Assembly (NCBI RefSeq): GCF_014200725.1
Contig: NZ_JACHCL010000005.1
Span: 1-64,000 of the forward strand
Length of the DNA stretch: 64,000 nt
From: Janthinobacterium silvisoli
Lineage (GTDB): Bacteria; Pseudomonadota; Gammaproteobacteria; Burkholderiales; Burkholderiaceae_D
Direction of reading: 5' to 3'
The position numbers and the translations under genes are program-made. Under the pieces are notes generated by a model. It saw only the letters and a list, made by a program, of their open reading frames with translations. It had not been told where the DNA came from and ran no database searches. Of this stretch, positions 1 to 64,000 are shown in pieces. Each line of letters begins with the position of its first letter. Within the stretch, counting starts at the first letter, position 1.

Positions 1-3
1 GTT

Positions 4-17
4 AATTGTTAAAGAAC
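4..17 (-). promoter_or_regulatory. rRNA operon leader boxA antitermination site
   Basis: Read on the minus strand, the first bases give GTTCTTTAACAATT. This matches the NusB/S10-binding boxA element of rRNA leaders (E. coli core CTCTTTAACA), in the form usual just ahead of the 16S gene in Burkholderiales. With the two minus-strand promoters upstream, it implies that a 16S rRNA gene begins shortly beyond the left edge and is transcribed leftwards. The 16S gene itself is not in the window, so the assignment rests on the leader alone. Confidence 0.75.
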
Positions 18-82
18 TCAATTCGGTTACTGCTTTCGCGCTATCGACAAAGCGTTGTGTTTGTCAGCTGCGAAGAAGGAAG

Positions 83-111
83 AGTATGAAGCAATCCACT
101 ACGTCTGTCAA
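83..111 (-). promoter_or_regulatory. Probable rrn promoter P2
   Basis: On the minus strand a perfect -35 hexamer TTGACA (111-106) is followed, after 17 bp, by CATACT (88-83), which matches four of six consensus -10 bases. Transcription would start near 76 and run into the boxA leader. Tandem P1/P2 promoters are typical of rRNA operons. Confidence 0.6.
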
Positions 112-169
112 CTCCTTCTTTTTCTCTACTTCACTCTGCATTTGCATGCGTCGTTCAGCGAGGGGGCGA

Positions 170-198
170 ATTATAGCCAAGGCCCGCAGTCGCCGCAA
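170..198 (-). promoter_or_regulatory. Probable rrn promoter P1
   Basis: On the minus strand TTGCGG (198-193), a 17-bp spacer and a perfect TATAAT (175-170) are followed by a C/G-rich stretch after the -10 box. Such a GC-rich discriminator is typical of stringently controlled rRNA promoters. It lies about 90 bp upstream of P2. The divergent cobT gene starts at 279, so the two operons share a short intergenic region. Confidence 0.65.
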
Positions 199-278
199 GG
201 GCTATTTCAGGGACTGATCAATATTGCCTTGTGCTATCGTAGCGCTGGCAACTACGCCGCCTCTTCTATCTTGATCCC

Positions 279-1319
279 ATGCCTATCCCACACATCTTCC
301 CTACTGCCAATCCCGCCCTGGCCAGCGAACTCGAACACGCCATCAACAGCAAGACCAAACCCCTGGGTAGCCTGGGACTACTGGAAACACTGGCGCGCCA
401 AATCGGACTGATACAGCAAAGCACACAACTAACCCTGCGCGATCCCGCCATCATCGTGTTTGCAGCGGATCACGGCGTGGTGGATGAAGGCATTTCCGCC
501 TATCCACAAAGCGTGACCTGGCAAATGGTGGAAAACTTCCTGGGCAATGGCGCCGCCATCAATGTTTTCGCCCGCCAGAACAATAGCGCCTTATATATAG
601 TCGATGCGGGCGTAAAGCACGACTTCGGCCCACGCGATGGGTTGATCGACCGCAAGCAAGGCCCTGGCACGCGCAACTTTGCCCAGGAACCCGCCATGAG
701 CCACGAACAATGCCTGGCCGCCCTGCAGGCGGGCATGGATCTGGCCGCCACCTTGGACGGCAATGTGCTGGGCTTTGGCGAAATGGGCATCGGCAATACG
801 ACCGCCGCCGCCGCACTGATGCACAAGCTGACGCAAACGCCCGTCGTACACTGCGTGGGTGCAGGCACGGGCCTGTCTGCCGAAGGCATCCTGCACAAGC
901 AAAAGGTGATCGAAGCAGCCGTCGCGCATCATGCAGGCGTTAGCGATCCGCTCGACGTGCTGGCTACCTTTGGCGGTTTCGAAATTGCCATGATGGCTGG
1001 CGCCATGTTGAAGGCCGCCGAGCGGCGCATGATCTTGCTGATCGACGGTTTTATCGTCAGCAGCGCATTATTGGTGGCGGCACGGCTGCAACCAGCCATC
1101 CTCGACTACTGCGTGTTTTCACACTGCTCCGATGAAAACGGCCATCGCCACTTGCTGGCCAGCCTGGCTGCACGGCCGCTGCTGCAGCTCGATTTGCGCC
1201 TGGGAGAAGGCACCGGTTCCGCGCTGGCCTTGCCGCTGCTGCACGCGGCCGTCAATTTCATGCGCGAGATGGCGACGTTTGCCTCGGCCCAGGTCAGCGA
1301 AAAGTCCACGCCAGACTGA
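279..1319 (+). CDS. cobT: Nicotinate-nucleotide--dimethylbenzimidazole phosphoribosyltransferase
   Basis: CobT transfers phosphoribose from nicotinate mononucleotide to 5,6-dimethylbenzimidazole, giving alpha-ribazole phosphate, the lower-ligand precursor of cobalamin. The 346-residue length is usual for the family. The N-terminal KPLGSLG motif and the C-terminal GEGTGSALALP motif, which carries the family's catalytic glutamate, are both visible. The glycine-rich GEMGIGNTTAA stretch near residue 170 belongs to the nucleotide-binding core. It opens a compact group with cobS two bases downstream. The start is followed at once by family-like sequence, although no strong ribosome binding site precedes it. 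Confidence 0.95.
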   Translation: MPIPHIFPTANPALASELEHAINSKTKPLGSLGLLETLARQIGLIQQSTQLTLRDPAIIVFAADHGVVDEGISAYPQSVTWQMVENFLGNGAAINVFARQNNSALYIVDAGVKHDFGPRDGLIDRKQGPGTRNFAQEPAMSHEQCLAALQAGMDLAATLDGNVLGFGEMGIGNTTAAAALMHKLTQTPVVHCVGAGTGLSAEGILHKQKVIEAAVAHHAGVSDPLDVLATFGGFEIAMMAGAMLKAAERRMILLIDGFIVSSALLVAARLQPAILDYCVFSHCSDENGHRHLLASLAARPLLQLDLRLGEGTGSALALPLLHAAVNFMREMATFASAQVSEKSTPD

Positions 1320-1321
1320 AC

Positions 1322-2128
1322 ATGGCCAATCCCGTTTCTGCCGCCCTCCACCAGTGCCGATTGTTCTTTATCGCTCTGCAGTTCTTCACGCGCTTGCCGA
1401 TACCGCGCTGGGTAGGTTTCGAGCCTGACTGGCTGCAGCACGCGTCGCGCTACTTTCCGCTGGTGGGCCTGGTGGTGGCGGCAATTTCCAGCGCCGTGTA
1501 TCTGCTGGCCAGCTGGTGCCTGCCTTCGGGCGTGGCCGTGCTGCTGGCCGTCGCATCGGGCATCTACCTGACGGGCGCCTTCCATGAAGATGGCTTTGCC
1601 GACATGTGCGATGGTTTCGGCGGCGGTTATACGCGCGAGCGGGTACTGGACATCATGAAGGATTCGCGCATCGGCGCCTATGGCGCCATCGGTATCGTCT
1701 GCCTGCTGGCCATCAAATGCGTAGCACTGGCCTCATTGCCGCCAGCGATGGTAGTGGCAGCGCTACTGATCGCCCATCCACTATCACGCCTGGCCGCTGT
1801 CTCGCTGATCTGGTGCATGGATTATGCGCGCGATGAAGGCAAGGCCAAGCCGATGGCGCAATCGATGAGTACGGGCGAATTTATCATCGCCGCCATCTGC
1901 GGCCTGCTGCCCGCCATCGTGTGCGGCGCAATGGGGCTACTCGCCTGGAGTGCACTGCTCACCGCCGTACTGGTAGCGGCCGGCGCCGCCTGGTGGCTGG
2001 GCCGCACATGCCAGCGCCGCATCCAAGGCTACACGGGCGACTGCCTGGGCGCCGTGCAGCAAGTGGCCGAAGTGCTGATTTACCTGGCCATCCTGTCCGG
2101 CTTCCAGCCAACAGTACACTTGTATTAG
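1322..2128 (+). CDS. cobS: Adenosylcobinamide-GDP ribazoletransferase (cobalamin synthase)
   Basis: CobS is the integral inner-membrane enzyme that joins adenosylcobinamide-GDP to alpha-ribazole (phosphate), closing the nucleotide loop. The 268-residue protein has several hydrophobic helices. It carries the family signature around residues 80-120: DGFADMCDGFGGG followed by IMKDSRIGAYG, where the acidic residues coordinate Mg2+. It starts two bases after the cobT stop and ends one base before the cobC start, so the three genes are almost certainly cotranscribed. Confidence 0.95.
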   Translation: MANPVSAALHQCRLFFIALQFFTRLPIPRWVGFEPDWLQHASRYFPLVGLVVAAISSAVYLLASWCLPSGVAVLLAVASGIYLTGAFHEDGFADMCDGFGGGYTRERVLDIMKDSRIGAYGAIGIVCLLAIKCVALASLPPAMVVAALLIAHPLSRLAAVSLIWCMDYARDEGKAKPMAQSMSTGEFIIAAICGLLPAIVCGAMGLLAWSALLTAVLVAAGAAWWLGRTCQRRIQGYTGDCLGAVQQVAEVLIYLAILSGFQPTVHLY

Positions 2129-2129
2129 C

Positions 2130-2690
2130 ATGCGCCTGATTCTTGTCCGCCATCCTGCGCCGCAAGTGTCCAGCGGTATTTGCTATGGCCGCAGCGACGT
2201 GGCGGTAGCGCCCCATGAAAGAGAAAAGATCCGCGCCATTCTGCGGCATAACCTGCCGCCTGATATACCGATCTATACCAGCCCCTTGCTACGCTGCGCC
2301 GACCTGGCACAACAATTAGCTGAAGACTTGCCAGCCAGTACCCTGCATATCGACGCCCGCCTGGCAGAGTTGGATTTCGGCGACTGGGAAATGCTGTCCT
2401 GGGAAACCATTCCTCGCGCAGAAATCGATGCCTGGGCAGCCGACATGGCGCACTATCGGCCCGGTGGCGGTGAAAATGTGCTGGACATGACAGCCCGCAT
2501 TCTGGCCTTCCTGCACGATCTGTTGCGCGAACAACACGCCGAGGCGATCCTGATTTGCCATGCCGGCACCATCCGCCTGTTATGCGCGTTGCAAGGGGGG
2601 TTGTCATTGGAGGAAACGGCCGCGCTGGCCGCTTCCTCCGCCCACAAAATCGGCTATGGCGCGGCAATGACTGTCATCTTTGATGATTAA
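2130..2690 (+). CDS. cobC: Alpha-ribazole phosphatase, histidine phosphatase family
   Basis: This 186-residue protein belongs to the histidine phosphatase (phosphoglycerate mutase-like) superfamily. The N-terminal LVRHP motif supplies the phosphorylated histidine, and ICHAGTIR near residue 145 supplies the second active-site histidine. In this context the natural role is removal of phosphate from alpha-ribazole phosphate or adenosylcobalamin phosphate. The first motif reads RHP rather than the more common RHG, which is seen in CobC-like members. It ends the cobT-cobS-cobC group and precedes the riboswitch. The name follows Salmonella usage and is not the threonine-phosphate decarboxylase encoded further on. 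Confidence 0.88.
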   Translation: MRLILVRHPAPQVSSGICYGRSDVAVAPHEREKIRAILRHNLPPDIPIYTSPLLRCADLAQQLAEDLPASTLHIDARLAELDFGDWEMLSWETIPRAEIDAWAADMAHYRPGGGENVLDMTARILAFLHDLLREQHAEAILICHAGTIRLLCALQGGLSLEETAALAASSAHKIGYGAAMTVIFDD

Positions 2691-2728
2691 GTGTCAAGTC
2701 TGACATTTCAGACCCACGGCACCCCACG

Positions 2729-2734
2729 TATAAT
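2729..2734 (+). promoter_or_regulatory. -10 element of the btuB operon promoter
   Basis: A perfect TATAAT lies seven bases before the first conserved riboswitch bases, which puts the transcription start near 2741. The hexamer 17 bp upstream (TTTCAG) is a poor -35 match, so promoter strength may depend on an activator or other contacts. Confidence 0.55.
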
Positions 2735-2740
2735 GAAGGG

Positions 2741-2955
2741 GTTTTGGTGCCCGCGCTCATGTCCATGAGCGCAGTTAAACGGGAAACACGATACCGCCAG
2801 CGCGGTGAACGTGTGCTGCCCCCGCAACGGTAAGCAAGTGTCATTCATCTCAACAGGATGTAAATGACTAGCCATCCCTGACAACCACTGTGCCTATGAC
2901 GGCATGGGAAGGTGGGATCGCCATACTTGCCAGCCCGGATACCGGCCAGAACAGG
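2741..2955 (+). promoter_or_regulatory. Cobalamin riboswitch
   Basis: The leader shows the conserved parts of the cobalamin (B12) riboswitch in order: GGTGCC near 2746, ACGGGAAACACG near 2778-2790, the core GCTGCCCCCGCAACGGTAA at 2815-2833, GGGAAGGTGGGA near 2906-2917, and a B12-box-like GCCAGCCCGGATACCGGCC at 2929-2947. It begins at the predicted transcription start and lies about 135 bases before the btuB start. It should lower btuB operon expression when adenosylcobalamin is plentiful. Confidence 0.92.
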
Positions 2956-3091
2956 TGGAAGTGTGCGAACGGGAATATTCACGATCTGAATGGCCATGGC
3001 CATCTTCGATGATCATTCCCAGTTTCCCGCTTCTGTTCAATCTGGCCAACGGGGACCTGGGCCGGTTGCAAATTACTTACTGAAAATTATC

Positions 3092-4954
3092 ATGACTCAT
3101 GCTGTTTCCCGCCATGCGGCGCTCACGTCGCTGGCGCTAGCCATTGCTGCGCCTGCCGCCTTCGCCCAAACCACGCCCGACACTTTCGACCCTGTTGTCG
3201 TTACCGCCAACCGCTATCCGCAGCACCTGAGCGAAGTATTGAGCGATACCGTGACCATCAGCTCGGAAGAAATCGCGCGCTCGGGCGCCGGTTCACTGAT
3301 CGATCTGCTGCAAAAACAACGCGGCATCGAGGTGACCCGCAACGGCGGCCCAGGCACGGCATCGAGCGTCTTTATTCGCGGTGCAAACAGTAACCAGAAT
3401 ATCGTACTGGTCGATGGCGTGCGTATCGGTTCATCCACCCTGGGTACCGCCAACTGGAGCGCCCTGCCGCTGTCGAGCATCGATCACGTTGAAATCGTCT
3501 ATGGCCCAGCCAGCACCATGTACGGTGCCGATGCTATCGGTGGCGTGATCCAGATTTTCACTAAAAAAGGTGATGGTCCGGCACGCTTCTCCGCTTTCGC
3601 CGGCTACGGCAGCTACAACACCCGCCAGGCAGAAGCAAGCGTGGCTGGCAGCGCCAGCAACTTCAATTACTCCCTGACCGCAGGCAAGGAAAAATCGGAC
3701 GGCTTCTCGGCTTCCAAGCTGGGCGCATCGTCGTTCACCTACAACCCGGACAAGGACGGCTACGACAAACAAAGCGCCAGCGGCCAGTTCAGCTACCAAA
3801 TGGCCAAAGGCCAGGAAGTCGGCCTGGTCTTCCTCAATTCGCAACTGAAAGCACAATACGACGCAGGCCCAGGCTACGATGCACGCAGCAACCAGAAGCT
3901 GGAAAACGTTTCGGTCTTCACGAAGAACCAATTCCTGCCTAACTGGACCAGCGAACTGCGCTACGCTGAAGCACGCGACAAGTCGGGCGACGACAGCAGC
4001 GCGGCATCGTATGGCAAGAGCGAAATCGACACCAAGCAAACCGATATCACCTGGCAGCACGATATCCGTATCGGCAGCGACAACCTGCAATTGCTGGCGG
4101 ACTATCGCAACGAAGACGTGACGTCGAGCAGCACGCCAGAAGTGAGCCGCGGACGCAATACCAAGTCCTACGCCGCTTCGTACAATATGGTACGCGGCGA
4201 GCACCTGGTCAGCATCAGTGCGCGCAACGACGATAACTCGAAATTCGGCTCCCATAACACTGGCAGCGTCGCTTACGGCTACCGCTTCAGCAATACCCTG
4301 CGCGCCAACGCCAGCTACGGCACCAGCTTCCGCGCCCCGACTTTCAATGAACTGTTCTACCCAGGCTATGGCCTGGCGTCGAACAAGCCTGAAACAGGCC
4401 GCAATGCGGAAATCGGCCTGCACTACAACGATGGCGTATCGCAGCTGAGCGCAAGCTACTACCACAACAAGGTCACCGACCTGATCGTCAATACCACCCC
4501 ATGCCCTGATCCGACCTTCAACGGTGCGTTTGGTTGCGCCTATAACGTCAACAAGGCATTGCTGGAAGGCCTGACCCTGGCCGGCAGCCGCAAGTTCGGC
4601 GCGTTCAACGTCAGCGGCAACATCGACCTGCAAGACCCACGCGATGAAACCAAGGACAAGCAGTTGCAGCGCCGCGCCAAGAAACACGCTACCTTCAACG
4701 CCGACTATACCGCCGGCCCGCTGACCGCTGGCACAGAATGGCAGTTGTCGGACAAGCGTTTTGACGACGCCGCCAACAAAACTACACTCGGTGGCTATGG
4801 CTTGCTGAACCTGTACACCACCTACCAGTTCGCACGCGACTGGTCGGTGCTGGCGCGCTGGAACAACATCACCAACAAGAACTACGAACTGGCACGTTTC
4901 TATGCAACGCCACGTTCGAACTTGTTCGTCGGTGTACGCTACGGCATGAAATAA
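3092..4954 (+). CDS. btuB: TonB-dependent vitamin B12 receptor
   Basis: BtuB is the outer-membrane gated channel that imports corrinoids using TonB energy. From the ATG at 3092 the protein is 620 residues, starting with a clear signal peptide that ends in AFAQ near residue 26. The TonB box (DPVVVTANR) and a plug domain with FIRGANSNQNIVLVDGVR come next, then the 22-strand barrel to the C-terminus. A longer reading from 2990 would add 34 residues ahead of the signal peptide and run close to the riboswitch, so 3092 is preferred although its ribosome site is weak. The riboswitch and the btuC/btuD/btuF genes support B12 as substrate. Confidence 0.92.
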   Translation: MTHAVSRHAALTSLALAIAAPAAFAQTTPDTFDPVVVTANRYPQHLSEVLSDTVTISSEEIARSGAGSLIDLLQKQRGIEVTRNGGPGTASSVFIRGANSNQNIVLVDGVRIGSSTLGTANWSALPLSSIDHVEIVYGPASTMYGADAIGGVIQIFTKKGDGPARFSAFAGYGSYNTRQAEASVAGSASNFNYSLTAGKEKSDGFSASKLGASSFTYNPDKDGYDKQSASGQFSYQMAKGQEVGLVFLNSQLKAQYDAGPGYDARSNQKLENVSVFTKNQFLPNWTSELRYAEARDKSGDDSSAASYGKSEIDTKQTDITWQHDIRIGSDNLQLLADYRNEDVTSSSTPEVSRGRNTKSYAASYNMVRGEHLVSISARNDDNSKFGSHNTGSVAYGYRFSNTLRANASYGTSFRAPTFNELFYPGYGLASNKPETGRNAEIGLHYNDGVSQLSASYYHNKVTDLIVNTTPCPDPTFNGAFGCAYNVNKALLEGLTLAGSRKFGAFNVSGNIDLQDPRDETKDKQLQRRAKKHATFNADYTAGPLTAGTEWQLSDKRFDDAANKTTLGGYGLLNLYTTYQFARDWSVLARWNNITNKNYELARFYATPRSNLFVGVRYGMK

Positions 4955-4972
4955 ACACCTTGTAATGAGGTA

Positions 4973-5009
4973 AGCTGCGGGCGGTGGCATACTGCCATCG
5001 CCCGCAGCT
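4973..5009 (+). other. 17-bp hairpin between btuB and btuC
   Basis: Positions 4973-4989 and 4993-5009 are inverted repeats forming a 17-bp stem (one G-T wobble) around the three-base loop TAC. No T-run follows, so it is not a standard terminator. It may protect the 3' end of the btuB message or reduce read-through into the permease genes. Confidence 0.7.
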
Positions 5010-5034
5010 GCAGTTCCCGATTTAAAGGCAGTAC

Positions 5035-6060
5035 ATGCATCCATTTTTTCGCAATCTGCGCCACCGCGCCATCCTGATACTCACGATGCTGAGCGTGTGC
5101 GCGATGGCCAGCCTGATTTTCTCCGGCATGACCGGCTCTGTAGCGATTCCGCTCGCCGACCTGCCTTCCGCCCTGCTCCACTTGATCCAGGGCAAAACCG
5201 ATACCCTTGCCGCTACCCTGCTCGACCTGCGCCTGGGCCGCGCGCTGACCGCCTTCGTCACCGGCGCGGCGCTGTCGCTGGCCGGGGTGATGATGCAGGC
5301 CTTGCTGCGCAATCCACTGGCCGACCCGTATGTGCTGGGCATTTCAGCCGGCGCTTCCGTGGGCGCACTGGCTGCCCTGTTGTTCATGTGCGCGCTGTGG
5401 ATGGTCGATGCGGCCGCCTTCGCCGGCGCCGTCGGTATTTCCATGCTGCTGTACCTGTTTGCCCGGCGCGACCTGCGCGGCGGTACGGCGGCAGAAGGCG
5501 GCACTTCGCTATTGCTGCTGACAGGCGTGATCCTGTCGTCGGCCTGCATGGCCATCGTCACGCTGATGCTGTCGATCGCGCCCGAGAGCCGCTTGCGCAG
5601 CATGGTGTTCTGGATGATAGGCGACCTGTCCGGCGCACCGGTGCGGCTGATGCCCTGGCTGGTACTGGCCGCCGCCCTGGTCTTCGCACTGCGCAGCGCG
5701 CGCGCCATGAATGTGATGGCCCTGCATGCGGAAGCGGCCAGCACCCTGGGCGTGCGCGTGGGCGCCCTGCGCAAAGGGCTGTTCTTTTGTTCAGGCCTGC
5801 TGACGGCCAGCGCCGTTACCAGCGCCGGCAGTATAGGTTTCGTCGGCCTGATCGTGCCGCATGCGCTGCGCTTTGCCTTCGGCCCCGACCACCGCCTCTT
5901 GACCCCGGCCGCGGCACTGGTTGGCGGTACTTTCCTGGTACTGGCAGACACCCTGGCACGCACCGTGCTGGCGCCGCTGCAGCTGCCCGTCGGCGTCATC
6001 ACGGCGATGATAGGTGCCCCCGTCTTCCTGTACCAGCTGCACCGCTTGCGCCGTGGATGA
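5035..6060 (+). CDS. btuC: Cobalamin ABC transporter permease, FecCD family
   Basis: This is the transmembrane subunit of the B12 importer, moving corrinoid from the periplasmic binding protein into the cytoplasm. The 341-residue protein is strongly hydrophobic, with about nine to ten membrane helices. It contains the FecCD-type sequences LRLGRALTAFVTGAALSLAG (about residues 62-81), NPLADPYVLGISAGAS, and near the C-terminus GSIGFVGLIVPHALR. An AAAGG ribosome site precedes the start. The next gene is the matching ATPase, and the binding protein BtuF is encoded further down the operon. Iron-siderophore permeases share the fold; the gene context favours B12. Confidence 0.9.
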   Translation: MHPFFRNLRHRAILILTMLSVCAMASLIFSGMTGSVAIPLADLPSALLHLIQGKTDTLAATLLDLRLGRALTAFVTGAALSLAGVMMQALLRNPLADPYVLGISAGASVGALAALLFMCALWMVDAAAFAGAVGISMLLYLFARRDLRGGTAAEGGTSLLLLTGVILSSACMAIVTLMLSIAPESRLRSMVFWMIGDLSGAPVRLMPWLVLAAALVFALRSARAMNVMALHAEAASTLGVRVGALRKGLFFCSGLLTASAVTSAGSIGFVGLIVPHALRFAFGPDHRLLTPAAALVGGTFLVLADTLARTVLAPLQLPVGVITAMIGAPVFLYQLHRLRRG

Positions 6061-6079
6061 CACAGAGAATGAGCAAGCT

Positions 6080-6853
6080 ATGATACGTACAGACCAACTG
6101 AATTTGAACGCGGGCACGCGCACGCTGGTGGACAAGCTAAACTGGGTCATCAACGCAGGCGAATGCTGGAGCGTGATCGGCCGCAATGGCGCCGGCAAGA
6201 GCACCCTGCTGCGCACCCTGGCTGGATTGCGTGAGCCAGACGCCGGCCACGTCACAATACAGGATCGCGCATTGAACGACTGGCCGTTGGCGGAACTGGC
6301 GCGCGAGCGGGCCTTTCTGGCGCAAGCGCGTCACGACGCGTTTTCGTATAGCGTGATCGAGACGGTGCTGTCGGCACGCCACCCTTATCACGACAACCAT
6401 TACTGGGAAGGCAGCGACGACCAGCAGATCGCCCTCGCCGCCCTGGCTTCGATGGAAGTCGACCACCTGGCCGCGCGCGATGTGCGCAGCCTGTCGGGCG
6501 GCGAGCGCCAGCGCGTGGCGATCGCCGCCATGCTGGCCCAGGACACGCCACTGCTGCTGCTGGACGAACCGGCTAATGCGCTGGACCTGGCGCACCAGGT
6601 CAGCGTGATGGGCTTGCTGGCAAAATTGTGCCGCGAGCAGAACAAAACCGTGGTGATGGTGGGCCATGACCTGAACCTGGCGCACAGCGTCTCAACCCAC
6701 GCGCTGCTGCTGATGGAAGATGGCGGCTGGCTGGCCGGCCCCGTGGCCGAAGTGATGCAGGCGTCCATCCTGGGTCACTACCTGGGCCACCCGATCGACA
6801 TCATCGAACATGGCAAACGCAAGATATTCATACCGAAAGAGGACATAGCATGA
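6080..6853 (+). CDS. btuD: Cobalamin ABC transporter ATP-binding protein
   Basis: The cytoplasmic ATPase of the importer. The protein of 257 residues from the ATG at 6080 has Walker A GRNGAGKST, signature LSGGERQR and Walker B LLLLDEPANALD in the expected order, plus the switch histidine in VGHDLN. A longer in-frame start at 6014 would overlap the end of btuC and lacks family-like sequence, so it is rejected. The stop overlaps the cobO start by four bases, indicating translational coupling. Confidence 0.92.
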   Translation: MIRTDQLNLNAGTRTLVDKLNWVINAGECWSVIGRNGAGKSTLLRTLAGLREPDAGHVTIQDRALNDWPLAELARERAFLAQARHDAFSYSVIETVLSARHPYHDNHYWEGSDDQQIALAALASMEVDHLAARDVRSLSGGERQRVAIAAMLAQDTPLLLLDEPANALDLAHQVSVMGLLAKLCREQNKTVVMVGHDLNLAHSVSTHALLLMEDGGWLAGPVAEVMQASILGHYLGHPIDIIEHGKRKIFIPKEDIA

Positions 6854-7482
6854 GCGAGAACAAAATCATCGACGCCGAGACGGCGGCAATCAACGAACGC
6901 CACCGCGTGCGCATGGAACGCAAGAAGGCCATCATCGATGCAGCCATCGCCAAGGCCGACAAGGAAATCGGCATCATCATCGTCAACACGGGTAATGGCA
7001 AGGGCAAGAGCTCCAGCGGTTTCGGCATGGCGATACGCGCCATGGGCCATGGCATGAAAGTAGGCGTGGTGCAGTTCATCAAGGGCGCCATGTCCACCGG
7101 CGAAGAAAAATTCCTGCGCCGCTTCCCCGACGAAATCAGTTTTCACGCGATGGGCGAAGGCTATACCTGGGAAACCCAGAACCGCGAGCGCGACATCGAA
7201 AAAGCGGAACTGGCGTGGGAACAGGCAAAAACTTTTTTGGCTGACCCCAGCTACGGCCTGGTGCTGTTCGACGAACTCAATATCGCCCTCAAATACAAAT
7301 ACCTGGACGTACACAAGGTCATCGCCGACTTGCTGGAACGCCCGGCCATGCAGCACGTCGTCATCACGGGCCGCGGCGCGCCCGAAGAACTGATCGCGAT
7401 TGCCGACACCGTCACCGAAATGGCCGTCGTCAAGCACGCCTATGCGGCAGGCATCGGCGCGCAAGCCGGCACCGAATGGTAA
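6850..7482 (+). CDS. cobO: Cob(I)yrinic acid a,c-diamide adenosyltransferase
   Basis: CobO (BtuR/CobA type) transfers the adenosyl group of ATP to the cobalt of reduced corrinoids, producing the adenosylated form used by later enzymes. The 210-residue length fits the family. The P-loop variant NTGNGKGKSS lies at about residues 45-54 and VLFDELNIAL near residue 140. The first 35 residues are a charged helix typical of the long form. It is coupled to btuD upstream and lies seven bases before cobU. Confidence 0.95.
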   Translation: MSENKIIDAETAAINERHRVRMERKKAIIDAAIAKADKEIGIIIVNTGNGKGKSSSGFGMAIRAMGHGMKVGVVQFIKGAMSTGEEKFLRRFPDEISFHAMGEGYTWETQNRERDIEKAELAWEQAKTFLADPSYGLVLFDELNIALKYKYLDVHKVIADLLERPAMQHVVITGRGAPEELIAIADTVTEMAVVKHAYAAGIGAQAGTEW

Positions 7483-7489
7483 CAGCAGC

Positions 7490-8056
7490 ATGACGCGCAC
7501 CCTGGTCTTCGGCGGCGCCCGTTCCGGAAAGAGCGCCTACGCCGAACAGCTGGCCCGCAGCTCGGGCAAGGAAGTCATCTACATCGCCACCGCGCAAGCC
7601 GGCGATGGCGAGATGGCCACACGCATCATCCACCACCGCCTGCAGCGCCCGGCCGAATGGATCACCTTGGAAGAACCGCTCTGCCTGGGCGAAGTCATCC
7701 TGCAACAAGCACACCCCAAGCGTTTGCTACTGGTCGATTGCCTGACTCTCTGGCTGACCAATCTGCTGTTTTCCAATGGCGAGACGTATCCGGAGGTGGG
7801 CGATATCGTCCTGCCCGAACGCTTTCACAGTGAGCGCGCATTGCTGCTGTATGCGCTGGCCGACCTGGAAGACACTGGCTGCGACATTGTGCTGGTATCG
7901 AATGAAGTCGGCATGGGTATCGTGCCCTACGGCGCCATTTCGCGCTGCTTCACCGATGAAGCGGGACGCTTGAACCAGGCGGTGGCGGCCATCTGCGACA
8001 AGGCCGTGTTGGTGGCGGCCGGCTTGCCGCTGCATCTGAAGGGTGGCCCATGCTGA
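7490..8056 (+). CDS. cobU: Adenosylcobinamide kinase / adenosylcobinamide-phosphate guanylyltransferase
   Basis: This bifunctional enzyme phosphorylates adenosylcobinamide and then transfers GMP from GTP to give adenosylcobinamide-GDP, the substrate of CobS. The 188-residue protein begins directly with the nucleotide-binding sequence LVFGGARSGKSAYAEQ. It also has LLLVDCLTLWLTNLL near residue 80 and VSNEVGMGIVP near residue 136, all characteristic. The start at 7490 follows the cobO stop by seven bases; an upstream in-frame start at 7400 would overlap cobO and is unlikely. Its end overlaps cbiB. Confidence 0.95.
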   Translation: MTRTLVFGGARSGKSAYAEQLARSSGKEVIYIATAQAGDGEMATRIIHHRLQRPAEWITLEEPLCLGEVILQQAHPKRLLLVDCLTLWLTNLLFSNGETYPEVGDIVLPERFHSERALLLYALADLEDTGCDIVLVSNEVGMGIVPYGAISRCFTDEAGRLNQAVAAICDKAVLVAAGLPLHLKGGPC

Positions 8057-9003
8057 GTGGCCTGTCCCTGCCCATGCTGGCCGCGCTGATGACGGCCGGC
8101 GTACTGCTCGACATCCTCCTCGGCGAGACGCGCCGCTGGCATCCGCTGGTCGGTTTTGGCCGCCTGGCCAACGCCATCGAACGTTTGCTGAACCGGGGCC
8201 GCGCACGCTTTATGCGCGGTGCGCTGGCGTGGACGCTGGCCGTACTGCCGATGACGGCGCTCACCGCCTGGCTATGCGGCTGGGCTGGCGCAGCGCTGCA
8301 CGTATTTTTGCTGTATCTGTGCCTGGGACTGCGCAGCCTGCGCGACCATAACCAACCGATCGCCGATGCGCTGGCCCAAGACGACCTCGATAACGCGCGC
8401 CTGCTGACGGCGCGCATCGTCAGCCGCGATACAAATAACGCCGATGCGGCCAGCCTGGCCAAGGCCAGCACCGAGTCCTTGCTGGAAAACGGCAACGACG
8501 CCGTCTTTGGCACCCTGTTCTGGTTCGCGGTGGCGGGCGGCCCTGGCGCCGTGCTGTTCCGCCTGGCGAATACGCTCGACGCCATGTGGGGCTACCGCAA
8601 CGAACGTTTTGACTGGTTCGGCTGCTGCGCCGCCCGCATCGACGATCTCCTCAACTACCTGCCAGCGCGCTTGACGGCCCTGTCCTATGTTTTGCTGGGT
8701 AAAACCATGGCGGACAAAAAACGCGCCTGGCTTTGCTGGTGCACGCAAGCACCTGCCTGGGGCAGCCCTAACGCAGGACCTGTGATGGCCAGCGGCGCTG
8801 GCGCCCTCGGTTTGGCGCTCGGTGGCGACGCCATCTACGACGGCGAGCTGGAAAGCCGCCCGCCATTGGGCATTGGCCGCCCGGCCGAAGCACGCGATAT
8901 CGACCGCGCCTGGCGCCTGGTGGCCGAAACAGCCGTACTTTGGCTGATCTGGATGGGATTGCTGGCGGGCCTGGTTTATTTGCGCGGGGCAGTTCATGCT
9001 TGA
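8050..9003 (+). CDS. cbiB: Adenosylcobinamide-phosphate synthase
   Basis: CbiB (called CobD in Pseudomonas usage) attaches (R)-1-amino-2-propanol O-2-phosphate to adenosylcobyric acid. The protein is 317 residues with four to five membrane helices. It contains the family sequences LLDILLGETRRWHPLVGFGR near the N-terminus, SRDTNNADAASLAKASTESL near residue 120, and WFGCCAARIDDLLNYLPARLTAL near residue 195. It overlaps cobU by seven bases and the next gene by eight. Its substrate partner is made by the following decarboxylase. Confidence 0.93.
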   Translation: MLSGLSLPMLAALMTAGVLLDILLGETRRWHPLVGFGRLANAIERLLNRGRARFMRGALAWTLAVLPMTALTAWLCGWAGAALHVFLLYLCLGLRSLRDHNQPIADALAQDDLDNARLLTARIVSRDTNNADAASLAKASTESLLENGNDAVFGTLFWFAVAGGPGAVLFRLANTLDAMWGYRNERFDWFGCCAARIDDLLNYLPARLTALSYVLLGKTMADKKRAWLCWCTQAPAWGSPNAGPVMASGAGALGLALGGDAIYDGELESRPPLGIGRPAEARDIDRAWRLVAETAVLWLIWMGLLAGLVYLRGAVHA

Positions 9004-9988
9004 ACATGGCGGCAATCTGCGCGACGCGGCCCGCGAATATGGCCGGCCGCTGGCAGACTGGATCGACCTGTCGACCGGCATCAACCCGCACTGGTATGCA
9101 GCGCCAGCACCGAACGCCAACGCCTGGCACCGCCTGCCGGAAGCCGACCCGGCGCTGGCCGCCGCTGCTTGCGCCTATTATGGCGCGCCGGCCATGCTGC
9201 CGGTGGCAGGTACGCAGGCAGCCATCCAGGCCCTGCCCCGCTTGCGGCCACCATCGCGCGTGGTCGTGGCCGCACCGTCGTACGCCGAACATGCGCACCA
9301 CTGGGGCCAGCACGGCCACCAGTTGCGGCAAGTGCCGTATGCGCAATTGGCCGGTGCCGTCGACAGCTGCGATGTACTGGTGATCTGCAACCCGAACAAT
9401 CCCACCGGAGAACGCATCGCGCCCGAGCTACTGCTGGACTGGGCCGGCAAGCTGGCGACACGCGGTGGCTGGCTGGTCGTCGATGAAGCGTTTGGTGATA
9501 CGGAATCGGCAGCCAGCCTGGGGCAGCACACCAACAGGCCTGGCTTGATCGTACTGCGTTCAGTCGGCAAATTCTTTGGCCTGGCCGGACTGCGCCTGGG
9601 CTTTGTCGCCGCCCATCCTACCTTGCTGGCAACGCTGGCCGACTTGCTGGGACCGTGGACGGTCAGCGGCCCTGCGCAGCAAGTGGCGCTGGCGGCGCTG
9701 TCGGACACGACATGGCAGGTGGCGATGCGGAGCCGCTTGCAGCAGGAAGCTGCGCGGCTACGGCAATTACTGGCTGCGCATGGCATCAGCAGTCAGGGCA
9801 CGGATCTGTTTCAATGGTGGCCCGAAACGCATGCCGAAGACTTTTGGCGGCACATGGCGCAGCGCGGTATCTGGGTGCGGCTATTCCGCCATGCCGAACG
9901 CGGCATCCGCCTGGGTTTGCCACCGAACGACGCCGCCTGGTTAAGCCTGGAACAGGCACTCACCGCATGGAACAAGGACAACACATGA
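8996..9988 (+). CDS. cobD: Threonine-phosphate decarboxylase (PLP-dependent)
   Basis: This class I/II aminotransferase-fold enzyme makes (R)-1-amino-2-propanol O-2-phosphate from L-threonine phosphate, which CbiB then adds to the corrin. The 330-residue protein has N-terminal LEHGGNLRDAA and IDLSTGINP, then ICNPNNPTGERI, VVDEAFGD, and SVGKFFGLAGLRLGF, whose lysine should bind PLP (about residue 197). Naming conflicts between organisms: it is CobD in Salmonella and CobC in Pseudomonas. It overlaps btuF by four bases. Confidence 0.93.
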   Translation: MLEHGGNLRDAAREYGRPLADWIDLSTGINPHWYAAPAPNANAWHRLPEADPALAAAACAYYGAPAMLPVAGTQAAIQALPRLRPPSRVVVAAPSYAEHAHHWGQHGHQLRQVPYAQLAGAVDSCDVLVICNPNNPTGERIAPELLLDWAGKLATRGGWLVVDEAFGDTESAASLGQHTNRPGLIVLRSVGKFFGLAGLRLGFVAAHPTLLATLADLLGPWTVSGPAQQVALAALSDTTWQVAMRSRLQQEAARLRQLLAAHGISSQGTDLFQWWPETHAEDFWRHMAQRGIWVRLFRHAERGIRLGLPPNDAAWLSLEQALTAWNKDNT

Positions 9989-10905
9989 AACGCTCACATC
10001 TCGCAGCCCTGCTGGCCACTCTGACTACGTTCGCCTCGCTCAACGCGCACGCCGCCATCACGGTGCGCGATGACGATGGCAATGCCGTCACCATCGACAA
10101 GCCGGCGCAACGCATACTGGCGCTGGCGCCGCACATCACAGAATTGCTGTTTGCTGCTGGTGGCGGCGACAAGATCGCCGGCGTGGTCAGCTACAGCGAT
10201 TATCCGGAAGCGGCAAAAAAACTGCCTCAGGTAGGCGATAACCGCCAGTTCGACATGGAGCGTATCATCGCCATGAAGCCCGACCTGATCGTGGTCTGGA
10301 TGCATGGCAGCGCCGAGCGCCAGATCGCCATGCTGCGTCAATTAAAAGTGCCGATCTTTCACAGCGAACCGCGCAAGCTGGCCGACATTCCAGACAGCCT
10401 GGAGCGCCTGGGCCAGCTGATGGGCACGGAAAACGTGGCCAAGCCCGTCGCCGCCCAGCTGCGCAGCAAACTGGCCAGCCTGACGGCGCACTATGCGCAG
10501 CGCCCGCCCGTGCGCATGTTTTACCAGGTGTGGGACAAGCCGCTATACACATTGAGCGGTGCCAGCATCGTCAGCGACGCCATGCGCGTGTGCGGTGCGC
10601 AAAATATCTTTGCGACCTTGAAGGTGGTGGCGCCCGTCGTCACACAAGAAGGCGTGCTGCAGGAAGATCCGGAAGCGATTTTCGGCACCAGCGAAAAGAG
10701 CGATCCGCGCAGTGAAGGCGGACTGGCGATGTGGCGCGCCTTCCCGTCGATGAAGGCCGTGCGCAACAATAACCTGTTCCGCCTGAACGGCGATTTGCTG
10801 AACCGCGCCGGTCCGCGCATGATCGACGGCACGGCCGCCCTGTGCGAAAAAATCGAACTGGCGCGCCAGCACCGCACCAATCCGACGGCACAAAGCGCAC
10901 CATGA
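9985..10905 (+). CDS. btuF: Cobalamin ABC transporter periplasmic binding protein
   Basis: A periplasmic corrinoid-binding protein of the helical-backbone (TroA/BtuF) class delivering substrate to BtuCD. From the ATG at 9985 it has 306 residues with a signal peptide ending near ALNAHAA-like sequence at about residue 22. The fold signatures are [29 protein letters not shown] and KPDLIVVW. The in-frame start at 9655 lies inside the preceding gene and is rejected. The start overlaps the cobD stop and its stop overlaps the cobQ start, so it is translated as part of the chain. Confidence 0.9.
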
Positions 10906-12356
10906 GCAGACCATCGTTATTTTCCACCCTGATGGTGCAGGGCACGACCTCGGATGCAGGCAAGAGCACCGTGGTTGCCGCCCTGTGCCGGCTGCTGAAA
11001 CGCCGTGGCATCTCCGTAGCGCCGTTCAAGCCGCAAAACATGGCCCTGAACAGCGCCGTCACGGCCGATGGCGGCGAGATAGGCCGCGCCCAGGCCTTGC
11101 AGGCGCTGGCCGCCGGCATTGCGCCACACACGGACATGAATCCGGTGCTGCTGAAACCGTCGTCGAACACAGGCGCACAAGTCATCATCCATGGCAAGGT
11201 GCGCGCGGAAATGAACGCGCGCGATTATCAGCAATACAAAACCGTGGCCATGGGCGCCGTGCTGGAATCGCATGGACGCCTGCGTTCACAATACGAGGCT
11301 ATCATCGTCGAAGGCGCGGGCAGCCCGGCTGAAGTGAATCTGCGAGCGCGCGATATTGCCAACATGGGTTTTGCCGAAGCCGTCGATTGCCCGGTGATCC
11401 TGGTGGCCGATATCGACCGTGGCGGCGTGTTCGCCCATATCATCGGCACGCTGGCCTGTTTGTCCGACAGCGAACGGGCGCGCATCATCGGCTTCGTCAT
11501 CAATCGCTTCCGTGGCGATATCTCGCTGCTCACGCCCGGCATCGACTGGCTGGAACAGCAGACGGGTAAACCGGTACTGGCCGTGCTGCCGTATCTGCAA
11601 GGCTTGTTCCTCGATGCGGAAGACGCCGTCGAAGCGATGCAGGCAGAACGGGGCGCGTTCAAGGTGGTCGTGCCGCAACTGCCGCGCATCAGCAACCACA
11701 CGGATTTCGACGCCCTGCGTGCCCACCCAGGTATCGACCTGCAATTCATCCAGCAGGGACAAACGATACCGCCATCCGACCTGGTCATCCTGCCCGGCAG
11801 TAAAAATACCCGTGGCGACCTCGATTGGCTGCAGCAGCAAGGCTGGCCGGCGTACCTGGCCAAACACCTGCGCTATGGCGGCAAGGTGATCGGCATTTGC
11901 GGCGGTTTTCAGATGCTGGGACTGGCCGTGCACGATCCGCTGGGCGTGGAAGGCGCAGCCGGAAGCTCGCCGGCACTGGGCTTGCTGGAGATGGCCACTG
12001 AACTGACACAGGATAAACGGCTGGAACAGGTCGGCGGCCATTGCGCGTTTGCCAGCGCTGAGGTCAACGGCTATGAAATCCATATGGGCGTGTCGCAAGG
12101 CACGGCGTTGTCAATTCCCGCCTTTGTTATCGATGGCCGGCCAGAAGGCGCCATATCACAGGACGGGCAAATCCTCGGCAGTTATTTGCACGGCATGTTC
12201 GATACGCCCGGCGCCTGTTCGGCGCTGCTGCGCTGGGCCGGACTCGACTCGGAATATACGGTCGATACCGCCGCCTTGCGCGAAGCCAGCCTGGAGCGCA
12301 TCGCCGATGCGGCGCAACCCTTGCTCGATGCACTGGACAAGTTAAACCAGGTTTAA
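10902..12356 (+). CDS. cobQ: Cobyric acid synthase (glutamine-hydrolysing)
   Basis: CobQ amidates side chains b, d, e and g of adenosylcobyrinic acid a,c-diamide using glutamine and ATP. The 484-residue protein has the dethiobiotin synthase-like ATPase half ([13 protein letters not shown] at about residues 9-21, KPQNMALNS) and a C-terminal type I glutamine amidotransferase half with ICGGFQMLG (nucleophile cysteine near residue 332) and SYLHGMFD (catalytic histidine). It closes the operon and overlaps btuF by four bases. Its presence without corrin-ring genes nearby suggests use on salvaged incomplete corrinoids, or that the de novo genes lie elsewhere. Confidence 0.95.
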
Positions 12357-12452
12357 TGATCAAACGCGCACGGATGGCGGCGCGCAAGCGCCTTTTGTGT
12401 AACAATTCAGGGCACTGTTGGCTCCGTTCCAACCTACTCAGGCTCCGCATCC

Positions 12453-13925
12453 ATGTCCAGTTCTGCCGTTAAAAGCTACCTTCCCTGGGTAGTCGCCACC
12501 GCCCTATTCATGGAGCAGCTCGACTCCACCATCGTCAACACCGCCATTCCCGCCATGGCCGCCAGCCTGAACGTGACGCCGCTGAGCCTGAAGGCGGTCG
12601 TCACCAGCTACATCCTGAGCCTGGCCGTGTGCATCCCGGTCAGCGGCTGGATGGCCGACCGCTTCGGCACGCGGCGCGTGTTTTCCGCCGCCATCGCCAT
12701 TTTTACCGTCGCCTCCATCCTGTGCGGCCTGTCCGTCAATTCACCGATGCTGGTGGCGGCGCGGCTGCTGCAAGGCGTGGGCGCGGCCATGATGATGCCG
12801 GTTGGGCGGCTGGCCATCATCCGCACCTTCCCCAAGTCGCAATTGCTGGCGGCCATGAATTTCGTCATCATCCCCGCCCTGATCGGTCCCTTACTGGGAC
12901 CGACCGTAGGCGGGCTGATCGTGCACTGGCTGTCGTGGCGCGAAATTTTCTTCGTCAACGTACCCGTCGGCCTGACGGCGCTATACCTGGCGCACCGCTA
13001 CATGCCCGATTATTACGGCGACAAGCAGCGTCCGCTGGACTTGATCGGCCTGGTGCTGTTTGGCACCGGTATCGCCTTGCTATCCTGGCTGCTGGAAATT
13101 TTCGGCGAGCACAAGCTGGACCCCACCTCGGCCGCCGTGCTGCTGTTCATTTCCATCAGCCTCTTGGCCGCCTATGCCTGGCATTCGCGCGAAGTGCTGC
13201 ATCCGCTGCTGCGCCTGACCCTGTTCAAGATCCGCACTTTCCGCGTTTCGGTGGTGGGCGGTTTCGTCACCCGTTTGGGCGTGGGCGGCCTGCCTTTTCT
13301 GCTGCCACTGTTGTACCAGCTGGGCCTGGGTTTGCCCGCCTGGCAATCAGGCTTGCTGATGATGCCGTCAGCGGCCGCCGCCATGTTCATGAAATTCATT
13401 TCCGCGCGCGTGCTGGCACGCTTCGGCTATCGCCAAGTGCTGGTCATCAACACGGTGCTGATCGGCGTCACGATCGCCATGTTTTCGCAGGTGGGCGCCA
13501 ACACGCCGATTTATGTGATCGTCGCCATCAGCCTGTGCCTGGGCTTCTTCAATTCGCTGCAGTTTTCCAGCATGAACACCATCGCCTATGCAGACGTGGA
13601 CAAGAGCGACTCCAGCATGGCCAGCACGATTGCCAGTTCGATGCAGCAACTGTCTATGAGCTTTGGCCTGGCCTTTGGTTCCCTGATCACGGGCTGGTTC
13701 CTGGGCGACATGCCACAATCGGACCGGGTCCAGCTCACCAGTGCCTTGCACCACGCCTTCCTGGCCTTGGCCGCGCTGACGATATTGTCCTCACTGACTT
13801 TCTGGACCTTGCGCCGCGACGATGGCGAAAGTATCAGCAAAGGTTCGGAGAGCGATGACGACGATGCGGACGAGGTCAAGGCTCAGGCCGTCGTGCAAAC
13901 GGAAGTGCAGACAGCGAAGAACTGA
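12453..13925 (+). CDS. MFS drug-efflux transporter, DHA2 (EmrB/QacA) type
   Basis: A 490-residue inner-membrane proton-driven exporter with about 14 predicted membrane helices. The first helix carries MEQLDSTIVNTAIPAM, the motif typical of the DHA2 drug:H+ antiporter group, and SGWMADRFGTRRVF matches the MFS motif A loop. The C-terminus is a long hydrophilic, acidic tail (residues about 455-490) with SESDDDDADE. It stands alone about 95 bases after cobQ, with no membrane fusion partner or regulator next to it, so its substrate cannot be inferred. Confidence 0.85.
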   Translation: MSSSAVKSYLPWVVATALFMEQLDSTIVNTAIPAMAASLNVTPLSLKAVVTSYILSLAVCIPVSGWMADRFGTRRVFSAAIAIFTVASILCGLSVNSPMLVAARLLQGVGAAMMMPVGRLAIIRTFPKSQLLAAMNFVIIPALIGPLLGPTVGGLIVHWLSWREIFFVNVPVGLTALYLAHRYMPDYYGDKQRPLDLIGLVLFGTGIALLSWLLEIFGEHKLDPTSAAVLLFISISLLAAYAWHSREVLHPLLRLTLFKIRTFRVSVVGGFVTRLGVGGLPFLLPLLYQLGLGLPAWQSGLLMMPSAAAAMFMKFISARVLARFGYRQVLVINTVLIGVTIAMFSQVGANTPIYVIVAISLCLGFFNSLQFSSMNTIAYADVDKSDSSMASTIASSMQQLSMSFGLAFGSLITGWFLGDMPQSDRVQLTSALHHAFLALAALTILSSLTFWTLRRDDGESISKGSESDDDDADEVKAQAVVQTEVQTAKN

Positions 13926-14012
13926 ACCACAAGCTGAGCCGCATCAAACCCGCCGGCGTACGCGCTGGCGGCGCCTATCGTACCAGTGCTAAGGTGAGCG
14001 CTGGGGGCGCAC

Positions 14013-15209
14013 ATGACGGGTGAACGGCAATTTGCGTGGGAGGGCACTGACCGCCACGGCAGGCGCGTGCAAGGCAGCCTGCGCGCCGCCGATGCCGCCG
14101 CCGTCACCCTGGCCTTGCGCCGCCAGGGCATACTCGCTACCCGTGTACGCGCCCGCCGCCATGCACCGGGCAAAGCCATCACGCACAAGGATATCGCCCT
14201 CTTCACGCGCCAGCTATCGACCATGATGGCGGCCGGCGTGCCCCTGCTACATGCTTTCGACATCGCCGGCAAGGGCCACGCCAAGCCGGCGATCACCGAG
14301 CTGATGGCAGATCTGCGCCACGATATCGAAGCAGGCAGCAGCCTGCAACAGGCATTCCGCCAGTTTCCCAAGCTGTTCGACAGCCTGTATTGCAGCCTGG
14401 TGGCTGCCGGCGAGCAAGCCGGCATCGTGCAGGAATTGCTGGCGCGCCTGGCCACGCATCAGGAAAAAACCATTGCCCTGCGCCGCCAGTTGCGCGGCGC
14501 CATCATGTATCCGCTGGCTATCGTACTCGTTGCCGTCTTCGTCACCGCCATCATCATGAGCTGGGTCGTGCCCGCCTTTCGGCAAGTCTTCGACAGTTTT
14601 GGCGCGCCCTTGCCCCTGCCAACCTTGATGGTAATGGCCATCTCGGCCTTTCTGGTGCGTTACTGGCTGACCATGCTGGCTGTGCTGGCCGCGCTTGCTT
14701 TGCTGTTGCATCTGGCGTGGCGGCGCTCACCCGCCCTGCGCAGGCAGGTGCAATTGCAGGCACTGCGCCTGCCACTATTCGGTCCGCTGCTGCGCCGCGC
14801 CGCCATCGCCCGCTGGACGCGTACCCTGGCCGCCATGTTTGCCGCTGGCGTGCCGCTGCTCGATTCGCTGTCACTGGTCGGGGCCGCCTCCAACCACCCG
14901 CTATATCAAGACGCCACCTTGCGCATCGAACGCGAAATCCGCGCCGGCGGCAGCCTGGCCCTGGCCATGGACCACAGCGGCGTATTTCCCGAACTGCTGA
15001 CGCAACTGGCCCTGATCGGCGAAGAGTCAGGCGTGCTCGACACCATGCTAACGCGCGCGGCCGACATCATCGAAGCAGAAATTGCCGCCACCGTCGCCAT
15101 CCTGTCCTCGCTGCTGGAACCGGCCCTGATGGTGGTGCTGGGCGTGCTGGTGGGCGGTCTCGTGATTGCCCTGTATTTGCCGATTTTCAAATTGGGGGCG
15201 GTCATTTAA
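14013..15209 (+). CDS. pilC: Type IV pilus inner-membrane platform protein, GspF/PilC family
   Basis: PilC is the inner-membrane platform of the type IV pilus (or type II secretion) machine, working with the assembly ATPase. The 398-residue protein has two GspF repeats. The first contains LFTRQLSTMMAAGVPLLHAF (about residues 65-84) and the second RWTRTLAAMFAAGVPLLDSL (about 267-286); both are hallmark sequences. Three membrane segments are visible. Two things are unusual: the pilB ATPase gene normally just upstream is absent, and pilD does not follow directly but comes after a toxin-antitoxin pair. Confidence 0.92.
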   Translation: MTGERQFAWEGTDRHGRRVQGSLRAADAAAVTLALRRQGILATRVRARRHAPGKAITHKDIALFTRQLSTMMAAGVPLLHAFDIAGKGHAKPAITELMADLRHDIEAGSSLQQAFRQFPKLFDSLYCSLVAAGEQAGIVQELLARLATHQEKTIALRRQLRGAIMYPLAIVLVAVFVTAIIMSWVVPAFRQVFDSFGAPLPLPTLMVMAISAFLVRYWLTMLAVLAALALLLHLAWRRSPALRRQVQLQALRLPLFGPLLRRAAIARWTRTLAAMFAAGVPLLDSLSLVGAASNHPLYQDATLRIEREIRAGGSLALAMDHSGVFPELLTQLALIGEESGVLDTMLTRAADIIEAEIAATVAILSSLLEPALMVVLGVLVGGLVIALYLPIFKLGAVI

Positions 15210-15222
15210 CGGATGCAGATGA

Positions 15223-15236
15223 TTGATACCGATCAA
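15223..15236 (+). promoter_or_regulatory. Putative operator O1 of the toxin-antitoxin pair
   Basis: An inverted repeat TTGAT-ACCG-ATCAA sits 13 bases after the pilC stop and upstream of the predicted TA promoter. A near-identical repeat occurs at 15275-15287. Paired inverted repeats around a promoter suggest binding by the adjacent HTH antitoxin. Confidence 0.5.
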
Positions 15237-15266
15237 GCTGCTTTTATCGTGGTGGCTGCATGGATG

Positions 15267-15272
15267 TATAAA
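15267..15272 (+). promoter_or_regulatory. Putative -10 element of the toxin-antitoxin promoter
   Basis: TATAAA lies between the two inverted repeats and 24 bases before the toxin start. The hexamer 17 bp upstream (TTATCG at 15244-15249) is a weak -35 match. Confidence 0.4.
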
Positions 15273-15274
15273 AT

Positions 15275-15287
15275 TTGATACAATCAA
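15275..15287 (+). promoter_or_regulatory. Putative operator O2 of the toxin-antitoxin pair
   Basis: A perfect inverted repeat TTGAT-ACA-ATCAA overlaps the start of the AAGGAG ribosome binding site (15286-15291) of the toxin gene. Its centre is about 51 bp, close to five helical turns, from that of O1. Confidence 0.5.
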
Positions 15288-15296
15288 GGAGTTGTG

Positions 15297-15644
15297 ATGG
15301 AAGAAAAAGCCATCGACTGGCGCGGCAGCTCCCTGGCCGACCTTAAAAATGATCATATTTTTACTATCGACGCGCGCAGGGAAGCTGGCCACCAGCTGAG
15401 CCAGGTGCAAGCCGGACTAGAACCGGATCGCTGGAAACCTTTTGACGAAGTCGGCACTGGCACCAAGGAAATCATCATCAATCTCGATGATGGCTGGTTC
15501 AGGGTAATGTATGTCGCCAAATTTCCCGAAGCTGTCTATGTCTTGCATTGTTTTAAAAAGAAAACAAACACCACCTCCAGACAAGACAAAGAAATCGCCA
15601 GCGTCCGCTACAAGGCCGTGGTCAACATGAGGACACAGCAATGA
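15297..15644 (+). CDS. HigB/RelE-like toxin, phage Gp49-like (DUF891) family
   Basis: A 115-residue protein resembling type II toxins of the RelE/HigB mRNA-interferase superfamily, DUF891 (phage-derived Gp49-like) branch. Family-like sequences include WRGSSLADLK, AGHQLSQVQAG, WFRVMYVAKFPEAVYVLHCFKKKT and the trailing RYKAV helix. AAGGAG lies five bases before the ATG at 15297; a GTG one codon earlier would be too close to it. The toxin gene precedes the antitoxin gene and overlaps it by four bases, the order typical of HigBA. Ribosome-dependent mRNA cleavage is the family's known activity but is not shown by the sequence. Confidence 0.82.
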   Translation: MEEKAIDWRGSSLADLKNDHIFTIDARREAGHQLSQVQAGLEPDRWKPFDEVGTGTKEIIINLDDGWFRVMYVAKFPEAVYVLHCFKKKTNTTSRQDKEIASVRYKAVVNMRTQQ

Positions 15645-15991
15645 ACACCAAGCTCAAGCCACACAGTGACAGCGAATCGGCGCACATCACGCCAGCCGGC
15701 GGCAATATCTTTGCCGACCTGGGCTTTGCCCCACAGGAAGCGGCCGCGCTGCAGGCGCAGTCCAGGCGCATCATCTCCGACAAGATCGCCATCAAGGAAA
15801 AGCTGATGGACGAACTGGCGCTGTGGATAGCTACAGAAAACCTGAAACAGGCCGATGCCGCGCAGATATTGGGCGTCAGCCGTCCGCGTGTTTCCGACGT
15901 GATCAACAAAAAAACGCCCAAGTTCACGATCGACGCGCTGGTCGATATGCTGGCCCGGGCAGGCCGGCGCGTGCAATTCCAGATTGCCTAG
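15641..15991 (+). CDS. HigA-like antitoxin, XRE-type HTH protein
   Basis: A 116-residue protein whose C-terminal half holds a helix-turn-helix (about residues 66-90: LKQADAAQILGVSRPRVSDVINKK). This matches HigA-like antitoxins that accompany DUF891 toxins. The N-terminal half (NIFADLGFAPQEAAALQAQS) is typical of this antitoxin group. The ATG overlaps the toxin stop codon, so the two are translationally coupled. It probably represses its own promoter through the two inverted repeats upstream of the toxin. Confidence 0.82.
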   Translation: MNTKLKPHSDSESAHITPAGGNIFADLGFAPQEAAALQAQSRRIISDKIAIKEKLMDELALWIATENLKQADAAQILGVSRPRVSDVINKKTPKFTIDALVDMLARAGRRVQFQIA

Positions 15992-16113
15992 CTTTAAATC
16001 ACGATATCTGCCGTGACATCCCCTGAAAAGATCGCCATGCCCTGGCGGATGTTTTACACTGCGGCAGTGCCAGGCAATGTCTGCGCGGCACTACTTCCTC
16101 GGACCACACCACC

Positions 16114-16983
16114 ATGCTGCAAGACACCCTGCTGTTCGCCGCGCCCGGCAATTTGTTCGTCACCCTTGTCGCCGCCCTGTTCGGTCTGATCGTTGGCAGC
16201 TTCCTCAATGTGGTGATACACCGCATCCCGACAATGATGCAGCGCGAGTCTGATAACTATGTGGCGGTGGAAAGTGGCTTGCCGCCGCCGCATACCGGGC
16301 GCTATAACCTGATGCTGCCCCATTCGCACTGCGGCGCCTGCGGCCACAAGATCACTGCCATGGAAAACATTCCCGTCATCAGCTATCTGCTATTGCGCGG
16401 TAAATGCCGCGCCTGCCAAGCGCCTATCTCGGCCCGCTATCCCCTCGTCGAACTGCTGACGGCCGCCCTGTCGGCCGTGCTCGTCTGGCACTTCGGCAGC
16501 GGCTGGGCAGGACTGGCCAGCCTGGTGTTTCTGTGGCTGCTGATCGCCATGACCTTTATCGATGCCGATACGCAAATGCTGCCCGACGACCTGACCTTCC
16601 CCCTGCTGTGGGCGGGCCTGTTGGTTAATATCAATGGTACTTTCGTGCCGCTGCAAGACGCCGTGATCGGCGCGGCCGCCGGTTACCTGGCCCTGTGGAG
16701 CATTTACTGGGCCTTCAAATTGGCGACAGGCAAGGAAGGCATGGGGTATGGTGACTTCAAATTGCTGGCGGCACTGGGCGCCTGGCTGGGCTGGACGATG
16801 TTGCCCACAATTATATTATTGTCGTCCCTGGTCGGCGCCGTGGTCGGCATCGCCCTGATCGTCGTTGCCAAGCACGGCCGCGACAAGCCGATACCGTTCG
16901 GCCCTTACCTGGCGGCTGCAGGCTTGATTGCCCTGCTGTACGGCACGCCGTTATCGCACTTTACGTTAACCCTGATCAGCTAA
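16114..16983 (+). CDS. pilD: Prepilin leader peptidase / N-methyltransferase
   Basis: PilD cleaves the leader peptide of type IV prepilins and pseudopilins and methylates the new N-terminus at the inner membrane. The 289-residue protein has the N-terminal [15 protein letters not shown] motif and two CxxC pairs in a cytoplasmic loop (CGAC near residue 72, CRAC near residue 93), which bind zinc. It also has the two catalytic aspartate sites [11 protein letters not shown] and [11 protein letters not shown]. About seven membrane helices are visible. In relatives it directly follows pilC; here 900 bases with the toxin-antitoxin pair intervene. Confidence 0.95.
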
Positions 16984-16993
16984 GGGCATAGGG

Positions 16994-17638
16994 ATGAACA
17001 TGGATGCACCTTACTTCAGCATAGGATTAACCGGTGGTATCGGTTGCGGCAAGAGCACGGTGGCCGATATGTTTGCTACGCGCGGCGCCTCGATTGTCGA
17101 TACCGACCAGATCGCCCACAGCCTGACGGCGCCCGATGGCGCAGCCATGCCAGCTTTGGTGGCGCAATTCGGTGCGGAGTATGCCGACGCGAATGGCGCG
17201 CTGGACCGGGCCAAGATGCGGGCACTGGTGTTTTCCGATGCCAACGCCAAGGCGCGGCTGGAAGCAATACTGCATCCGCGCATCCGCCAGGCGACCTTGA
17301 CGGCAGCGGCCGAAGCGAAAGGCGACTATGTCATCTTTGCCGTGCCGCTCTTGGTCGAGTCCGGTGGCTGGGTGGAGCGGGTCAACCGCGTGCTGGTCAT
17401 CGACTGCCTGGAAAGCTTGCAAGTATCGCGCGTGATGGCGCGCAATGGATTATCAGAAGAGCAAGTCAAGGCTATCATGGCGACGCAAGCCACGCGTGCC
17501 ATGCGGCTGGCCGCAGCCGACGATGTGATCGATAACAATGGCGATTTGGCAGCGCTGGAGCCGCAGATAGCCCAGTTGCACGATGTATATCTGGCATTTT
17601 CAAAAAGAATCACTGGAATGGGCTCGCAACGTTTGTAA
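16994..17638 (+). CDS. coaE: Dephospho-CoA kinase
   Basis: CoaE phosphorylates the 3'-hydroxyl of dephospho-CoA, the last step of coenzyme A synthesis. The 214-residue protein begins with the P-loop [18 protein letters not shown] and continues with VDTDQIAH (substrate and Mg2+ site) and [12 protein letters not shown]. The length is normal. ATG codons at 16994 and 17000 are both possible; the family sequence begins soon after either. It follows pilD by ten bases, the usual pilD-coaE-zapD-yacG order of beta- and gammaproteobacteria. Confidence 0.95.
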
Positions 17639-17761
17639 TTTGTCGACGCTTGGTTCAAAATCACGGAATTGTTTGCGGGTCCATATTCACCGCATTTTCA
17701 GACGTACTTACAGCAACTGGCAACATATCGCTTTGCCAGCTGTTACCAAAGGGATGTTATT

Positions 17762-18517
17762 TTGATTGTCTACGAATACCCTTTCAACGAACGCATACGT
17801 ACGCTGTTGCGGCTGGAAGACCTGTACGACAAATTCAAGTTCTTTATCCAGCAAGAACACGCCATGCAACACCATGTTGCCTTGGCAACAATCTTCGATA
17901 TGCTCGAAGTGGCCGGCCGCGCCGACCTGAAATCGGACCTGCTGCAAGAACTCGAACGCCAGCGCCAAAGCCTGCTGGGCTATCGCAGCAATCCCAATGT
18001 GGAACCGCATACGCTGGACGCGATACTCAGCGAGCTCGACAGCGTGAGCGGCGCTTTGGTATCGGCGCAAGGCAAGACGGGCCAGAATATCCGCGACAAT
18101 GAATGGCTGATGAGCATACGCGGACGCACCATCATTCCTGGCGGCGCCTGTGAATTCGATTTGCCGTCCTATTATGCGTGGCAACAACGCAGCTCCGAGC
18201 AACGCCTGGCCGATATCCATGCCTGGTTTGCCCCGCTGGCGCCGCTGTTTGCCGCCTTGGCCCTGGTGCTGCGCCTGCTGCGTGATTCGGGCGGTCCCGT
18301 CAAGTTGATCGCCAGCGCCGGCAGCTACCAGCAGATGCTGCAAGGTAAGGTTTACCAGATGCTGCGCCTGACCCTGGATGAAAGCAGCGGCGCCATCCCG
18401 GAAATCTCCGCCAACAAATACATGTTGTGGGTGCGTTTCACAACTCAGGGCGGCGACTTGAAACCGAAGCCGCTGGAAGAGGACGTGCCCTTCGAGCTGA
18501 CGCTCTGTAATTTTTAA
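17762..18517 (+). CDS. zapD: Cell division protein ZapD
   Basis: ZapD (YacF, DUF1342) crosslinks FtsZ filaments and helps form the Z-ring. The protein matches the family along its length, starting with [20 protein letters not shown] and ending in [10 protein letters not shown]-like sequence. The start is chosen as TTG at 17762: an AAGGGA ribosome site lies about seven bases upstream, and family similarity begins at the next codon. This gives 251 residues. An ATG at 17669 would add 31 residues that do not resemble the family. It sits between coaE and yacG as usual. Confidence 0.9.
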
Positions 18518-18537
18518 TTGATTTTATTGCACTCTTT

Positions 18538-18723
18538 ATGACCGTCGTTAATTGCCCTACCTGCGCCGCCAAAGTCGAATGGACGGAAGCCAATAAATTC
18601 CGCCCATTCTGCTCGGAGCGCTGCAAACAGATCGACCTGGGCGCCTGGGCCGAAGAAAAATACACGATTCCAGCGGCCAATCCGCTGGACGACCCTTTGG
18701 ATGAAGATGGCCTGAAGGAATAG
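18538..18723 (+). CDS. yacG: DNA gyrase inhibitor YacG, zinc-binding
   Basis: A 61-residue protein with the four-cysteine zinc site of YacG: CPTC (residues 7-10) and CSERC (about 25-29), followed by [14 protein letters not shown]. In E. coli YacG binds the GyrB C-terminal region and blocks DNA binding. It follows zapD by 20 bases and ends the operon. Its stop is only two bases from the stop of the convergent minus-strand gene. Confidence 0.92.
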
Positions 18724-18725
18724 TC

Positions 18726-19874
18726 TCAAGGTCCCGTCTGTAAGGACAAACGGGACCGCACCGCCTTTCTGCGGGCCAGCCACAGATATACGCCGCTGCC
18801 CAGCACGATCATCGTGATCAAATCGAGCACCGCCCACAGTAGCTTCAGCGGTAAACCGCTATAATCGCCAAAATGCAATGGCCGCGCCAGTTCCAGCGCA
18901 CGCAAATACCACGGCATCCGCACTTTCGCCGTCAACTCCCCCGTGCGCGCATCGATCATCACCGGACTGAATAGCCGCGACGTCAGCGGCGTCTTGCCCT
19001 TGGCCCAGATCAGATAATGGTAGGGCGTGGCAAACAGATTGCCCGGATACTCAACGCTGACGACGCGCATATCCGGCAAAGCCTTGCGGGCCGTGTCGAA
19101 AGCCGCGTCGAGCGAATACAGCGCACCGGGCGCCAAGGCTGGCTTGCCTTGCCACGGTTGCAGCATCGCTTCCACGTCTTGCCGCTGCCATAGGGCAAAC
19201 AATGGCGTCGTCAGTTCATTGAGCGCCCCCGTCGCCCCCACCAGCAAGGCCCAGGCCATCGTCGTGATGCCCAGCAAATTGTGCAGATCCAGCCATTTCA
19301 CCCGTGCCGAGCGGCCGTTGCGCACGGTGCCGAAGGCCAGCTTTTTCATGAAGGGGCCATATAGCACGATGCCGGAAACTATCGCTGCCAGGAATAGCAG
19401 CGCCATGGCCGCGAACAGCAATTCGCCAGTGATCCCGGCAAACAGGTCGGTATGCAAGCGCCGCACGAATAGCATGAACTTGAAACTATGCGTTGGCTTG
19501 CTGTGCAGCGAGTCTTCCAGCAGCATACCGGTACGCGCATCGAACTTCAGGGCATGTATGCGCTGCGGGGCATCGACCGCCAGCTGATACGACGGCGCCA
19601 AACGCACCCGCACTTGCGGTTCCGCATCATCCATGAAGGCAGACAGGATCACGTCGGCCGGATAACGCCGCCGGCTTTCCGCGATCAAGCCGTCGATGCT
19701 GGCCAAGGGTGTGTTGGCTGGTAGCACCGCGTACGGCGGCCCCTCATCCAGCCACTGTGCGATCTCCTCTGAAAAGATCAGGGGCAATCCCGTCAGGCAG
19801 ACCAGCAGCAGGAACAGCGAACACAGCAAGCTGCTCCAGCGGTGCACCAGGCCCCAGGCGTGCAAACGGCTCAT
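18726..19874 (-). CDS. PepSY-domain inner-membrane protein of the siderophore locus
   Basis: A 382-residue PepSY_TM family protein. The N-terminal helix begins after LHAWGLVHRWSSLL, whose histidines recur in this family, and three more hydrophobic segments follow at about residues 150-175, 205-225 and 345-365. A large periplasmic region lies between the first two and between the last two segments. Proteins of this type are often encoded beside TonB-dependent siderophore receptors and are thought to help reduce or release iron from the siderophore; that role is inferred from context here. The gene starts 22 bases after the receptor stop, so cotranscription is likely. Confidence 0.8.
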   Translation of the reverse strand: MSRLHAWGLVHRWSSLLCSLFLLLVCLTGLPLIFSEEIAQWLDEGPPYAVLPANTPLASIDGLIAESRRRYPADVILSAFMDDAEPQVRVRLAPSYQLAVDAPQRIHALKFDARTGMLLEDSLHSKPTHSFKFMLFVRRLHTDLFAGITGELLFAAMALLFLAAIVSGIVLYGPFMKKLAFGTVRNGRSARVKWLDLHNLLGITTMAWALLVGATGALNELTTPLFALWQRQDVEAMLQPWQGKPALAPGALYSLDAAFDTARKALPDMRVVSVEYPGNLFATPYHYLIWAKGKTPLTSRLFSPVMIDARTGELTAKVRMPWYLRALELARPLHFGDYSGLPLKLLWAVLDLITMIVLGSGVYLWLARRKAVRSRLSLQTGP

Positions 19875-19896
19875 GTGTCCGCCCTATGGATCATGT

Positions 19897-22380
19897 TTAC
19901 CATTTGTATTTCAAATTGGCCAGGATCGAGCGCTCCATGCCAAAGATGCAAGTGGCGCTGCTGGAACAGCTGGCAATGAAGTTCTTGTTGCTCAGGTTGC
20001 TAGCGCTCAAGGTCGCGCTCCAGCCTTGCCAGCCTGGCGACAAATGCGCCAGATCGTAGCGCAGCGACACATCCAGCAAGGTAACGCCCGGCACCTTGAA
20101 GGAATTGACGCTGTCGCCATAGCTGCTGCCCGAGTAACGCAGACCACCGCCCAGCTGCAAGCCGGCCAGCGGTGCAGCCGTGAAATCATAGTTCAGCCAG
20201 ACTCCCGCCATGCTGCGCGGAATGCCAGCCGGCACCTTGTCCAGGTTATTCGTATTACTGCGGGTATTTTTCAAATCCGTGTAGGTGTAGCTGGCAATAC
20301 CTTGCAGATTGGCCGTCAGATTGGTGCGCGCCTCGATTTCCAGGCCCTGGGAATGCACTTCGCCCGTCTGTATCTTGAAACCCAGCTTGTTTGGGTCATT
20401 GGTCAGCACATTGGTTTGCGTCAAGTCAAACACGGCAGCGGTGACCGAGCTGTCGGAACCGGGCGGCTGGTACTTCAGGCCTGCTTCGTATTGTTTGCCT
20501 TCCGTCGGCTTGAAAATATTGCCGGACGCATCCGTGCCGATGGCGGGCTGGAACGATGTCGCATAGCTGACGTAGGGCGAGACTCCATTGTCGAACAGGT
20601 AGACGGCGCCCGTGCGCCAGGTAAATGCATGGTTGTCCTGGCTGCTGGTCTTGCCGCTGGTATAGGCCAGCGAACTGCTGCTGACCTGATCTTGCCGTCC
20701 CCCCAGCAGGAAGGCCCAGCGTTGCCAACGGATCTGGTCTTGCGCATACACGCCCAGTTGCCGAGAGACATCGTCGGTGGAACTGCCATACATAAAGTCG
20801 GGCTCCCCTATAGGCTGGCCATATACCGGATTAGCGATACTGATGGACGGCGCCAGCGCATCGCCCTGGCCTATGTATTTGTGGTCGTAATGTACGCGCT
20901 GGTAATCGAGGCCGACAATCGCCGTATGCCGCACGGCGCCGGTATCAAAAGTCGCTTGCAGCTGATTGTCGGCCGCCACTGTATTGACGCTACCGTCATG
21001 GCGGTAGGCTTCCCGCCCTATCGACAAGCCGTCAGGATTCAAGCCATAGCTGGCGTCGAGCATGCGGATATGCAAGCTGTTGCGCAGCACGCGCAGGTTT
21101 TGGCGGAAGGTCCAGGTCTCGTTCAGCTTGTGTTCGAATTCGTAGCCGATGGATTCCTGTTCTTTTTTATACGAGTTGTCATCAGGGTCACCCACGAAAA
21201 AGTTGCGTGGCACTGTCACTTTGCCCGGCAATACCGTGCCGGCCGCCGGCACGAAGTTGTAGACGCCCGCTTGCGGATCTTGTTGATAATTTAAAAAGGC
21301 CGTCAGATGCGTGTCGCTATCGGGCCGCCAGGTTAGGGCCGCAGCAATCGCGGTACGCTGTTCGCGCACGAAATCGGTTTGCGTGCCCGTATCGAAAGTA
21401 TCGGCCGTCAAACGGTAGGAAAACTTGCCGGCTTCGTCCAGCGGACCGCCGAAATCAAAGGCTGCCTGCTTGCGACCGTGGCTACCTGTCTGCAACATGA
21501 TTTCATGCAAGGGCGTTGCCGTCGGGCGCTTGCTCACCAGGCTCAGCAAACCACCGGGCGAAGTCTGTCCATACAGTACCGAGGCTGGGCCGCGCAGCAA
21601 TTCCACCCGCTCGAACATATACGGGTCCATGCTGGTGATATTGAAACCGTTGTTGGGCAGGCGCAAGCCATTCCAGTACTCATCGATCTGGAAACCGCGC
21701 GCGTAGATATATTCCAGCGAATCGGTATTCACGCCACGCTGTTCCGATACCACACCGGGCGTGTAGCGCAGTGCTTGCGGCACGCTTTGCACGTTTTGTC
21801 CATCCATCTGCTCGCGCGTGACCACCGAGATCGATTGCGGCGTTTCCAGCAGCGAACTATCGGTCTTGGTGGCGGTGGCGCTGCGCCGGGCTACATAACC
21901 GGCCGCCGGACCGGTGGCCGTTTCGCGCTCCGCACTGGCGTTGACCGTAATGCCAGGCAAGGTTTTCTCACGCCCTACCGCGTTGCCGTTGGCGGCACTG
22001 ACCGGCACTTTTCTCAGCAGATAGCTGCCATTGGCTTGCAGGCTCGCTTGCAAATCGCTGCCCACCAACAAGGTTTCCAGTCCGACATTGACTGAATAGC
22101 CGCCCTGCAAGCCGCTACTGTGCAAACCGGCCGTCATTTCCGGCGCAAACGACAGGGTGATGCCCGCTTCGCGGCCAAAACGGCTCAAAACGCTTTCCAT
22201 GCTGCCAGCAGGTATGGTGTAGAGACGCTGCGGCGCCGCTTGCGCCAGCACCACTTGCGGCAGAGCAAGCAAGGCGACGGCGGTCAAAGTGCCGGCACTG
22301 AAACGGCTGATGGCAGACGCCAGTGTCTTGCGGACCAGCAATTGTTGGGATGGGCGCTGTGGCGCGCTAGGGTGGCTCAT
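19897..22380 (-). CDS. TonB-dependent siderophore receptor with STN signalling domain
   Basis: An outer-membrane ferric-siderophore receptor of the FpvA/FecA signalling class. From the ATG at 22380 (AAAGG six bases upstream) it has 827 residues. The order is a signal peptide ending near VLAQA, an STN domain (about residues 50-120, RLYTIPAGSMESVLSRFG), a TonB box region, a plug domain with IYARGFQIDEYWNGLRLP and RVELLRGPASVLYGQTSPGG, and a barrel ending in a terminal tryptophan. The STN domain and the adjacent fecI- and fecR-type genes imply that substrate binding is signalled to the sigma factor. The siderophore is not identifiable from sequence; catecholate or hydroxamate types are possible. 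Confidence 0.9.
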   Translation of the reverse strand: MSHPSAPQRPSQQLLVRKTLASAISRFSAGTLTAVALLALPQVVLAQAAPQRLYTIPAGSMESVLSRFGREAGITLSFAPEMTAGLHSSGLQGGYSVNVGLETLLVGSDLQASLQANGSYLLRKVPVSAANGNAVGREKTLPGITVNASAERETATGPAAGYVARRSATATKTDSSLLETPQSISVVTREQMDGQNVQSVPQALRYTPGVVSEQRGVNTDSLEYIYARGFQIDEYWNGLRLPNNGFNITSMDPYMFERVELLRGPASVLYGQTSPGGLLSLVSKRPTATPLHEIMLQTGSHGRKQAAFDFGGPLDEAGKFSYRLTADTFDTGTQTDFVREQRTAIAAALTWRPDSDTHLTAFLNYQQDPQAGVYNFVPAAGTVLPGKVTVPRNFFVGDPDDNSYKKEQESIGYEFEHKLNETWTFRQNLRVLRNSLHIRMLDASYGLNPDGLSIGREAYRHDGSVNTVAADNQLQATFDTGAVRHTAIVGLDYQRVHYDHKYIGQGDALAPSISIANPVYGQPIGEPDFMYGSSTDDVSRQLGVYAQDQIRWQRWAFLLGGRQDQVSSSSLAYTSGKTSSQDNHAFTWRTGAVYLFDNGVSPYVSYATSFQPAIGTDASGNIFKPTEGKQYEAGLKYQPPGSDSSVTAAVFDLTQTNVLTNDPNKLGFKIQTGEVHSQGLEIEARTNLTANLQGIASYTYTDLKNTRSNTNNLDKVPAGIPRSMAGVWLNYDFTAAPLAGLQLGGGLRYSGSSYGDSVNSFKVPGVTLLDVSLRYDLAHLSPGWQGWSATLSASNLSNKNFIASCSSSATCIFGMERSILANLKYKW

Positions 22381-22506
22381 GTTCAACCTTTCGTGGATAC
22401 TCAGCATGGGATAAGGAGTGCTTACCTGCCATGTCCCGCGAAAAATCCAAAAGGGCCACCTCGGCGGCATTTTTTTGAAAAAAAACTGAAACAGCGGTTG
22501 GCGCGC

Positions 22507-23517
22507 TTAACTTATCCTGCTGCGCGGGCGCAAACGGATGCCCGTCACTTGCCGGCCCCAGAAGCGGGTAATGATTTCCTGTTCCAGTTGTAGCATGGCG
22601 CTGACGGTATCAAGCAATTTATCGATGTCGGCCAAGGCGTACGAGCCAGATACGCGCCGACCGGCAATAGTTGGGTCACAACTGAGCGCGTAAGAACAAT
22701 AGCGGCCGACGTCTGCCAGGAAGTCATCGAGGCGCAGGCCCAGCGCGACGATAAAACCGTCGGTCCAGGCCGTGCTGCCTTCGCTCACTGGCAATACCGG
22801 CAAGATGGTAGATGTCGTAAAACTGGCTTGCTGTCCCGCCTGCAGGGTCACAGTGGGACTGCCTGAAACAGGGGCAATTTCTACCGCGCTATGCAAGACC
22901 TTGACGCAGGTCGCGTCATCCAATTGCTGCACGCTGAAGCGCGTACCCAGTGCCCGCGCCCGACCATGCCGGGTTTGCACCAGGAAAGGCCGGGGACTGT
23001 TTTGCCTATCCTTGGCAGTAGTGACCAGGATTTCGCCTGCAATCAGCTCGACCAGGCGCCGCTCGGCATCGAAACGGATGTTCACGGCGCTATTGGTATT
23101 CAAGATCATTTGCGTGCCATCGGCCAGCACCACCTTGCGACGTTCTCCCACGGCCGTGCGGTAGTCCGCTGACCAGCGCCGCCATGGCGTTTGTTCCTGG
23201 ACCACCCAGCCCGCGCCGCCGGCAAAAATCAGCACAGCCAGGGTCTTGACGGCCTGGCGCCTTTTGGCCGTCGCGGGACGCGCCAGGGTAGCGTGGGTAA
23301 TCGCTGAATGCACGGGCGAGGATAAGTCGTGCAACTGGCCATTGAACGCTTCGATGCGTTGCCAGGCACGCTCATGGTCGGGATGTTGCGCGCGCCAGCG
23401 CTGGAAGTTTTCCAGCGCCCTGGGCGGACGGGGCGTGCTTTGCAAGTCGACCAGCCATTCCAGCGCGCGCTGGGCTACCGCCTGCGGTATCGGCCCGTGC
23501 CCGCTTACCGCAACCAT
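22507..23517 (-). CDS. fecR: FecR-family anti-sigma / sigma regulator
   Basis: An inner-membrane protein that relays the receptor signal to the FecI-type sigma factor. The 336-residue protein has an N-terminal DUF4880 region (ALEWLVDLQS, FQRWRAQHPDHERAWQRIEAF), one membrane helix near residues 87-105, a periplasmic FecR domain (ADGTQMILNTNSAVNIRF) and a C-terminal DUF4974-type domain. The ATG at 23517 overlaps the sigma factor stop by one base (TGATG), so translation is coupled; a longer reading from 23553 would extend into the sigma gene. Whether it activates or inhibits the sigma factor cannot be told from sequence. Confidence 0.9.
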   Translation of the reverse strand: MVAVSGHGPIPQAVAQRALEWLVDLQSTPRPPRALENFQRWRAQHPDHERAWQRIEAFNGQLHDLSSPVHSAITHATLARPATAKRRQAVKTLAVLIFAGGAGWVVQEQTPWRRWSADYRTAVGERRKVVLADGTQMILNTNSAVNIRFDAERRLVELIAGEILVTTAKDRQNSPRPFLVQTRHGRARALGTRFSVQQLDDATCVKVLHSAVEIAPVSGSPTVTLQAGQQASFTTSTILPVLPVSEGSTAWTDGFIVALGLRLDDFLADVGRYCSYALSCDPTIAGRRVSGSYALADIDKLLDTVSAMLQLEQEIITRFWGRQVTGIRLRPRSRIS

Positions 23518-24041
23518 CAGATCAGCTCCGCGGCGGTCGAACCGAAATAGCATTGCAAGCCAGCCTTGACGATATGGCGCTTGACGGTACGCACGGAAAT
23601 ACCCAGCAAATCGGCCGTCTCGGCATGTCCCAGGCCATCGAGCTGGGTCAGCAAAAAAGCCCGTTTAACGAGTACCGGCAAGCCATTGAGCATCTGATCG
23701 AGTTCGATCAGCGCTTCGAGCAAGATACTGCGTTCTTCGGAGGAGAGTTCAAACTGCGGCGGGGCCAGCGCCAAGGCTTCCAGATACGCCTGTTCCAGTT
23801 TCTGGCGCCGCCAGTAATTGGACAGTACGCGCTGGGCGATGGTGGTCAAAAAGGCGCGCGGCTCATTGAGTGCCGGCAAGGCTTGCTGCGATGACAAGAC
23901 ACGCAAAAAAGTGTCTTGCGCCAGATCGGCAGCCTGATCGACACAGCCGAGTTTCTTCCGCAACCATGCACGCAGCCAGGGATGATGGTCGGCATACAGA
24001 GTGCCGATGGCCTCTGGCCGTATGGCGCTGGAAATGGTCAC
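23517..24041 (-). CDS. fecI: FecI-type ECF RNA polymerase sigma factor
   Basis: A 174-residue extracytoplasmic-function sigma factor. Region 2 is visible at about residues 10-75 (LYADHHPWLRAWLRKKLGC, AADLAQDTFLRVL) and region 4 at about 115-165 (LPVLVKRAFLLTQLDGLGHAETADLLGISVRTVKRHI). The wording of region 4 is that of the iron-starvation FecI group. It is expected to drive the receptor gene once signalled. Its own promoter carries a Fur box over the -10 box, so it should be made only when iron is scarce. Confidence 0.92.
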   Translation of the reverse strand: MTISSAIRPEAIGTLYADHHPWLRAWLRKKLGCVDQAADLAQDTFLRVLSSQQALPALNEPRAFLTTIAQRVLSNYWRRQKLEQAYLEALALAPPQFELSSEERSILLEALIELDQMLNGLPVLVKRAFLLTQLDGLGHAETADLLGISVRTVKRHIVKAGLQCYFGSTAAELI

Positions 24042-24066
24042 GATGGAAGCCGATCTGTCGAATATA

Positions 24067-24085
24067 AATGAGAATCAATCTCATT
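24067..24085 (-). promoter_or_regulatory. Fur box upstream of the fecI-type sigma gene
   Basis: The 19-bp near-palindrome AATGAGAATCAATCTCATT matches the 7-1-7 form of Fur boxes (TGAGAAT-N-AATCTCA arms). It overlaps the downstream end of the -10 element at 24083-24088 and lies 26 bases before the sigma factor start. Fe-Fur binding here would block RNA polymerase. Confidence 0.85.
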
Positions 24086-24111
24086 CTATAGTGATCGACT
24101 TCCGTTTGCAA
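24083..24111 (-). promoter_or_regulatory. Sigma-70 promoter of the fecI-fecR operon
   Basis: On the minus strand TTGCAA (24111-24106), a 17-bp spacer and TAGAAT (24088-24083) match four and five of six consensus bases. The Fur box covers the end of the -10 box and the likely start site. Confidence 0.65.
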
Positions 24112-24153
24112 TGCGCGAAAACGGCGTCAGGACCGGATTACACCGTTGCGGGA

Positions 24154-24564
24154 TTACATTTCCCGGCGCACCTCGTCCAGCCATTCCAGCAACGGTATGG
24201 TGGCTGGCAACAAGGGTTCCACACCCACCGTACCTTGCCAGGCGAACGCTTGCCCTTCCAGGCTTTGCGGCTCGCCGCGCCAGTCGCGGCTGATATAGAA
24301 ATGCAGGCGCACGTGGGCGTGCGGATACACATATTCCACGCCACACCAGGCTTCGGCACTGTCGATATGCAAGCCCAGTTCCTCGACAAACTCGCGTTTC
24401 AAGGCGTCGAGGATGGTTTCATCGGGTTCGACTTTTCCGCCAGGAAACTCCCAATAACCGTCATAGGGCTTGCCAGCCGGGCGCTGACCCAGCAATACAT
24501 CGCCATTCGGCTTCATCAGGATGCCGACGGCCACGTCGACCGGTTTGATGATTTTATCGTTCAT
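24154..24564 (-). CDS. mutT: 8-oxo-dGTP diphosphatase, MutT/Nudix family
   Basis: A 136-residue Nudix hydrolase that removes oxidised guanine nucleotides from the pool. The full Nudix box is present: G43, then E49, then REFVEELGL at 57-65, with PGGKVEPDE leading in. The N-terminal VAVGILMKPNGDVLLGQRP is typical of MutT. The protein lacks the C-terminal thiamine phosphate synthase-like domain found fused in some relatives. It overlaps the upstream ATPase gene by four bases and is the last gene before the iron module. Confidence 0.88.
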   Translation of the reverse strand: MNDKIIKPVDVAVGILMKPNGDVLLGQRPAGKPYDGYWEFPGGKVEPDETILDALKREFVEELGLHIDSAEAWCGVEYVYPHAHVRLHFYISRDWRGEPQSLEGQAFAWQGTVGVEPLLPATIPLLEWLDEVRREM

Positions 24565-25427
24565 TGTGGCAACTTTCCTGCGTAATCACGTGCAAATTGC
24601 CAGGCCACCCGGCCCGAACGCGAACCGCGCTGCAAGGCCCAGCGCAGGGCGTCGCCGCGCGCCTCCACGACTTGTTCCGGCGTGCAGCCGAACGAAGCGA
24701 GCCAATGGGCCACGATATCGAGATAATCGTCTTGCTTGAATGGGTAGAACGATAGCCACAAGCCAAAGCGTTCGGACAGCGAGATTTTCTCTTCCACCGT
24801 TTCGCCCGGATGCAAATCGCCATCGTCGTCGGTCTTGTAGCTGCTATTGTCGGACATGCGTTCCGGCATCAGGTGGCGCCGGTTCGAGGTGGCGTAGATC
24901 AGCACATTGTCCGATTGCGCGGCGATGCTGCCGTCGAGCGCCACTTTCAGCGCCTTGTAGCCACTCTCGCCTTCTTCGAACGACAGGTCGTCGCAAAAGA
25001 TGATGAAGCGCTCGGGGCGCGCCGCCACCAGGTCGACGATGTCGGGCAAATCGGCCAGGTCGGCCTTGTCCACTTCGATCAGGCGCAAGCCCTGGCTGGC
25101 AAACTGATTCAAACAGGCTTTGATCAGCGACGATTTGCCGGTGCCGCGCGCACCCGTCAGCAGCACATTGTTGGCCGGACGGCCAGCGACGAACTGGCGC
25201 GTGTTTTGCTCGATCTGCGCTTTTTGCGTGCCGATATTGTGCAAATCATCGAGCGCGATGGATGACACGTGAGCCACCGCCTGCAAATGGCTGACGGCGC
25301 CCTGGCGGCGGCGCCAGCGGAACGCAAAGCTGTTCCAGTCTGGCGCAGGCGCCGCCTGCGGCAAGATCGCTTCCACGCGTGCCAGCAAAGCTTCGGCACG
25401 GATCAGGAATTGATCGAGGTTGCTCAT
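24561..25427 (-). CDS. DUF815 AAA-type ATPase of unknown function
   Basis: A 288-residue P-loop ATPase of the DUF815 family. The N-terminal 70 residues are family-specific ([27 protein letters not shown]). Then come the Walker [10 protein letters not shown] at 92-100, a Walker B-like [14 protein letters not shown] near residue 145 and an AAA-like sensor in [12 protein letters not shown]. The cellular role is not established. It overlaps argJ upstream by four bases and mutT downstream by four, so the three proteins are probably made together. Confidence 0.88.
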
Positions 25428-26662
25428 GAGCGGTAGTCGGCGTTGATCGACACATAGTCATGCGACAGGTCGCAAGTCCACAAGGTCGCTTGCGCATCGC
25501 CGCGCGCCAGTTTCACGCGGATGGTGATTTCGCTTTGCTGCATCACGCGCTGGCCATCCTGCTCTTTGTAGTCGGGATTGCGGCCGCCATTCTTGGCTAC
25601 CCATACATCATCCAGGTACAGGTTCAGTTTTTCCACTTCCAGGTCGTCCACACCGGCGTAGCCGATGGCGGCCAGGATGCGGCCCAGGTTAGGGTCGGAC
25701 GCAAAGAAAGCCGTTTTCACCAGCGGCGAATGGGCGATCGAATAAGCGATCTTGCGGCACTCTTCCACGTTGCGGCCGTCTTCCACGGTCACCGTCATGA
25801 ACTTGGTCGCGCCTTCGCCATCGCGCACGATGGCTTGCGCCAGGAAGGTCGACAGCTCGGTCACGGCAGCGGCCAGGGCCGCGTATTCAGGAGAGTCGAT
25901 GCTATCAATCTTCAGGCTACCGGCACCGGTGGCGATCAGCATGAAGGAATCGTTGGTCGAGGTGTCGCCGTCGATGGTGATGCAGTTGAACGATTTGTCG
26001 GCTGCCTGTTTCACCAGCTGGTCCAGCACAGGCTGGGCCACGGTGGCGTCGAGCGCCAGAAAGCCCAGCATGGTGGCCATGTTTGGCTTGATCATGCCGG
26101 CGCCCTTGCTGATGCCCGTCAAAGTGACCGTGTGGCCGGCGATGGTCACCGTGCGCGAGCCGGCTTTCGGCTGCGTGTCGGTGGTCATGATGGCTTCGGC
26201 GGCCGAGAACCAGTTATCCGTCGTCAGCGCGGAGACGGCTTGCGGCAAGCCGGCGACCAGGCGCGGCACCGGCAGCGGTTCCAAAATCACGCCGGTGGAA
26301 AACGGCAAAATCTGTTGCGGCGTGCAACCCAGCAACTCGGCCAGCGCGGCGCAGCTTTCCTGCGCGGCCGCCAGGCCCTGCTCGCCCGTGCCCGCATTGG
26401 CGTTGCCCGTGTTGACCAGCAGCGCGCGGATAGGCGCGGCGCCCTGGGTCACGGCCGCCAGGTTGGCCTTGGCCACTTGCACCGGTGCGGCGCAGAAGCG
26501 GTTCAGGGTAAACACGCCAGCGACGGTGGCCGTCGGCGCCAGTTTCAATACCAGCAAATCCTTGCGGTTCGGTTTCTTGATGCCTGCTTCGGCAACACCG
26601 ATTTCAATGCCGGGAACGGCTTTCAAGTCGGCGGCGACGGGCTTGGGAGAATTGACGGCCAT
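25424..26662 (-). CDS. argJ: Bifunctional glutamate N-acetyltransferase / amino-acid acetyltransferase
   Basis: ArgJ moves the acetyl group from N-acetylornithine to glutamate, recycling it in arginine synthesis, and may also use acetyl-CoA. The 412-residue precursor shows the self-cleavage site [14 protein letters not shown], with cleavage expected between A196 and T197 to leave the nucleophilic threonine of the beta chain. GNANAGTG near residue 86 and the C-terminal ending [13 protein letters not shown] are also family-typical. It lies about 140 bases after the convergent-type terminator of secA and overlaps the DUF815 gene. Confidence 0.95.
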
Positions 26663-26751
26663 ATGAGTTCTTCTGCTAGGGGGAAATGGAAGCGCTATTG
26701 TAGCGCCTTCATAGTGTCATGGAAAATGCGGGGCGCAAAATGTGCAGGCAT

Positions 26752-26782
26752 AAAAAAAACGGAGACCGCAGTCTCCGTTTTT
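26752..26782 (-). terminator. Terminator after secA (bidirectional hairpin)
   Basis: A stem AAACGGAGAC / GTCTCCGTTT around the loop CGCA (26757-26780) has an A-run on one side and a T-run on the other. It lies just after the secA stop in the direction of minus-strand transcription and separates secA from argJ. Confidence 0.8.
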
Positions 26783-26803
26783 GTTCAAGCCGGCGAAGCT
26801 GGT

Positions 26804-29572
<2,769 letters not shown>

Positions 29573-29856
29573 GCTTGAATTCTTGAAAAAACGCCGTTAA
29601 AAAAAGCTCGGTAGCTGACAGCGAGGTGATAATCGCGTGACCGCACGGAGTTCGACTATGGCAAAAGACGATGATTTTATCATGCGTTCCCGCCAAGGTT
29701 GGGGTAATGCACCATATAACAATAGCGGAAAGACAAACAAATACGGGAAAATACGGACATTTTCCATACTGTAAGGAAATATGCTGGCGCTCCGCACTCG
29801 CCGCCGCATCCACCGCAGTCCTCGCCATGCGCAGGCCAGTATGCTATGTTTCGGCC

Positions 29857-30366
29857 ATGCGAACTCCCACTTACTCTCCCGCGCCGCGCCGCAGCTACGG
29901 CTTTGCCCGCTCGGGCCCGGCCGTCACGGGCGCGACTGACTTTTTGCGCGGCAATGCGACGATGGCGGCATTGATGCCCACCGTCACGCGCCTGGCCGCC
30001 CTGCAAAAAGATTGCGCCAAGGCATTGCCAGTGATGTTCGAGCATTGCGACATCCTGCAATTCGAGAGCGGGCAACTGGTGCTGGCCACGCCCAACGCGG
30101 CACTGGCTGCCAAGCTAAAACAGCAGCTACCGAAACTGCAGACGGAACTGGAAAAAAAGGGTTGGCAAATTTCAGGCATCAAGCTGAAAGTGCAAGTCAT
30201 CAAGAGTATCGCGCCCATCGTGCATACGCGGGCGCTGGTCTTGCCTGAAAAAGCCATGTCGGCGCTGGAAGACCTGAGCACGGCCCTGCCCGCGTCGAAA
30301 CAGAACGAGCAATTGATCGCGGCGCTGCGCAATATGGTATTGCGCCACCGCGAACCGAAGGATTAA
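29857..30366 (+). CDS. dciA: DciA-family (DUF721) replicative-helicase loader
   Basis: A 169-residue DUF721 protein; family members of the DciA type load the DnaB helicase in bacteria lacking DnaC or DnaI. The conserved core, ALPVMFEHCDILQFESGQLVLATPNAALAAKLKQQLP in sense, lies at about residues 60-95. The ATG at 29857 is chosen because the earlier in-frame start at 29671 lies in the secA promoter region and adds unrelated residues. It sits between secA and lpxC, a common placement in betaproteobacteria, and converges with lpxC one base away. Confidence 0.82.
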   Translation: MRTPTYSPAPRRSYGFARSGPAVTGATDFLRGNATMAALMPTVTRLAALQKDCAKALPVMFEHCDILQFESGQLVLATPNAALAAKLKQQLPKLQTELEKKGWQISGIKLKVQVIKSIAPIVHTRALVLPEKAMSALEDLSTALPASKQNEQLIAALRNMVLRHREPKD

Positions 30367-30367
30367 A

Positions 30368-31303
30368 TCAGGTCAGCGACCACTCACGTTCCATCTGGCG
30401 CAGGTAAGATTGCGGCGCTTCCTCGTTGGTGGCAAACGAGACAATTTCATAAGAGTCCGGCTGTTCCAGCAACGCCAGCAGCAGCAGGTTATTGAGCGCG
30501 TGGCCCGATTTGTGCGCCGTGTAATAGGCCAGCAGCGGGTGGCCCACCAGATACAGGTCGCCGATGGCGTCGAGAATCTTGTGGCGCACGAACTCGTCTT
30601 CATAGCGCAAGCCGTCGGCGTTGAGGATGCGGTACTCATCCATCACGATGGCGTTTTCCAGCGAACCGCCACGGGCCAGGCCCATGCCGCGCAAGCTTTC
30701 CACATCCTGCATGAAACCAAAGGTGCGCGCACGCGCCACGTCGTGGATATACGACACGTCGCCGAAATCGACGGAAGCGCGCTGCATCGTGCCATCGACG
30801 GCCGGGTGGTTGAATTCAATGAAGAAATCAAGCTTGAAGCCGTCATATGGCGTCAAGCGCGCCCATTTCTCGCTATCGCCCTTGCCCTGGCGTACTTCCA
30901 CCGGCTTGATGACCTTGATGAATTTCTTCGCCGCCGCCTGCTCTTCCACCCCAGCCTGTTGCAGCAAATACACGAAGGAGGAGGCAGAACCATCCATGAT
31001 GGGAATTTCTTCCGCATTCACGTCGATATACATATTGTCGATACCGAGGCCGGCCGCAGCCGACATCAGGTGTTCCACGGTGGAAACCCTGGCGCCATCC
31101 TTGATCAGGACTGAAGCCATGCGGGTATCGCCGACCGCCATCGCGCTGGCAGGAAACTCCACCACGGGGTCGAGGTCGATGCGGCGAAACACGATGCCGG
31201 TGCCGATGGCGGCCGGGCGCAAGGTCAGTTCCACCTTGGTGCCGGAGTGCAAGCCGACACCGATGGTGCGGACCAATTGTTTGATAGTGCGTTGTTTTAA
31301 CAT
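30368..31303 (-). CDS. lpxC: UDP-3-O-acyl-N-acetylglucosamine deacetylase
   Basis: LpxC is the zinc-dependent, committed step of lipid A synthesis. The 311-residue protein starts [21 protein letters not shown], the standard N-terminus, and shows [15 protein letters not shown] (zinc-binding histidine), [15 protein letters not shown] and [14 protein letters not shown], which holds a second zinc histidine and the catalytic aspartate. An upstream in-frame ATG at 31369 is not supported by family sequence. It is usually next to ftsZ; here several extra genes separate them. Confidence 0.97.
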
Positions 31304-31378
31304 CCCTCGATTATAGCGATTTGCCGGATTATCGTTGCGGCGCGGCCTGGTCCACGCCAAAAAAGCCACACTCGCGGC

Positions 31379-32239
31379 TCAAGGATGCTCGCTTTCCGCA
31401 TGGACTGCTTCCCGGCGCACCAGGTAAATGCCGCTGCCGATAATGATGGCGGCGCCGACCAGGGTGTATTGGTCGGGCAAGGTGCGCCACAGCAGCCAAT
31501 CGAGGCCCATGCCCCAGGCCAGGGCCGAATATTCAAACGGCGCCACGCTGGAGGCCTTGCCGATACGAAACGCTTCCGTGATGGCCAGTTGTCCCAGGAA
31601 ACCGCTGACCGATAGTCCCAGCAACAGCAGCCAGTCTGCACGGCGGATGTCCACCCACTCATGCGCCGACAGCGCTACGCCACCGATGGCCATCATCACC
31701 ATCAGCCAAAACACCATGCTTTCGCTGGCGTCCGTGCGGCTGAGGATACGGCCCGTAATGGCCGAAACGGCATAACAGCTAGCTGCACCCAGCACGGCCA
31801 GGCCGGCGATCGAAAAGAATTCACCGCCATCGGGACGCAGCACTACCAGCACGCCGCCCATGCCGACGGCGATCGCGCACCAGCGCGCCAGGTCCACCCT
31901 TTCCTTCAGGATAAAAACGGACAAGGCCGTAATCAGCATTGGGGCAATAAAAAACAGGGAATACGCCTCGGCCAGCGACATGCGCTTCAAGCCAAACGCA
32001 AACAGGGTGATCATCGCCACGCCCAAGGCACCGCGCAGCAAGTGCAGCGGCCAGCGCACCTTCAGCACATTTTTAAACGCGCCGCGGTACAGCAAATACA
32101 GGCAGACCAGCGGCAAGGACGACAGCGCGCGCAAGGCCGTCACCTGCATGGCGGGATAATGTTCGGATAGCAGCTTCATGGCTGTATCCATCAGGGAAAA
32201 CATGCCGGCGGCCGTCAGCATCGCATAGACGCTGCGCAA
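31379..32239 (-). CDS. DMT-superfamily (EamA) transporter
   Basis: A 286-residue membrane protein with ten predicted helices in two EamA repeats, the pattern of drug/metabolite transporters. The first repeat starts with AAGMFSLMDTAMKLLSEHYPAMQV and includes LRALSSLPLVCLYLLYRG. The second includes FLGQLAITEAFRIGKASSVAPFEYSALAW. Homologues carry amino acids, S-adenosylmethionine or other metabolites, and the substrate cannot be read from the sequence. It lies between the XRE regulator and lpxC on the same strand. Confidence 0.85.
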   Translation of the reverse strand: MRSVYAMLTAAGMFSLMDTAMKLLSEHYPAMQVTALRALSSLPLVCLYLLYRGAFKNVLKVRWPLHLLRGALGVAMITLFAFGLKRMSLAEAYSLFFIAPMLITALSVFILKERVDLARWCAIAVGMGGVLVVLRPDGGEFFSIAGLAVLGAASCYAVSAITGRILSRTDASESMVFWLMVMMAIGGVALSAHEWVDIRRADWLLLLGLSVSGFLGQLAITEAFRIGKASSVAPFEYSALAWGMGLDWLLWRTLPDQYTLVGAAIIIGSGIYLVRREAVHAESEHP

Positions 32240-32372
32240 ATTTTGGGAACGGGAAGTCAGGGAAACTCCTGGCGAGGTGACAGAAGATCGTCATCATGGC
32301 GACGACCGGAGCCAGGACACGCTGGCAAGAAAAGCACACGCGGTCGTGGCGATTATAACAAGCGCGACTTCC

Positions 32373-33146
32373 TTATGGCACAGGCAGCAGCATCACCAAT
32401 TTAAGCTCATGCTGGCGCGCCAGGTGCAAGGTCACCTGGTGAAAGGCCAGCGGACCTTGCTGCGGATGCAGGAAACGGCGCAGGCCGCCATCACGCCCCT
32501 GCACCTGCTGCGCTAGCCACCACTGGCGAAATTCACCGCTCGCGTGCGACAGTTCGGCGATCAGGCCAGCCAGCGGGACCTGGTCTGCATGGCGGCCGAT
32601 ATCGGCCCGAAACTCGGCCACCAGCCGCCGCGCGCGCTCGGGCCAATCGTCCACCAAGATGCGCGCACAAGGCTCCAGAAACATGAAACGCAGCTGGTTG
32701 GGCGCCTCCGCCTCTGTGTTCAACCAGGTTGAAAACAGGCTGGCCGCCTGCGTATTCCAGGCCACGGCATTCCACGTCCGGTCGAGGATATAGGCAGGAG
32801 CATCGATGGCAGCCACGATGGCAGACAACTCACTGGCAGCGGCGCCATCGCCCTCGCCTTCCCTATGGTGCGGGTCAGCCTTGTCGGCCACTTCGAACAG
32901 ATAGGCGCGCTCGGCCACGCTCAGCTGCAGCACCTGCGCCAGGCGCGTCAGCATCTTGGCTGAAGCTGACACGGGCCGGCCCTGCTCCAGCCACGTCAGC
33001 CAGGTGGGACTGACCTCGCACAGCTGCGCCAGCTCTTCGCGGCGCAAACCCGGCGTACGGCGCCGTCCACCACCGGGCAAACCGGCCATGGCCGGTGTGA
33101 CGGCTTCGCGCCGGGCGCGGATGAATTCAGCAAGTTTGCTCGACAT
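32373..33146 (-). CDS. XRE-family regulator with MmyB-like ligand-binding domain
   Basis: A 257-residue regulator. Residues about 30-56 form the HTH (LRREELAQLCEVSPTWLTWLEQGR), and the rest matches the MmyB-like domain (about 110-255, DAPAYILDRTWNAVAWNTQA), a PAS-related fold that may bind a small or fatty-acyl ligand. The sequence GGRRRTPGLRREELA is the usual linker of this class. It is transcribed away from the methyltransferase gene, and an inverted repeat lies between the two starts. Regulators of this type commonly control a divergent neighbour. Confidence 0.87.
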   Translation of the reverse strand: MSSKLAEFIRARREAVTPAMAGLPGGGRRRTPGLRREELAQLCEVSPTWLTWLEQGRPVSASAKMLTRLAQVLQLSVAERAYLFEVADKADPHHREGEGDGAAASELSAIVAAIDAPAYILDRTWNAVAWNTQAASLFSTWLNTEAEAPNQLRFMFLEPCARILVDDWPERARRLVAEFRADIGRHADQVPLAGLIAELSHASGEFRQWWLAQQVQGRDGGLRRFLHPQQGPLAFHQVTLHLARQHELKLVMLLPVP

Positions 33147-33178
33147 GGCCGCCTCTTATTTTTCGTTCATGGTAGTAG

Positions 33179-33192
33179 TTATACCAGTATAA
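33179..33192. promoter_or_regulatory. Putative operator between the XRE regulator and methyltransferase genes
   Basis: TTATAC-CA-GTATAA is an inverted repeat with 6-bp perfect arms, centred in the 115-bp divergent intergenic region about 10 bp upstream of a plausible -35 box for the methyltransferase. It is a candidate binding site for the adjacent regulator. Confidence 0.5.
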
Positions 33193-33201
33193 GTTCTTGT
33201 C

Positions 33202-33230
33202 TTGTTACAGGATAAAAATGCTTCTATTCT
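33202..33230 (+). promoter_or_regulatory. Predicted promoter of the methyltransferase gene
   Basis: TTGTTA (33202-33207), a 17-bp spacer and TATTCT (33225-33230) each match four of six consensus bases. The start would be about 25 bases before the AGGAG ribosome site. Confidence 0.4.
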
Positions 33231-33261
33231 GCATGAACTCATCCATCCACAGGAGAAAACC

Positions 33262-34029
33262 ATGCAACAGCACGATGTCGTCGCCGAACAATTTGGCCAG
33301 ACCGCCAACGCCTACCTGAGCAGCGCGGTCCACGCGCAAGGCGCCGACCTGGTGCTGATGCAGGAGTGCGCGCGCCGCCATGGCAAACCGCAAGTGCTCG
33401 ACCTCGGTTGCGGCGCCGGCCACGCCAGTTTTGCCATCGCGCCCGTGGCGGCATCGGTAGTGGCGTACGACCTGGCGCCACAAATGCTGGACGTGGTCGA
33501 GCACGCCAGGGTACAGCGCGGCTTGCACAACATCAGCACGCAACAAGGGAACGTGGCCACACTGCCGTTTGCCGATGCCAGCTTCGATATGGTGGTCACG
33601 CGTTTTTCCGCCCATCACTGGAATGATGTGGCCGGTGCGCTGGCCGAAGTGTGGCGCGTGCTGCGCCCGAACGGCAGCTTGCTGGTGATCGATATCGTGG
33701 CGCCAAAAACAGCGCTGTTCGACACCACTTTGCAAGCGGTGGAATTGCTGCGCGACGCCTCGCACGTGCGCGACTACCGCACCTGCGAATGGGGCGCCAA
33801 GTTCGACAACGCGGGGTTCACGCACCAGTTGCGCAGCGTGTGGAAACTGCCCATGCGTTTTGACGACTGGGTAGCGCGCATGCGCACGCCGCTTGACCGC
33901 GTGGCGGCCATCCGCAACCTGTTCGACGCCGCGCCCGAAGAAGCGCGCCGCTACTTTGCGCTGCAGGATGACTATTCGTTCAGCATTGATGCGGCCATGT
34001 TCGAGGCGACCAAACCGCAAGTACAATAA
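33262..34029 (+). CDS. Class I SAM-dependent methyltransferase (UbiE/Methyltransf_11 type)
   Basis: A 255-residue soluble methyltransferase. The SAM-binding motif VLDLGCGAGHASF lies at residues 45-57, followed by VAYDLAPQML, NVATLPFADASFDMVVTRFSAHHW and the post-motif VWRVLRPNGSLLVID. AGGAG precedes the ATG at 33262; an in-frame ATG at 33202 overlaps the predicted promoter and is rejected. The acceptor substrate is unknown. The divergent XRE regulator suggests control by a ligand related to its reaction. Confidence 0.86.
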   Translation: MQQHDVVAEQFGQTANAYLSSAVHAQGADLVLMQECARRHGKPQVLDLGCGAGHASFAIAPVAASVVAYDLAPQMLDVVEHARVQRGLHNISTQQGNVATLPFADASFDMVVTRFSAHHWNDVAGALAEVWRVLRPNGSLLVIDIVAPKTALFDTTLQAVELLRDASHVRDYRTCEWGAKFDNAGFTHQLRSVWKLPMRFDDWVARMRTPLDRVAAIRNLFDAAPEEARRYFALQDDYSFSIDAAMFEATKPQVQ

Positions 34030-34057
34030 AAAAACGGCACCGAAAGGTGCCGTTTTT
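34028..34057 (+). terminator. Bidirectional terminator between the methyltransferase and peroxiredoxin genes
   Basis: An 8-bp stem ACGGCACC / GGTGCCGT with a GAAA tetraloop (34034-34053) is flanked by an A-run and a T-run. It sits between the converging stop codons and can serve both strands. Confidence 0.85.
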
Positions 34058-34075
34058 CATACGAACGAAAAACGC

Positions 34076-34582
34076 TTAAGCCAGCTGGCCCAGCAGGGTT
34101 TCTGCGTTCGATACTTCAAATTTGCCGCCTTGCTCGATATTCAATTGCGTCACGACGCCATTGTCGACCAGCAGCGAGTAGCGCTGCGAGCGCGTGCCCA
34201 TGCCGAACTTCGAGAAATCAGCGTCCAGGCCCAGCGCCTTGCTATAGGCGGCGTTGCCGTCAGCCATCATGCGTACCACGCCGGTGGCTTTCTGATCGCG
34301 GCCCCAGGCGCCCATCACGAAAGCATCGTTGACGGAGATGCACCAGATTTCATCGACGCCTTTGGCTTTCAGGTCGGCAGCGTGCTGCACATAGCCTGGC
34401 ACGTGCTGTGCGGAGCAGGTTGGGGTGTAAGCGCCTGGCAGGCCGAAGATGGCGATCTTCTTGCCTTTGACCAAGTCTTGTACATTGAACGTGTTCGGGC
34501 CCAGTGCGCAGCCTTCGGTTTCGTTTTCGATAAATTCAGCCAGGGTGCCTTCTGGCAGGGTGTCGCCGATTTTGATGGTCAT
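34076..34582 (-). CDS. Peroxiredoxin, Prx5 type
   Basis: A 168-residue thiol peroxidase that reduces hydrogen peroxide and organic hydroperoxides. The peroxidatic cysteine is in PGAYTPTC at about residue 56, and the downstream arginine region (ATGVVRMMADGN, GTRSQRYSLLVDNG) fits the atypical 2-Cys/1-Cys Prx5 group. The ATG at 34582 gives the normal N-terminus TIKIGDTLPEG; an earlier ATG at 34627 adds 15 unrelated residues. In many Burkholderiales a gene of this kind lies between ftsZ and lpxC, as it does here. Confidence 0.93.
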   Translation of the reverse strand: MTIKIGDTLPEGTLAEFIENETEGCALGPNTFNVQDLVKGKKIAIFGLPGAYTPTCSAQHVPGYVQHAADLKAKGVDEIWCISVNDAFVMGAWGRDQKATGVVRMMADGNAAYSKALGLDADFSKFGMGTRSQRYSLLVDNGVVTQLNIEQGGKFEVSNAETLLGQLA

Positions 34583-34761
34583 GTTTGACTCCTGTAAGTC
34601 GAGGTTCATGGAAGCGCGCCCGTGCATTGCACGGACACGCGTGGAAAGGGTTTTGCCGGACTATGCCAGCACTGCGCGATAGTATGCCTGACTTGCCACC
34701 TTTGTGCAGAAAATAGCCAGGAAGACAAAGAAAAACACAAAGGCAGAGATCAAGGAAATAC

Positions 34762-34790
34762 AAAAAAAACGGCGGCCCGAAGGCCGCCGC
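34762..34790 (-). terminator. Rho-independent terminator of the dcw cluster
   Basis: Downstream of ftsZ the minus strand reads CGGCGGCC-TTCG-GGCCGCCG followed by eight T. This is a perfect 8-bp stem with a UUCG-type tetraloop, a very strong intrinsic terminator ending the division operon. Confidence 0.9.
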
Positions 34791-34825
34791 TAGTATTGCT
34801 GACATCAGATCACCTCATCAGGCAA

Positions 34826-36034
34826 TCAGTCTGCCTGCTTGCGCAAGAACGCTGGAATATCGTACGTTTCCATGCCATTTTTTTCCATCGCGCGTACTTG
34901 CTCCGAGGCCGATTCACGACGCCATACTGCCGGCGCCTTCATGCCATCAAAGCCAGCCGCTGGCGTCGCCGCGCCCACCGAAGTGGCCACGGTTTGCGCG
35001 CCGCCCAGTGCAGCCGATGGTGTCAACGGGCTGTTGTGCGTACCGGTGCGCAGCACTTGCTGCGGTACCAGCTGGATGTTTTTCTTGGCACGGCCCAGGC
35101 CCGTCGCCACCACGGTGACGCGGATATCGTCGCCCATGGCGTCGTCGTAGGCGATACCTTGCGCGATCGACGCGTCCGGAGCGGCAAAGGCGCGCACGGC
35201 AGCCATGACTTCCTTGATTTCCTTGCCCTTCAGGCCACGGCTGGCAGTGACGTTGACCAGCACGCCGCGCGCGCCAGACAAGTCGATGCCATCCAGCAGC
35301 GGCGAAGCGACTGCCTGTTCGGCAGCGATGCGTGCGCGGTCCACGCCGGACGCCGTTGCCGTACCCATCATGGCCTTGCCCTGCTCGCCCATGATGGTTT
35401 TCACGTCGTTGAAGTCGACGTTGATATGGCCAGGGACATTGATTATTTCAGCGATACCCGCCACCGCGTTGTTGAGCACATCGTCGGCGTGCTGCATCCA
35501 CTCCAGCATGCTTTCATCTTCGTAGATCTCTTCCAGTTTTTCATTGAGGATGATGATCAGCGAATCGACGTGCAGGGACAGCTGCTCCAGGCCTTCGTCG
35601 GCGATGTCCATGCACTTCTGGCCTTCGTACGAGAATGGCTTGGACACCACGGCCACCGTCAGCGCGCCCAGTTCCTTGGCCACTTCGGCCACGATAGGCG
35701 CCGCGCCCGTACCGGTGCCACCGCCCATGCCGGCCGCGATGAAGACCATGTGCGCGCCGCGCAGCGAATCGGCGATGCGCGTGCGCGATTCCTCGGCCAG
35801 CTGGCGGCCAACAGCAGGCTTCATCCCTGCGCCCAGGCCGGTATCGCCGATCTGGATGATGTTGTGGGCCTTCGATGTCGACAGGGCCTGTGCGTCGGTA
35901 TTGGCGGCAATGAACTCCACGCCCGACATGCCTTTGTTAATCATGTGTTGGACTGCATTGCCACCCGCACCGCCGACGCCAACGACCTTGATGACGGTAC
36001 CTAAAGCTGTGTTATCGACCATATCGAACTCCAT
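34826..36034 (-). CDS. ftsZ: Cell division tubulin homologue FtsZ
   Basis: FtsZ is the GTPase that forms the Z-ring. The 402-residue protein has the tubulin signature GGGTGTGAAP near residue 107, NTDAQAL near residue 43, and the conserved C-terminal peptide DIPAFLRKQAD that binds FtsA and ZipA. The ATG at 36034 has AGGAG six bases upstream; the ATG four codons later is less well placed. A glycine/alanine-rich linker runs from about residue 320 to 385. It is the last gene of the cluster and is followed by a strong terminator. Confidence 0.98.
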   Translation of the reverse strand: MEFDMVDNTALGTVIKVVGVGGAGGNAVQHMINKGMSGVEFIAANTDAQALSTSKAHNIIQIGDTGLGAGMKPAVGRQLAEESRTRIADSLRGAHMVFIAAGMGGGTGTGAAPIVAEVAKELGALTVAVVSKPFSYEGQKCMDIADEGLEQLSLHVDSLIIILNEKLEEIYEDESMLEWMQHADDVLNNAVAGIAEIINVPGHINVDFNDVKTIMGEQGKAMMGTATASGVDRARIAAEQAVASPLLDGIDLSGARGVLVNVTASRGLKGKEIKEVMAAVRAFAAPDASIAQGIAYDDAMGDDIRVTVVATGLGRAKKNIQLVPQQVLRTGTHNSPLTPSAALGGAQTVATSVGAATPAAGFDGMKAPAVWRRESASEQVRAMEKNGMETYDIPAFLRKQAD

Positions 36035-36191
36035 GATGTGCTCCTATCAGAATGCGGTTTCCAAGCGCCAGGCCTCATATTAGGTAGGAGAACTGGAGAT
36101 TGAAAACTGCGGTTAAATATAAAATAAAATATGTTTGTATGTACCTGCGATGCTGCTGAAAAGCCTGTCCTGCCGGGCGAAACAACTGCCC

Positions 36192-37424
36192 TTAAAAATT
36201 CCCTAAAAACCATTCCTTCATGCGCTGCCAGACTGCCTTCACCGAGCCGTCCTGACGCGTCACGATGTGACCGCGCAGGTACTGCTTTTTCGCTTCCAAC
36301 AACAAACCCAGCACGGTGGCGTAGCGCGGGCTGCGCACCACGTCGGCCAGCTGGCCGCGATACTCCGGCGTGCCCAGGCGCGCCGGTTTCAAAAAGATGT
36401 CTTCCGCCATTTCAACCATGCCCGGCATGATGGAAGTGCCGCCCGTGAGCACGATGCCCGACGACAGCACGCCCTCATAACCGGATTCGCGCACCACCTG
36501 GTGCACCATCGCGAACAGCTCTTCGACACGCGGTTCGATCACTGCCGCCAACGCCTGGCGCGACAGATTGCGCGGGCCGCGGTCGCCCAGGCCAGGCACT
36601 TCCAGCGATTCGCCCGGATCGGCCAGCACCTGCTTGGCCACGCCATAACGCATCTTGATTTCTTCCGCTTCCGCGGTCGGCGTGCGCAAGGCCATGGCGA
36701 TGTCGTTGGTGATCTGGTCGCCGGCAATCGGGATGACGGCCGTGTGGCGGATCGCGCCATCGGAAAACACTGCCACGTCGGTGGTGCCGCCGCCGATGTC
36801 GATCAAGACCACGCCCAGTTCTTTTTCATCGGCCGTCAGCACGGCATCGGCCGAGGCCATCGGCTGCAGGATCAGGTCCGATACTTCCAGGCCGCAGCGG
36901 CGCACGCACTTGACAATGTTCTGCACGGCAGACACGGCGCCGGTGACGATGTGCACTTTCACTTCCAGGCGGATGCCGCTCATGCCGATCGGCTCGCGCA
37001 CATCTTCCTGGCTGTCGACGATGAATTCCTGCGGTACCGTATGCAGCAATTGCTGGTCGGTCGGAATGTTAACCGCTTTGGCCGTCTCGATGACGCGCGC
37101 CACATCGGTCGCCGTCACTTCCTTGTCCTTGATGGCCACCATGCCGCTGGAATTGAAGCTGCGGATATGGCTGCCCGCAATACCCGCATACACATTGCGG
37201 ATCTTGCAGTCGGCCATCAGCTCGGCCTCTTCCAGCGCGCGCTGGATAGACTCCACCGTGGCTTCAATATTGACCACCACGCCTTTTTTGAGGCCCTTCG
37301 ATTCGTGCTGGCCCAGCCCGATCACTTCGTGGCGCCCGTCGGACATCACTTCGGCTACCACCGCCACCACTTTCGAGGTGCCGATGTCGAGACCGACGAT
37401 CAGGTTTTTCGCGTCTTTTGTCAT
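36192..37424 (-). CDS. ftsA: Cell division protein FtsA
   Basis: FtsA is the actin-like membrane tether of FtsZ. The 410-residue protein shows VGLDIGTSKVVAVV at residues 10-23 (phosphate 1), VLIDIGGGTTDVAVF near residue 207 (phosphate 2), and GIVLTGGTSIMPGM near residue 335 (adenosine). The C-terminal amphipathic helix VWQRMKEWFLGNF is the membrane-targeting end. It lies 61 bases after ftsQ and about 160 bases before ftsZ, a gap that may contain an ftsZ promoter. Confidence 0.98.
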   Translation of the reverse strand: MTKDAKNLIVGLDIGTSKVVAVVAEVMSDGRHEVIGLGQHESKGLKKGVVVNIEATVESIQRALEEAELMADCKIRNVYAGIAGSHIRSFNSSGMVAIKDKEVTATDVARVIETAKAVNIPTDQQLLHTVPQEFIVDSQEDVREPIGMSGIRLEVKVHIVTGAVSAVQNIVKCVRRCGLEVSDLILQPMASADAVLTADEKELGVVLIDIGGGTTDVAVFSDGAIRHTAVIPIAGDQITNDIAMALRTPTAEAEEIKMRYGVAKQVLADPGESLEVPGLGDRGPRNLSRQALAAVIEPRVEELFAMVHQVVRESGYEGVLSSGIVLTGGTSIMPGMVEMAEDIFLKPARLGTPEYRGQLADVVRSPRYATVLGLLLEAKKQYLRGHIVTRQDGSVKAVWQRMKEWFLGNF

Positions 37425-37485
37425 TTCTGTCGCCTAATGTATGGGCTATTAATGTGTTAATTGCTTGTTCGAATTAATTATTCGG

Positions 37486-38298
37486 TCAAGCCGGTTTCTT
37501 GATCGGACTACTCGTTTTCTTGCGCATCACGGGCCGGCCATCCTTGCCTTCCGGCGGTATCACCAGCCCGGCGGAACTCAGTGCCAGGCCATTCTGGTAA
37601 CGCATATCGATCGTGTCGATATTTTCCAGCCTGCTCGCCAGTTGCGGATAAATCCCCACCAGGCGGTCGACCCTTTCCTTCAGGGTCGTATGATTCTGTT
37701 CGCGTCCCAGCGCCACGCTCATGCCGTTATTGAGCTTGACGGTCCACGCATAGCGGCTCGACAGGGTCAGCTCTTCGAGCGACATTTTCAGCGGCGCAAA
37801 CCACTTCTGCAGTTCCCAATACGTGGACAGCACCTCTTTCTCGCTGCCGTCCGGTCCCGAAAAAGCGGGCAACACATGGTCGTCCTCCGCCTCGGCCACG
37901 TTGGCGGTAAACACATCGCCCTTGACCGACAGCAAACGGCCATCCTCACCCCAGGTGCCCAGCGCGTCGTGTTCTTCCAGCGCCACGATCAGCTGGTTCG
38001 GCCATTCGCGGCGTACGCTGGCGCGGCGTACCCAGGGTACAGCCTCAAACACGCTGCGCACACTCTCCAGGTTGGCCGTGAAAAAATTGCCCTTGATGCG
38101 GCCCAGGGTACCGCTGCGCAAGGTCAGGTAATTCACATGGCGCAGTCCCTTGTCGTCCACGCTCTCGACCTTGATCGAACGCAGGTCGAACATGGGCCGC
38201 TGCGACACCCACCAGACGCCGGCGGCCACGCACACGACCAGAACCGCGGCGAGCAGGCCGTTGGCTGTCGTATTGAGGCTTTTAGCGTCGTGCCACAT
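37486..38298 (-). CDS. ftsQ: Cell division protein FtsQ
   Basis: FtsQ is a bitopic inner-membrane protein that links early and late division proteins through FtsB and FtsL. The 270-residue protein has a short cytoplasmic N-terminus, one membrane helix at about residues 14-32 (GLLAAVLVVCVAAGVWWV), then a POTRA domain (FDLRSIKVE) and the FtsQ beta domain (VSVRREWPNQLIVALEEH-like). The basic C-terminal tail RKKTSSPIKKP is notable. It begins one base after the ddl stop. Confidence 0.95.
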   Translation of the reverse strand: MWHDAKSLNTTANGLLAAVLVVCVAAGVWWVSQRPMFDLRSIKVESVDDKGLRHVNYLTLRSGTLGRIKGNFFTANLESVRSVFEAVPWVRRASVRREWPNQLIVALEEHDALGTWGEDGRLLSVKGDVFTANVAEAEDDHVLPAFSGPDGSEKEVLSTYWELQKWFAPLKMSLEELTLSSRYAWTVKLNNGMSVALGREQNHTTLKERVDRLVGIYPQLASRLENIDTIDMRYQNGLALSSAGLVIPPEGKDGRPVMRKKTSSPIKKPA

Positions 38299-38299
38299 A

Positions 38300-39268
38300 T
38301 CAGTTCTGTCCCTTGACCATTTTCAGGCGCGCCGCCGCCACGATTTCCAGGCACAGCTCTTCATAGCTGATACCCACCGCGCGCGCCGCCATCGGCACCA
38401 GCGAATGCGTGGTCATGCCAGGCGAGGTATTCACCTCGAGCAGGAACAGCTTGCTGTCCGCATTGCGCATCAGGACATCCACCCTTCCCCAGCCTTCGCA
38501 ACCGAGTGCACGGTAGGCTTCCACCGCGATGCGCTCCATCTCGGCCACGATCGCCGCGTCCAGCTGCGGCGGGCAGAAATACTTGGTGTCGTCCGTGAAG
38601 TACTTGTTCTGGTAATCGTAATTGCCTTGCGGAGCGACGATTTCAATCGGCGGCAGCGCGCGCGCCGTGGCGCCCTGGCCCAGGATCGCCACCGTGAATT
38701 CACGGCCCGTGATGAATTCCTCGGCCAGCACGGAGTCATCGAGACCAGCCGCAATATCGTAAGCAGCCTGGAAGGCCGAGCCTTCATGGACAGTGGTGAT
38801 GCCGATGCTCGACCCTTCATGCGGCGGCTTGACGATCAGCGGCAAGCCCAGTTCAGCGGCGACCTTCGACAAATCGGCGCTGTCGTTCAGCACTGCATAT
38901 TTCGGCGTCGGCAACTGGTGCATCAGCCAGATCATCTTGGTATAAACCTTGTCCATGCCGACCGCGCAAGCCATCACGCCGCTGCCCGTGTACGGAATAC
39001 CCAGTTGTTCCAGCGCGCCCTGCAGGCTGCCGTCTTCGCCGTAGCGGCCGTGCAGCGCGATAAAGACGCGGTCAAATTTTTCAGCGGCCAGTTCGGCCAG
39101 GCTGCGCTCGCCCGTGTCGAACGCATGCGCGTCCACGCCACGGCTCAGCAAAGCGGCCAGCACGCCGGTGCCGGACATCAGCGACACTTCGCGCTCGGCA
39201 GAGCGGCCGCCGAACAGCACGCCGACTTTACCCAGTTGTTTTACATCGATAGCTGAAGCTGCGTTCAC
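38300..39268 (-). CDS. ddl: D-alanine--D-alanine ligase
   Basis: Ddl joins two D-alanines using ATP for the peptidoglycan pentapeptide. The 322-residue ATP-grasp enzyme has [19 protein letters not shown] at residues 15-33, [34 protein letters not shown], and the C-terminal [18 protein letters not shown] that binds Mg2+. Genes on both sides are within two bases. Confidence 0.97.
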
Positions 39269-39269
39269 G

Positions 39270-40673
39270 TCAGGCCTTTACAGTGTTGGTTTGGTACTTG
39301 GTCAATTGGTTCGGGATGCCGCTGATCGAGCCGGCCCCCATGGTCAGCACGACGTCGCCGTCGTGCGCCACACTCATGATGGTGTCGGCCATGTCCGTCA
39401 TGGACTCGACAAAAATCGGTTCGATCTTGCCGCGCGCGCGCAGCGCATGCGCCAGCGAACGGCCGTCGGCAGCCACGATAGGCGCTTCGCCAGCCGCATA
39501 GACTTCGGACAGCAGCAATACATCGGGCGCACCGAGCACCTTGACGAAATCTTCGAACAGGTCGCGCGTACGGCTGTAGCGGTGCGGCTGGAACGCCAGT
39601 ACCAGGCGACGGCCAGGATAGGCGGCGCGCGCGGCGGCCAGGGTCACTTCGGTTTCCACCGGATGGTGGCCGAAGTCATCGACCAGCGCGAAGCTGCCGC
39701 CATTCGGCAGCGCCACGTCGCCATAGCGCGTGAAGCGGCGGCCCACGCCGGAAAACTCGGCCAGGCCTTGCTGCGTGGCGCTGTCGGCAACGCCGATTTC
39801 ACGCGCGATCGCCACCGCCGAACAGGCATTCTGCACATTGTGCATGCCAGGCTGATTGAGTACGATGTCGAGGTCGGGATAACCTTCCTGCAGCACCGTG
39901 AAATGCATTTCCAGTCCCACGGCGCGCGCATTGATGGCACGCACTTCCGCGTCTTCGGCGAAACCGTAGGTGGTCACCGGCTTGGTGACAAACGGGATGA
40001 TGGCGCGCACGTGCGGGGCATCGATGCACAGCATGGCGCGGCCGTAGAATGGCAAGCGGTGCGTGAACTGCACGAAAGCCTGCTTGAGCTTTTCAAAATC
40101 GTGTTCGTAGGTATCCATATGATCGGCATCGATATTCGTGATGACTTCGATCATCGGCGCCAGGTTCAGGAACGAGGCGTCCGATTCGTCGGCCTCGGCC
40201 ACCAGGTAGTCGCCCGAGCCCAGCTTGGCGTTCGCGCCGGCGCTGGTCAAACGGCCACCGATCACGAAGGTAGGATCGAGCCCGCCCTGCGCCAGCACGG
40301 AAGCGACCAGGCTGGTGGTGGTGGTTTTGCCGTGCGTGCCGGCGATGGCGATACCGCGCTTCAGGCGCATCAATTCACCGAGCATCACGGCGCGTGGCAC
40401 CAGCGGGATCTTGCGCGCGCGCGCGGCCGCCACTTCCGGATTGTCTGCCGGGACGGCGCCCGACGTGACGACTGCATCGGCGTCGCCGATGTTTTCTGCC
40501 GCGTGACCGAGCATGACGGTCGCGCCCAGGCTCGCCAGGCGCTGCGTTGCCGCATTGCTGCCCAGGTCGGAGCCCGACACCTTGTAGCCCAGGTTCACCA
40601 GCACTTCGGCGATGCCGCTCATGCCGCTGCCGCCGATGCCGACAAAGTGGATATTGTTTACTTTATGCTTCAC
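39270..40673 (-). CDS. murC: UDP-N-acetylmuramate--L-alanine ligase
   Basis: MurC adds L-alanine to UDP-MurNAc. The family N-terminus [25 protein letters not shown] begins at a GTG codon (40673) with GAGG eight bases upstream. The longer reading from an ATG at 40778 would overlap murG by about 95 bases and adds unrelated residues, so GTG is preferred, giving 467 residues. The ATP site [12 protein letters not shown] lies at about residue 117. The DDFGHHP motif near 350 is characteristic of MurC. Confidence 0.96.
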
Positions 40674-40683
40674 AGAGCTAACC

Positions 40684-41787
40684 TCATGCCAATTTTTCCA
40701 ATACGTTTGCGATCGCCGCATTGGCGTCGCGCTTGCCTGCTGCCAGTGCCGCCTGCGCCATCTGCTGGCAGGTGTCACGGCCCAGCGACGCCAGCAAGGT
40801 GCTCAGCGACGCTGCACTCATTTCATGTTGCGGCAAATGAATCGCCGCGCCTTGTTTCGCCATCCATTGCGCGTTATTGCGCTGATGGCTGGTGGTCGAC
40901 GCCACCAGCGGCACCAGCACGCTGGCGACGCCGGCAGCCGTCAATTCCGACAGGGTGATCGCGCCAGCGCGGCAAATCACCACATCGGCGTCGGCATATG
41001 CCCTGGCCATGTCGTCGATAAAATCGACCACATTGGCGCTCACACCCGCCTGCGCATACGCTGCGCGCAAGGCTTCGATATTCTTTTTGCCCGACTGGTG
41101 CGTCACCTGCGGACGTTCGCCTGCCGGCATCAGCGCCAGCGCGGCCGGCAAGCTGTCGTTCAGCGCTTTGGCACCCAGGCTGCCGCCCACCACCAGGATG
41201 CGCAATGGGCCGCTGCGGCCAGCGTAGCGTTCGGCCGGTGGCGCCATGTCGAGGATTTCCTGGCGTACGGGGTTGCCCGTGACGACAGCCTTGCCGGCAG
41301 CAGCACCAAAGTCGGCAGGAAAACCGAAGCATACGCGCTGCGCCAGGGGAGCGAGCGTCTTGTTGGACAACAGCAGCGCCGCATCCGCATTGACCAGTAC
41401 CAGCGGCACGCCTTTCAGGCGTGCCATCAAACCACCCGGCACCGTCACATAACCACCCATGCCCATCACCACGTCGGGCTTGCGGCGAGCGATGAAACCA
41501 CGGATGGCAAAGAAGCTGGCCAGCATCTTGAAGCCGCCCTGAATGGTATGGGCCAGGCCCTTGCCGCGCATGCCCGAAAAAGCGATGGCGTCCATCGGGA
41601 TGCCGCTTTTGGGCACCAGTTCCTGCTCCATGCCGTGCGTGGTGCCCAGCCAGCTCACTTCCCAGCCGCGCGCGCGCATCGTCTGCGCAATCGCCAGGCC
41701 GGGGAAAATATGGCCGCCGGTACCGGCCGCCATGATCATCAGTTTTTTCGCGGGTTTCAAATTCGTTGCATTCTTTACGTCAGTCAT
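40684..41787 (-). CDS. murG: UDP-N-acetylglucosamine--N-acetylmuramyl-(pentapeptide) pyrophosphoryl-undecaprenol GlcNAc transferase
   Basis: MurG converts lipid I to lipid II on the cytoplasmic face of the membrane. The 367-residue GT-B enzyme has the glycine-rich [13 protein letters not shown] near residue 24, the second loop [13 protein letters not shown] near residue 106, and the C-domain [13 protein letters not shown] and [15 protein letters not shown] for UDP-GlcNAc. The first 15 residues add a short basic extension before the family core. The start overlaps the ftsW stop by four bases. Confidence 0.97.
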
Positions 41788-42995
41788 AGCCGGCCTCCAC
41801 GCATCAGGATCCGGTTTTCATAATCGATGCGCAGCAAGATCGCCAGGCCAACGCAGTTGATCAGCACACCCGTGCCGCCATAGCTCATTAACGGCAAGGT
41901 CAGGCCCTTGGTTGGCAGCAGACCCAGGTTCACACCCATATTAATAAACGTCTGCACGCCGATCCAGATGGCGATGCCCTTGGCGGTCAGGCCGGCGAAA
42001 GTCTGGTCGATCGCGATCGCCTGGCGGCCGATATCGAAGGCGCGCTTGATAATCCAGTAAAACATGCCAATCACGATCAGCACGCCGACCAGGCCCAGTT
42101 CCTCGCCGATCACGGCCAGCAAGAAGTCGGTGTGCGCTTCGGGCAGGTAGTGCAGTTTTTCCACGCTGCCGCCCAGGCCAACGCCAAATATTTCACCGCG
42201 TCCGAAGGCGATCAGCGAGTGCGTCAGCTGATACGCCTTGTTCAGCGCATTGTCTTCCTGCCATGGATCGAGATAGGCAAAAAACCGCTCACGGCGGAAT
42301 TTCGACAGCGCGATGATGGTGACGAAAATCGCCGTCAGCATGGCGCCGATGCCGCCGAACCAGATGGCGTTCACGCCACCGAGGAACAAAATACCCATGG
42401 CGATGCACACGATCACGCCGAAGGCCCCCAGGTCGGGTTCCATCAGCAGCAGCAAGCCGACAAAGCTGACGGCCAGCGCCATCGGCATGAAGCCCTTGGT
42501 CAGCTTGTGCATGTATTCCTGCTTGCGCACCGTGTAATCGGCCGCGTACAGCACCATCACCACTTTCATCAGCTCTGACGGCTGCGGGCGCAGCCCCGGC
42601 AAATTGAGCCAGCGGCGTCCACCGTTCACGGATACGCCCAGTCCCGGCACCAGCACCATCACCAGCAGCACCAGGGTGCCGATGAACAGCCACGGCGCGA
42701 TCTTTTGCCAGGTCGCCACGGGAATGCGGAACACCAGCGCGCCGACGATTACCGAGATGGTGATGAACAGCGCCTGGCGGACAACGAAGTAATTGTTGGT
42801 GTAGGCGGCGAACTTGCGCGCGTCGGACAGCGAAATGGAAGCCGAATACACCATCACCATGCCCAGCAACATCAGCAGCAGCACCACCCACACCAGCGGC
42901 TTGTCGTACTCCATCATCTTCGATTGCCGCGCGCGGCTATCGAGCGGCTTGCCAGCCGATGGGGTACCGAATCCGAAGGGCAGCTGGAAGGCCAT
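41784..42995 (-). CDS. ftsW: Peptidoglycan glycosyltransferase FtsW
   Basis: FtsW is the SEDS-family polymerase of septal peptidoglycan, acting with FtsI. From the ATG at 42995 it has 403 residues with about ten membrane helices. Family motifs include [27 protein letters not shown]-type sequence near residue 270, [20 protein letters not shown] near residue 130, and the C-terminal [18 protein letters not shown]. The longer reading from 43094 lies inside murD. Its start codon overlaps the murD stop. Confidence 0.96.
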
Positions 42996-44581
42996 CAGAT
43001 ATCCTGTCCGTTTTCCAGGGCGATGTCGCGCACGGCGTCGACAAACACCTGCGCGCGATGCGCATAGTTCTTGAACATGTCCAGGCTGGCGCACGCCGGC
43101 GACAGCAGGACGGCATCATGGGCTTGCGCCAGTTCGCTGGCGCGCTTGACCGCGCCGGGCAAGGTGGCGCAATCGAACAGCTCCACGCCGGCTGGCTCCA
43201 AAGCTGCGCGCAAAGCTGGGGCATCGCGGCCGATCAGCAGCACGGCGCGCACATAGCGCGACACGGGTTCAGCCAGCGGCGAGAAATCCTGGCCCTTGCC
43301 ATCGCCACCGGCGATCAGCACCAAACGCTGCTCTGCACCGCCGAAGGCCTTGCCCAGGCCATACAAGGCCGCCACCGTGGCGCCCACGTTGGTTCCCTTG
43401 CTATCGTCGTAGTATTCAACATCATTGACGGCGGTGATCAATTCCACGCGGTGCGGCTCGCCCTGGTATTCACGCAAGCCATGCAGCAGCGGCGCGAATG
43501 GCAAGCCGATGGCGCGGCACAGGGCCAGCGCCGCCAGCGCGTTGGCGGCATTGTGCTGGCCGCGGATTTTCAACGCGTCGGCCGGCATCAGTTTTTTCGC
43601 CAGGGTCGGCACCGGTTCCGGCGCCGGATCATTCTTGCGGCGTTTTTTCTCGATCACTTCTTCGCTGAGCACGGCTTGCGACAGCCAGAAAATGCCGCGC
43701 TCATTGACCAGGCCAAAGCTGTCCACCTCCACCGGCTCGCCCGTGCCGAACGTAACGGTTTCGCGCAGCGGATCGGCCATGCGCATCACCGCCGCATCGT
43801 CGCGGTTCAGCACGCGCACGGTCTCGTCGCCGAAAATGCGCGCCTTGTCCTGGCCGTAGGCGGCCATGTCGCCATGCCAGTCCAGATGATCCTGCGACAG
43901 ATTCAACACCGTGGCCGCATCGGCTTGCAGGCTGAACGTCGTGTGCAGCTGGAAGCTGGACAACTCCAGCACCCATGCTTGCGGCAAGGTGCTGGCGACC
44001 GGTTCGGCAGGTTCAGCAACAGCCGTACCCTCTTCTTCCAACACTGCTGCCGGTGCAGGCTCGGCGTCGAGCACCTCGCGCAGCACATCCAGCGCGGCAG
44101 GGCTGATATTGCCGGCCACGCGCACGGACAGGCCCGCGCGTTCGCACAGCAGGCCGACCAGGCTGGTGACCGTGGTCTTGCCGTTGGTGCCCGTGATGGC
44201 GATGACTTTCGGCGCATAGCCGCGTTCTGCCTTCAGCGCTGCGAGCGCCTGCGCAAACAGTTCGATCTCGCCCCACACGGGGATATTTTTCTCGGCAGCT
44301 GCCGGCGCAATCCCGGCCAGTTCGCGCTGCGGCGCCAGGCCGGGGCTGACGGCGACAAAATCGACGCCGTCGAGCAAGTCAGCGCTGAAGGGACCTGCAA
44401 AAAATTGTGCTTGCGGCACAGCTGCTTGCAGCGCGCCCAGGCGTTCGGGCGCCTGGCGCGTGTCTGCCACGCGCACGGAAGCGCCGCTGCGGGCCAGCCA
44501 CAGGGCCATCGCCAGTCCCGACTCACCGAGACCGAGCACCAGTGCAGTTTTAGCGTCGTACATCTTCACGGCGGCATCCAT
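42995..44581 (-). CDS. murD: UDP-N-acetylmuramoyl-L-alanine--D-glutamate ligase, long form
   Basis: MurD adds D-glutamate to UDP-MurNAc-L-Ala. The ATP site [13 protein letters not shown] is at residues 131-143, [13 protein letters not shown] near 227 and [13 protein letters not shown] near 340. At 528 residues it is roughly 80-90 longer than E. coli MurD. Two low-complexity segments explain most of this: residues about 171-203, rich in A, P and E, and about 305-337, rich in K, R and P. Both fall in loops of the central domain. The start overlaps the mraY stop (TAATG). Confidence 0.95.
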
Positions 44582-45756
44582 TAACGCAGCTTCAAAGTAG
44601 TCAGTCCCAGCAGGACCAACATCATGGTGATGATCCAGAAACGCACGACCACTTGCGTCTCTTTCCAGCCTTTTTGTTCAAAATGGTGATGCAAGGGCGC
44701 CATCAGGAAAACACGGCGGCCTACGCCATAGCGCTTCTTGGTATATTTGAACCAGGCCACCTGGATGATCACGGACAGGGTTTCGACCACAAAGATGCCG
44801 CCCATGATGAACAGGACAATTTCCTGGCGCACGATGACGGCGATGGTGCCCAGGGCGCCACCGAGGGCCAGCGCGCCCACGTCGCCCATGAAGACTTTGG
44901 CGGGGTGCGTGTTATACCAGAGGAAAGCCAGGCCGGAACCGGCCAGCGCGCCGCAGAAAATCACCAGTTCGCCGGCACCCGGAATGTGCGGAATGAACAG
45001 GTAGCGCGCATAGGTCGCGTTGCCGGTCAGGTAGGCGAACAGGCCGAGGGCGGTGCCCACCATCACGGTTGGCATGATGGCCAGGCCATCGAGGCCATCG
45101 GTAAAATTGACGGCATTGCTGGTGCCGACGATGACGCAATAGGTCAGCGCAATAAAGCCCCACACGCCCAGCGGATAGCTGATGGTTTTAAAGAAGGGCA
45201 CGATCAGGTCGGCCTTCGGTGGCAAGTCCATCGCAAAGCCCGACTGCACCCAGGCGTAGATCAGGTTCCACACCTGGCCCGCGTTCGGCTCGGAGATGGA
45301 GACGGAGAACGCCAGGTAAAACGCGGCGACGATGCCAATCAGCGACTGCCAGAAGTATTTTTCGCGCGAGCGCATGCCTTCCGGGTCTTGATGCACCACC
45401 TTGCGGTAGTCATCGGCCCAGCCGACGGCGCCAAAGCCCAGGGTGACGATCAGCACGGGCCAGATGAAACGGTTCGACAGGTCGGCCCACAGCAAGGTGG
45501 AAATGCCGATGGCGATCAGGATCAGCACACCGCCCATGGTCGGCGTGCCGTGTTTTTTCAGATGCGTTTGCGGTCCGTCGGTGCGCACAGCCTGGCCGAC
45601 CTTCATGCGGGTCAGCATGCGGATCACGGCCGGACCGGCGCACAGGCCGATCAGGATCGCCGTCAGGGTCGCGAACACGGCGCGGAACGTGATGAAGTTA
45701 AAGACCCGTAGCGGGCCAATGGCGTCCTGGAAATACTGAGCGAGCCAGAGCAGCAT
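44581..45756 (-). CDS. mraY: Phospho-N-acetylmuramoyl-pentapeptide-transferase
   Basis: MraY moves phospho-MurNAc-pentapeptide to undecaprenyl phosphate, making lipid I. The 391-residue membrane protein has ten predicted helices and the family signatures [10 protein letters not shown] near residue 70, the aspartate pair in GWADDYRKV near residue 115, [16 protein letters not shown] near residue 200 and the histidine-rich [14 protein letters not shown] near residue 345. It starts two bases after murF. Confidence 0.98.
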
Positions 45757-45758
45757 GA

Positions 45759-47201
45759 TTAGTGAGTTTCCTTGTTACTGTTATTTGAACCAATCAAATG
45801 CTGCACGGCCCGTTCCATCTTCATGAAGCGGGAGCCCTTGATTAATACTGTTGCATCCGAGCGGCCAGCCAGACGCGCATCGAGCGCCGCCAGCAAACCG
45901 TCGAACTGTTCGAAATACTCCACGACCGTGCCCGAGTCCGGGCTTGCGCCGGCCTTGACCGCATTGACTGCATAGCGCGTCAAGCCGCCCGTCGCCAGCA
46001 CATGTTCTATGCCTTTGGCGGCGGCGTATGCGCCGATCTCTTCGTGGAACTGCTGCCCCTGCGTACCGACTTCGCCCATCTCGCCGAGCACCAGGATGCG
46101 TGGCGCGGCGCTGGCCGCCAGTACATCGATGGCCGCCCGCACCGAATCCGGATTGGCGTTATACGTGTCATCGATGATGGTGGCGCCATTGGCCGCGCGT
46201 TTTTTCTGCAATCGTCCCGCCACCGGCGAAAACGCTTCCAGGCCCTGCCTGACCTGTTCAAGCGCAATGCCGGCGCCGATGGCGCATGCCGCCGCCGCCA
46301 GCGCATTGCGCACATTGTGTTCGCCTGCCGCTTGCAGCGCGACGAAGAACTGGCGCACGCCGCCATCCTGGGCCCGCACGCTGACAAACATGTCGCTGCC
46401 AAAGTCTTCGGCGGCGCGATGGGTGCAGCTCACATCTGCCTCTTTCGACAAGCCGAAAGTGATCACGCGGCGGGTACCAGCCAGTTCGCGCCACAGTGGT
46501 GTGAATTCATCGCCGTGCGGGAAGACGGCTACGCCATCGGCCGGCAAGGCCGACAGCGCGGCGCCATTTTCGCGCGCCACCGCTTCCACGGTATGCATGA
46601 ATTCCTGGTGCTCGCGCTGGGCGTTATTCACCATCGCCAGGGTCGGCGCGGTGATCGCCGCCAGGCGGCCGATTTCGCCAGCATGGTTCATGCCCATTTC
46701 AATCACGGCCGCCTGGTGGCTGGCATCGAGACGGAACAGGGTCAGCGGCACGCCGATTTCATTATTCAGATTGCCGCGCGTGGCCAGGCGCCCTTCTTCG
46801 CCAAAGGCGGCCGCCAGGATCGAAGAAATCATCTCCTTGACGGTGGTCTTGCCATTGCTGCCGGTGACGCCAATTACGGGCAGGCTGAAACGGCGGCGCC
46901 AGGCGTTGGCGATGCGGCCCAATGCCGCCAGGGTGTCTGACACCACGATAGCGGGCACTTTTGCGCTGTCCCAGCCTTCCGGCAAGCGCTCGACCACCAC
47001 TGCGGCCACGCCTTTATCGGCGACCTGGGCCAGGAAATCGTGGGCGTCGAAGCTTTCGCCTCGCAAGGCGACGAACAGCGAACCGGGCGGCGCGCTGCGG
47101 CTATCGGTGGACACGCCGGCAAACGCCCGGGCGGCATCGCCCGTCAGCTTCGCGCCGTCCAGCACTGGCAGCAGTTCTGACAAAGTAGCGTGCATCATCA
47201 A
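45759..47201 (-). CDS. murF: UDP-N-acetylmuramoyl-tripeptide--D-alanyl-D-alanine ligase
   Basis: MurF adds D-Ala-D-Ala to complete the pentapeptide. The 480-residue protein shows [20 protein letters not shown] near residue 30, the ATP site [15 protein letters not shown] near residue 118, [13 protein letters not shown] near 180 and [15 protein letters not shown] near 350. Two consecutive ATG codons open the gene (47201 and 47198). It overlaps murE by four bases. Confidence 0.96.
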
Positions 47202-48724
47202 TTCGTCCTCATCATGGTGAGGCGAGCCGACAAGGCCAGCTGCGCGTGATCGGTATCCGAGAACGGCAGTTTCTTGCCCTTGATTTCCTGGTACGGTTCA
47301 TGGCCCTTGCCTGCCAACAGGATCACGTCCGGCTTGGCGGCATGCTTGATGGCCGACAGAATGGCGGCGGCACGGTCTTCGACCGCCTGCGGCTGCGGGC
47401 CATCGGCGCGCATGCCTGCCACGATCTGCTTGATAATGGCGTGCGGATCTTCACTGCGCGGGTTGTCGCTGGTGACCAGCACGTGGTCGGCCAGCTGGGC
47501 GATGGCGCCCATTTGCGGACGCTTGCCCGGATCGCGGTCGCCGCCGCAGCCAAACACGCACCACAATTCGCCACCGCGCTCCTGCGCCACCTGGCGCAAG
47601 GCGACCAGGGTTTTTTCCAGCGCATCGGGCGTATGGGCGTAATCGATCACCACCATCGGCGCTTCCTGGCCGCCCACCTGCTGCATGCGGCCGGGGGCCG
47701 GCTGCAGCGATTCGATCGCCTCAATGGCCGCGCGCAAGCCGCTGCCGTGCGCCAGCAAGGCGCCCAGCACGGCCAGTGCATTGCTGATATTGAAGTGGCC
47801 GACCAGCTGCGTCTTGACCAGCGCCACACCGAGCGGACATTCCAGGTGGAAGTCGGTGCCCGCGTTACGGCTGCGGAACTGGCTGGCGCGCAGCATCAAT
47901 ATGCCCGGCAAATCCGGCACCGCCGCAGCGTCTTGCAAGGTATATCCGATAACGGGAATCTCGCCTGCCAGCTTGCCCGCCACGTGCGCCGCCAAACGTT
48001 GACCCATGGCGTCGTCGAGATTGATCACGGCCGTCTTCAGCCCGGGCCAGTCGAACAGCTTGACCTTGGCGGCCTCGTAAGCTGCCATGTCGCCGTGGTA
48101 GTCCAGGTGGTCGCGCGTCAGATTGGTAAACATCGCCACATCGAAATGCATGCCGGCTGCGCGCTGCTGATCCAGGCCGATCGACGACACTTCGATCGCC
48201 ACCGTCTGGGCGCCGGCCTCACGCAGGGCTGCCAGCTTGTGCGCCAGCAGCACGGCGTCGGGCGTGGTGTAGCCGGTGACGTCGAATTCGATCTCGCCGC
48301 GCGGCTTGCACAGGCCGACGCCCAGCGTACCGATCACGGACGCGGTCTCGCCCAGGTGCGCGAGCGCCTGCGCCAGCCACAGTGCGCAGGAAGTCTTGCC
48401 ATTCGTGCCAGTCACGCCGGCGCTGAACATGGCGCTGTCGGGCATGCCGTAAAAAGCGTGCGCGATCGGACCAGCCTGTGTTTTCAGGCCGGCCACGGCC
48501 AGGTGCGGTACGTTCCAGCTGGCGTCCCAGGCAAAACCGGTATCGTCATAGACGATGGCGGCCGCGCCCTGGGCGATGGCGGCGCTAATAAAATGCGTGG
48601 CGCCGGCATAGGCGAAAAACACGTCGCCGCGCTGCACACGGCGCGAATCGGAGGTCAGCTGCCCCGAGGGCGCAGCTGCCTTGATCCACAAATTGATATC
48701 TTGTATGGTCATGAGTGACTTCAC
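47198..48724 (-). CDS. murE: UDP-N-acetylmuramoyl-L-alanyl-D-glutamate--2,6-diaminopimelate ligase
   Basis: MurE adds the third peptide residue. The DNPRSEDP motif near residue 420 is the one that selects meso-diaminopimelate, as expected for a Gram-negative. Also visible are the N-terminal LTSDSRRVQRGDVFFAYAG, the ATP site GVTGTNGKTSCALWL near residue 108, and NLTRDHLDYHGDM near residue 206. The 508-residue length is normal. The start overlaps the ftsI stop by four bases. Confidence 0.96.
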   Translation of the reverse strand: MKSLMTIQDINLWIKAAAPSGQLTSDSRRVQRGDVFFAYAGATHFISAAIAQGAAAIVYDDTGFAWDASWNVPHLAVAGLKTQAGPIAHAFYGMPDSAMFSAGVTGTNGKTSCALWLAQALAHLGETASVIGTLGVGLCKPRGEIEFDVTGYTTPDAVLLAHKLAALREAGAQTVAIEVSSIGLDQQRAAGMHFDVAMFTNLTRDHLDYHGDMAAYEAAKVKLFDWPGLKTAVINLDDAMGQRLAAHVAGKLAGEIPVIGYTLQDAAAVPDLPGILMLRASQFRSRNAGTDFHLECPLGVALVKTQLVGHFNISNALAVLGALLAHGSGLRAAIEAIESLQPAPGRMQQVGGQEAPMVVIDYAHTPDALEKTLVALRQVAQERGGELWCVFGCGGDRDPGKRPQMGAIAQLADHVLVTSDNPRSEDPHAIIKQIVAGMRADGPQPQAVEDRAAAILSAIKHAAKPDVILLAGKGHEPYQEIKGKKLPFSDTDHAQLALSARLTMMRTN

Positions 48725-50499
48725 ATGGCCTCCGGGCCGCCATTGGCCGGGACCACGATTTCGGTAACGGAAGAATCGGGCGGCACGTTCGCTGCACGCA
48801 GCGCGTTCGTTGCAATCGCCGCGAACGCGGGTGCGGCAACCTGGCCGCCGTAATGGGCAGGACCCGTCGGTTCATCGATCATCACCGCAATGATGAAACG
48901 CGGCGCAGACAGCGGCGCCAGACCGACGAAGGAGCCAATATATTTGCGCGGCATGGCGTACTTGCCGTTTTCAACCTTGTACGCCGTACCCGTCTTGCCG
49001 CCCACGCGGTAGCCAGCGACCTGCGCCCGCTTGGCCGATCCATGCGGACCCGATACCACCAGTTCGAGCATGGCGCGCATGTCGGCGGCGGTTTGCGGCT
49101 TGATGATTTGCTGGCCCACGGGAAGCTCGGTAACCTTCTGGAAGGACAATGGAATCGTGTCGCCATTGCGCGCAAACATCATGTAGGCGCGCGCCAGCTG
49201 GATCAGCGATACCGAGATGCCGTTACCGTAGCTCATGGTGGCCTGCTCGACCGGACGCCACGATTTATACGGACGCACGCGCCCTGCCACGGCGCCAGGG
49301 AAACCCCATTTCGGCTGCTGGCCGAAGCCCACCTTGGTAAACATTTCCCACATATCCTGCGCCGGCATGCTCAGCGCGATCTTCGAAGCGCCGATATTGG
49401 ACGACATCTCGATCACTTCCGAGGCACTGATAACGCCATGCGCCGAGGTGTCGGTAATGGTGCGGTCGGCAATCGTATAACGCCCCTTGCCCGTGTCGAT
49501 CAGGGTGGTTGGCTTGATCCGGCCCTCGTCGAGCGCCAGCGCCACCGTGAATGGCTTCAGGGTCGACCCCGGCTCGAAGGTGTCGGTCATCACGCGGTTA
49601 CGCAATTGCTGGCCGGTCAGGGTGCGCCTGTCGTTCGGATCGTAGCTGGGGTAGTTGGCCAGGGCCAGCACTTCGCCCGTGTGCACGTCCAGCACCACGG
49701 CGCCGCCGGCCTTGGCGTTGAATTTTTGTACCGCTTCCTTCAACTGCGTAAACGCGATGTACTGGATCTTGCTGTCGACGGACAGGGTCAAGTCCTTGCC
49801 GTCATGCGGTTCGTGGATGAAACCGATATCTTCGACGATATGGCCCAGACGGTCCTTGATCACGCGGCGGCTGCCATCGCTGCCGGCCAGGGTTTTCTGC
49901 TGCGCCAGTTCCATACTTTCCTGGCCCACGTCTTCCACGTTGGTGAAGCCGACCAGATGGGTCATGACTTCGCCCTGCGGATAATAGCGCTTGTATTCCT
50001 TGCGTTCGTCGATGCCGCCGATGCGCAGCTTGGCGATCTTGTCGGCCACGTCCATGTCTACCTGGCGTTTCAGATAAACGAAGCTGCGGTCGGAATCGAG
50101 CTTCTTGCGCAATTCGGTGACGTTCATTTCCAGCAGGGCCGCCAGCGCATTGATTTTTTCGGGTGGCGCCTGCAGCACGTCGTCGGGAATCGCCCAGATG
50201 GCTTTCACGGGAACGGACGAGGCCAGCACCTGGCCATTGCGGTCGGTGATCTTGCCGCGCGTGGCAGGCAAGTCGAGGGTGCGTTCATAGCGGGCGGCGC
50301 CCTGCTTTTGCAGGAACTGCGTCGACACGCCTTGCAGCCACATGGCGCGTGCGCCCAGGCCGACGAAAGAGAAGAACAGCAGGAACAGCACGACGCGCGA
50401 ACGCCATACGGGCAGGCGTACCGCCAGTACAGGGTTCTTCGAGAATGGCACGCCTTTCGACGCCGCCACCCGGCCATTGCTGTTACCACCCAACTTCAT
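48721..50499 (-). CDS. ftsI: Septal peptidoglycan transpeptidase FtsI (PBP3)
   Basis: FtsI crosslinks septal peptidoglycan and is a beta-lactam target. The 592-residue protein has one N-terminal membrane helix (about residues 30-52, VVLFLLFFSFVGLGARAMWL), a pedestal domain, and the transpeptidase motifs in order: STLKPF (serine nucleophile, about residue 315), SSN (about 370) and KTGTA (about 512). It begins with a basic cytoplasmic tail. It overlaps ftsL by one base upstream and murE by four downstream. Confidence 0.97.
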   Translation of the reverse strand: MKLGGNSNGRVAASKGVPFSKNPVLAVRLPVWRSRVVLFLLFFSFVGLGARAMWLQGVSTQFLQKQGAARYERTLDLPATRGKITDRNGQVLASSVPVKAIWAIPDDVLQAPPEKINALAALLEMNVTELRKKLDSDRSFVYLKRQVDMDVADKIAKLRIGGIDERKEYKRYYPQGEVMTHLVGFTNVEDVGQESMELAQQKTLAGSDGSRRVIKDRLGHIVEDIGFIHEPHDGKDLTLSVDSKIQYIAFTQLKEAVQKFNAKAGGAVVLDVHTGEVLALANYPSYDPNDRRTLTGQQLRNRVMTDTFEPGSTLKPFTVALALDEGRIKPTTLIDTGKGRYTIADRTITDTSAHGVISASEVIEMSSNIGASKIALSMPAQDMWEMFTKVGFGQQPKWGFPGAVAGRVRPYKSWRPVEQATMSYGNGISVSLIQLARAYMMFARNGDTIPLSFQKVTELPVGQQIIKPQTAADMRAMLELVVSGPHGSAKRAQVAGYRVGGKTGTAYKVENGKYAMPRKYIGSFVGLAPLSAPRFIIAVMIDEPTGPAHYGGQVAAPAFAAIATNALRAANVPPDSSVTEIVVPANGGPEAM

Positions 50500-50768
50500 T
50501 ATTCGCCCTCCGTCAGATACTGGGTGCGCGACGCCGTCAGCGGCGTCATGCTCAGGTCGCGCCGTGCAATCGCTTCGATGCGCTCATGCTTGCCCAGGGT
50601 CGACTGGTCCAGCTGCAGCTGCGCCCAGTCGATGTCGAGCTGGCGCGACAGCTGCTGCGCGCGGTCCAGGTCGATCAGCAAATGGCGCGACTGGTACTGC
50701 GCATTCACATGCGAGAGGCCGCACACGACCAATAAGGCCGATAGCACGGTGCACAGCTTGCCGGTCAT
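50499..50768 (-). CDS. ftsL: Cell division protein FtsL
   Basis: A small 89-residue bitopic protein that forms the FtsQ-FtsL-FtsB complex. A single hydrophobic helix (about residues 5-20, [17 protein letters not shown]) is followed by a short coiled-coil-like segment ([20 protein letters not shown], about 26-45). Sequence conservation is low in this family; the position between rsmH and ftsI decides the call. It overlaps both neighbours. Confidence 0.92.
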
Positions 50769-51739
50769 CGCGCGCCACCTGTCGTTGACACCAGCGGCAG
50801 GCGCTGCGCCACGCGCATCACGGCCGAACGCGCGCGCGGGTTGGCCTCGATCTCGGCGTCGGACGGCTTCATCTTGGCAATCAGCTTCATTTCCGGCTGC
50901 GGCAGGTCGGCCGCGCGGATCGGCAGGCGGCGGTCAGGCTGCTCCACGTTCGCTTTCGAAGCGAAGAAGCGCTTGACCATGCGGTCTTCCAGCGAATGAA
51001 AACTGATCACGGCCATGCGCGCGCCGGGCGCCAGGCTGGCATACGCCTGGCTCAGGCCGATCTCGAGATCCTCGAGCTCTTTGTTAATGAAAATGCGTAT
51101 GGCCTGAAAGGTGCGGGTAGCGGGGTCCTTACCCTTCTCGCGGGTTTTGACGGCGCCTGCCACGATGCTGGCAAGCTGTCGTGTGCTTGAAATTGGCTGG
51201 ACTGCCCGGCCAGCAACAATCGCCTTTGCAATCTGAAAAGCAAACCGTTCTTCCCCATAATCGCGTATCACCTTTTCTAAATTCTGCTCGGTTTCCACGG
51301 CCAGCCACTCGGCTGCGGAAATACCGCGCGTGGTATCCATGCGCATGTCCAGCGGTCCGTCGTTGCGGAAGCTGAAACCGCGCGCCGCATCGTCGACCTG
51401 CGGCGAAGAGATGCCCAGGTCAAGCAGGATGCCGTCCACCTGCCGTACTCCACGCGCGGCCAGGCTGGCCGTCATGGTGGCAAAGCTGTCATGGACGATG
51501 TCAAAACGTGGATCGGCTATCTGTTCGGCGGTGGCGATGGCTTGCAAGTCCTTGTCGAAGCCGATCAGGCGAGCGTCGCTGGCCAGGCGCGACAAAATCA
51601 GGCGGCTATGACCGCCGCGGCCAAACGTGCCATCGACATAAATGCCGTGCGCGCGGTCGCCCGACAGGTCGAGCGCATCGACCGCTTCATCGAGCAGCAC
51701 CGTGCGATGCTGAAATTCCGGCACCGTGAGTAGTGTCAT
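50765..51739 (-). CDS. rsmH: 16S rRNA (cytosine(1402)-N(4))-methyltransferase
   Basis: RsmH (MraW) methylates N4 of C1402 in the decoding centre of 16S rRNA. The 324-residue protein has the N-terminal [13 protein letters not shown], the SAM motif [16 protein letters not shown] near residue 35, [18 protein letters not shown] near residue 107, and the C-terminal [16 protein letters not shown]. It starts nine bases after mraZ and overlaps ftsL by four bases. Confidence 0.97.
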
Positions 51740-51748
51740 TACGGAGCC

Positions 51749-52177
51749 TTAGAAAGAAAAATTGGAAAGTACATCGGGAGTGCCACCGGCGATGGCCTGC
51801 TGTTCCTGTTCGGCCAGTCGGGCGGCATCCCATATTTCAAAATGGCTGCCCATGCCGATCATCATCACTTCGCGCGACAGCCCGACGGCGTTGCGCAATT
51901 CAGGAGAAATCAGCACGCGGCCGGCCGAGTCCAGCTCGACATCAACGGCGTTGCCGAGGAAGATGCGCTGCCAGGCACGCGCAGACATGGGCCAGGCGGC
52001 GATTTGCTGGCGGTGGCTTTCCCACACGGGACGGGGGAAAAACAGCAGGCAGCCATCGGGATGTTTGGTCAGGGTCAGGCGGCCTTCGCATTGAATCGCC
52101 AGCGCGTCACGGTGCTTGGCGGGGATAGACATCCTGCCTTTGGCATCGAGATTGATTGCGGACGCGCCTTGAAACAC
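51749..52177 (-). CDS. mraZ: Transcriptional regulator MraZ
   Basis: MraZ is an AbrB-like ring-forming DNA-binding protein that represses its own dcw promoter. The GTG at 52177 is preferred (AAAAAGG six bases upstream), because the family N-terminus [24 protein letters not shown] starts there; a reading from 52252 would run through the operator. This gives 142 residues with two MraZ repeats, the second being [24 protein letters not shown] at about residues 70-93. Four matching operator repeats lie 61 bases upstream. Confidence 0.95.
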
Positions 52178-52237
52178 GGAAGACCTTTTTGAGCTTGGTT
52201 TGCGACACCGTCGTATCGCGCTGCAGAGGGAAAAATT

Positions 52238-52272
52238 CCCACAAAAACACACTTTTTCACACAGTTGCCCAC
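52238..52272 (-). promoter_or_regulatory. MraZ operator: four direct repeats with 10-bp period
   Basis: On the minus strand four pentamers follow at exact 10-bp steps: GTGGG (52272-52268), GTGTG (52262-52258), GTGTG (52252-52248) and GTGGG (52242-52238). MraZ of E. coli binds direct TGGGN repeats with 5-nt spacers, the same arrangement. The first repeat overlaps the -10 box, so binding should block initiation. Confidence 0.85.
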
Positions 52273-52299
52273 TTTAGAGTAAGCAAAGATAGTGGTCAA
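52271..52299 (-). promoter_or_regulatory. Promoter of the dcw cluster (Pmra)
   Basis: On the minus strand TTGACC (52299-52294), a 17-bp spacer and TAAAGT (52276-52271) match five and four of six consensus bases. It lies directly upstream of the MraZ repeats and would give a leader of about 85 bases before mraZ. Confidence 0.6.
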
Positions 52300-52740
52300 G
52301 CGGTTTCCGATTGGCAAAACAGGAATTTTGTTAATGAAATTAAGGACTTAGCGCATATCGTTGAAGGAGTCTCAAATAAAAATATATCGATAAATTAGAT
52401 ACTTATGGAAGATACTGAATGTGCTACCTCATCTGCACACATGTGTTTTCCTACTATAAACAGCAAAAAATGCGAAATCAAAAAATTGAAATTTTTACAG
52501 TTAATTGATACATGACAACATTTGCGTCGTACGAGCACAACGGCAAATACGGCAATGAAAAGTCATGATTAACAGCCAATATTTTGACCCATTCTGTCCA
52601 CAGCCCAGTCATTCCCGGGGCTGGCTCCGCAGCAGGAAAAATATTTTGCATTGCAGCAATTAATTAAATCTTAGAAACTTTAAGCAATTGTCCATTTTAA
52701 TTGTATAGACAACTTATTTGTAAACAGTATGCATTTGAAA
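52300..52740. other. AT-rich intergenic region without recognised gene
   Basis: About 440 bases between the dcw promoter and the rnpB terminator are clearly richer in A and T than the flanking genes, with many short A- and T-runs. I see no ORF with coding character and no tRNA. It could hold a small RNA, curved DNA upstream of the mra promoter, or a remnant of inserted DNA. Confidence 0.6.
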
Positions 52741-52743
52741 ACA

Positions 52744-52769
52744 AAAAAGCCCCGCTGCGGGGGCTTTTT
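52744..52769 (-). terminator. Terminator downstream of rnpB
   Basis: AAAAAGCCCC and GGGGCTTTTT form a 10-bp stem around a six-base loop, with T-runs on either strand. It lies about 70 bases beyond the mature 3' end of the RNase P RNA and can act in both directions. Confidence 0.85.
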
Positions 52770-52807
52770 GGCATCACAGCGGACTCATCATTCCGCTACG
52801 ATGGCGT

Positions 52808-52829
52808 GCATCCTGGCTTGCCAGGATGC
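52808..52829 (-). other. Hairpin between rnpB and its terminator
   Basis: A perfect 9-bp stem GCATCCTGG / CCAGGATGC with a CTTG loop lies in the 3' trailer of the rnpB transcript. It may help 3' end processing. Confidence 0.55.
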
Positions 52830-52837
52830 TCAGTATT

Positions 52838-53190
52838 CAAGTGAAGCAGGCCGGTAGGCCGGATTTTGTTACGGCGCTTTTTCTTGCGAATCAGCGCTAT
52901 GACAGTCATTCCTCTAGGCGCCAAATTACTCGGGCGCTCAAGCTTTCTACCCGCACGCTCCGCGAGCAGCATCATCGCGTGCCTATTTGAAATTGCACCA
53001 GGTGGAGGTTACCGCGTTTCACCGTAACTTAATACGCTCGTCTCTGTGGCCCTATTCCTCGCCTTATACCATGGGCTTGCGCTTGCGGCTTTCAGCGGAC
53101 GGCCGTTAACCGTCACCCCGCTCTATGGAGTCCGGACCTTCCTCCCGCCAGTGCATTGCTGCACCGGCCAGCGACTGTCTGGCCTGCTTC
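52838..53190 (-). ncRNA. rnpB: RNase P RNA, bacterial type A
   Basis: This is the catalytic RNA of RNase P, which trims tRNA 5' leaders. On the minus strand it starts GAAGCAGGCCAGACAGTCGC (from 53190) and has the conserved block GGGAGGAAGGTCCGGACTCC near 53145-53125 and the AGAGGAATGACTGTCA-type block near 52915-52900. The 3' end GGCCTGCTTC pairs perfectly with the 5' GAAGCAGGCC to form helix P1 (10 bp, 53190-53181 with 52852-52843). The roughly 350-base length is standard for type A. No protein-coding ORF here is credible. Confidence 0.95.
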
Positions 53191-53197
53191 ACCCGCC

Positions 53198-53227
53198 ATT
53201 GTACCGCGCCGCAGCATGATTCTGCAA
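53198..53227 (-). promoter_or_regulatory. Promoter of rnpB
   Basis: On the minus strand TTGCAG (53227-53222), an 18-bp spacer and TACAAT (53203-53198) precede the RNA by about eight bases. The TACAAT box matches five of six consensus positions. The predicted start agrees with the P1 5' end at 53190. Confidence 0.7.
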
Positions 53228-53395
53228 AAGCTGCGTGCCATGCGGCTGCCGGGCGATTGTGAAATTCGGTGTCGCCATTTCAAAAGCCGCCATAAATCAC
53301 CTCACATAGAATGGCCCAAGCTGCGCGTCCACACGCGCCCGCCCCGCGCTTGATCCTGTTTTTTTTGACGATACAACCAGAATAAAGAGCCAACC

Positions 53396-55099
53396 ATGAC
53401 GCAACAATCCCGTACCGGCGGCCAGATCCTGGTCGATGCCCTGCAGATCCACGGTGTCGACACCGCCTTTGGCGTACCTGGCGAAAGCTACCTCGACGTG
53501 CTCGACGCCCTGCACGACTCCGGCATCCGTTTCATCATCAACCGCCAGGAGGGTGGCGCCGCCTTCATGGCCGAAGCCTACGGCAAGCTGACGGGCAAAC
53601 CGGGCATCTGCTTCGTCACGCGCGGCCCGGGCGCCACCAATGCCTCGATCGGCGTACATACGGCGTACCAGGATTCGACGCCGATGGTCCTGTTCATCGG
53701 CCAGGTGGGCAACGATTTCATCGACCGCGAAGCGTTCCAGGAAATCGATTACCGCCGCATGTATGGCCAGATGGCCAAGTGGGTGGCGCAGATCGACCGC
53801 GCCGAACGCATCCCCGAATACCTGGCGCACGCTTTCCAGGTGGCCACCAGCGGCCGCCCTGGCCCGGTGGTGCTGGCCTTGCCTGAAGATATGCTGACCT
53901 CGCTGGCGACCGTGGCCGATACGCGGCCCTACCAACCGGTGCAGGCCGCGCCATCGGCGCCACAGATGGCGCAGCTGCGCAGCATGCTGGCATCGGCGCA
54001 GCGCCCCCTGTTGCTGCTGGGCGGCGCCACCTGGACACCGCAAGCCTGCGCTGACTTGCAACGGTTTGCCGAAGCCAACCATTTACCGGTCGCCTGCGCC
54101 TTCCGCTTCCAGGATTTGCTCGACAATGCACACCCGAACTATATCGGCGACGTGGGCATCGGTATCAACCCCAAGCTGGCTGCGCGCGTGAAACAGGCTG
54201 ACCTGGTGATCGCCATCGGTCCGCGCCTGGGCGAGATGACGACTGGCGGTTACACGCTGTTTGCCTCGCCCGTGCCGCGCCAGCGCCTGGTGCATTTCCA
54301 TACGGATGCGCTGGAACTGGGCAGCGTTTATCAGGCCGAACTGATGATCAACAGCGGCATGCCGCAAGCGTGCGCCATGCTGGCCGCGCTGGAACCGGTC
54401 GATGCATCAGCCTGGCAGCATACGCCAGCCGAAGCCAGGGCCGAACTGGCCGCCTGGCAGCAACAGCCGCCCGTCTTCCAGGATGGCCAGGCGCCGCTGG
54501 ACTTGTGGCAAGTCACGCAAGACATCATGGCGCACGTGCCGCACGACACCATCGTGACAAATGGCGCCGGCAATTACGCCTCGTGGGCGCACCGCTTCCA
54601 CCGCTACGGTGGCCTGCGTACGCAACTGGCGCCCACCAACGGCGCCATGGGTTATGGTCTGCCATCGGGCGTTGCCGCCAAGATCGTGCACCCGGAACGC
54701 ACCGTGATTACCTTTGCCGGCGATGGCGAATACCTGATGAATGGCCAGGAACTGGCCACTGCCGTGCAATACAAGGCGGGCCTGGTGATCATCGTCTTCA
54801 ACAATCAGATGTTCGGCACCATCCGCATGCATCAGGAACGCGATTATCCGGGCCGCGTGTCGGGCACCACCCTGCACAACCCGGATTTCGCGGCACTGGC
54901 GCAAGCGTATGGCGCGCACGGTGAAATCGTCAATACAACGGCAGAGTTCGCCCCTGCCCTGCAACGCGCGCTGGCCCATGCAACGGCGCACAGCCTGCCC
55001 GCCCTGATCGAGTTGCGCTATGACGGCAACCTGATCACGCCAAACACGACACTGGCCGCCATCCGCGCCACGGCGGAAAAGGCCAGGGCGGAAAAGTAA
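53396..55099 (+). CDS. Thiamine pyrophosphate-dependent enzyme, acetolactate synthase-like
   Basis: A 567-residue ThDP enzyme with the three-domain layout of the acetolactate synthase/POX/benzoylformate decarboxylase group. The N-terminal PYR domain has the conserved glutamate in NRQEGGAAFMAEAYG (about residue 51) and GPGATNASIGVHTAYQDSTP. The central domain spans about 185-330. The C-terminal PP domain has GDGEYLMNGQE (about 442-452) and the asparagine pair in VIIVFNNQMFGTIR. No small regulatory subunit gene follows, and no other branched-chain genes are near, so an anabolic IlvB role is unlikely. The substrate is unknown. It is monocistronic, with a terminator right after. Confidence 0.85.
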   Translation: MTQQSRTGGQILVDALQIHGVDTAFGVPGESYLDVLDALHDSGIRFIINRQEGGAAFMAEAYGKLTGKPGICFVTRGPGATNASIGVHTAYQDSTPMVLFIGQVGNDFIDREAFQEIDYRRMYGQMAKWVAQIDRAERIPEYLAHAFQVATSGRPGPVVLALPEDMLTSLATVADTRPYQPVQAAPSAPQMAQLRSMLASAQRPLLLLGGATWTPQACADLQRFAEANHLPVACAFRFQDLLDNAHPNYIGDVGIGINPKLAARVKQADLVIAIGPRLGEMTTGGYTLFASPVPRQRLVHFHTDALELGSVYQAELMINSGMPQACAMLAALEPVDASAWQHTPAEARAELAAWQQQPPVFQDGQAPLDLWQVTQDIMAHVPHDTIVTNGAGNYASWAHRFHRYGGLRTQLAPTNGAMGYGLPSGVAAKIVHPERTVITFAGDGEYLMNGQELATAVQYKAGLVIIVFNNQMFGTIRMHQERDYPGRVSGTTLHNPDFAALAQAYGAHGEIVNTTAEFAPALQRALAHATAHSLPALIELRYDGNLITPNTTLAAIRATAEKARAEK

Positions 55100-55122
55100 G
55101 CTTGCAAGCATCGCAAAAAAAC

Positions 55123-55150
55123 AAAGGCCCGGTCAATACCGGGCCTTTTT
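55123..55150 (+). terminator. Terminator after the TPP-dependent enzyme gene
   Basis: An 11-bp stem AAAGGCCCGGT / ACCGGGCCTTT around CAAT (55123-55148) is followed by T residues on the plus strand. It is symmetric enough to serve the convergent gene as well. Confidence 0.9.
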
Positions 55151-55166
55151 CCTGAGCATGACGGAC

Positions 55167-55703
55167 TCAGCCGACAGGTGCGCTGGCATTCTCGGGCTCT
55201 ACCGGCCCAGCGGGAGCAACCGGGCAAGGCGTGCAGTTTTTCAATGCACGGCCAAAGTCGCGTATGCGGCTCAGTTTCATGGGCATATGCACATTGCCGC
55301 CGCAATAATCGCCTTCCAGCGTCAGGGTTTGTCCATCCTTGGAAAATTTGCCTGCCAGCTTGCGTTCTTCGCCATCGGCAGCCTGGATGGTGAAGTCCAG
55401 GGCGCCCGTGGCCGCATCGAGGTTGACGTCGTTGGCAACGATAGGCCAGCTCAGGGAACCTGCCGTGAATTCATAGATGACCGTATCGGCCTCGGCAAAA
55501 CGGTGCAGGGTGACGCGCTGTCCGCCGATCTCGCCGCTATCCTTTTGCACGCACAGGTCCGAATACACGGCCACGCCATAGCGCTCCAGGCCGGCCGGCT
55601 TCTTTACCTTGGCGCCCGCGTTCGCGAGTGCGGCGCCCGCGGCGCCGGTCAGCAACAGGGCGGCCAGCATGGCGGCGGCGCGCGGCGATTTCATTTGGTA
55701 CAT
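55167..55703 (-). CDS. Exported protein of unknown function
   Basis: A 178-residue protein with a signal peptide (about residues 1-30, AAMLAALLLTGAAGAALANA), so it is likely periplasmic or surface-exposed. The mature part has alternating polar and hydrophobic segments that suggest a beta-rich fold, for example GVAVYSDLCVQKDSG and GQTLTLEGDYCGGNVHMP. There are four cysteines outside the signal region: C51, one in the DYCGG stretch, and two in NCTPCP near the C-terminus. The tail is rich in proline and alanine. I recognise no family. It converges with the TPP enzyme gene and lies downstream of the porin on the same strand. Confidence 0.65.
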   Translation of the reverse strand: MYQMKSPRAAAMLAALLLTGAAGAALANAGAKVKKPAGLERYGVAVYSDLCVQKDSGEIGGQRVTLHRFAEADTVIYEFTAGSLSWPIVANDVNLDAATGALDFTIQAADGEERKLAGKFSKDGQTLTLEGDYCGGNVHMPMKLSRIRDFGRALKNCTPCPVAPAGPVEPENASAPVG

Positions 55704-55757
55704 GGGATTCCCCCTACTTTAGTAACAGCAACATTGTAAGCGAAATGCAGATGCAAA

Positions 55758-55797
55758 AACGCGCCACCAGACTATAGCCTGGTGGCGCGTTTTTTTT
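55758..55797. terminator. Bidirectional terminator-like hairpin after the porin gene
   Basis: GCGCCACCAG and CTGGTGGCGC form a 10-bp stem, extended by flanking pairs, around an eight-base loop. It has T8 on the plus strand and T5 on the minus strand. It is probably the main terminator of the porin transcript. Confidence 0.75.
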
Positions 55798-55801
55798 GCT
55801 G

Positions 55802-55827
55802 ACAAACATCCCCGGAGGGATGTTTGT
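55802..55827 (-). other. Second hairpin downstream of the porin gene
   Basis: A perfect 11-bp stem ACAAACATCCC / GGGATGTTTGT with a CGGA tetraloop lies just after the porin stop and before the terminator hairpin. It may stabilise the message against 3' exonucleases. Confidence 0.6.
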
Positions 55828-55856
55828 GGCAGATCTAAGCTTCGTATAAACGAATA

Positions 55857-56978
55857 TTAGAACGAGTGACGCAGACCAACGTTGAAGGCTTTGTCGCCCG
55901 AACCAGCGTCGCTGTTGCCACCAACGGTGTAGACTGCACCGTTTTTGTTTTTGATTTTAGCGTACGAAGCGTAGGTGCTGGTGCGCTTCGACAGAGCGTA
56001 GGAGTAACCCAGTGCCCATTGATCAGCATCAGCGTTAGCGATACCTTTGTCGTTGGCTTTGATGTACGAAGCCATCACGGTGCCCGACTCGCCCACTGGT
56101 ACGGTGGTACCGATCAGGAAGGTGGTGCTGTCAACGCTAGGAGCAGCAGCTTGGTAAGCGTAGGCGTTCAGGCTGCTCGAGCCGGTGTTCGCGCCACCGT
56201 TAGCAGCGAAGTTGGTGTTGCTCAGGCCCGAGTTGTAAACATTGCTGTTCACGCCTTTGTTCACGCCGTATGCCAGGTAAGCCTTGGCAACAACGAAATC
56301 GTAGTTAGCAGCTGCCAACAGGTTACGACCACTGCCGATGGTGCTAGCAGCCGAAGTTTGGTTGTTGACCAGGTTGTACACCAGGCGTGCGTTCAGAGGA
56401 CCGTTCGAGTAGCCAGCCGATGCGCCGATTTGACGACCGGATTTGTTCGAATCAGCTTGTTCGCCGAAGGTGTAAGCCACGTCAGCGTCAAAGCCGTTGA
56501 ACTTAGGCGTGGTGTAGTACACGGTGTTGCTGGTGCGGGTGTTCGATGGGAACAAGTTTTTAGCGGAACCAGCGTAGCCAACTGCGAACGGGTCAGCAAT
56601 TTTCGACAGCGTGTTGTAGTACGGGGTGTATTGACGACCCAGGGTCAGCGTACCAGCATCTTTGCTGCTCAGGCCAACGTAGGCTTGACGATTGAACAGG
56701 GAACCTGCTTTGTCTTGTGCGCCGGTGTCAACGCTGAAACCCGATTCCAACAGGAACAGAGCCGACAGGCCGTTACCCAGATCTTCATTGCCTTTGAAAC
56801 CGATACGCGAAGCCGAAGCCGTACCGCTGCTGATTTTGTTAACCGTGCCTTGAGCACCGCCACGCTCGCTGACGAAAGCTGCGTCAACGGTACCGTAGAT
56901 GGAAACGCTCGATTGAGCGTGAGCGATGCCGGTGCTAGCTGCTGCCAGAACTGCCAGGGAGATCAGAGTTTTTTTCAT
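55857..56978 (-). CDS. General outer-membrane porin, Burkholderia/Neisseria type
   Basis: A 373-residue trimeric porin for passive uptake of small solutes. It has a signal peptide (MKKTLISLAVLAAASTGIAHA, cleaved near residue 21), then SSVSIYGTVDAAFVSERGG, the usual first strand of Gram-negative porin family 4 proteins, and NRQAYVGLSSKDAGTLTLGRQYTPYYN around residue 100. It ends with NVGLRHSF, the C-terminal phenylalanine recognised by the BAM complex. The codons differ from most neighbours by being less GC-rich, as is usual for a highly expressed protein. A 5' leader of about 230 bases precedes it. Confidence 0.93.
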   Translation of the reverse strand: MKKTLISLAVLAAASTGIAHAQSSVSIYGTVDAAFVSERGGAQGTVNKISSGTASASRIGFKGNEDLGNGLSALFLLESGFSVDTGAQDKAGSLFNRQAYVGLSSKDAGTLTLGRQYTPYYNTLSKIADPFAVGYAGSAKNLFPSNTRTSNTVYYTTPKFNGFDADVAYTFGEQADSNKSGRQIGASAGYSNGPLNARLVYNLVNNQTSAASTIGSGRNLLAAANYDFVVAKAYLAYGVNKGVNSNVYNSGLSNTNFAANGGANTGSSSLNAYAYQAAAPSVDSTTFLIGTTVPVGESGTVMASYIKANDKGIANADADQWALGYSYALSKRTSTYASYAKIKNKNGAVYTVGGNSDAGSGDKAFNVGLRHSF

Positions 56979-57206
56979 TGCATGTTTCCTTTAATTTTGA
57001 AGCAAAAAGTAATACGGCCTATGCATCTCGTGCTGCGTTCTACAAGAACGCTTTTTATGAGTGAGGGCAAGGTCTCCACCTGCCGCTGTACTGTTCCGGT
57101 CAGAGGAACATTCATATTGGTATCGGCACGCTATTGCACCGATAAGCAAGAAGGCTGCATGACGACCGTATTTCGTGCGCCGGTTCGGTGCTCAAGTGGC
57201 ACCGGA
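56979..57206 (-). promoter_or_regulatory. Structured 5' leader of the porin mRNA
   Basis: From the predicted start near 57206 the leader runs about 228 bases to the ATG. At least three hairpins are visible: CGGTGC/GCACCG arms at 57186-57204 near the 5' end, GTTCC/GGAAC arms at 57093-57109, and GCGTTCT/AGAACGC arms at 57035-57051. Long porin leaders are common targets of small RNAs and Hfq. No ORF inside it is convincing. Confidence 0.55.
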
Positions 57207-57212
57207 AGCGGC

Positions 57213-57241
57213 ACTATAACGACCGTTTCACATTCCATCAA
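57213..57241 (-). promoter_or_regulatory. Predicted promoter of the porin gene
   Basis: On the minus strand TTGATG (57241-57236), a 17-bp spacer and TATAGT (57218-57213) match four and five of six consensus bases. It is the best sigma-70 candidate in the region. Confidence 0.6.
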
Positions 57242-57931
57242 GTTCCAACATGTTACTTCCAGTACCAGGCCAGGGGCCATTTTCAAGCATCCCGACCATC
57301 GCTAACCAGACTGCACGACAGACCCAGTGCCCCTTGCCAAACTATGCATTGGCCTGATTGACCCTTCCATCATAACGCAAGCCATGTCGGCGTCCGTTGT
57401 ATTAGCGCAACAGTAACACGGTCATGATCAAAAAGCCAATATGCTTAAGCCATCATTTCCTTTACACAATTTACGCGACAAAGCACACAATTTGTAAGCT
57501 GATAATGGATAAACGGAACGAAGCATACACCGCATCCCGAATCTTTGCTGCCGAGCGCTCAAAAATGGCCAACAGTATGCCCTAATTTGGTGCAAGTCCG
57601 CATTGTTCAGGGGCGTAGTGCGCGATTTTGGCGTTGACTCAAGGAGTGTATATATAGACAGAGTCGCAATTGAATTACTGACTCTTCGGTAATTTAAATT
57701 GCCGCTCTAGAAATGTTTTACCGGCCTTCCATTTCGCCTAGCGCGTATGGCGATGGCGCCAGCTGCGATGACTATTGCTGGTAAATCTCGCACCAATTGA
57801 AACAATTCCTTACAATCTTGCTTTCTAAATATCATCATTTCTTTGTGTCGAAAAAACGACACTCAGGCTATCAACCGCAATTTAAGTGAAAATATGACAA
57901 TTTTTTGCTTGAGACACCACCATATGCCACG
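57242..57931. other. Long intergenic region upstream of the porin, no gene recognised
   Basis: Nearly 700 bases without a credible ORF lie between the porin promoter and the SnoaL-like gene stop. The region is AT-rich in its second half. One hairpin stands out: a stem of GCAATTGAATTAC with GTAATTTAAATTGC (57666-57678 and 57689-57702), around a ten-base loop. It may hold an unrecognised small RNA or binding sites acting on the porin promoter. Confidence 0.5.
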
Positions 57932-58390
57932 CTAACGCTGGCTTGCGCGCCTGAGCAAGCGCATCAATCCACCGAGTACCGGCAGTTTCTGATACAGCTC
58001 TTCCGCCACATCCCAATAGTCCCGATGCACCGCCACGCGGCCCTGCGCATCAAAACGCACATGCGTTGCCCCACGCACGCATTGTTCACCCGCCACAAAA
58101 CGCCGCATATGAAAGCGGAATTCCCAGGTCAGGAATGCCTGGCCCTGCTGCTGCATGCATTCGAGCACCACGAAGCGCGGCCTGTCGACTTGCACGAACA
58201 TGTGTTCAAAAATGGCCAGGATAGCCGCATGGCCCTGCACTTCATTGAATGGATCCTTGAAACTGGCGTCTGGGGCATACACGGCACCCAACTGGGCCAG
58301 GTTTTCCAGGCTGAGGTTTTCATAAAACGCCACCAGGCGCGCCAGGGCGTGCTCGCCATCGAGCGGTGCCGCCGCTACTGTACTCATCAT
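57932..58390 (-). CDS. SnoaL/NTF2-like protein of the lipid-modification cluster
   Basis: A 152-residue protein with the cone-shaped NTF2-like fold pattern: LARLVAFYENLSLENLAQLGAVYAPDASFKDPFNEVQG at about residues 15-52, a central FLTWEFRFHMRRF and a terminal HRDYWDVAEELYQKLP. Homologues accompany the SDR, MFS_2, Cfa and DUF1365 genes seen upstream. Catalytic activity is unknown; related folds act as small-molecule isomerases or dehydratases. Two adjacent ATG codons open the gene, 12 bases after the SDR stop. It is the last gene of the operon. Confidence 0.8.
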   Translation of the reverse strand: MMSTVAAAPLDGEHALARLVAFYENLSLENLAQLGAVYAPDASFKDPFNEVQGHAAILAIFEHMFVQVDRPRFVVLECMQQQGQAFLTWEFRFHMRRFVAGEQCVRGATHVRFDAQGRVAVHRDYWDVAEELYQKLPVLGGLMRLLRRASQR

Positions 58391-58402
58391 TGTTGCGTCA
58401 CC

Positions 58403-59170
58403 TTATAAACCCGTCACCTTGTTGATCAGCCAAAAATATGCGCGATACGGCAATAGCCTCGCCAGCCGCATGCTATTCGTAAAACGTTTGGGAAAGTGAA
58501 TATGAAACTGGCCCCGTTCGATGCCCCGCAGCATGGCGGCAGCCGCATCGTGCGCCGTCATCAGGGCCGGCATCTTGAAATCATTGCCAGCGGTCAAAGG
58601 CGTATCGACGAAGCCAGGATTGATCTGATACACATCGATGCCGCGCGGATGCAAGTCCAGGTACAGCGATTCCGTCAGGTTGATCAGCGCCGCCTTGCTG
58701 GCGCCATACACCAGCGCCTTGGGCAAGCCGCCATATCCAGCGACTGAAGCAACGATGCCGATACCGCCCGCCCCCTGCTTCAGCAGCAGCGGCAAGACCG
58801 GCGCCAGACAAGCAAAGACGCCGCCCACATTCAAGTCCATCAAACTCTGCGCTTGCGCCAGGTCAAAATCATCGGCGCGCATGGCGGTATAGCCACCGGC
58901 CACCACCAGCACCAGGTCGATGCGCGACCATTGCTGCTGCAGCGCCCCGCACACGGCCTGCACTTGCGCAGGCTGCGTGATATCGAGCGGCATGGCCAGC
59001 GCCAGCGGCTGCCCTGCGCATAGCTGTTCCAGCCTGGCCTGATGGCGCGCCGACAGGGCCACGCTGGCGCCCTGCTCGAGCAGCAAGCTGGCGCAGGCGG
59101 CGCCGATGCCGGTCGATGCACCGATGATCCACACCCGCTTGCCTACCCAGCTATCGATCTTGCGGTTCAT
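58403..59170 (-). CDS. Short-chain dehydrogenase/reductase
   Basis: A 255-residue SDR. The cofactor site is IIGASTGIGAACASLLL at residues 15-31, with the ASxxGxxG arrangement, and the active site is YGASKAALINL (Tyr and Lys of YxxxK near residue 157). The tail (MRLARLLPYRAYFWLINKVTGL) is hydrophobic and may associate with the membrane. Substrate is unknown; in this cluster a fatty-acyl or other lipid substrate is plausible. It overlaps the MFS gene by 20 bases. Confidence 0.87.
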   Translation of the reverse strand: MNRKIDSWVGKRVWIIGASTGIGAACASLLLEQGASVALSARHQARLEQLCAGQPLALAMPLDITQPAQVQAVCGALQQQWSRIDLVLVVAGGYTAMRADDFDLAQAQSLMDLNVGGVFACLAPVLPLLLKQGAGGIGIVASVAGYGGLPKALVYGASKAALINLTESLYLDLHPRGIDVYQINPGFVDTPLTAGNDFKMPALMTAHDAAAAMLRGIERGQFHIHFPKRFTNSMRLARLLPYRAYFWLINKVTGL

Positions 59171-60431
59171 GGGGCCTTATCTCCTTATATATATGTTGTA
59201 ACGGCGCCCGCCACAACAGCAGCGCAGCGGCAACCTTCAAAATGCAGGGCAGCAAGGCATAGGCGGCGGACAAGGCGGGCAGCCCGCCGCCCTGCCCCGG
59301 CACATAGCCGAGCCAGGCCAGCAGGGGCAAGGCGATGCCGGCCGCCAGTGCCAGGCTCATCTGCACGCCCCAGTTCCACCAGCCAAAATACGCCGCTTCA
59401 TGCCGGCCCGCGTGACCGGCCGCACCGATCAGGCCAGCCAGCAAGGCAGGAGGCAAGGCCAGGTCGGCGCCCAGCGCCAGACCAGACAACAGGCAGATGG
59501 TGCCAAAACCCCACATAGCTCCTGCATCCAGGCCATATGCCCAGACAAATACCAGTGCAGCGGCCAGCATGCTGGCCGACCAGGCGCGCGCCTCGCCATA
59601 GCGGCGGGCCAGCGCTACCCACAACGGCATCGAGGCGGCGGCCGCACAGAAATACACGATCAGAAACAGGCCGGCATAGGGACCCAGGCGCAGATAATCG
59701 CCGGCAAAGAACAGGAACAGGGTGGCAGGGATGGCGGCTGCCACACCGTTGATGAGCAGGATGGCAAACAGATGCCGGAAAGCACGCTGGCGAAATGGCA
59801 CGCTCCAAGAGGTGGCCAAGATGTTGGGGGGCGCCACCGGCCGCGGCGGACGGGGTCCATAGCGCAGCAATACCGTAGCGCAAGCGAGCAGGCACACGGC
59901 AAACACCAGCGACAAGCCTTCATAGCCGAGTACGGAAGTCAGCCCTGCCGCCAGGATCACGCCCACCAGGCCACAGCCCTCGCGCACCGCCGTCACTCTG
60001 GAACGCTGGTCCAGCGCCTGGCTCAGCGCCGCCCCCCAGCTCTGGTGCGCGATGCTGGCCAGGCCGTAAGCGGCATACACCAGCAGCAAGGAGGCCAGGA
60101 ACCAGGCCAGGGTGGCGCCTTCAGGCATGACAGGTGGATGAAACAGGGCGCCAAAACCCAGCAAGAGCAAAGGCAAGGCCAGCGCGATGCAAAGGGCATA
60201 GCTGCGCGCGCCACGGGCGATCCAGGCGCCCAGGGCAGGATCGATGAAGGCGGCAGCGATGCGGGCGGCCAGCAACACGGCGCCGATCTGCGCCAGGCCC
60301 AGGCTGCTGCGCTGCGTATAAAACGGCGCAACATATATATAGATAGGCAAGGCCAGCATGGCCAGCGGCAGGCCAAACAGGCCATACGAGAACACGGCAG
60401 GCAGCGCCAGCGGACTGCCTGATGTGCTCAT
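59151..60431 (-). CDS. MFS_2 (GPH-type) transporter of the lipid-modification cluster
   Basis: A 426-residue membrane protein with 11-12 helices, resembling the glycoside-pentoside-hexuronide cation symporter group (MFS_2): GLFGLPLAMLALPIYIYVAPFYTQ at the start, then LGAWIARGARSYALCIALALPLLLLGF. The ATG at 60431 is used because an upstream reading from 60554 would run 115 bases into the neighbouring gene. Homologues of this set include lipid-related carriers, so a lipid or lysolipid substrate is possible but not shown. Confidence 0.83.
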   Translation of the reverse strand: MSTSGSPLALPAVFSYGLFGLPLAMLALPIYIYVAPFYTQRSSLGLAQIGAVLLAARIAAAFIDPALGAWIARGARSYALCIALALPLLLLGFGALFHPPVMPEGATLAWFLASLLLVYAAYGLASIAHQSWGAALSQALDQRSRVTAVREGCGLVGVILAAGLTSVLGYEGLSLVFAVCLLACATVLLRYGPRPPRPVAPPNILATSWSVPFRQRAFRHLFAILLINGVAAAIPATLFLFFAGDYLRLGPYAGLFLIVYFCAAAASMPLWVALARRYGEARAWSASMLAAALVFVWAYGLDAGAMWGFGTICLLSGLALGADLALPPALLAGLIGAAGHAGRHEAAYFGWWNWGVQMSLALAAGIALPLLAWLGYVPGQGGGLPALSAAYALLPCILKVAAALLLWRAPLQHIYKEIRPHEPQDR

Positions 60432-60438
60432 GACATAC

Positions 60439-61026
60439 TCATGGCAAGGCAGATGCCTGCGGCAGCGCATTCTGCAGCAAGGCGCTACGCAGCTTGGGCG
60501 CCGTGGTGTCGGGCGAGAGCCAGATGGCAAAGAAGGCGCGCGCAAAATCGCCATCGGTCACATCGGCCATCACCTTGCCGTCCAGATAGAAGCGTACGCC
60601 AGGCGCCACGCCGGCACGGTAGGCGCCGGCGATGCGCTGGCCTTGTTTCACGTCCGGGAAGATGCGCTGCATGGTACGCAGCCATTCCAGGCGCTGCGCT
60701 TCCGTGCCGGCCTGGATTTTCTGCATCTGTTCATAACTGGCTTCGGCGATCTTGCTGCCATCGAGCCCGCGCGCATAACGCAATTCCAGCACGAACGGTG
60801 CGGTGGCCGACGCAAGGCCCTGATAGCCTTGCGGTCCTACCCACAGCTGCGCCTGGTAAATACGCATGCCAAACCAGGTATAGTCGCCTTCGCCCGACAG
60901 ACGGGCTTCGGGCACGTCGGCACTGATAAAAGCGGCAGGCGATGAGGGGCTTGCTGGCGGCGCGGCATGGGCCGCCACCGACAGGAATGAGAATAGAAAA
61001 ACAGACAGCAAACGGCGCATGGTCAT
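60439..61026 (-). CDS. Chalcone isomerase-like exported protein
   Basis: A 195-residue protein with a signal peptide (LLSVFLFSFLSVAAHAAP, about residues 5-22) and a chalcone isomerase-like domain: LSGEGDYTWFGMRIYQAQLWV, LRYARGLDGSKIAEASYEQM and the closing DGDFARAFFAIWLSPDTTAP. Bacterial members lack known flavonoid substrates, and fatty-acid binding is known for some relatives of the fold. It starts inside the last bases of the Cfa-like gene (four-base overlap). Confidence 0.82.
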   Translation of the reverse strand: MTMRRLLSVFLFSFLSVAAHAAPPASPSSPAAFISADVPEARLSGEGDYTWFGMRIYQAQLWVGPQGYQGLASATAPFVLELRYARGLDGSKIAEASYEQMQKIQAGTEAQRLEWLRTMQRIFPDVKQGQRIAGAYRAGVAPGVRFYLDGKVMADVTDGDFARAFFAIWLSPDTTAPKLRSALLQNALPQASALP

Positions 61027-62252
61027 CCTTTCAGCAGGGTAAATTGCATGACATCCGTATTATGAGCCTGAAAGGCTGCCTCGCAATAGGCCAGATAAAA
61101 TTCCCAGGTCAGCAGGAAACGGCCATCGAAGCCCTGTTTTTCCAGCGCCACGCGCTGGGCCAGGAAACTGGCGCGCCACTGGCGCAGGGTTTCCGCGTAA
61201 TCGAGACCGAAGCTAAAGGCATCGACCACGCGCAAGCCCTGCGCTTCCGCGCCGCGGCGAAACTCGGCAGGCGAAGGCAGCATGCCGCCCGGGAAAATGT
61301 ATTGCTGGATAAAATCAGTGCTCTTGCTATAGCGCTCAAACAGTTCATCGGCGATGACGATGGTCTGGATGCAGGCGCGTCCGCCCGGTTTCAGATTACG
61401 CGCGACACACTCAAAATAGCCGGGCCAATAACTTTGCCCCACGGCTTCAAACATTTCTATCGAAGCGATGGCGTCATACTGGCCGGCGCTGTCGCGGTAA
61501 TCGCACAGCTGCAAATCAGCCTGCTCAGCCAGGCCGGCTGCCTGCAAGCGCTGGCGCGCATAAGCCAGTTGTTCGGTAGACAAGGTCAGGCCCGTGACAT
61601 GGGCGCCCTGCTCGCGGGCCGCCGTTTCTGCAAAGCCACCCCAGCCGCAGCCGATTTCCAGCACCTTCGCGCCGGGATGCAGCTGCAACTGGCCGGCAAT
61701 GCGGCGGTATTTGGCCAGCTGCGCCTGCTCCAGGCTATCTCCTTCGCTGAACAGCGCGCTGGAATACGTCATCGATGGGTCTAGCCACAGCTGATAAAAG
61801 GCATTACCGATATCGTAATGGGCGTGGATATTTTTCTTGCTGCCCGCACGCGAATTGCGATGCAGCAGATGGCGCAGACGATACAACAGGTTGCCCCACC
61901 AGCTGCCATAGATCAGCGATTCGATCTGGCTGCGGTTGCGTATCATCAATTCAATCAAGCCGGGCAGATTGTCGGTACGCCAGTCGCCGGCGATAAAGGT
62001 TTCGGCAAACCCAATATCTCCCGAACGCAAGACGGCTGAACACATATTCCAGTTATGCAAGTCCAGGTGGATGGGTGCGCTGCCGTCGCCATACAGCAGC
62101 ACGGCGCCATCTGGGGTGCGCAGGCGCAAGGCGCCAAATTTCAATTTATCGAGCAGCGACAAAATCATGCCCGCGGGGGCGGACAAGTCCAGGTGCTCGT
62201 ACGATGCGCTACTGCGCGCATGCAAGCCGTTGGGCAGGGATTCCGTATTCAT
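61023..62252 (-). CDS. Cyclopropane fatty-acyl-phospholipid synthase family methyltransferase
   Basis: A 409-residue Cfa-family enzyme that transfers a methyl or methylene group from SAM to unsaturated acyl chains of phospholipids. The N-terminal domain (about 1-140) binds lipid. The catalytic part starts at NIHAHYDIGNAFYQLWLDPSMTYS (about 141-164), has the SAM motif VLEIGCGWGGFAE at about 197-209, and IEMFEAVGQSYWPGYF with the cyclopropane-synthase glutamate. In this neighbourhood it resembles the non-housekeeping Cfa-like enzymes linked to methylated or furan fatty acids rather than the classical cfa. It overlaps the chalcone isomerase-like gene. Confidence 0.88.
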   Translation of the reverse strand: MNTESLPNGLHARSSASYEHLDLSAPAGMILSLLDKLKFGALRLRTPDGAVLLYGDGSAPIHLDLHNWNMCSAVLRSGDIGFAETFIAGDWRTDNLPGLIELMIRNRSQIESLIYGSWWGNLLYRLRHLLHRNSRAGSKKNIHAHYDIGNAFYQLWLDPSMTYSSALFSEGDSLEQAQLAKYRRIAGQLQLHPGAKVLEIGCGWGGFAETAAREQGAHVTGLTLSTEQLAYARQRLQAAGLAEQADLQLCDYRDSAGQYDAIASIEMFEAVGQSYWPGYFECVARNLKPGGRACIQTIVIADELFERYSKSTDFIQQYIFPGGMLPSPAEFRRGAEAQGLRVVDAFSFGLDYAETLRQWRASFLAQRVALEKQGFDGRFLLTWEFYLAYCEAAFQAHNTDVMQFTLLKG

Positions 62253-62262
62253 CGTACACCTT

Positions 62263-63066
62263 TCATCGTGACAGCTTTTCTTGGGGAGGATGGGGTTTGC
62301 TAAAAAACGGCACGCGTCGTAGCCACAGCCGCAGCGCCTGCCAATGGATGCGGGCCATCACGCCGAACGTCATCAGCGGATAACGCAACAGGGCGCGGCC
62401 CAGCGCGCGGTCGCGCAAGGGCACGGCAATACCGGACAAACTCGTTTGCAGCAAGGGACCGCTGGTATCGTCGTAATCGACGCAGGCCAGGTGGCGTTCG
62501 CCCTGCCCTGCGTCATCCTTGCTGCGCAGAAAGCGGAAGCGGTAACCGCCCTCGACCTTGCAAAAGGGCGAAACGTGAAAGATCTTGTTGGCGCGCAACT
62601 CGCTGCCATAAGCAATCGCTGCGCCATGATCGAGCAGGTACAGATGACGTTCGCCAAAGGTATTGCGCACATCGCACAGCACGGCGCGCAAGGCGCCATC
62701 GGCACGGTGGCAAAACCAGAAACTGACGGGATTGAATACATAACCGAATACGCGCGGCATGGTTTGCAGCCAGATTTCGCCATCGGCATCGCTCACGCCT
62801 TGCTCATGCAGCAAGCCATCTATCCAGTCCAGCAAGGGCGTTACACCATCGCCATGGTCGCTATCGCGAAACGACAGCACATTGGCGCCGTTGCGCGAAA
62901 TAAGCCGCGCGCTGAAATCCTGCCCCCCCATGCTGCGCAAGGGCAGGCGCAAGTAATAGATGCCATAACTAAAGAAATGCCGGCGCGGCCGCAAGCGCGT
63001 ATGGCGTACTTGCCCCAGACACAGCTGCGGCTGCGCCATGGCGGGCAGCGACGAATCACGCGGCAT
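62263..63066 (-). CDS. DUF1365 family protein
   Basis: A 267-residue DUF1365 protein of unknown function. Family-like sequences are GQVRHTRLRPRRHFFSYGIYYLRLPL at the N-terminus, VFGYVFNPVSFWFCHRADG near residue 110, NTFGERHLYLL and HVSPFCKVEGGYRFRF. Two TM-like segments are absent, so it may be peripheral. The gene is nearly always found beside the FAD amine oxidase-like and Cfa-like genes. It overlaps the upstream gene by 11 bases and is 10 bases from the next. Confidence 0.88.
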   Translation of the reverse strand: MPRDSSLPAMAQPQLCLGQVRHTRLRPRRHFFSYGIYYLRLPLRSMGGQDFSARLISRNGANVLSFRDSDHGDGVTPLLDWIDGLLHEQGVSDADGEIWLQTMPRVFGYVFNPVSFWFCHRADGALRAVLCDVRNTFGERHLYLLDHGAAIAYGSELRANKIFHVSPFCKVEGGYRFRFLRSKDDAGQGERHLACVDYDDTSGPLLQTSLSGIAVPLRDRALGRALLRYPLMTFGVMARIHWQALRLWLRRVPFFSKPHPPQEKLSR

Positions 63067-64000
63067 GGTCCAGCTCCGACGCCGCCAGGCTCGCCAGGGT
63101 GGCAGCCACGGCCAGGCCCGATTTCAAACCATCTTCATGGAAGCCGTAACCGGTCCAGGCGCCCGCGAACCAGGTGTTTTGCATGCCCTGGAAGTTGGCC
63201 AGCCGCATTTGCGCCGCAATCGCCGCGCCATCGAACACCGGATGCGCATAGGAAAATTCAGCGATGACCTTGGCTGGATCGGGTTCGTCGAGCGGGTTCA
63301 AGGACACCATGACGGGCGTACTGAAGGGCAAGGGCTGCAACTGGTTCAGCAAATAATGCACGCACACTTGCGGCGCGTCGCCTTCTTCCACCGCCGGGCG
63401 GCCCTGGTAATTCCAGGCCGACCAGGCGCGGCGGCGTTCAGGCAAGCACGAGGCGTCCGTATGCAGTACAGCCCGGTTCGGCTGGTAGCGTACGGCTTGC
63501 AGCACCTTGCGCTCGTCGTCGCGCGCATCCGACAACAAGGCCAGCGCCTGGTCGCTATGGCAAGCCAGCACTACATGATCGACATGCTCCACACCGTGCG
63601 CCGTCAACAGTTCAACCATGCGCGCACCGCCCTGTGGCTGGCGGCGCACGCCCAGCACGGGGCAAGCCAGGCGCTGCTGGGGGATACCGGCCAGCAATTT
63701 CTTCACGTACACGCGCGAGCCGCCGCGCACGGTGCGCCACTGGGGCCGGTCATTGACTTGCAGCAAACCGTGGTTGTGGCAGAAACGGATGAAGGTGGCC
63801 AGTGGAAAGGCCAGCATCTGGCGCGCCGGGCAAGACCAGATACAGGCAGCCATCGGCAGCAGATACCAGTGGCGAAACTCAGCACCATAGCCATGCAGGT
63901 CGAGAAAATCACCGAGACTCATGGCCGGCGCCGGCAACTGGGCGGTGGCGATGGCGCTGGCCTGGCGGTTGAAACGTAAAATGTCGCGCAGCATGCGCAG
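63056..64000 (-). CDS. FAD-dependent amine oxidase-like protein (partial, N-terminus beyond window)
   Basis: Only the C-terminal part, at least 312 residues, lies in the window. Homologues are about 430 residues, so roughly 115-120 with the N-terminal FAD-binding GxGxxG motif are missing to the right. Visible parts include MSLGDFLDLHGYGAEFRHWYL, VRGGSRVYVKKLL, HVDHVVLACHSDQALALL and NTWFAGAWTGYGFHEDGLKSG, which closes the FAD site. An in-frame ATG at 63994 is unlikely to be the true start. It is the first visible gene of the operon and overlaps DUF1365 by 11 bases. Confidence 0.85.
   Translation of the reverse strand: MRMLRDILRFNRQASAIATAQLPAPAMSLGDFLDLHGYGAEFRHWYLLPMAACIWSCPARQMLAFPLATFIRFCHNHGLLQVNDRPQWRTVRGGSRVYVKKLLAGIPQQRLACPVLGVRRQPQGGARMVELLTAHGVEHVDHVVLACHSDQALALLSDARDDERKVLQAVRYQPNRAVLHTDASCLPERRRAWSAWNYQGRPAVEEGDAPQVCVHYLLNQLQPLPFSTPVMVSLNPLDEPDPAKVIAEFSYAHPVFDGAAIAAQMRLANFQGMQNTWFAGAWTGYGFHEDGLKSGLAVAATLASLAASELDHAA

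Follow-up and report, generated by a model that had tools for sequence, protein, structure and literature searches.

The end of the window (the whole analysed stretch, 64,000 nucleotides of contig NZ_JACHCL010000005.1 of Janthinobacterium silvisoli) and the sequence just beyond it appear to harbour a complete ufa operon with the furan-fatty-acid pathway, which is preceded by an ECF-type promoter and has lost LitR, so that its expression would be driven by stress; judged from the sequence, the probability of this reading is about 0.77. Furan fatty acids are lipids of the membrane with a presumed role in scavenging reactive oxygen.

The operon consists of seven co-directional genes, all on the minus strand and free of internal stops (Table 1). 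The seven-gene lipid-modification set of the original prediction proved to be real, every gene being open and supported by Pfam: Amino_oxidase for the whole UfaD-like protein (1e-18; its 312-aa piece inside the window gives no Pfam match), DUF1365 for the UfaO-like (2.6e-81), CMAS for the UfaM-like (4.3e-84) and Chalcone_3 for the chalcone-like protein (2.7e-12), MFS_2 for the transporter (9.1e-44), adh_short for the SDR (1.4e-42) and SnoaL_2 for the SnoaL-like protein (1.7e-16). As for the ends said to be mostly overlapping, the tight packing was borne out, while overlaps occur at three or four of the six junctions. These are of 11 bp (UfaD/UfaO), 4 bp (UfaM/chalcone) and 20 bp (MFS/SDR), with gaps of 10 bp at UfaO/UfaM and 12 bp at SDR/SnoaL. 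The MFS gene read from the listed ATG 60554 extends 116 bp into the chalcone gene; from ATG 60431 it encodes 426 aa and leaves a gap of 7 bp. The latter may be the true start, because in most congeners the match begins at residue 36-51, although an earlier match start was seen in the related genome G012 and some distant relatives.

Table 1. Genes of the putative ufa operon, listed from the promoter-proximal end.
Gene or product	Position	Strand	Assignment or basis
ufaD-like FAD amine-oxidase-family gene	63056..64369 (window stops at 64000)	-	predicted desaturase of methylated acyl chain
ufaO-like DUF1365 gene	62263..63066	-	predicted O2-dependent furan-forming enzyme
ufaM-like CMAS-family methylase	61023..62252	-	Pfam CMAS and residue signature
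chalcone-isomerase-fold protein (Chalcone_3)	60439..61026	-	Pfam; AF2 model
MFS_2 (GPH-family) transporter	59151..60431	-	Pfam; ATG 60431 preferred, start uncertain
short-chain dehydrogenase/reductase (SDR)	58403..59170	-	Pfam adh_short
SnoaL_2-like protein, final gene of the operon	57932..58390	-	Pfam SnoaL_2

The same gene set was followed by targeted searches in 80 named loci, the best 80 of 593 retrieved via UfaO; as several of these lie on short contigs, the co-occurrence counts are lower bounds. UfaD was found in at least 79 of the 80, the methylase in at least 78, the SDR in at least 68, the chalcone-like gene in at least 58, the SnoaL-like gene in at least 56 and the MFS gene in at least 51. 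The clustering of the seven genes exceeds chance.

An ECF-type candidate promoter, TGAATCC-N16-CGTATAAG, lies upstream of ufaD at 64475-64505, just outside the window. Its block TGAATCC-N16-CGTA differs by one base (an extra base in the -35 element, with the same spacing) from the ChrR-type consensus TGATCC-N16-CGTA given in PMC5507510. The block is present in all 20 aligned Janthinobacterium loci, with N16 in 18 and N17 in two, and a motif scan of five congeners gave 25 matches versus one in the backwards control. Across 72 named loci (from the best 80 of 593), the density of the motif was 0.176 per kb upstream in the sense direction, 0.010 in the operon body and 0.009 in antisense, the spacing being 16 in 17 of 19 matches. 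Within 1.5 kb upstream of ufaD, the N16 motif with at most one mismatch occurs in only 17 of these 72 loci, in four of them more than 500 bp from ufaD, and outside Janthinobacterium the ECF-type promoter was seen in 14 of 69 loci. The same promoter precedes the fasciclin and DUF4331 genes. The J. silvisoli genome contains six matches of the N16 motif: the genes downstream of the ufaD and fasciclin sites are common to four other genomes, a site followed by a 225-aa ORF recurs in G012 and one followed by a short ORF in G012 and G030, while two (L178 and L181) lie inside other reading frames and may be due to chance. In addition, a sigma-70-like site containing the palindrome TTGAC-N5-TCAA is located at 64423-64451. 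A sigma-70 scan of the region gave no excess of sites over shuffles and missed the TTGACA block, so conservation is the sole argument for the latter.

Two candidates for the cognate sigma factor were weighed. Control of the operon by the ECF-NrsF (sigma-F-like) pair beside DUF4331 on contig C2 seems doubtful, even though its ECF gene is the only sigma gene found near a copy of the motif. NrsF is well supported (Pfam 3.9e-61), MsrP-like and cytochrome b genes adjoin the locus, and all 24 loci with DUF4331 beside ECF-NrsF have the motif at spacing 16, 19 of them exactly. The pair occurs in the J. silvisoli genome and in 24 of 28 operon-bearing genomes; NrsF was, however, not found in G003, G008, G015 and G028; before ufaD, all four have kept the motif, with N17 in G028 and N16 in the other three. 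The DUF4331 gene of G003 likewise keeps its motif despite the lack of a detectable NrsF in that genome, and the stretch around it contains neither the ECF nor the MsrP-like gene. Moreover, no motif stands directly upstream of the NrsF-linked ECF gene, and Caulobacter sigma-F recognises GTAACC-N16-CGAA (PMC3511200) rather than the block found before ufaD. The likeness of the NrsF-linked ECF protein to the solved R. sphaeroides sigma-E is only weak (E 6.1e-4). A homologue of sigma-F might recognise a different sequence, yet the absences of NrsF and the mismatch with the Caulobacter motif weaken the candidate.

The other candidate is the canonical sigma-E/ChrR (ECF11) regulon implied by the original prediction, with rpoE-chrR situated elsewhere in the genome. 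The promoter comes close to the type expected, the ufaD block having ATCC-N16-CGTA in common with the consensus, whereas neither an adjacent rpoE-chrR pair nor, anywhere in the genome, a ChrR above the cut-off was found. Where rpoE/chrR had been anticipated beyond position 64000, ftsY, ftsE, ftsX and rpoH (named by eye) were encountered instead, and the photolyase looked for nearby is encoded on another contig (C1), which has the sole PF00875 gene of the genome. The ECF-like promoter nevertheless speaks against a complete lack of stress-sigma control; the sigma-region-4 matches nearest to the operon on its contig are found at 23.6 and 109.4 kb. A scan of 1.5 kb to each side of 30 of the genome's 38 sigma-like matches showed the motif at the DUF4331 site only. 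A glutathione peroxidase gene, found anywhere in 43 of the 80 named loci (best 80 of 593), lies on the ufaD strand with its partial match ending within 600 bp of ufaD in 24 of them, five of which also have LitR, an arrangement recalling the Shewanella regulon. Against this stands the result that none of 61 genomes (J. silvisoli and 60 related ones) gave a ChrR match above the cut-off while the Caulobacter control was detected, which makes the regulon unlikely. The best ChrR score in J. silvisoli, 31.4 bits against a cut-off of 124.5, belongs to a protein with a single cupin, beside which no sigma partner was recognised by eye. Such sub-threshold matches occur in all four genomes having the operon without LitR (J. 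silvisoli, G008, G012 and G016), compared with three of 24 having LitR (G021, G024 and G031). In those four the proteins are single-cupin, three of their genes adjoin an FAD-oxidoreductase-like gene, and the G016 gene is preceded by FecR- and TonB-receptor-like genes. Since no sigma/ChrR pair was seen by eye at any of the four loci, the idea of the cupin protein as a "ChrR-like" replacement regulator was also dropped.

The assignment of the pathway itself begins with UfaD, UfaO and UfaM, whose part in making furan fatty acids was proven in Rhodobacter and Rhodopseudomonas (Lemke et al. 2020, PMC7380195). The original prediction was right to recognise here the lipid-modifying genes known from the photo-oxidative stress regulon and to link them to furan fatty acids, while the statement that DUF1365 is unassigned is outdated: the DUF1365 protein resembles proven UfaO, which carries this domain and is needed for the O2-dependent furan-forming step (PMC7380195). 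By domains, gene order and residue signature, the three proteins look like orthologues of the proven enzymes, the UfaD-like gene being paired with RSP1091/RPA2571 by domain and gene order at the family level. UfaO is well conserved, and its AF2 model is a beta-barrel for which Foldseek returned nothing below E 0.001; PDB sequence searches with UfaO and MFS_2 gave no meaningful match either. A second structure aligner placed nitrobindin first (Z 7.4, rmsd 4.2, 137 residues) and the spirocyclase OlmO next (Z 7.3, rmsd 5.2, 138 residues), scores within the range of common arrangements, and these likenesses were dismissed.

In the UfaM-like protein, Ser165, Glu269-Ala270, Gln296 and Tyr352 occupy the positions where cyclopropane synthases have Cys, Glu-His, His and Tyr. 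In E. coli Cfa, bicarbonate is held by Glu239, His266 and Tyr317 (PMC11387697); hence the UfaM-like protein has Gln instead of the bicarbonate-holding His. Glu-Ala and Gln were found in all 21 methylases of the first set (J. silvisoli and L034-L053) and in all 72 readable methylases of 78 named loci (from the best 80 of 593), whereas Glu-His and His are kept in both other full Cfa paralogues of the genome and in all five of the solved CMAS-family chains covered by the alignment; a fourth CMAS match (39.8 bits) is on contig C3. Only the Glu-Ala/Gln part is constant, because the first ligand varies, being Cys in three of the 21 (L034, L036 and L043) and Ala or Gly in five of the 72. The CMAS domain and the replaced bicarbonate His, judged against the genome's own paralogues and solved CMAS chains, make the protein a candidate UfaM-type methylase. 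It is improbable that the operon makes no furans and yields just methyl-branched chains, methylated unsaturated ones or a different oxidised lipid. FAD and Cfa-like pairs do make 10-methyl acids in other bacteria (PMC7791843) and four accessory genes are without a known role, but UfaO is present and conserved, and conservation of the bicarbonate site was the ground on which the 10-methyl enzymes were selected (PMC7791843), whereas the UfaM-like proteins lack the His of that site.

The accessory proteins (chalcone-fold, MFS_2, SDR and SnoaL) probably handle or move modified or oxidised lipid. The chalcone-like protein has a likely signal peptide, judged by eye, and in its AF2 model it matches both chalcone isomerases and the fatty-acid-binding FAPs of plants. 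Between MFS_2 and SDR, most congeners have a lipoprotein-like DUF3833 gene; it is missing here, no DUF3833 being found genome-wide, and the nearest relative, G012, likewise lacks both DUF3833 and LitR. In R. sphaeroides, RSP1089 is taken to be the MFS_2 protein and RSP1088 the DUF3833 protein.

Among the 28 genomes of the genus (J. silvisoli counted) in which the operon lies at ftsY, 24 have a divergent B12-type LitR/CarH gene beside ufaD, the four exceptions being J. silvisoli, G012, G008 and G016; in J. silvisoli no LitR homologue was found at E 0.001. The original prediction, made from the letters of one genome, had no sight of this gene in the relatives. The LitR of G010 matches 3whp (E 4.5e-28) and CarH 5c8d (E 4.8e-28) best in the PDB and has the residues W-x9-EH and ExHxxG, presumably the B12-binding motifs of CarH. 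Despite the absence of LitR and DUF3833, the seven genes are under purifying selection, with dN/dS of 0.047-0.124 relative to G012 (ftsY 0.082, rpoH 0.025). This, together with open genes and intact promoter blocks, makes decay of the operon to a remnant very improbable, which the two losses, its erosion to a chalcone-like or SDR gene at the same locus in G009 and G013 and its disappearance from G023 might suggest.

In the preferred reading of a complete, stress-driven furan operon, UfaM would methylate a cis double bond of a phospholipid acyl chain to a methylated trans alkene and not a cyclopropane, because the bicarbonate-holding His is replaced by Gln, whose role is presumed. UfaD would insert a second, conjugated double bond and UfaO would close the furan ring with O2; these steps were demonstrated for the Rhodobacter and Rhodopseudomonas homologues and are predicted for Janthinobacterium. 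Transcription would proceed from the ECF-type promoter and perhaps also from the sigma-70-like site. In most relatives the divergent LitR/CarH should supply light control; the J. silvisoli lineage would have dropped it together with DUF3833 and retained the remainder, and expression is therefore expected to track oxidative stress and not light directly. Furan-lipid synthesis would thus be uncoupled from direct light sensing and driven by some ECF sigma factor. It is possible, if somewhat short of probable, that Janthinobacterium has two inputs, LitR and an ECF sigma reading a ChrR-type promoter without ChrR and also driving fasciclin and DUF4331, of which the LitR input was apparently discarded three times (J. 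silvisoli with G012, G008 and G016) and the sigma input kept; an anti-sigma protein of a new kind, sensing lipid or singlet-oxygen stress, would therefore await discovery.

By this reading, an operon common in betaproteobacteria would encode the furan-fatty-acid pathway that was proven in two alphaproteobacteria, and the residue test (Glu-Ala and Gln versus Glu-His and His) may tell UfaM-type methylases from cyclopropane synthases. Related strains with and without the photoreceptor gene, sharing operon and promoter, form a natural experiment, the comparison of which would show whether furan lipids answer light itself or the damage it causes.

Among known systems, the blue-light response of V. 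cholerae unites a MerR-type regulator and a ChrR-type sigma in one light/ROS response including a Cfa-like gene (PMC5241685), whereas here the promoter type alone is recognisable. The phrB-cfa-type operons PSPTO_1121-1114 of P. syringae and SO_3386-3374 of Shewanella stand behind ATCC-N16-CGTA promoters (PMC5507510, PMC4336711), and the Shewanella regulon includes a periplasmic glutathione peroxidase comparable to the one shortly before ufaD in the 24 named loci (of the best 80 of 593); these operons have rpoE-chrR and a photolyase gene, and J. silvisoli shows neither. The LitR-linked phrB-ufaM cluster of Pseudomonas (PMC9758184) has a LitR-family regulator near an FAD oxidoreductase, an SDR and ufaM, as in the relatives of J. 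silvisoli. The LitR there belongs to class II, has a LOV partner and shares the cluster with a photolyase, while in Janthinobacterium the LitR can be aligned to CarH across the B12 residues and J. silvisoli has none. RSP1091-1087 of R. sphaeroides, with RSP2144 (ufaM) and under sigma-E/ChrR, has UfaD, UfaO and SDR in common with the operon described here; its 402-aa RSP1089, 186-aa RSP1088 and SDR RSP1087 are dispensable for FuFA (PMC7380195), and the P. syringae homologue of RSP1088 is annotated as a lipoprotein (PMC5507510). In J. silvisoli, by contrast, ufaM is inside the operon, ChrR is absent and the DUF3833 slot of its relatives is empty. A likeness in layout extends to RPA2571-2568 of R. 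palustris (PMC7380195), where the UfaD, UfaO and UfaM homologues are consecutive and in the same order, to which the betaproteobacterial operon adds four further genes (chalcone-fold, MFS_2, SDR and SnoaL).

The seven predicted genes are all present and intact on the minus strand: ufaD, ufaO (DUF1365), ufaM (Cfa-like), and genes for chalcone-isomerase-like, MFS_2, SDR and SnoaL-like proteins. The first of these, ufaD, extends past the window and encodes a 437-aa protein of the FAD amine-oxidase family. We read the set as a complete furan-fatty-acid operon which has kept an ECF-type promoter in a lineage without LitR, the MerR-type B12-binding photoreceptor regulator; the probability of this reading is put at about 0.77, slightly lowered because the start of the MFS gene is uncertain and some motif positions are distant. 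Where the original prediction looked for an rpoE/chrR neighbourhood, beyond position 64000, the genes upstream of and divergent from the operon were identified by eye as ftsY, ftsE, ftsX and rpoH instead. A Gram-negative porin gene keeps its position downstream in the Janthinobacterium loci read. Among the named loci (the best 80 of 593 bearing UfaO), a glutathione peroxidase gene shortly precedes ufaD on the same strand in 24 of 80, and 31 of 80 have, upstream and on the other strand, a gene for a ferritin-like protein with weak Pfam matches to desaturase, AurF and rubrerythrin.

Coordinates of the operon and of associated features
Feature	Location	Remarks
Probable furan-fatty-acid operon	window coordinates 57932-64369	minus strand; 5' end of ufaD at 64369, past the window end
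TTGAC-N5-TCAA block	window coordinates 64423-64451	past the window end
Gram-negative porin gene	window 55857-56978	operon strand; ~950 bp downstream of operon
Ferritin-like protein gene (example)	L116:4596-5468	
Fasciclin-domain gene with motif	L182:8864-9472; own genome (G000) contig C2 ~653.9 kb	next to RND-efflux-like genes (by eye)
ECF sigma, NrsF anti-sigma, DUF4331, DUF1223, MsrP-like molybdopterin oxidoreductase, cytochrome b561	own genome (G000) contig C2 ~203.4-209.4 kb (L248)	DUF4331 with ufaD-type promoter

In its alignment with solved cyclopropane synthases, the Cfa-like protein carries Ser, Glu-Ala and Gln where the five solved chains shown aligned have Cys, Glu-His and His. The catalytic bicarbonate of E. 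coli Cfa is bound by Glu239, His266 and Tyr317 (PMC11387697). Glu-Ala and Gln are constant in 21 of 21 operon methylases of a first set (own protein and loci L034-L053), the first ligand being Ser in 18 and Cys in 3. The same residues occur in all 72 methylases with a readable frame, out of 78 named loci with the gene (best 80 of 593); here the first ligand is Ser (67), Ala (4) or Gly (1), and the Tyr position is a gap in one. Both other full Cfa proteins of the own genome keep Cys, Glu-His and His. We infer that a methylated alkene product would fit the loss of the base-holding group in UfaM.

The predicted structure of the chalcone-isomerase-like protein (mean pLDDT 90.2) matches chalcone isomerases as well as AtFAP1 (E 3.4e-8) and AtFAP3 (E 2.7e-7); since the latter two are plant fatty-acid-binding proteins, lipid binding is plausible from the model. 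UfaO is predicted to be a beta-barrel (mean pLDDT 92.4) with no confident match among solved structures; the nearest, nitrobindin-like and spirocyclase barrels, score Z 7.3-7.4, too low for the resemblance to serve as an argument. His22, His141, His164 and His241 are invariant across 60 UfaO sequences, while in a wider set of 13, three diverged copies included, only His22 and His164 are, His241 being Tyr in those three. A metal or haem site is a possibility.

Of 61 related genomes, 42 have DUF1365; within the genus the figure is 30 of 37, own genome included, and in 28 of these 30 the operon lies at the ftsY locus (17 loci read directly, the remainder placed by LitR coordinates). Beside ufaD, 24 of the 28 carry a divergent gene for a protein with MerR and B12-binding domains, ~313-326 aa long in the loci listed. 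The copy of congener G010, on which Pfam was run for domain content, aligns with CarH-family structures and has the B12 residues. At E 0.001 no LitR homologue was detected in the own genome, G012 or G016, and G008 has only a distant one, near a second ufa operon. As the own genome pairs with G012 in a FtsY+FtsE+FtsX+RpoH tree, G008 and G016 stand apart, and the outgroup Duganella aceris has LitR, the regulator appears by eye to have been lost three times. The congeners read have a DUF3833 gene separating MFS_2 from SDR; the own genome, G012 and G032 lack one anywhere in the genome. Judged from the sequences, the operon is under purifying selection, given dN/dS of 0.047-0.124 for its seven genes between the own genome and G012 (ftsY 0.082, rpoH 0.025). 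The ftsY-linked operon is gone from G023, and in G009 and G013 (L078, L079) erosion has left only a chalcone-like or an SDR gene of it, with LitR still present; the latter two genomes carry another ufa operon elsewhere. A second DUF1365 gene is located elsewhere in G005, G008, G015, G020 and G036, that of G008 within its second, more diverged ufa operon.

Alignment of 20 intergenic regions revealed two blocks that every region shares, even those of the four genomes lacking LitR. In the second, a TTGACA site lies within TTGAC-N5-TCAA (20/20 loci), a palindrome which we take to resemble an FNR/CRP-type box; it could be a LitR operator or an oxygen-regulator site. The first, upstream of ufaD, reads TGAATCC-N16-CGTATAAG with small changes in the last bases, the spacing being 16 in 18 of 20 and 17 in G016 and G028. 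It is close to TGATCC-N16-CGTA, read by ChrR-type sigma factors of P. syringae and Shewanella (PMC5507510, PMC4336711). The pattern occurs 7 times in the own genome with N15-17 (control 1) and 25 times in five congeners with N16 (control 1). Known sites score at least 23 by a weight matrix trained on them; the best score within the 64-kb window, outside which the ufaD site falls, is 13.2. Among the named loci (best 80 of 593), the N16 motif lies within 1.5 kb upstream in 17 of 72 (14 of 69 outside Janthinobacterium), and the motif (spacings 15-17) is 17-19 times as dense there as in the operon body or on the antisense strand.

The motif precedes both ufaD and a fasciclin-domain gene in five of six genomes (own, G003, G010, G012 and G030; not G016). 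Before the DUF4331 gene it is exact in G003, G010 and G030 and has one mismatch in the own genome. The ChrR half of the originally proposed sigma-E/ChrR pair was not borne out, no ChrR passing its cut-off in the 61 genomes searched, own included. Control of the operon by the ECF-NrsF pair seems unlikely: DUF4331 is missing from 6 of the 30 NrsF loci fetched, and the 24 in which it adjoins ECF-NrsF all carry the motif before it (19 exact), but G003, G008, G015 and G028 have no NrsF, and the pair's Caulobacter relative reads another motif (PMC3511200).

No report on control of the operon in Burkholderiales was found in the literature searched, which took in few subscription journals and, for Janthinobacterium, papers joining the genus to at least two of the subjects sought. 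LitR has reportedly been studied in Burkholderia multivorans, and a Cfa-like gene under light control may therefore already be on record for this order. The pathway making furan fatty acids is already known. In R. sphaeroides and R. palustris it comprises methylation of cis-vaccenate chains by UfaM, desaturation of the methylated chain by UfaD, and O2-dependent furan formation, for which the DUF1365 protein UfaO is required (PMC7380195). In R. sphaeroides, furan acid is still made without the three other genes of the operon. The UfaD, UfaO and UfaM families of R. palustris are all represented in the J. silvisoli operon, in the same gene order.
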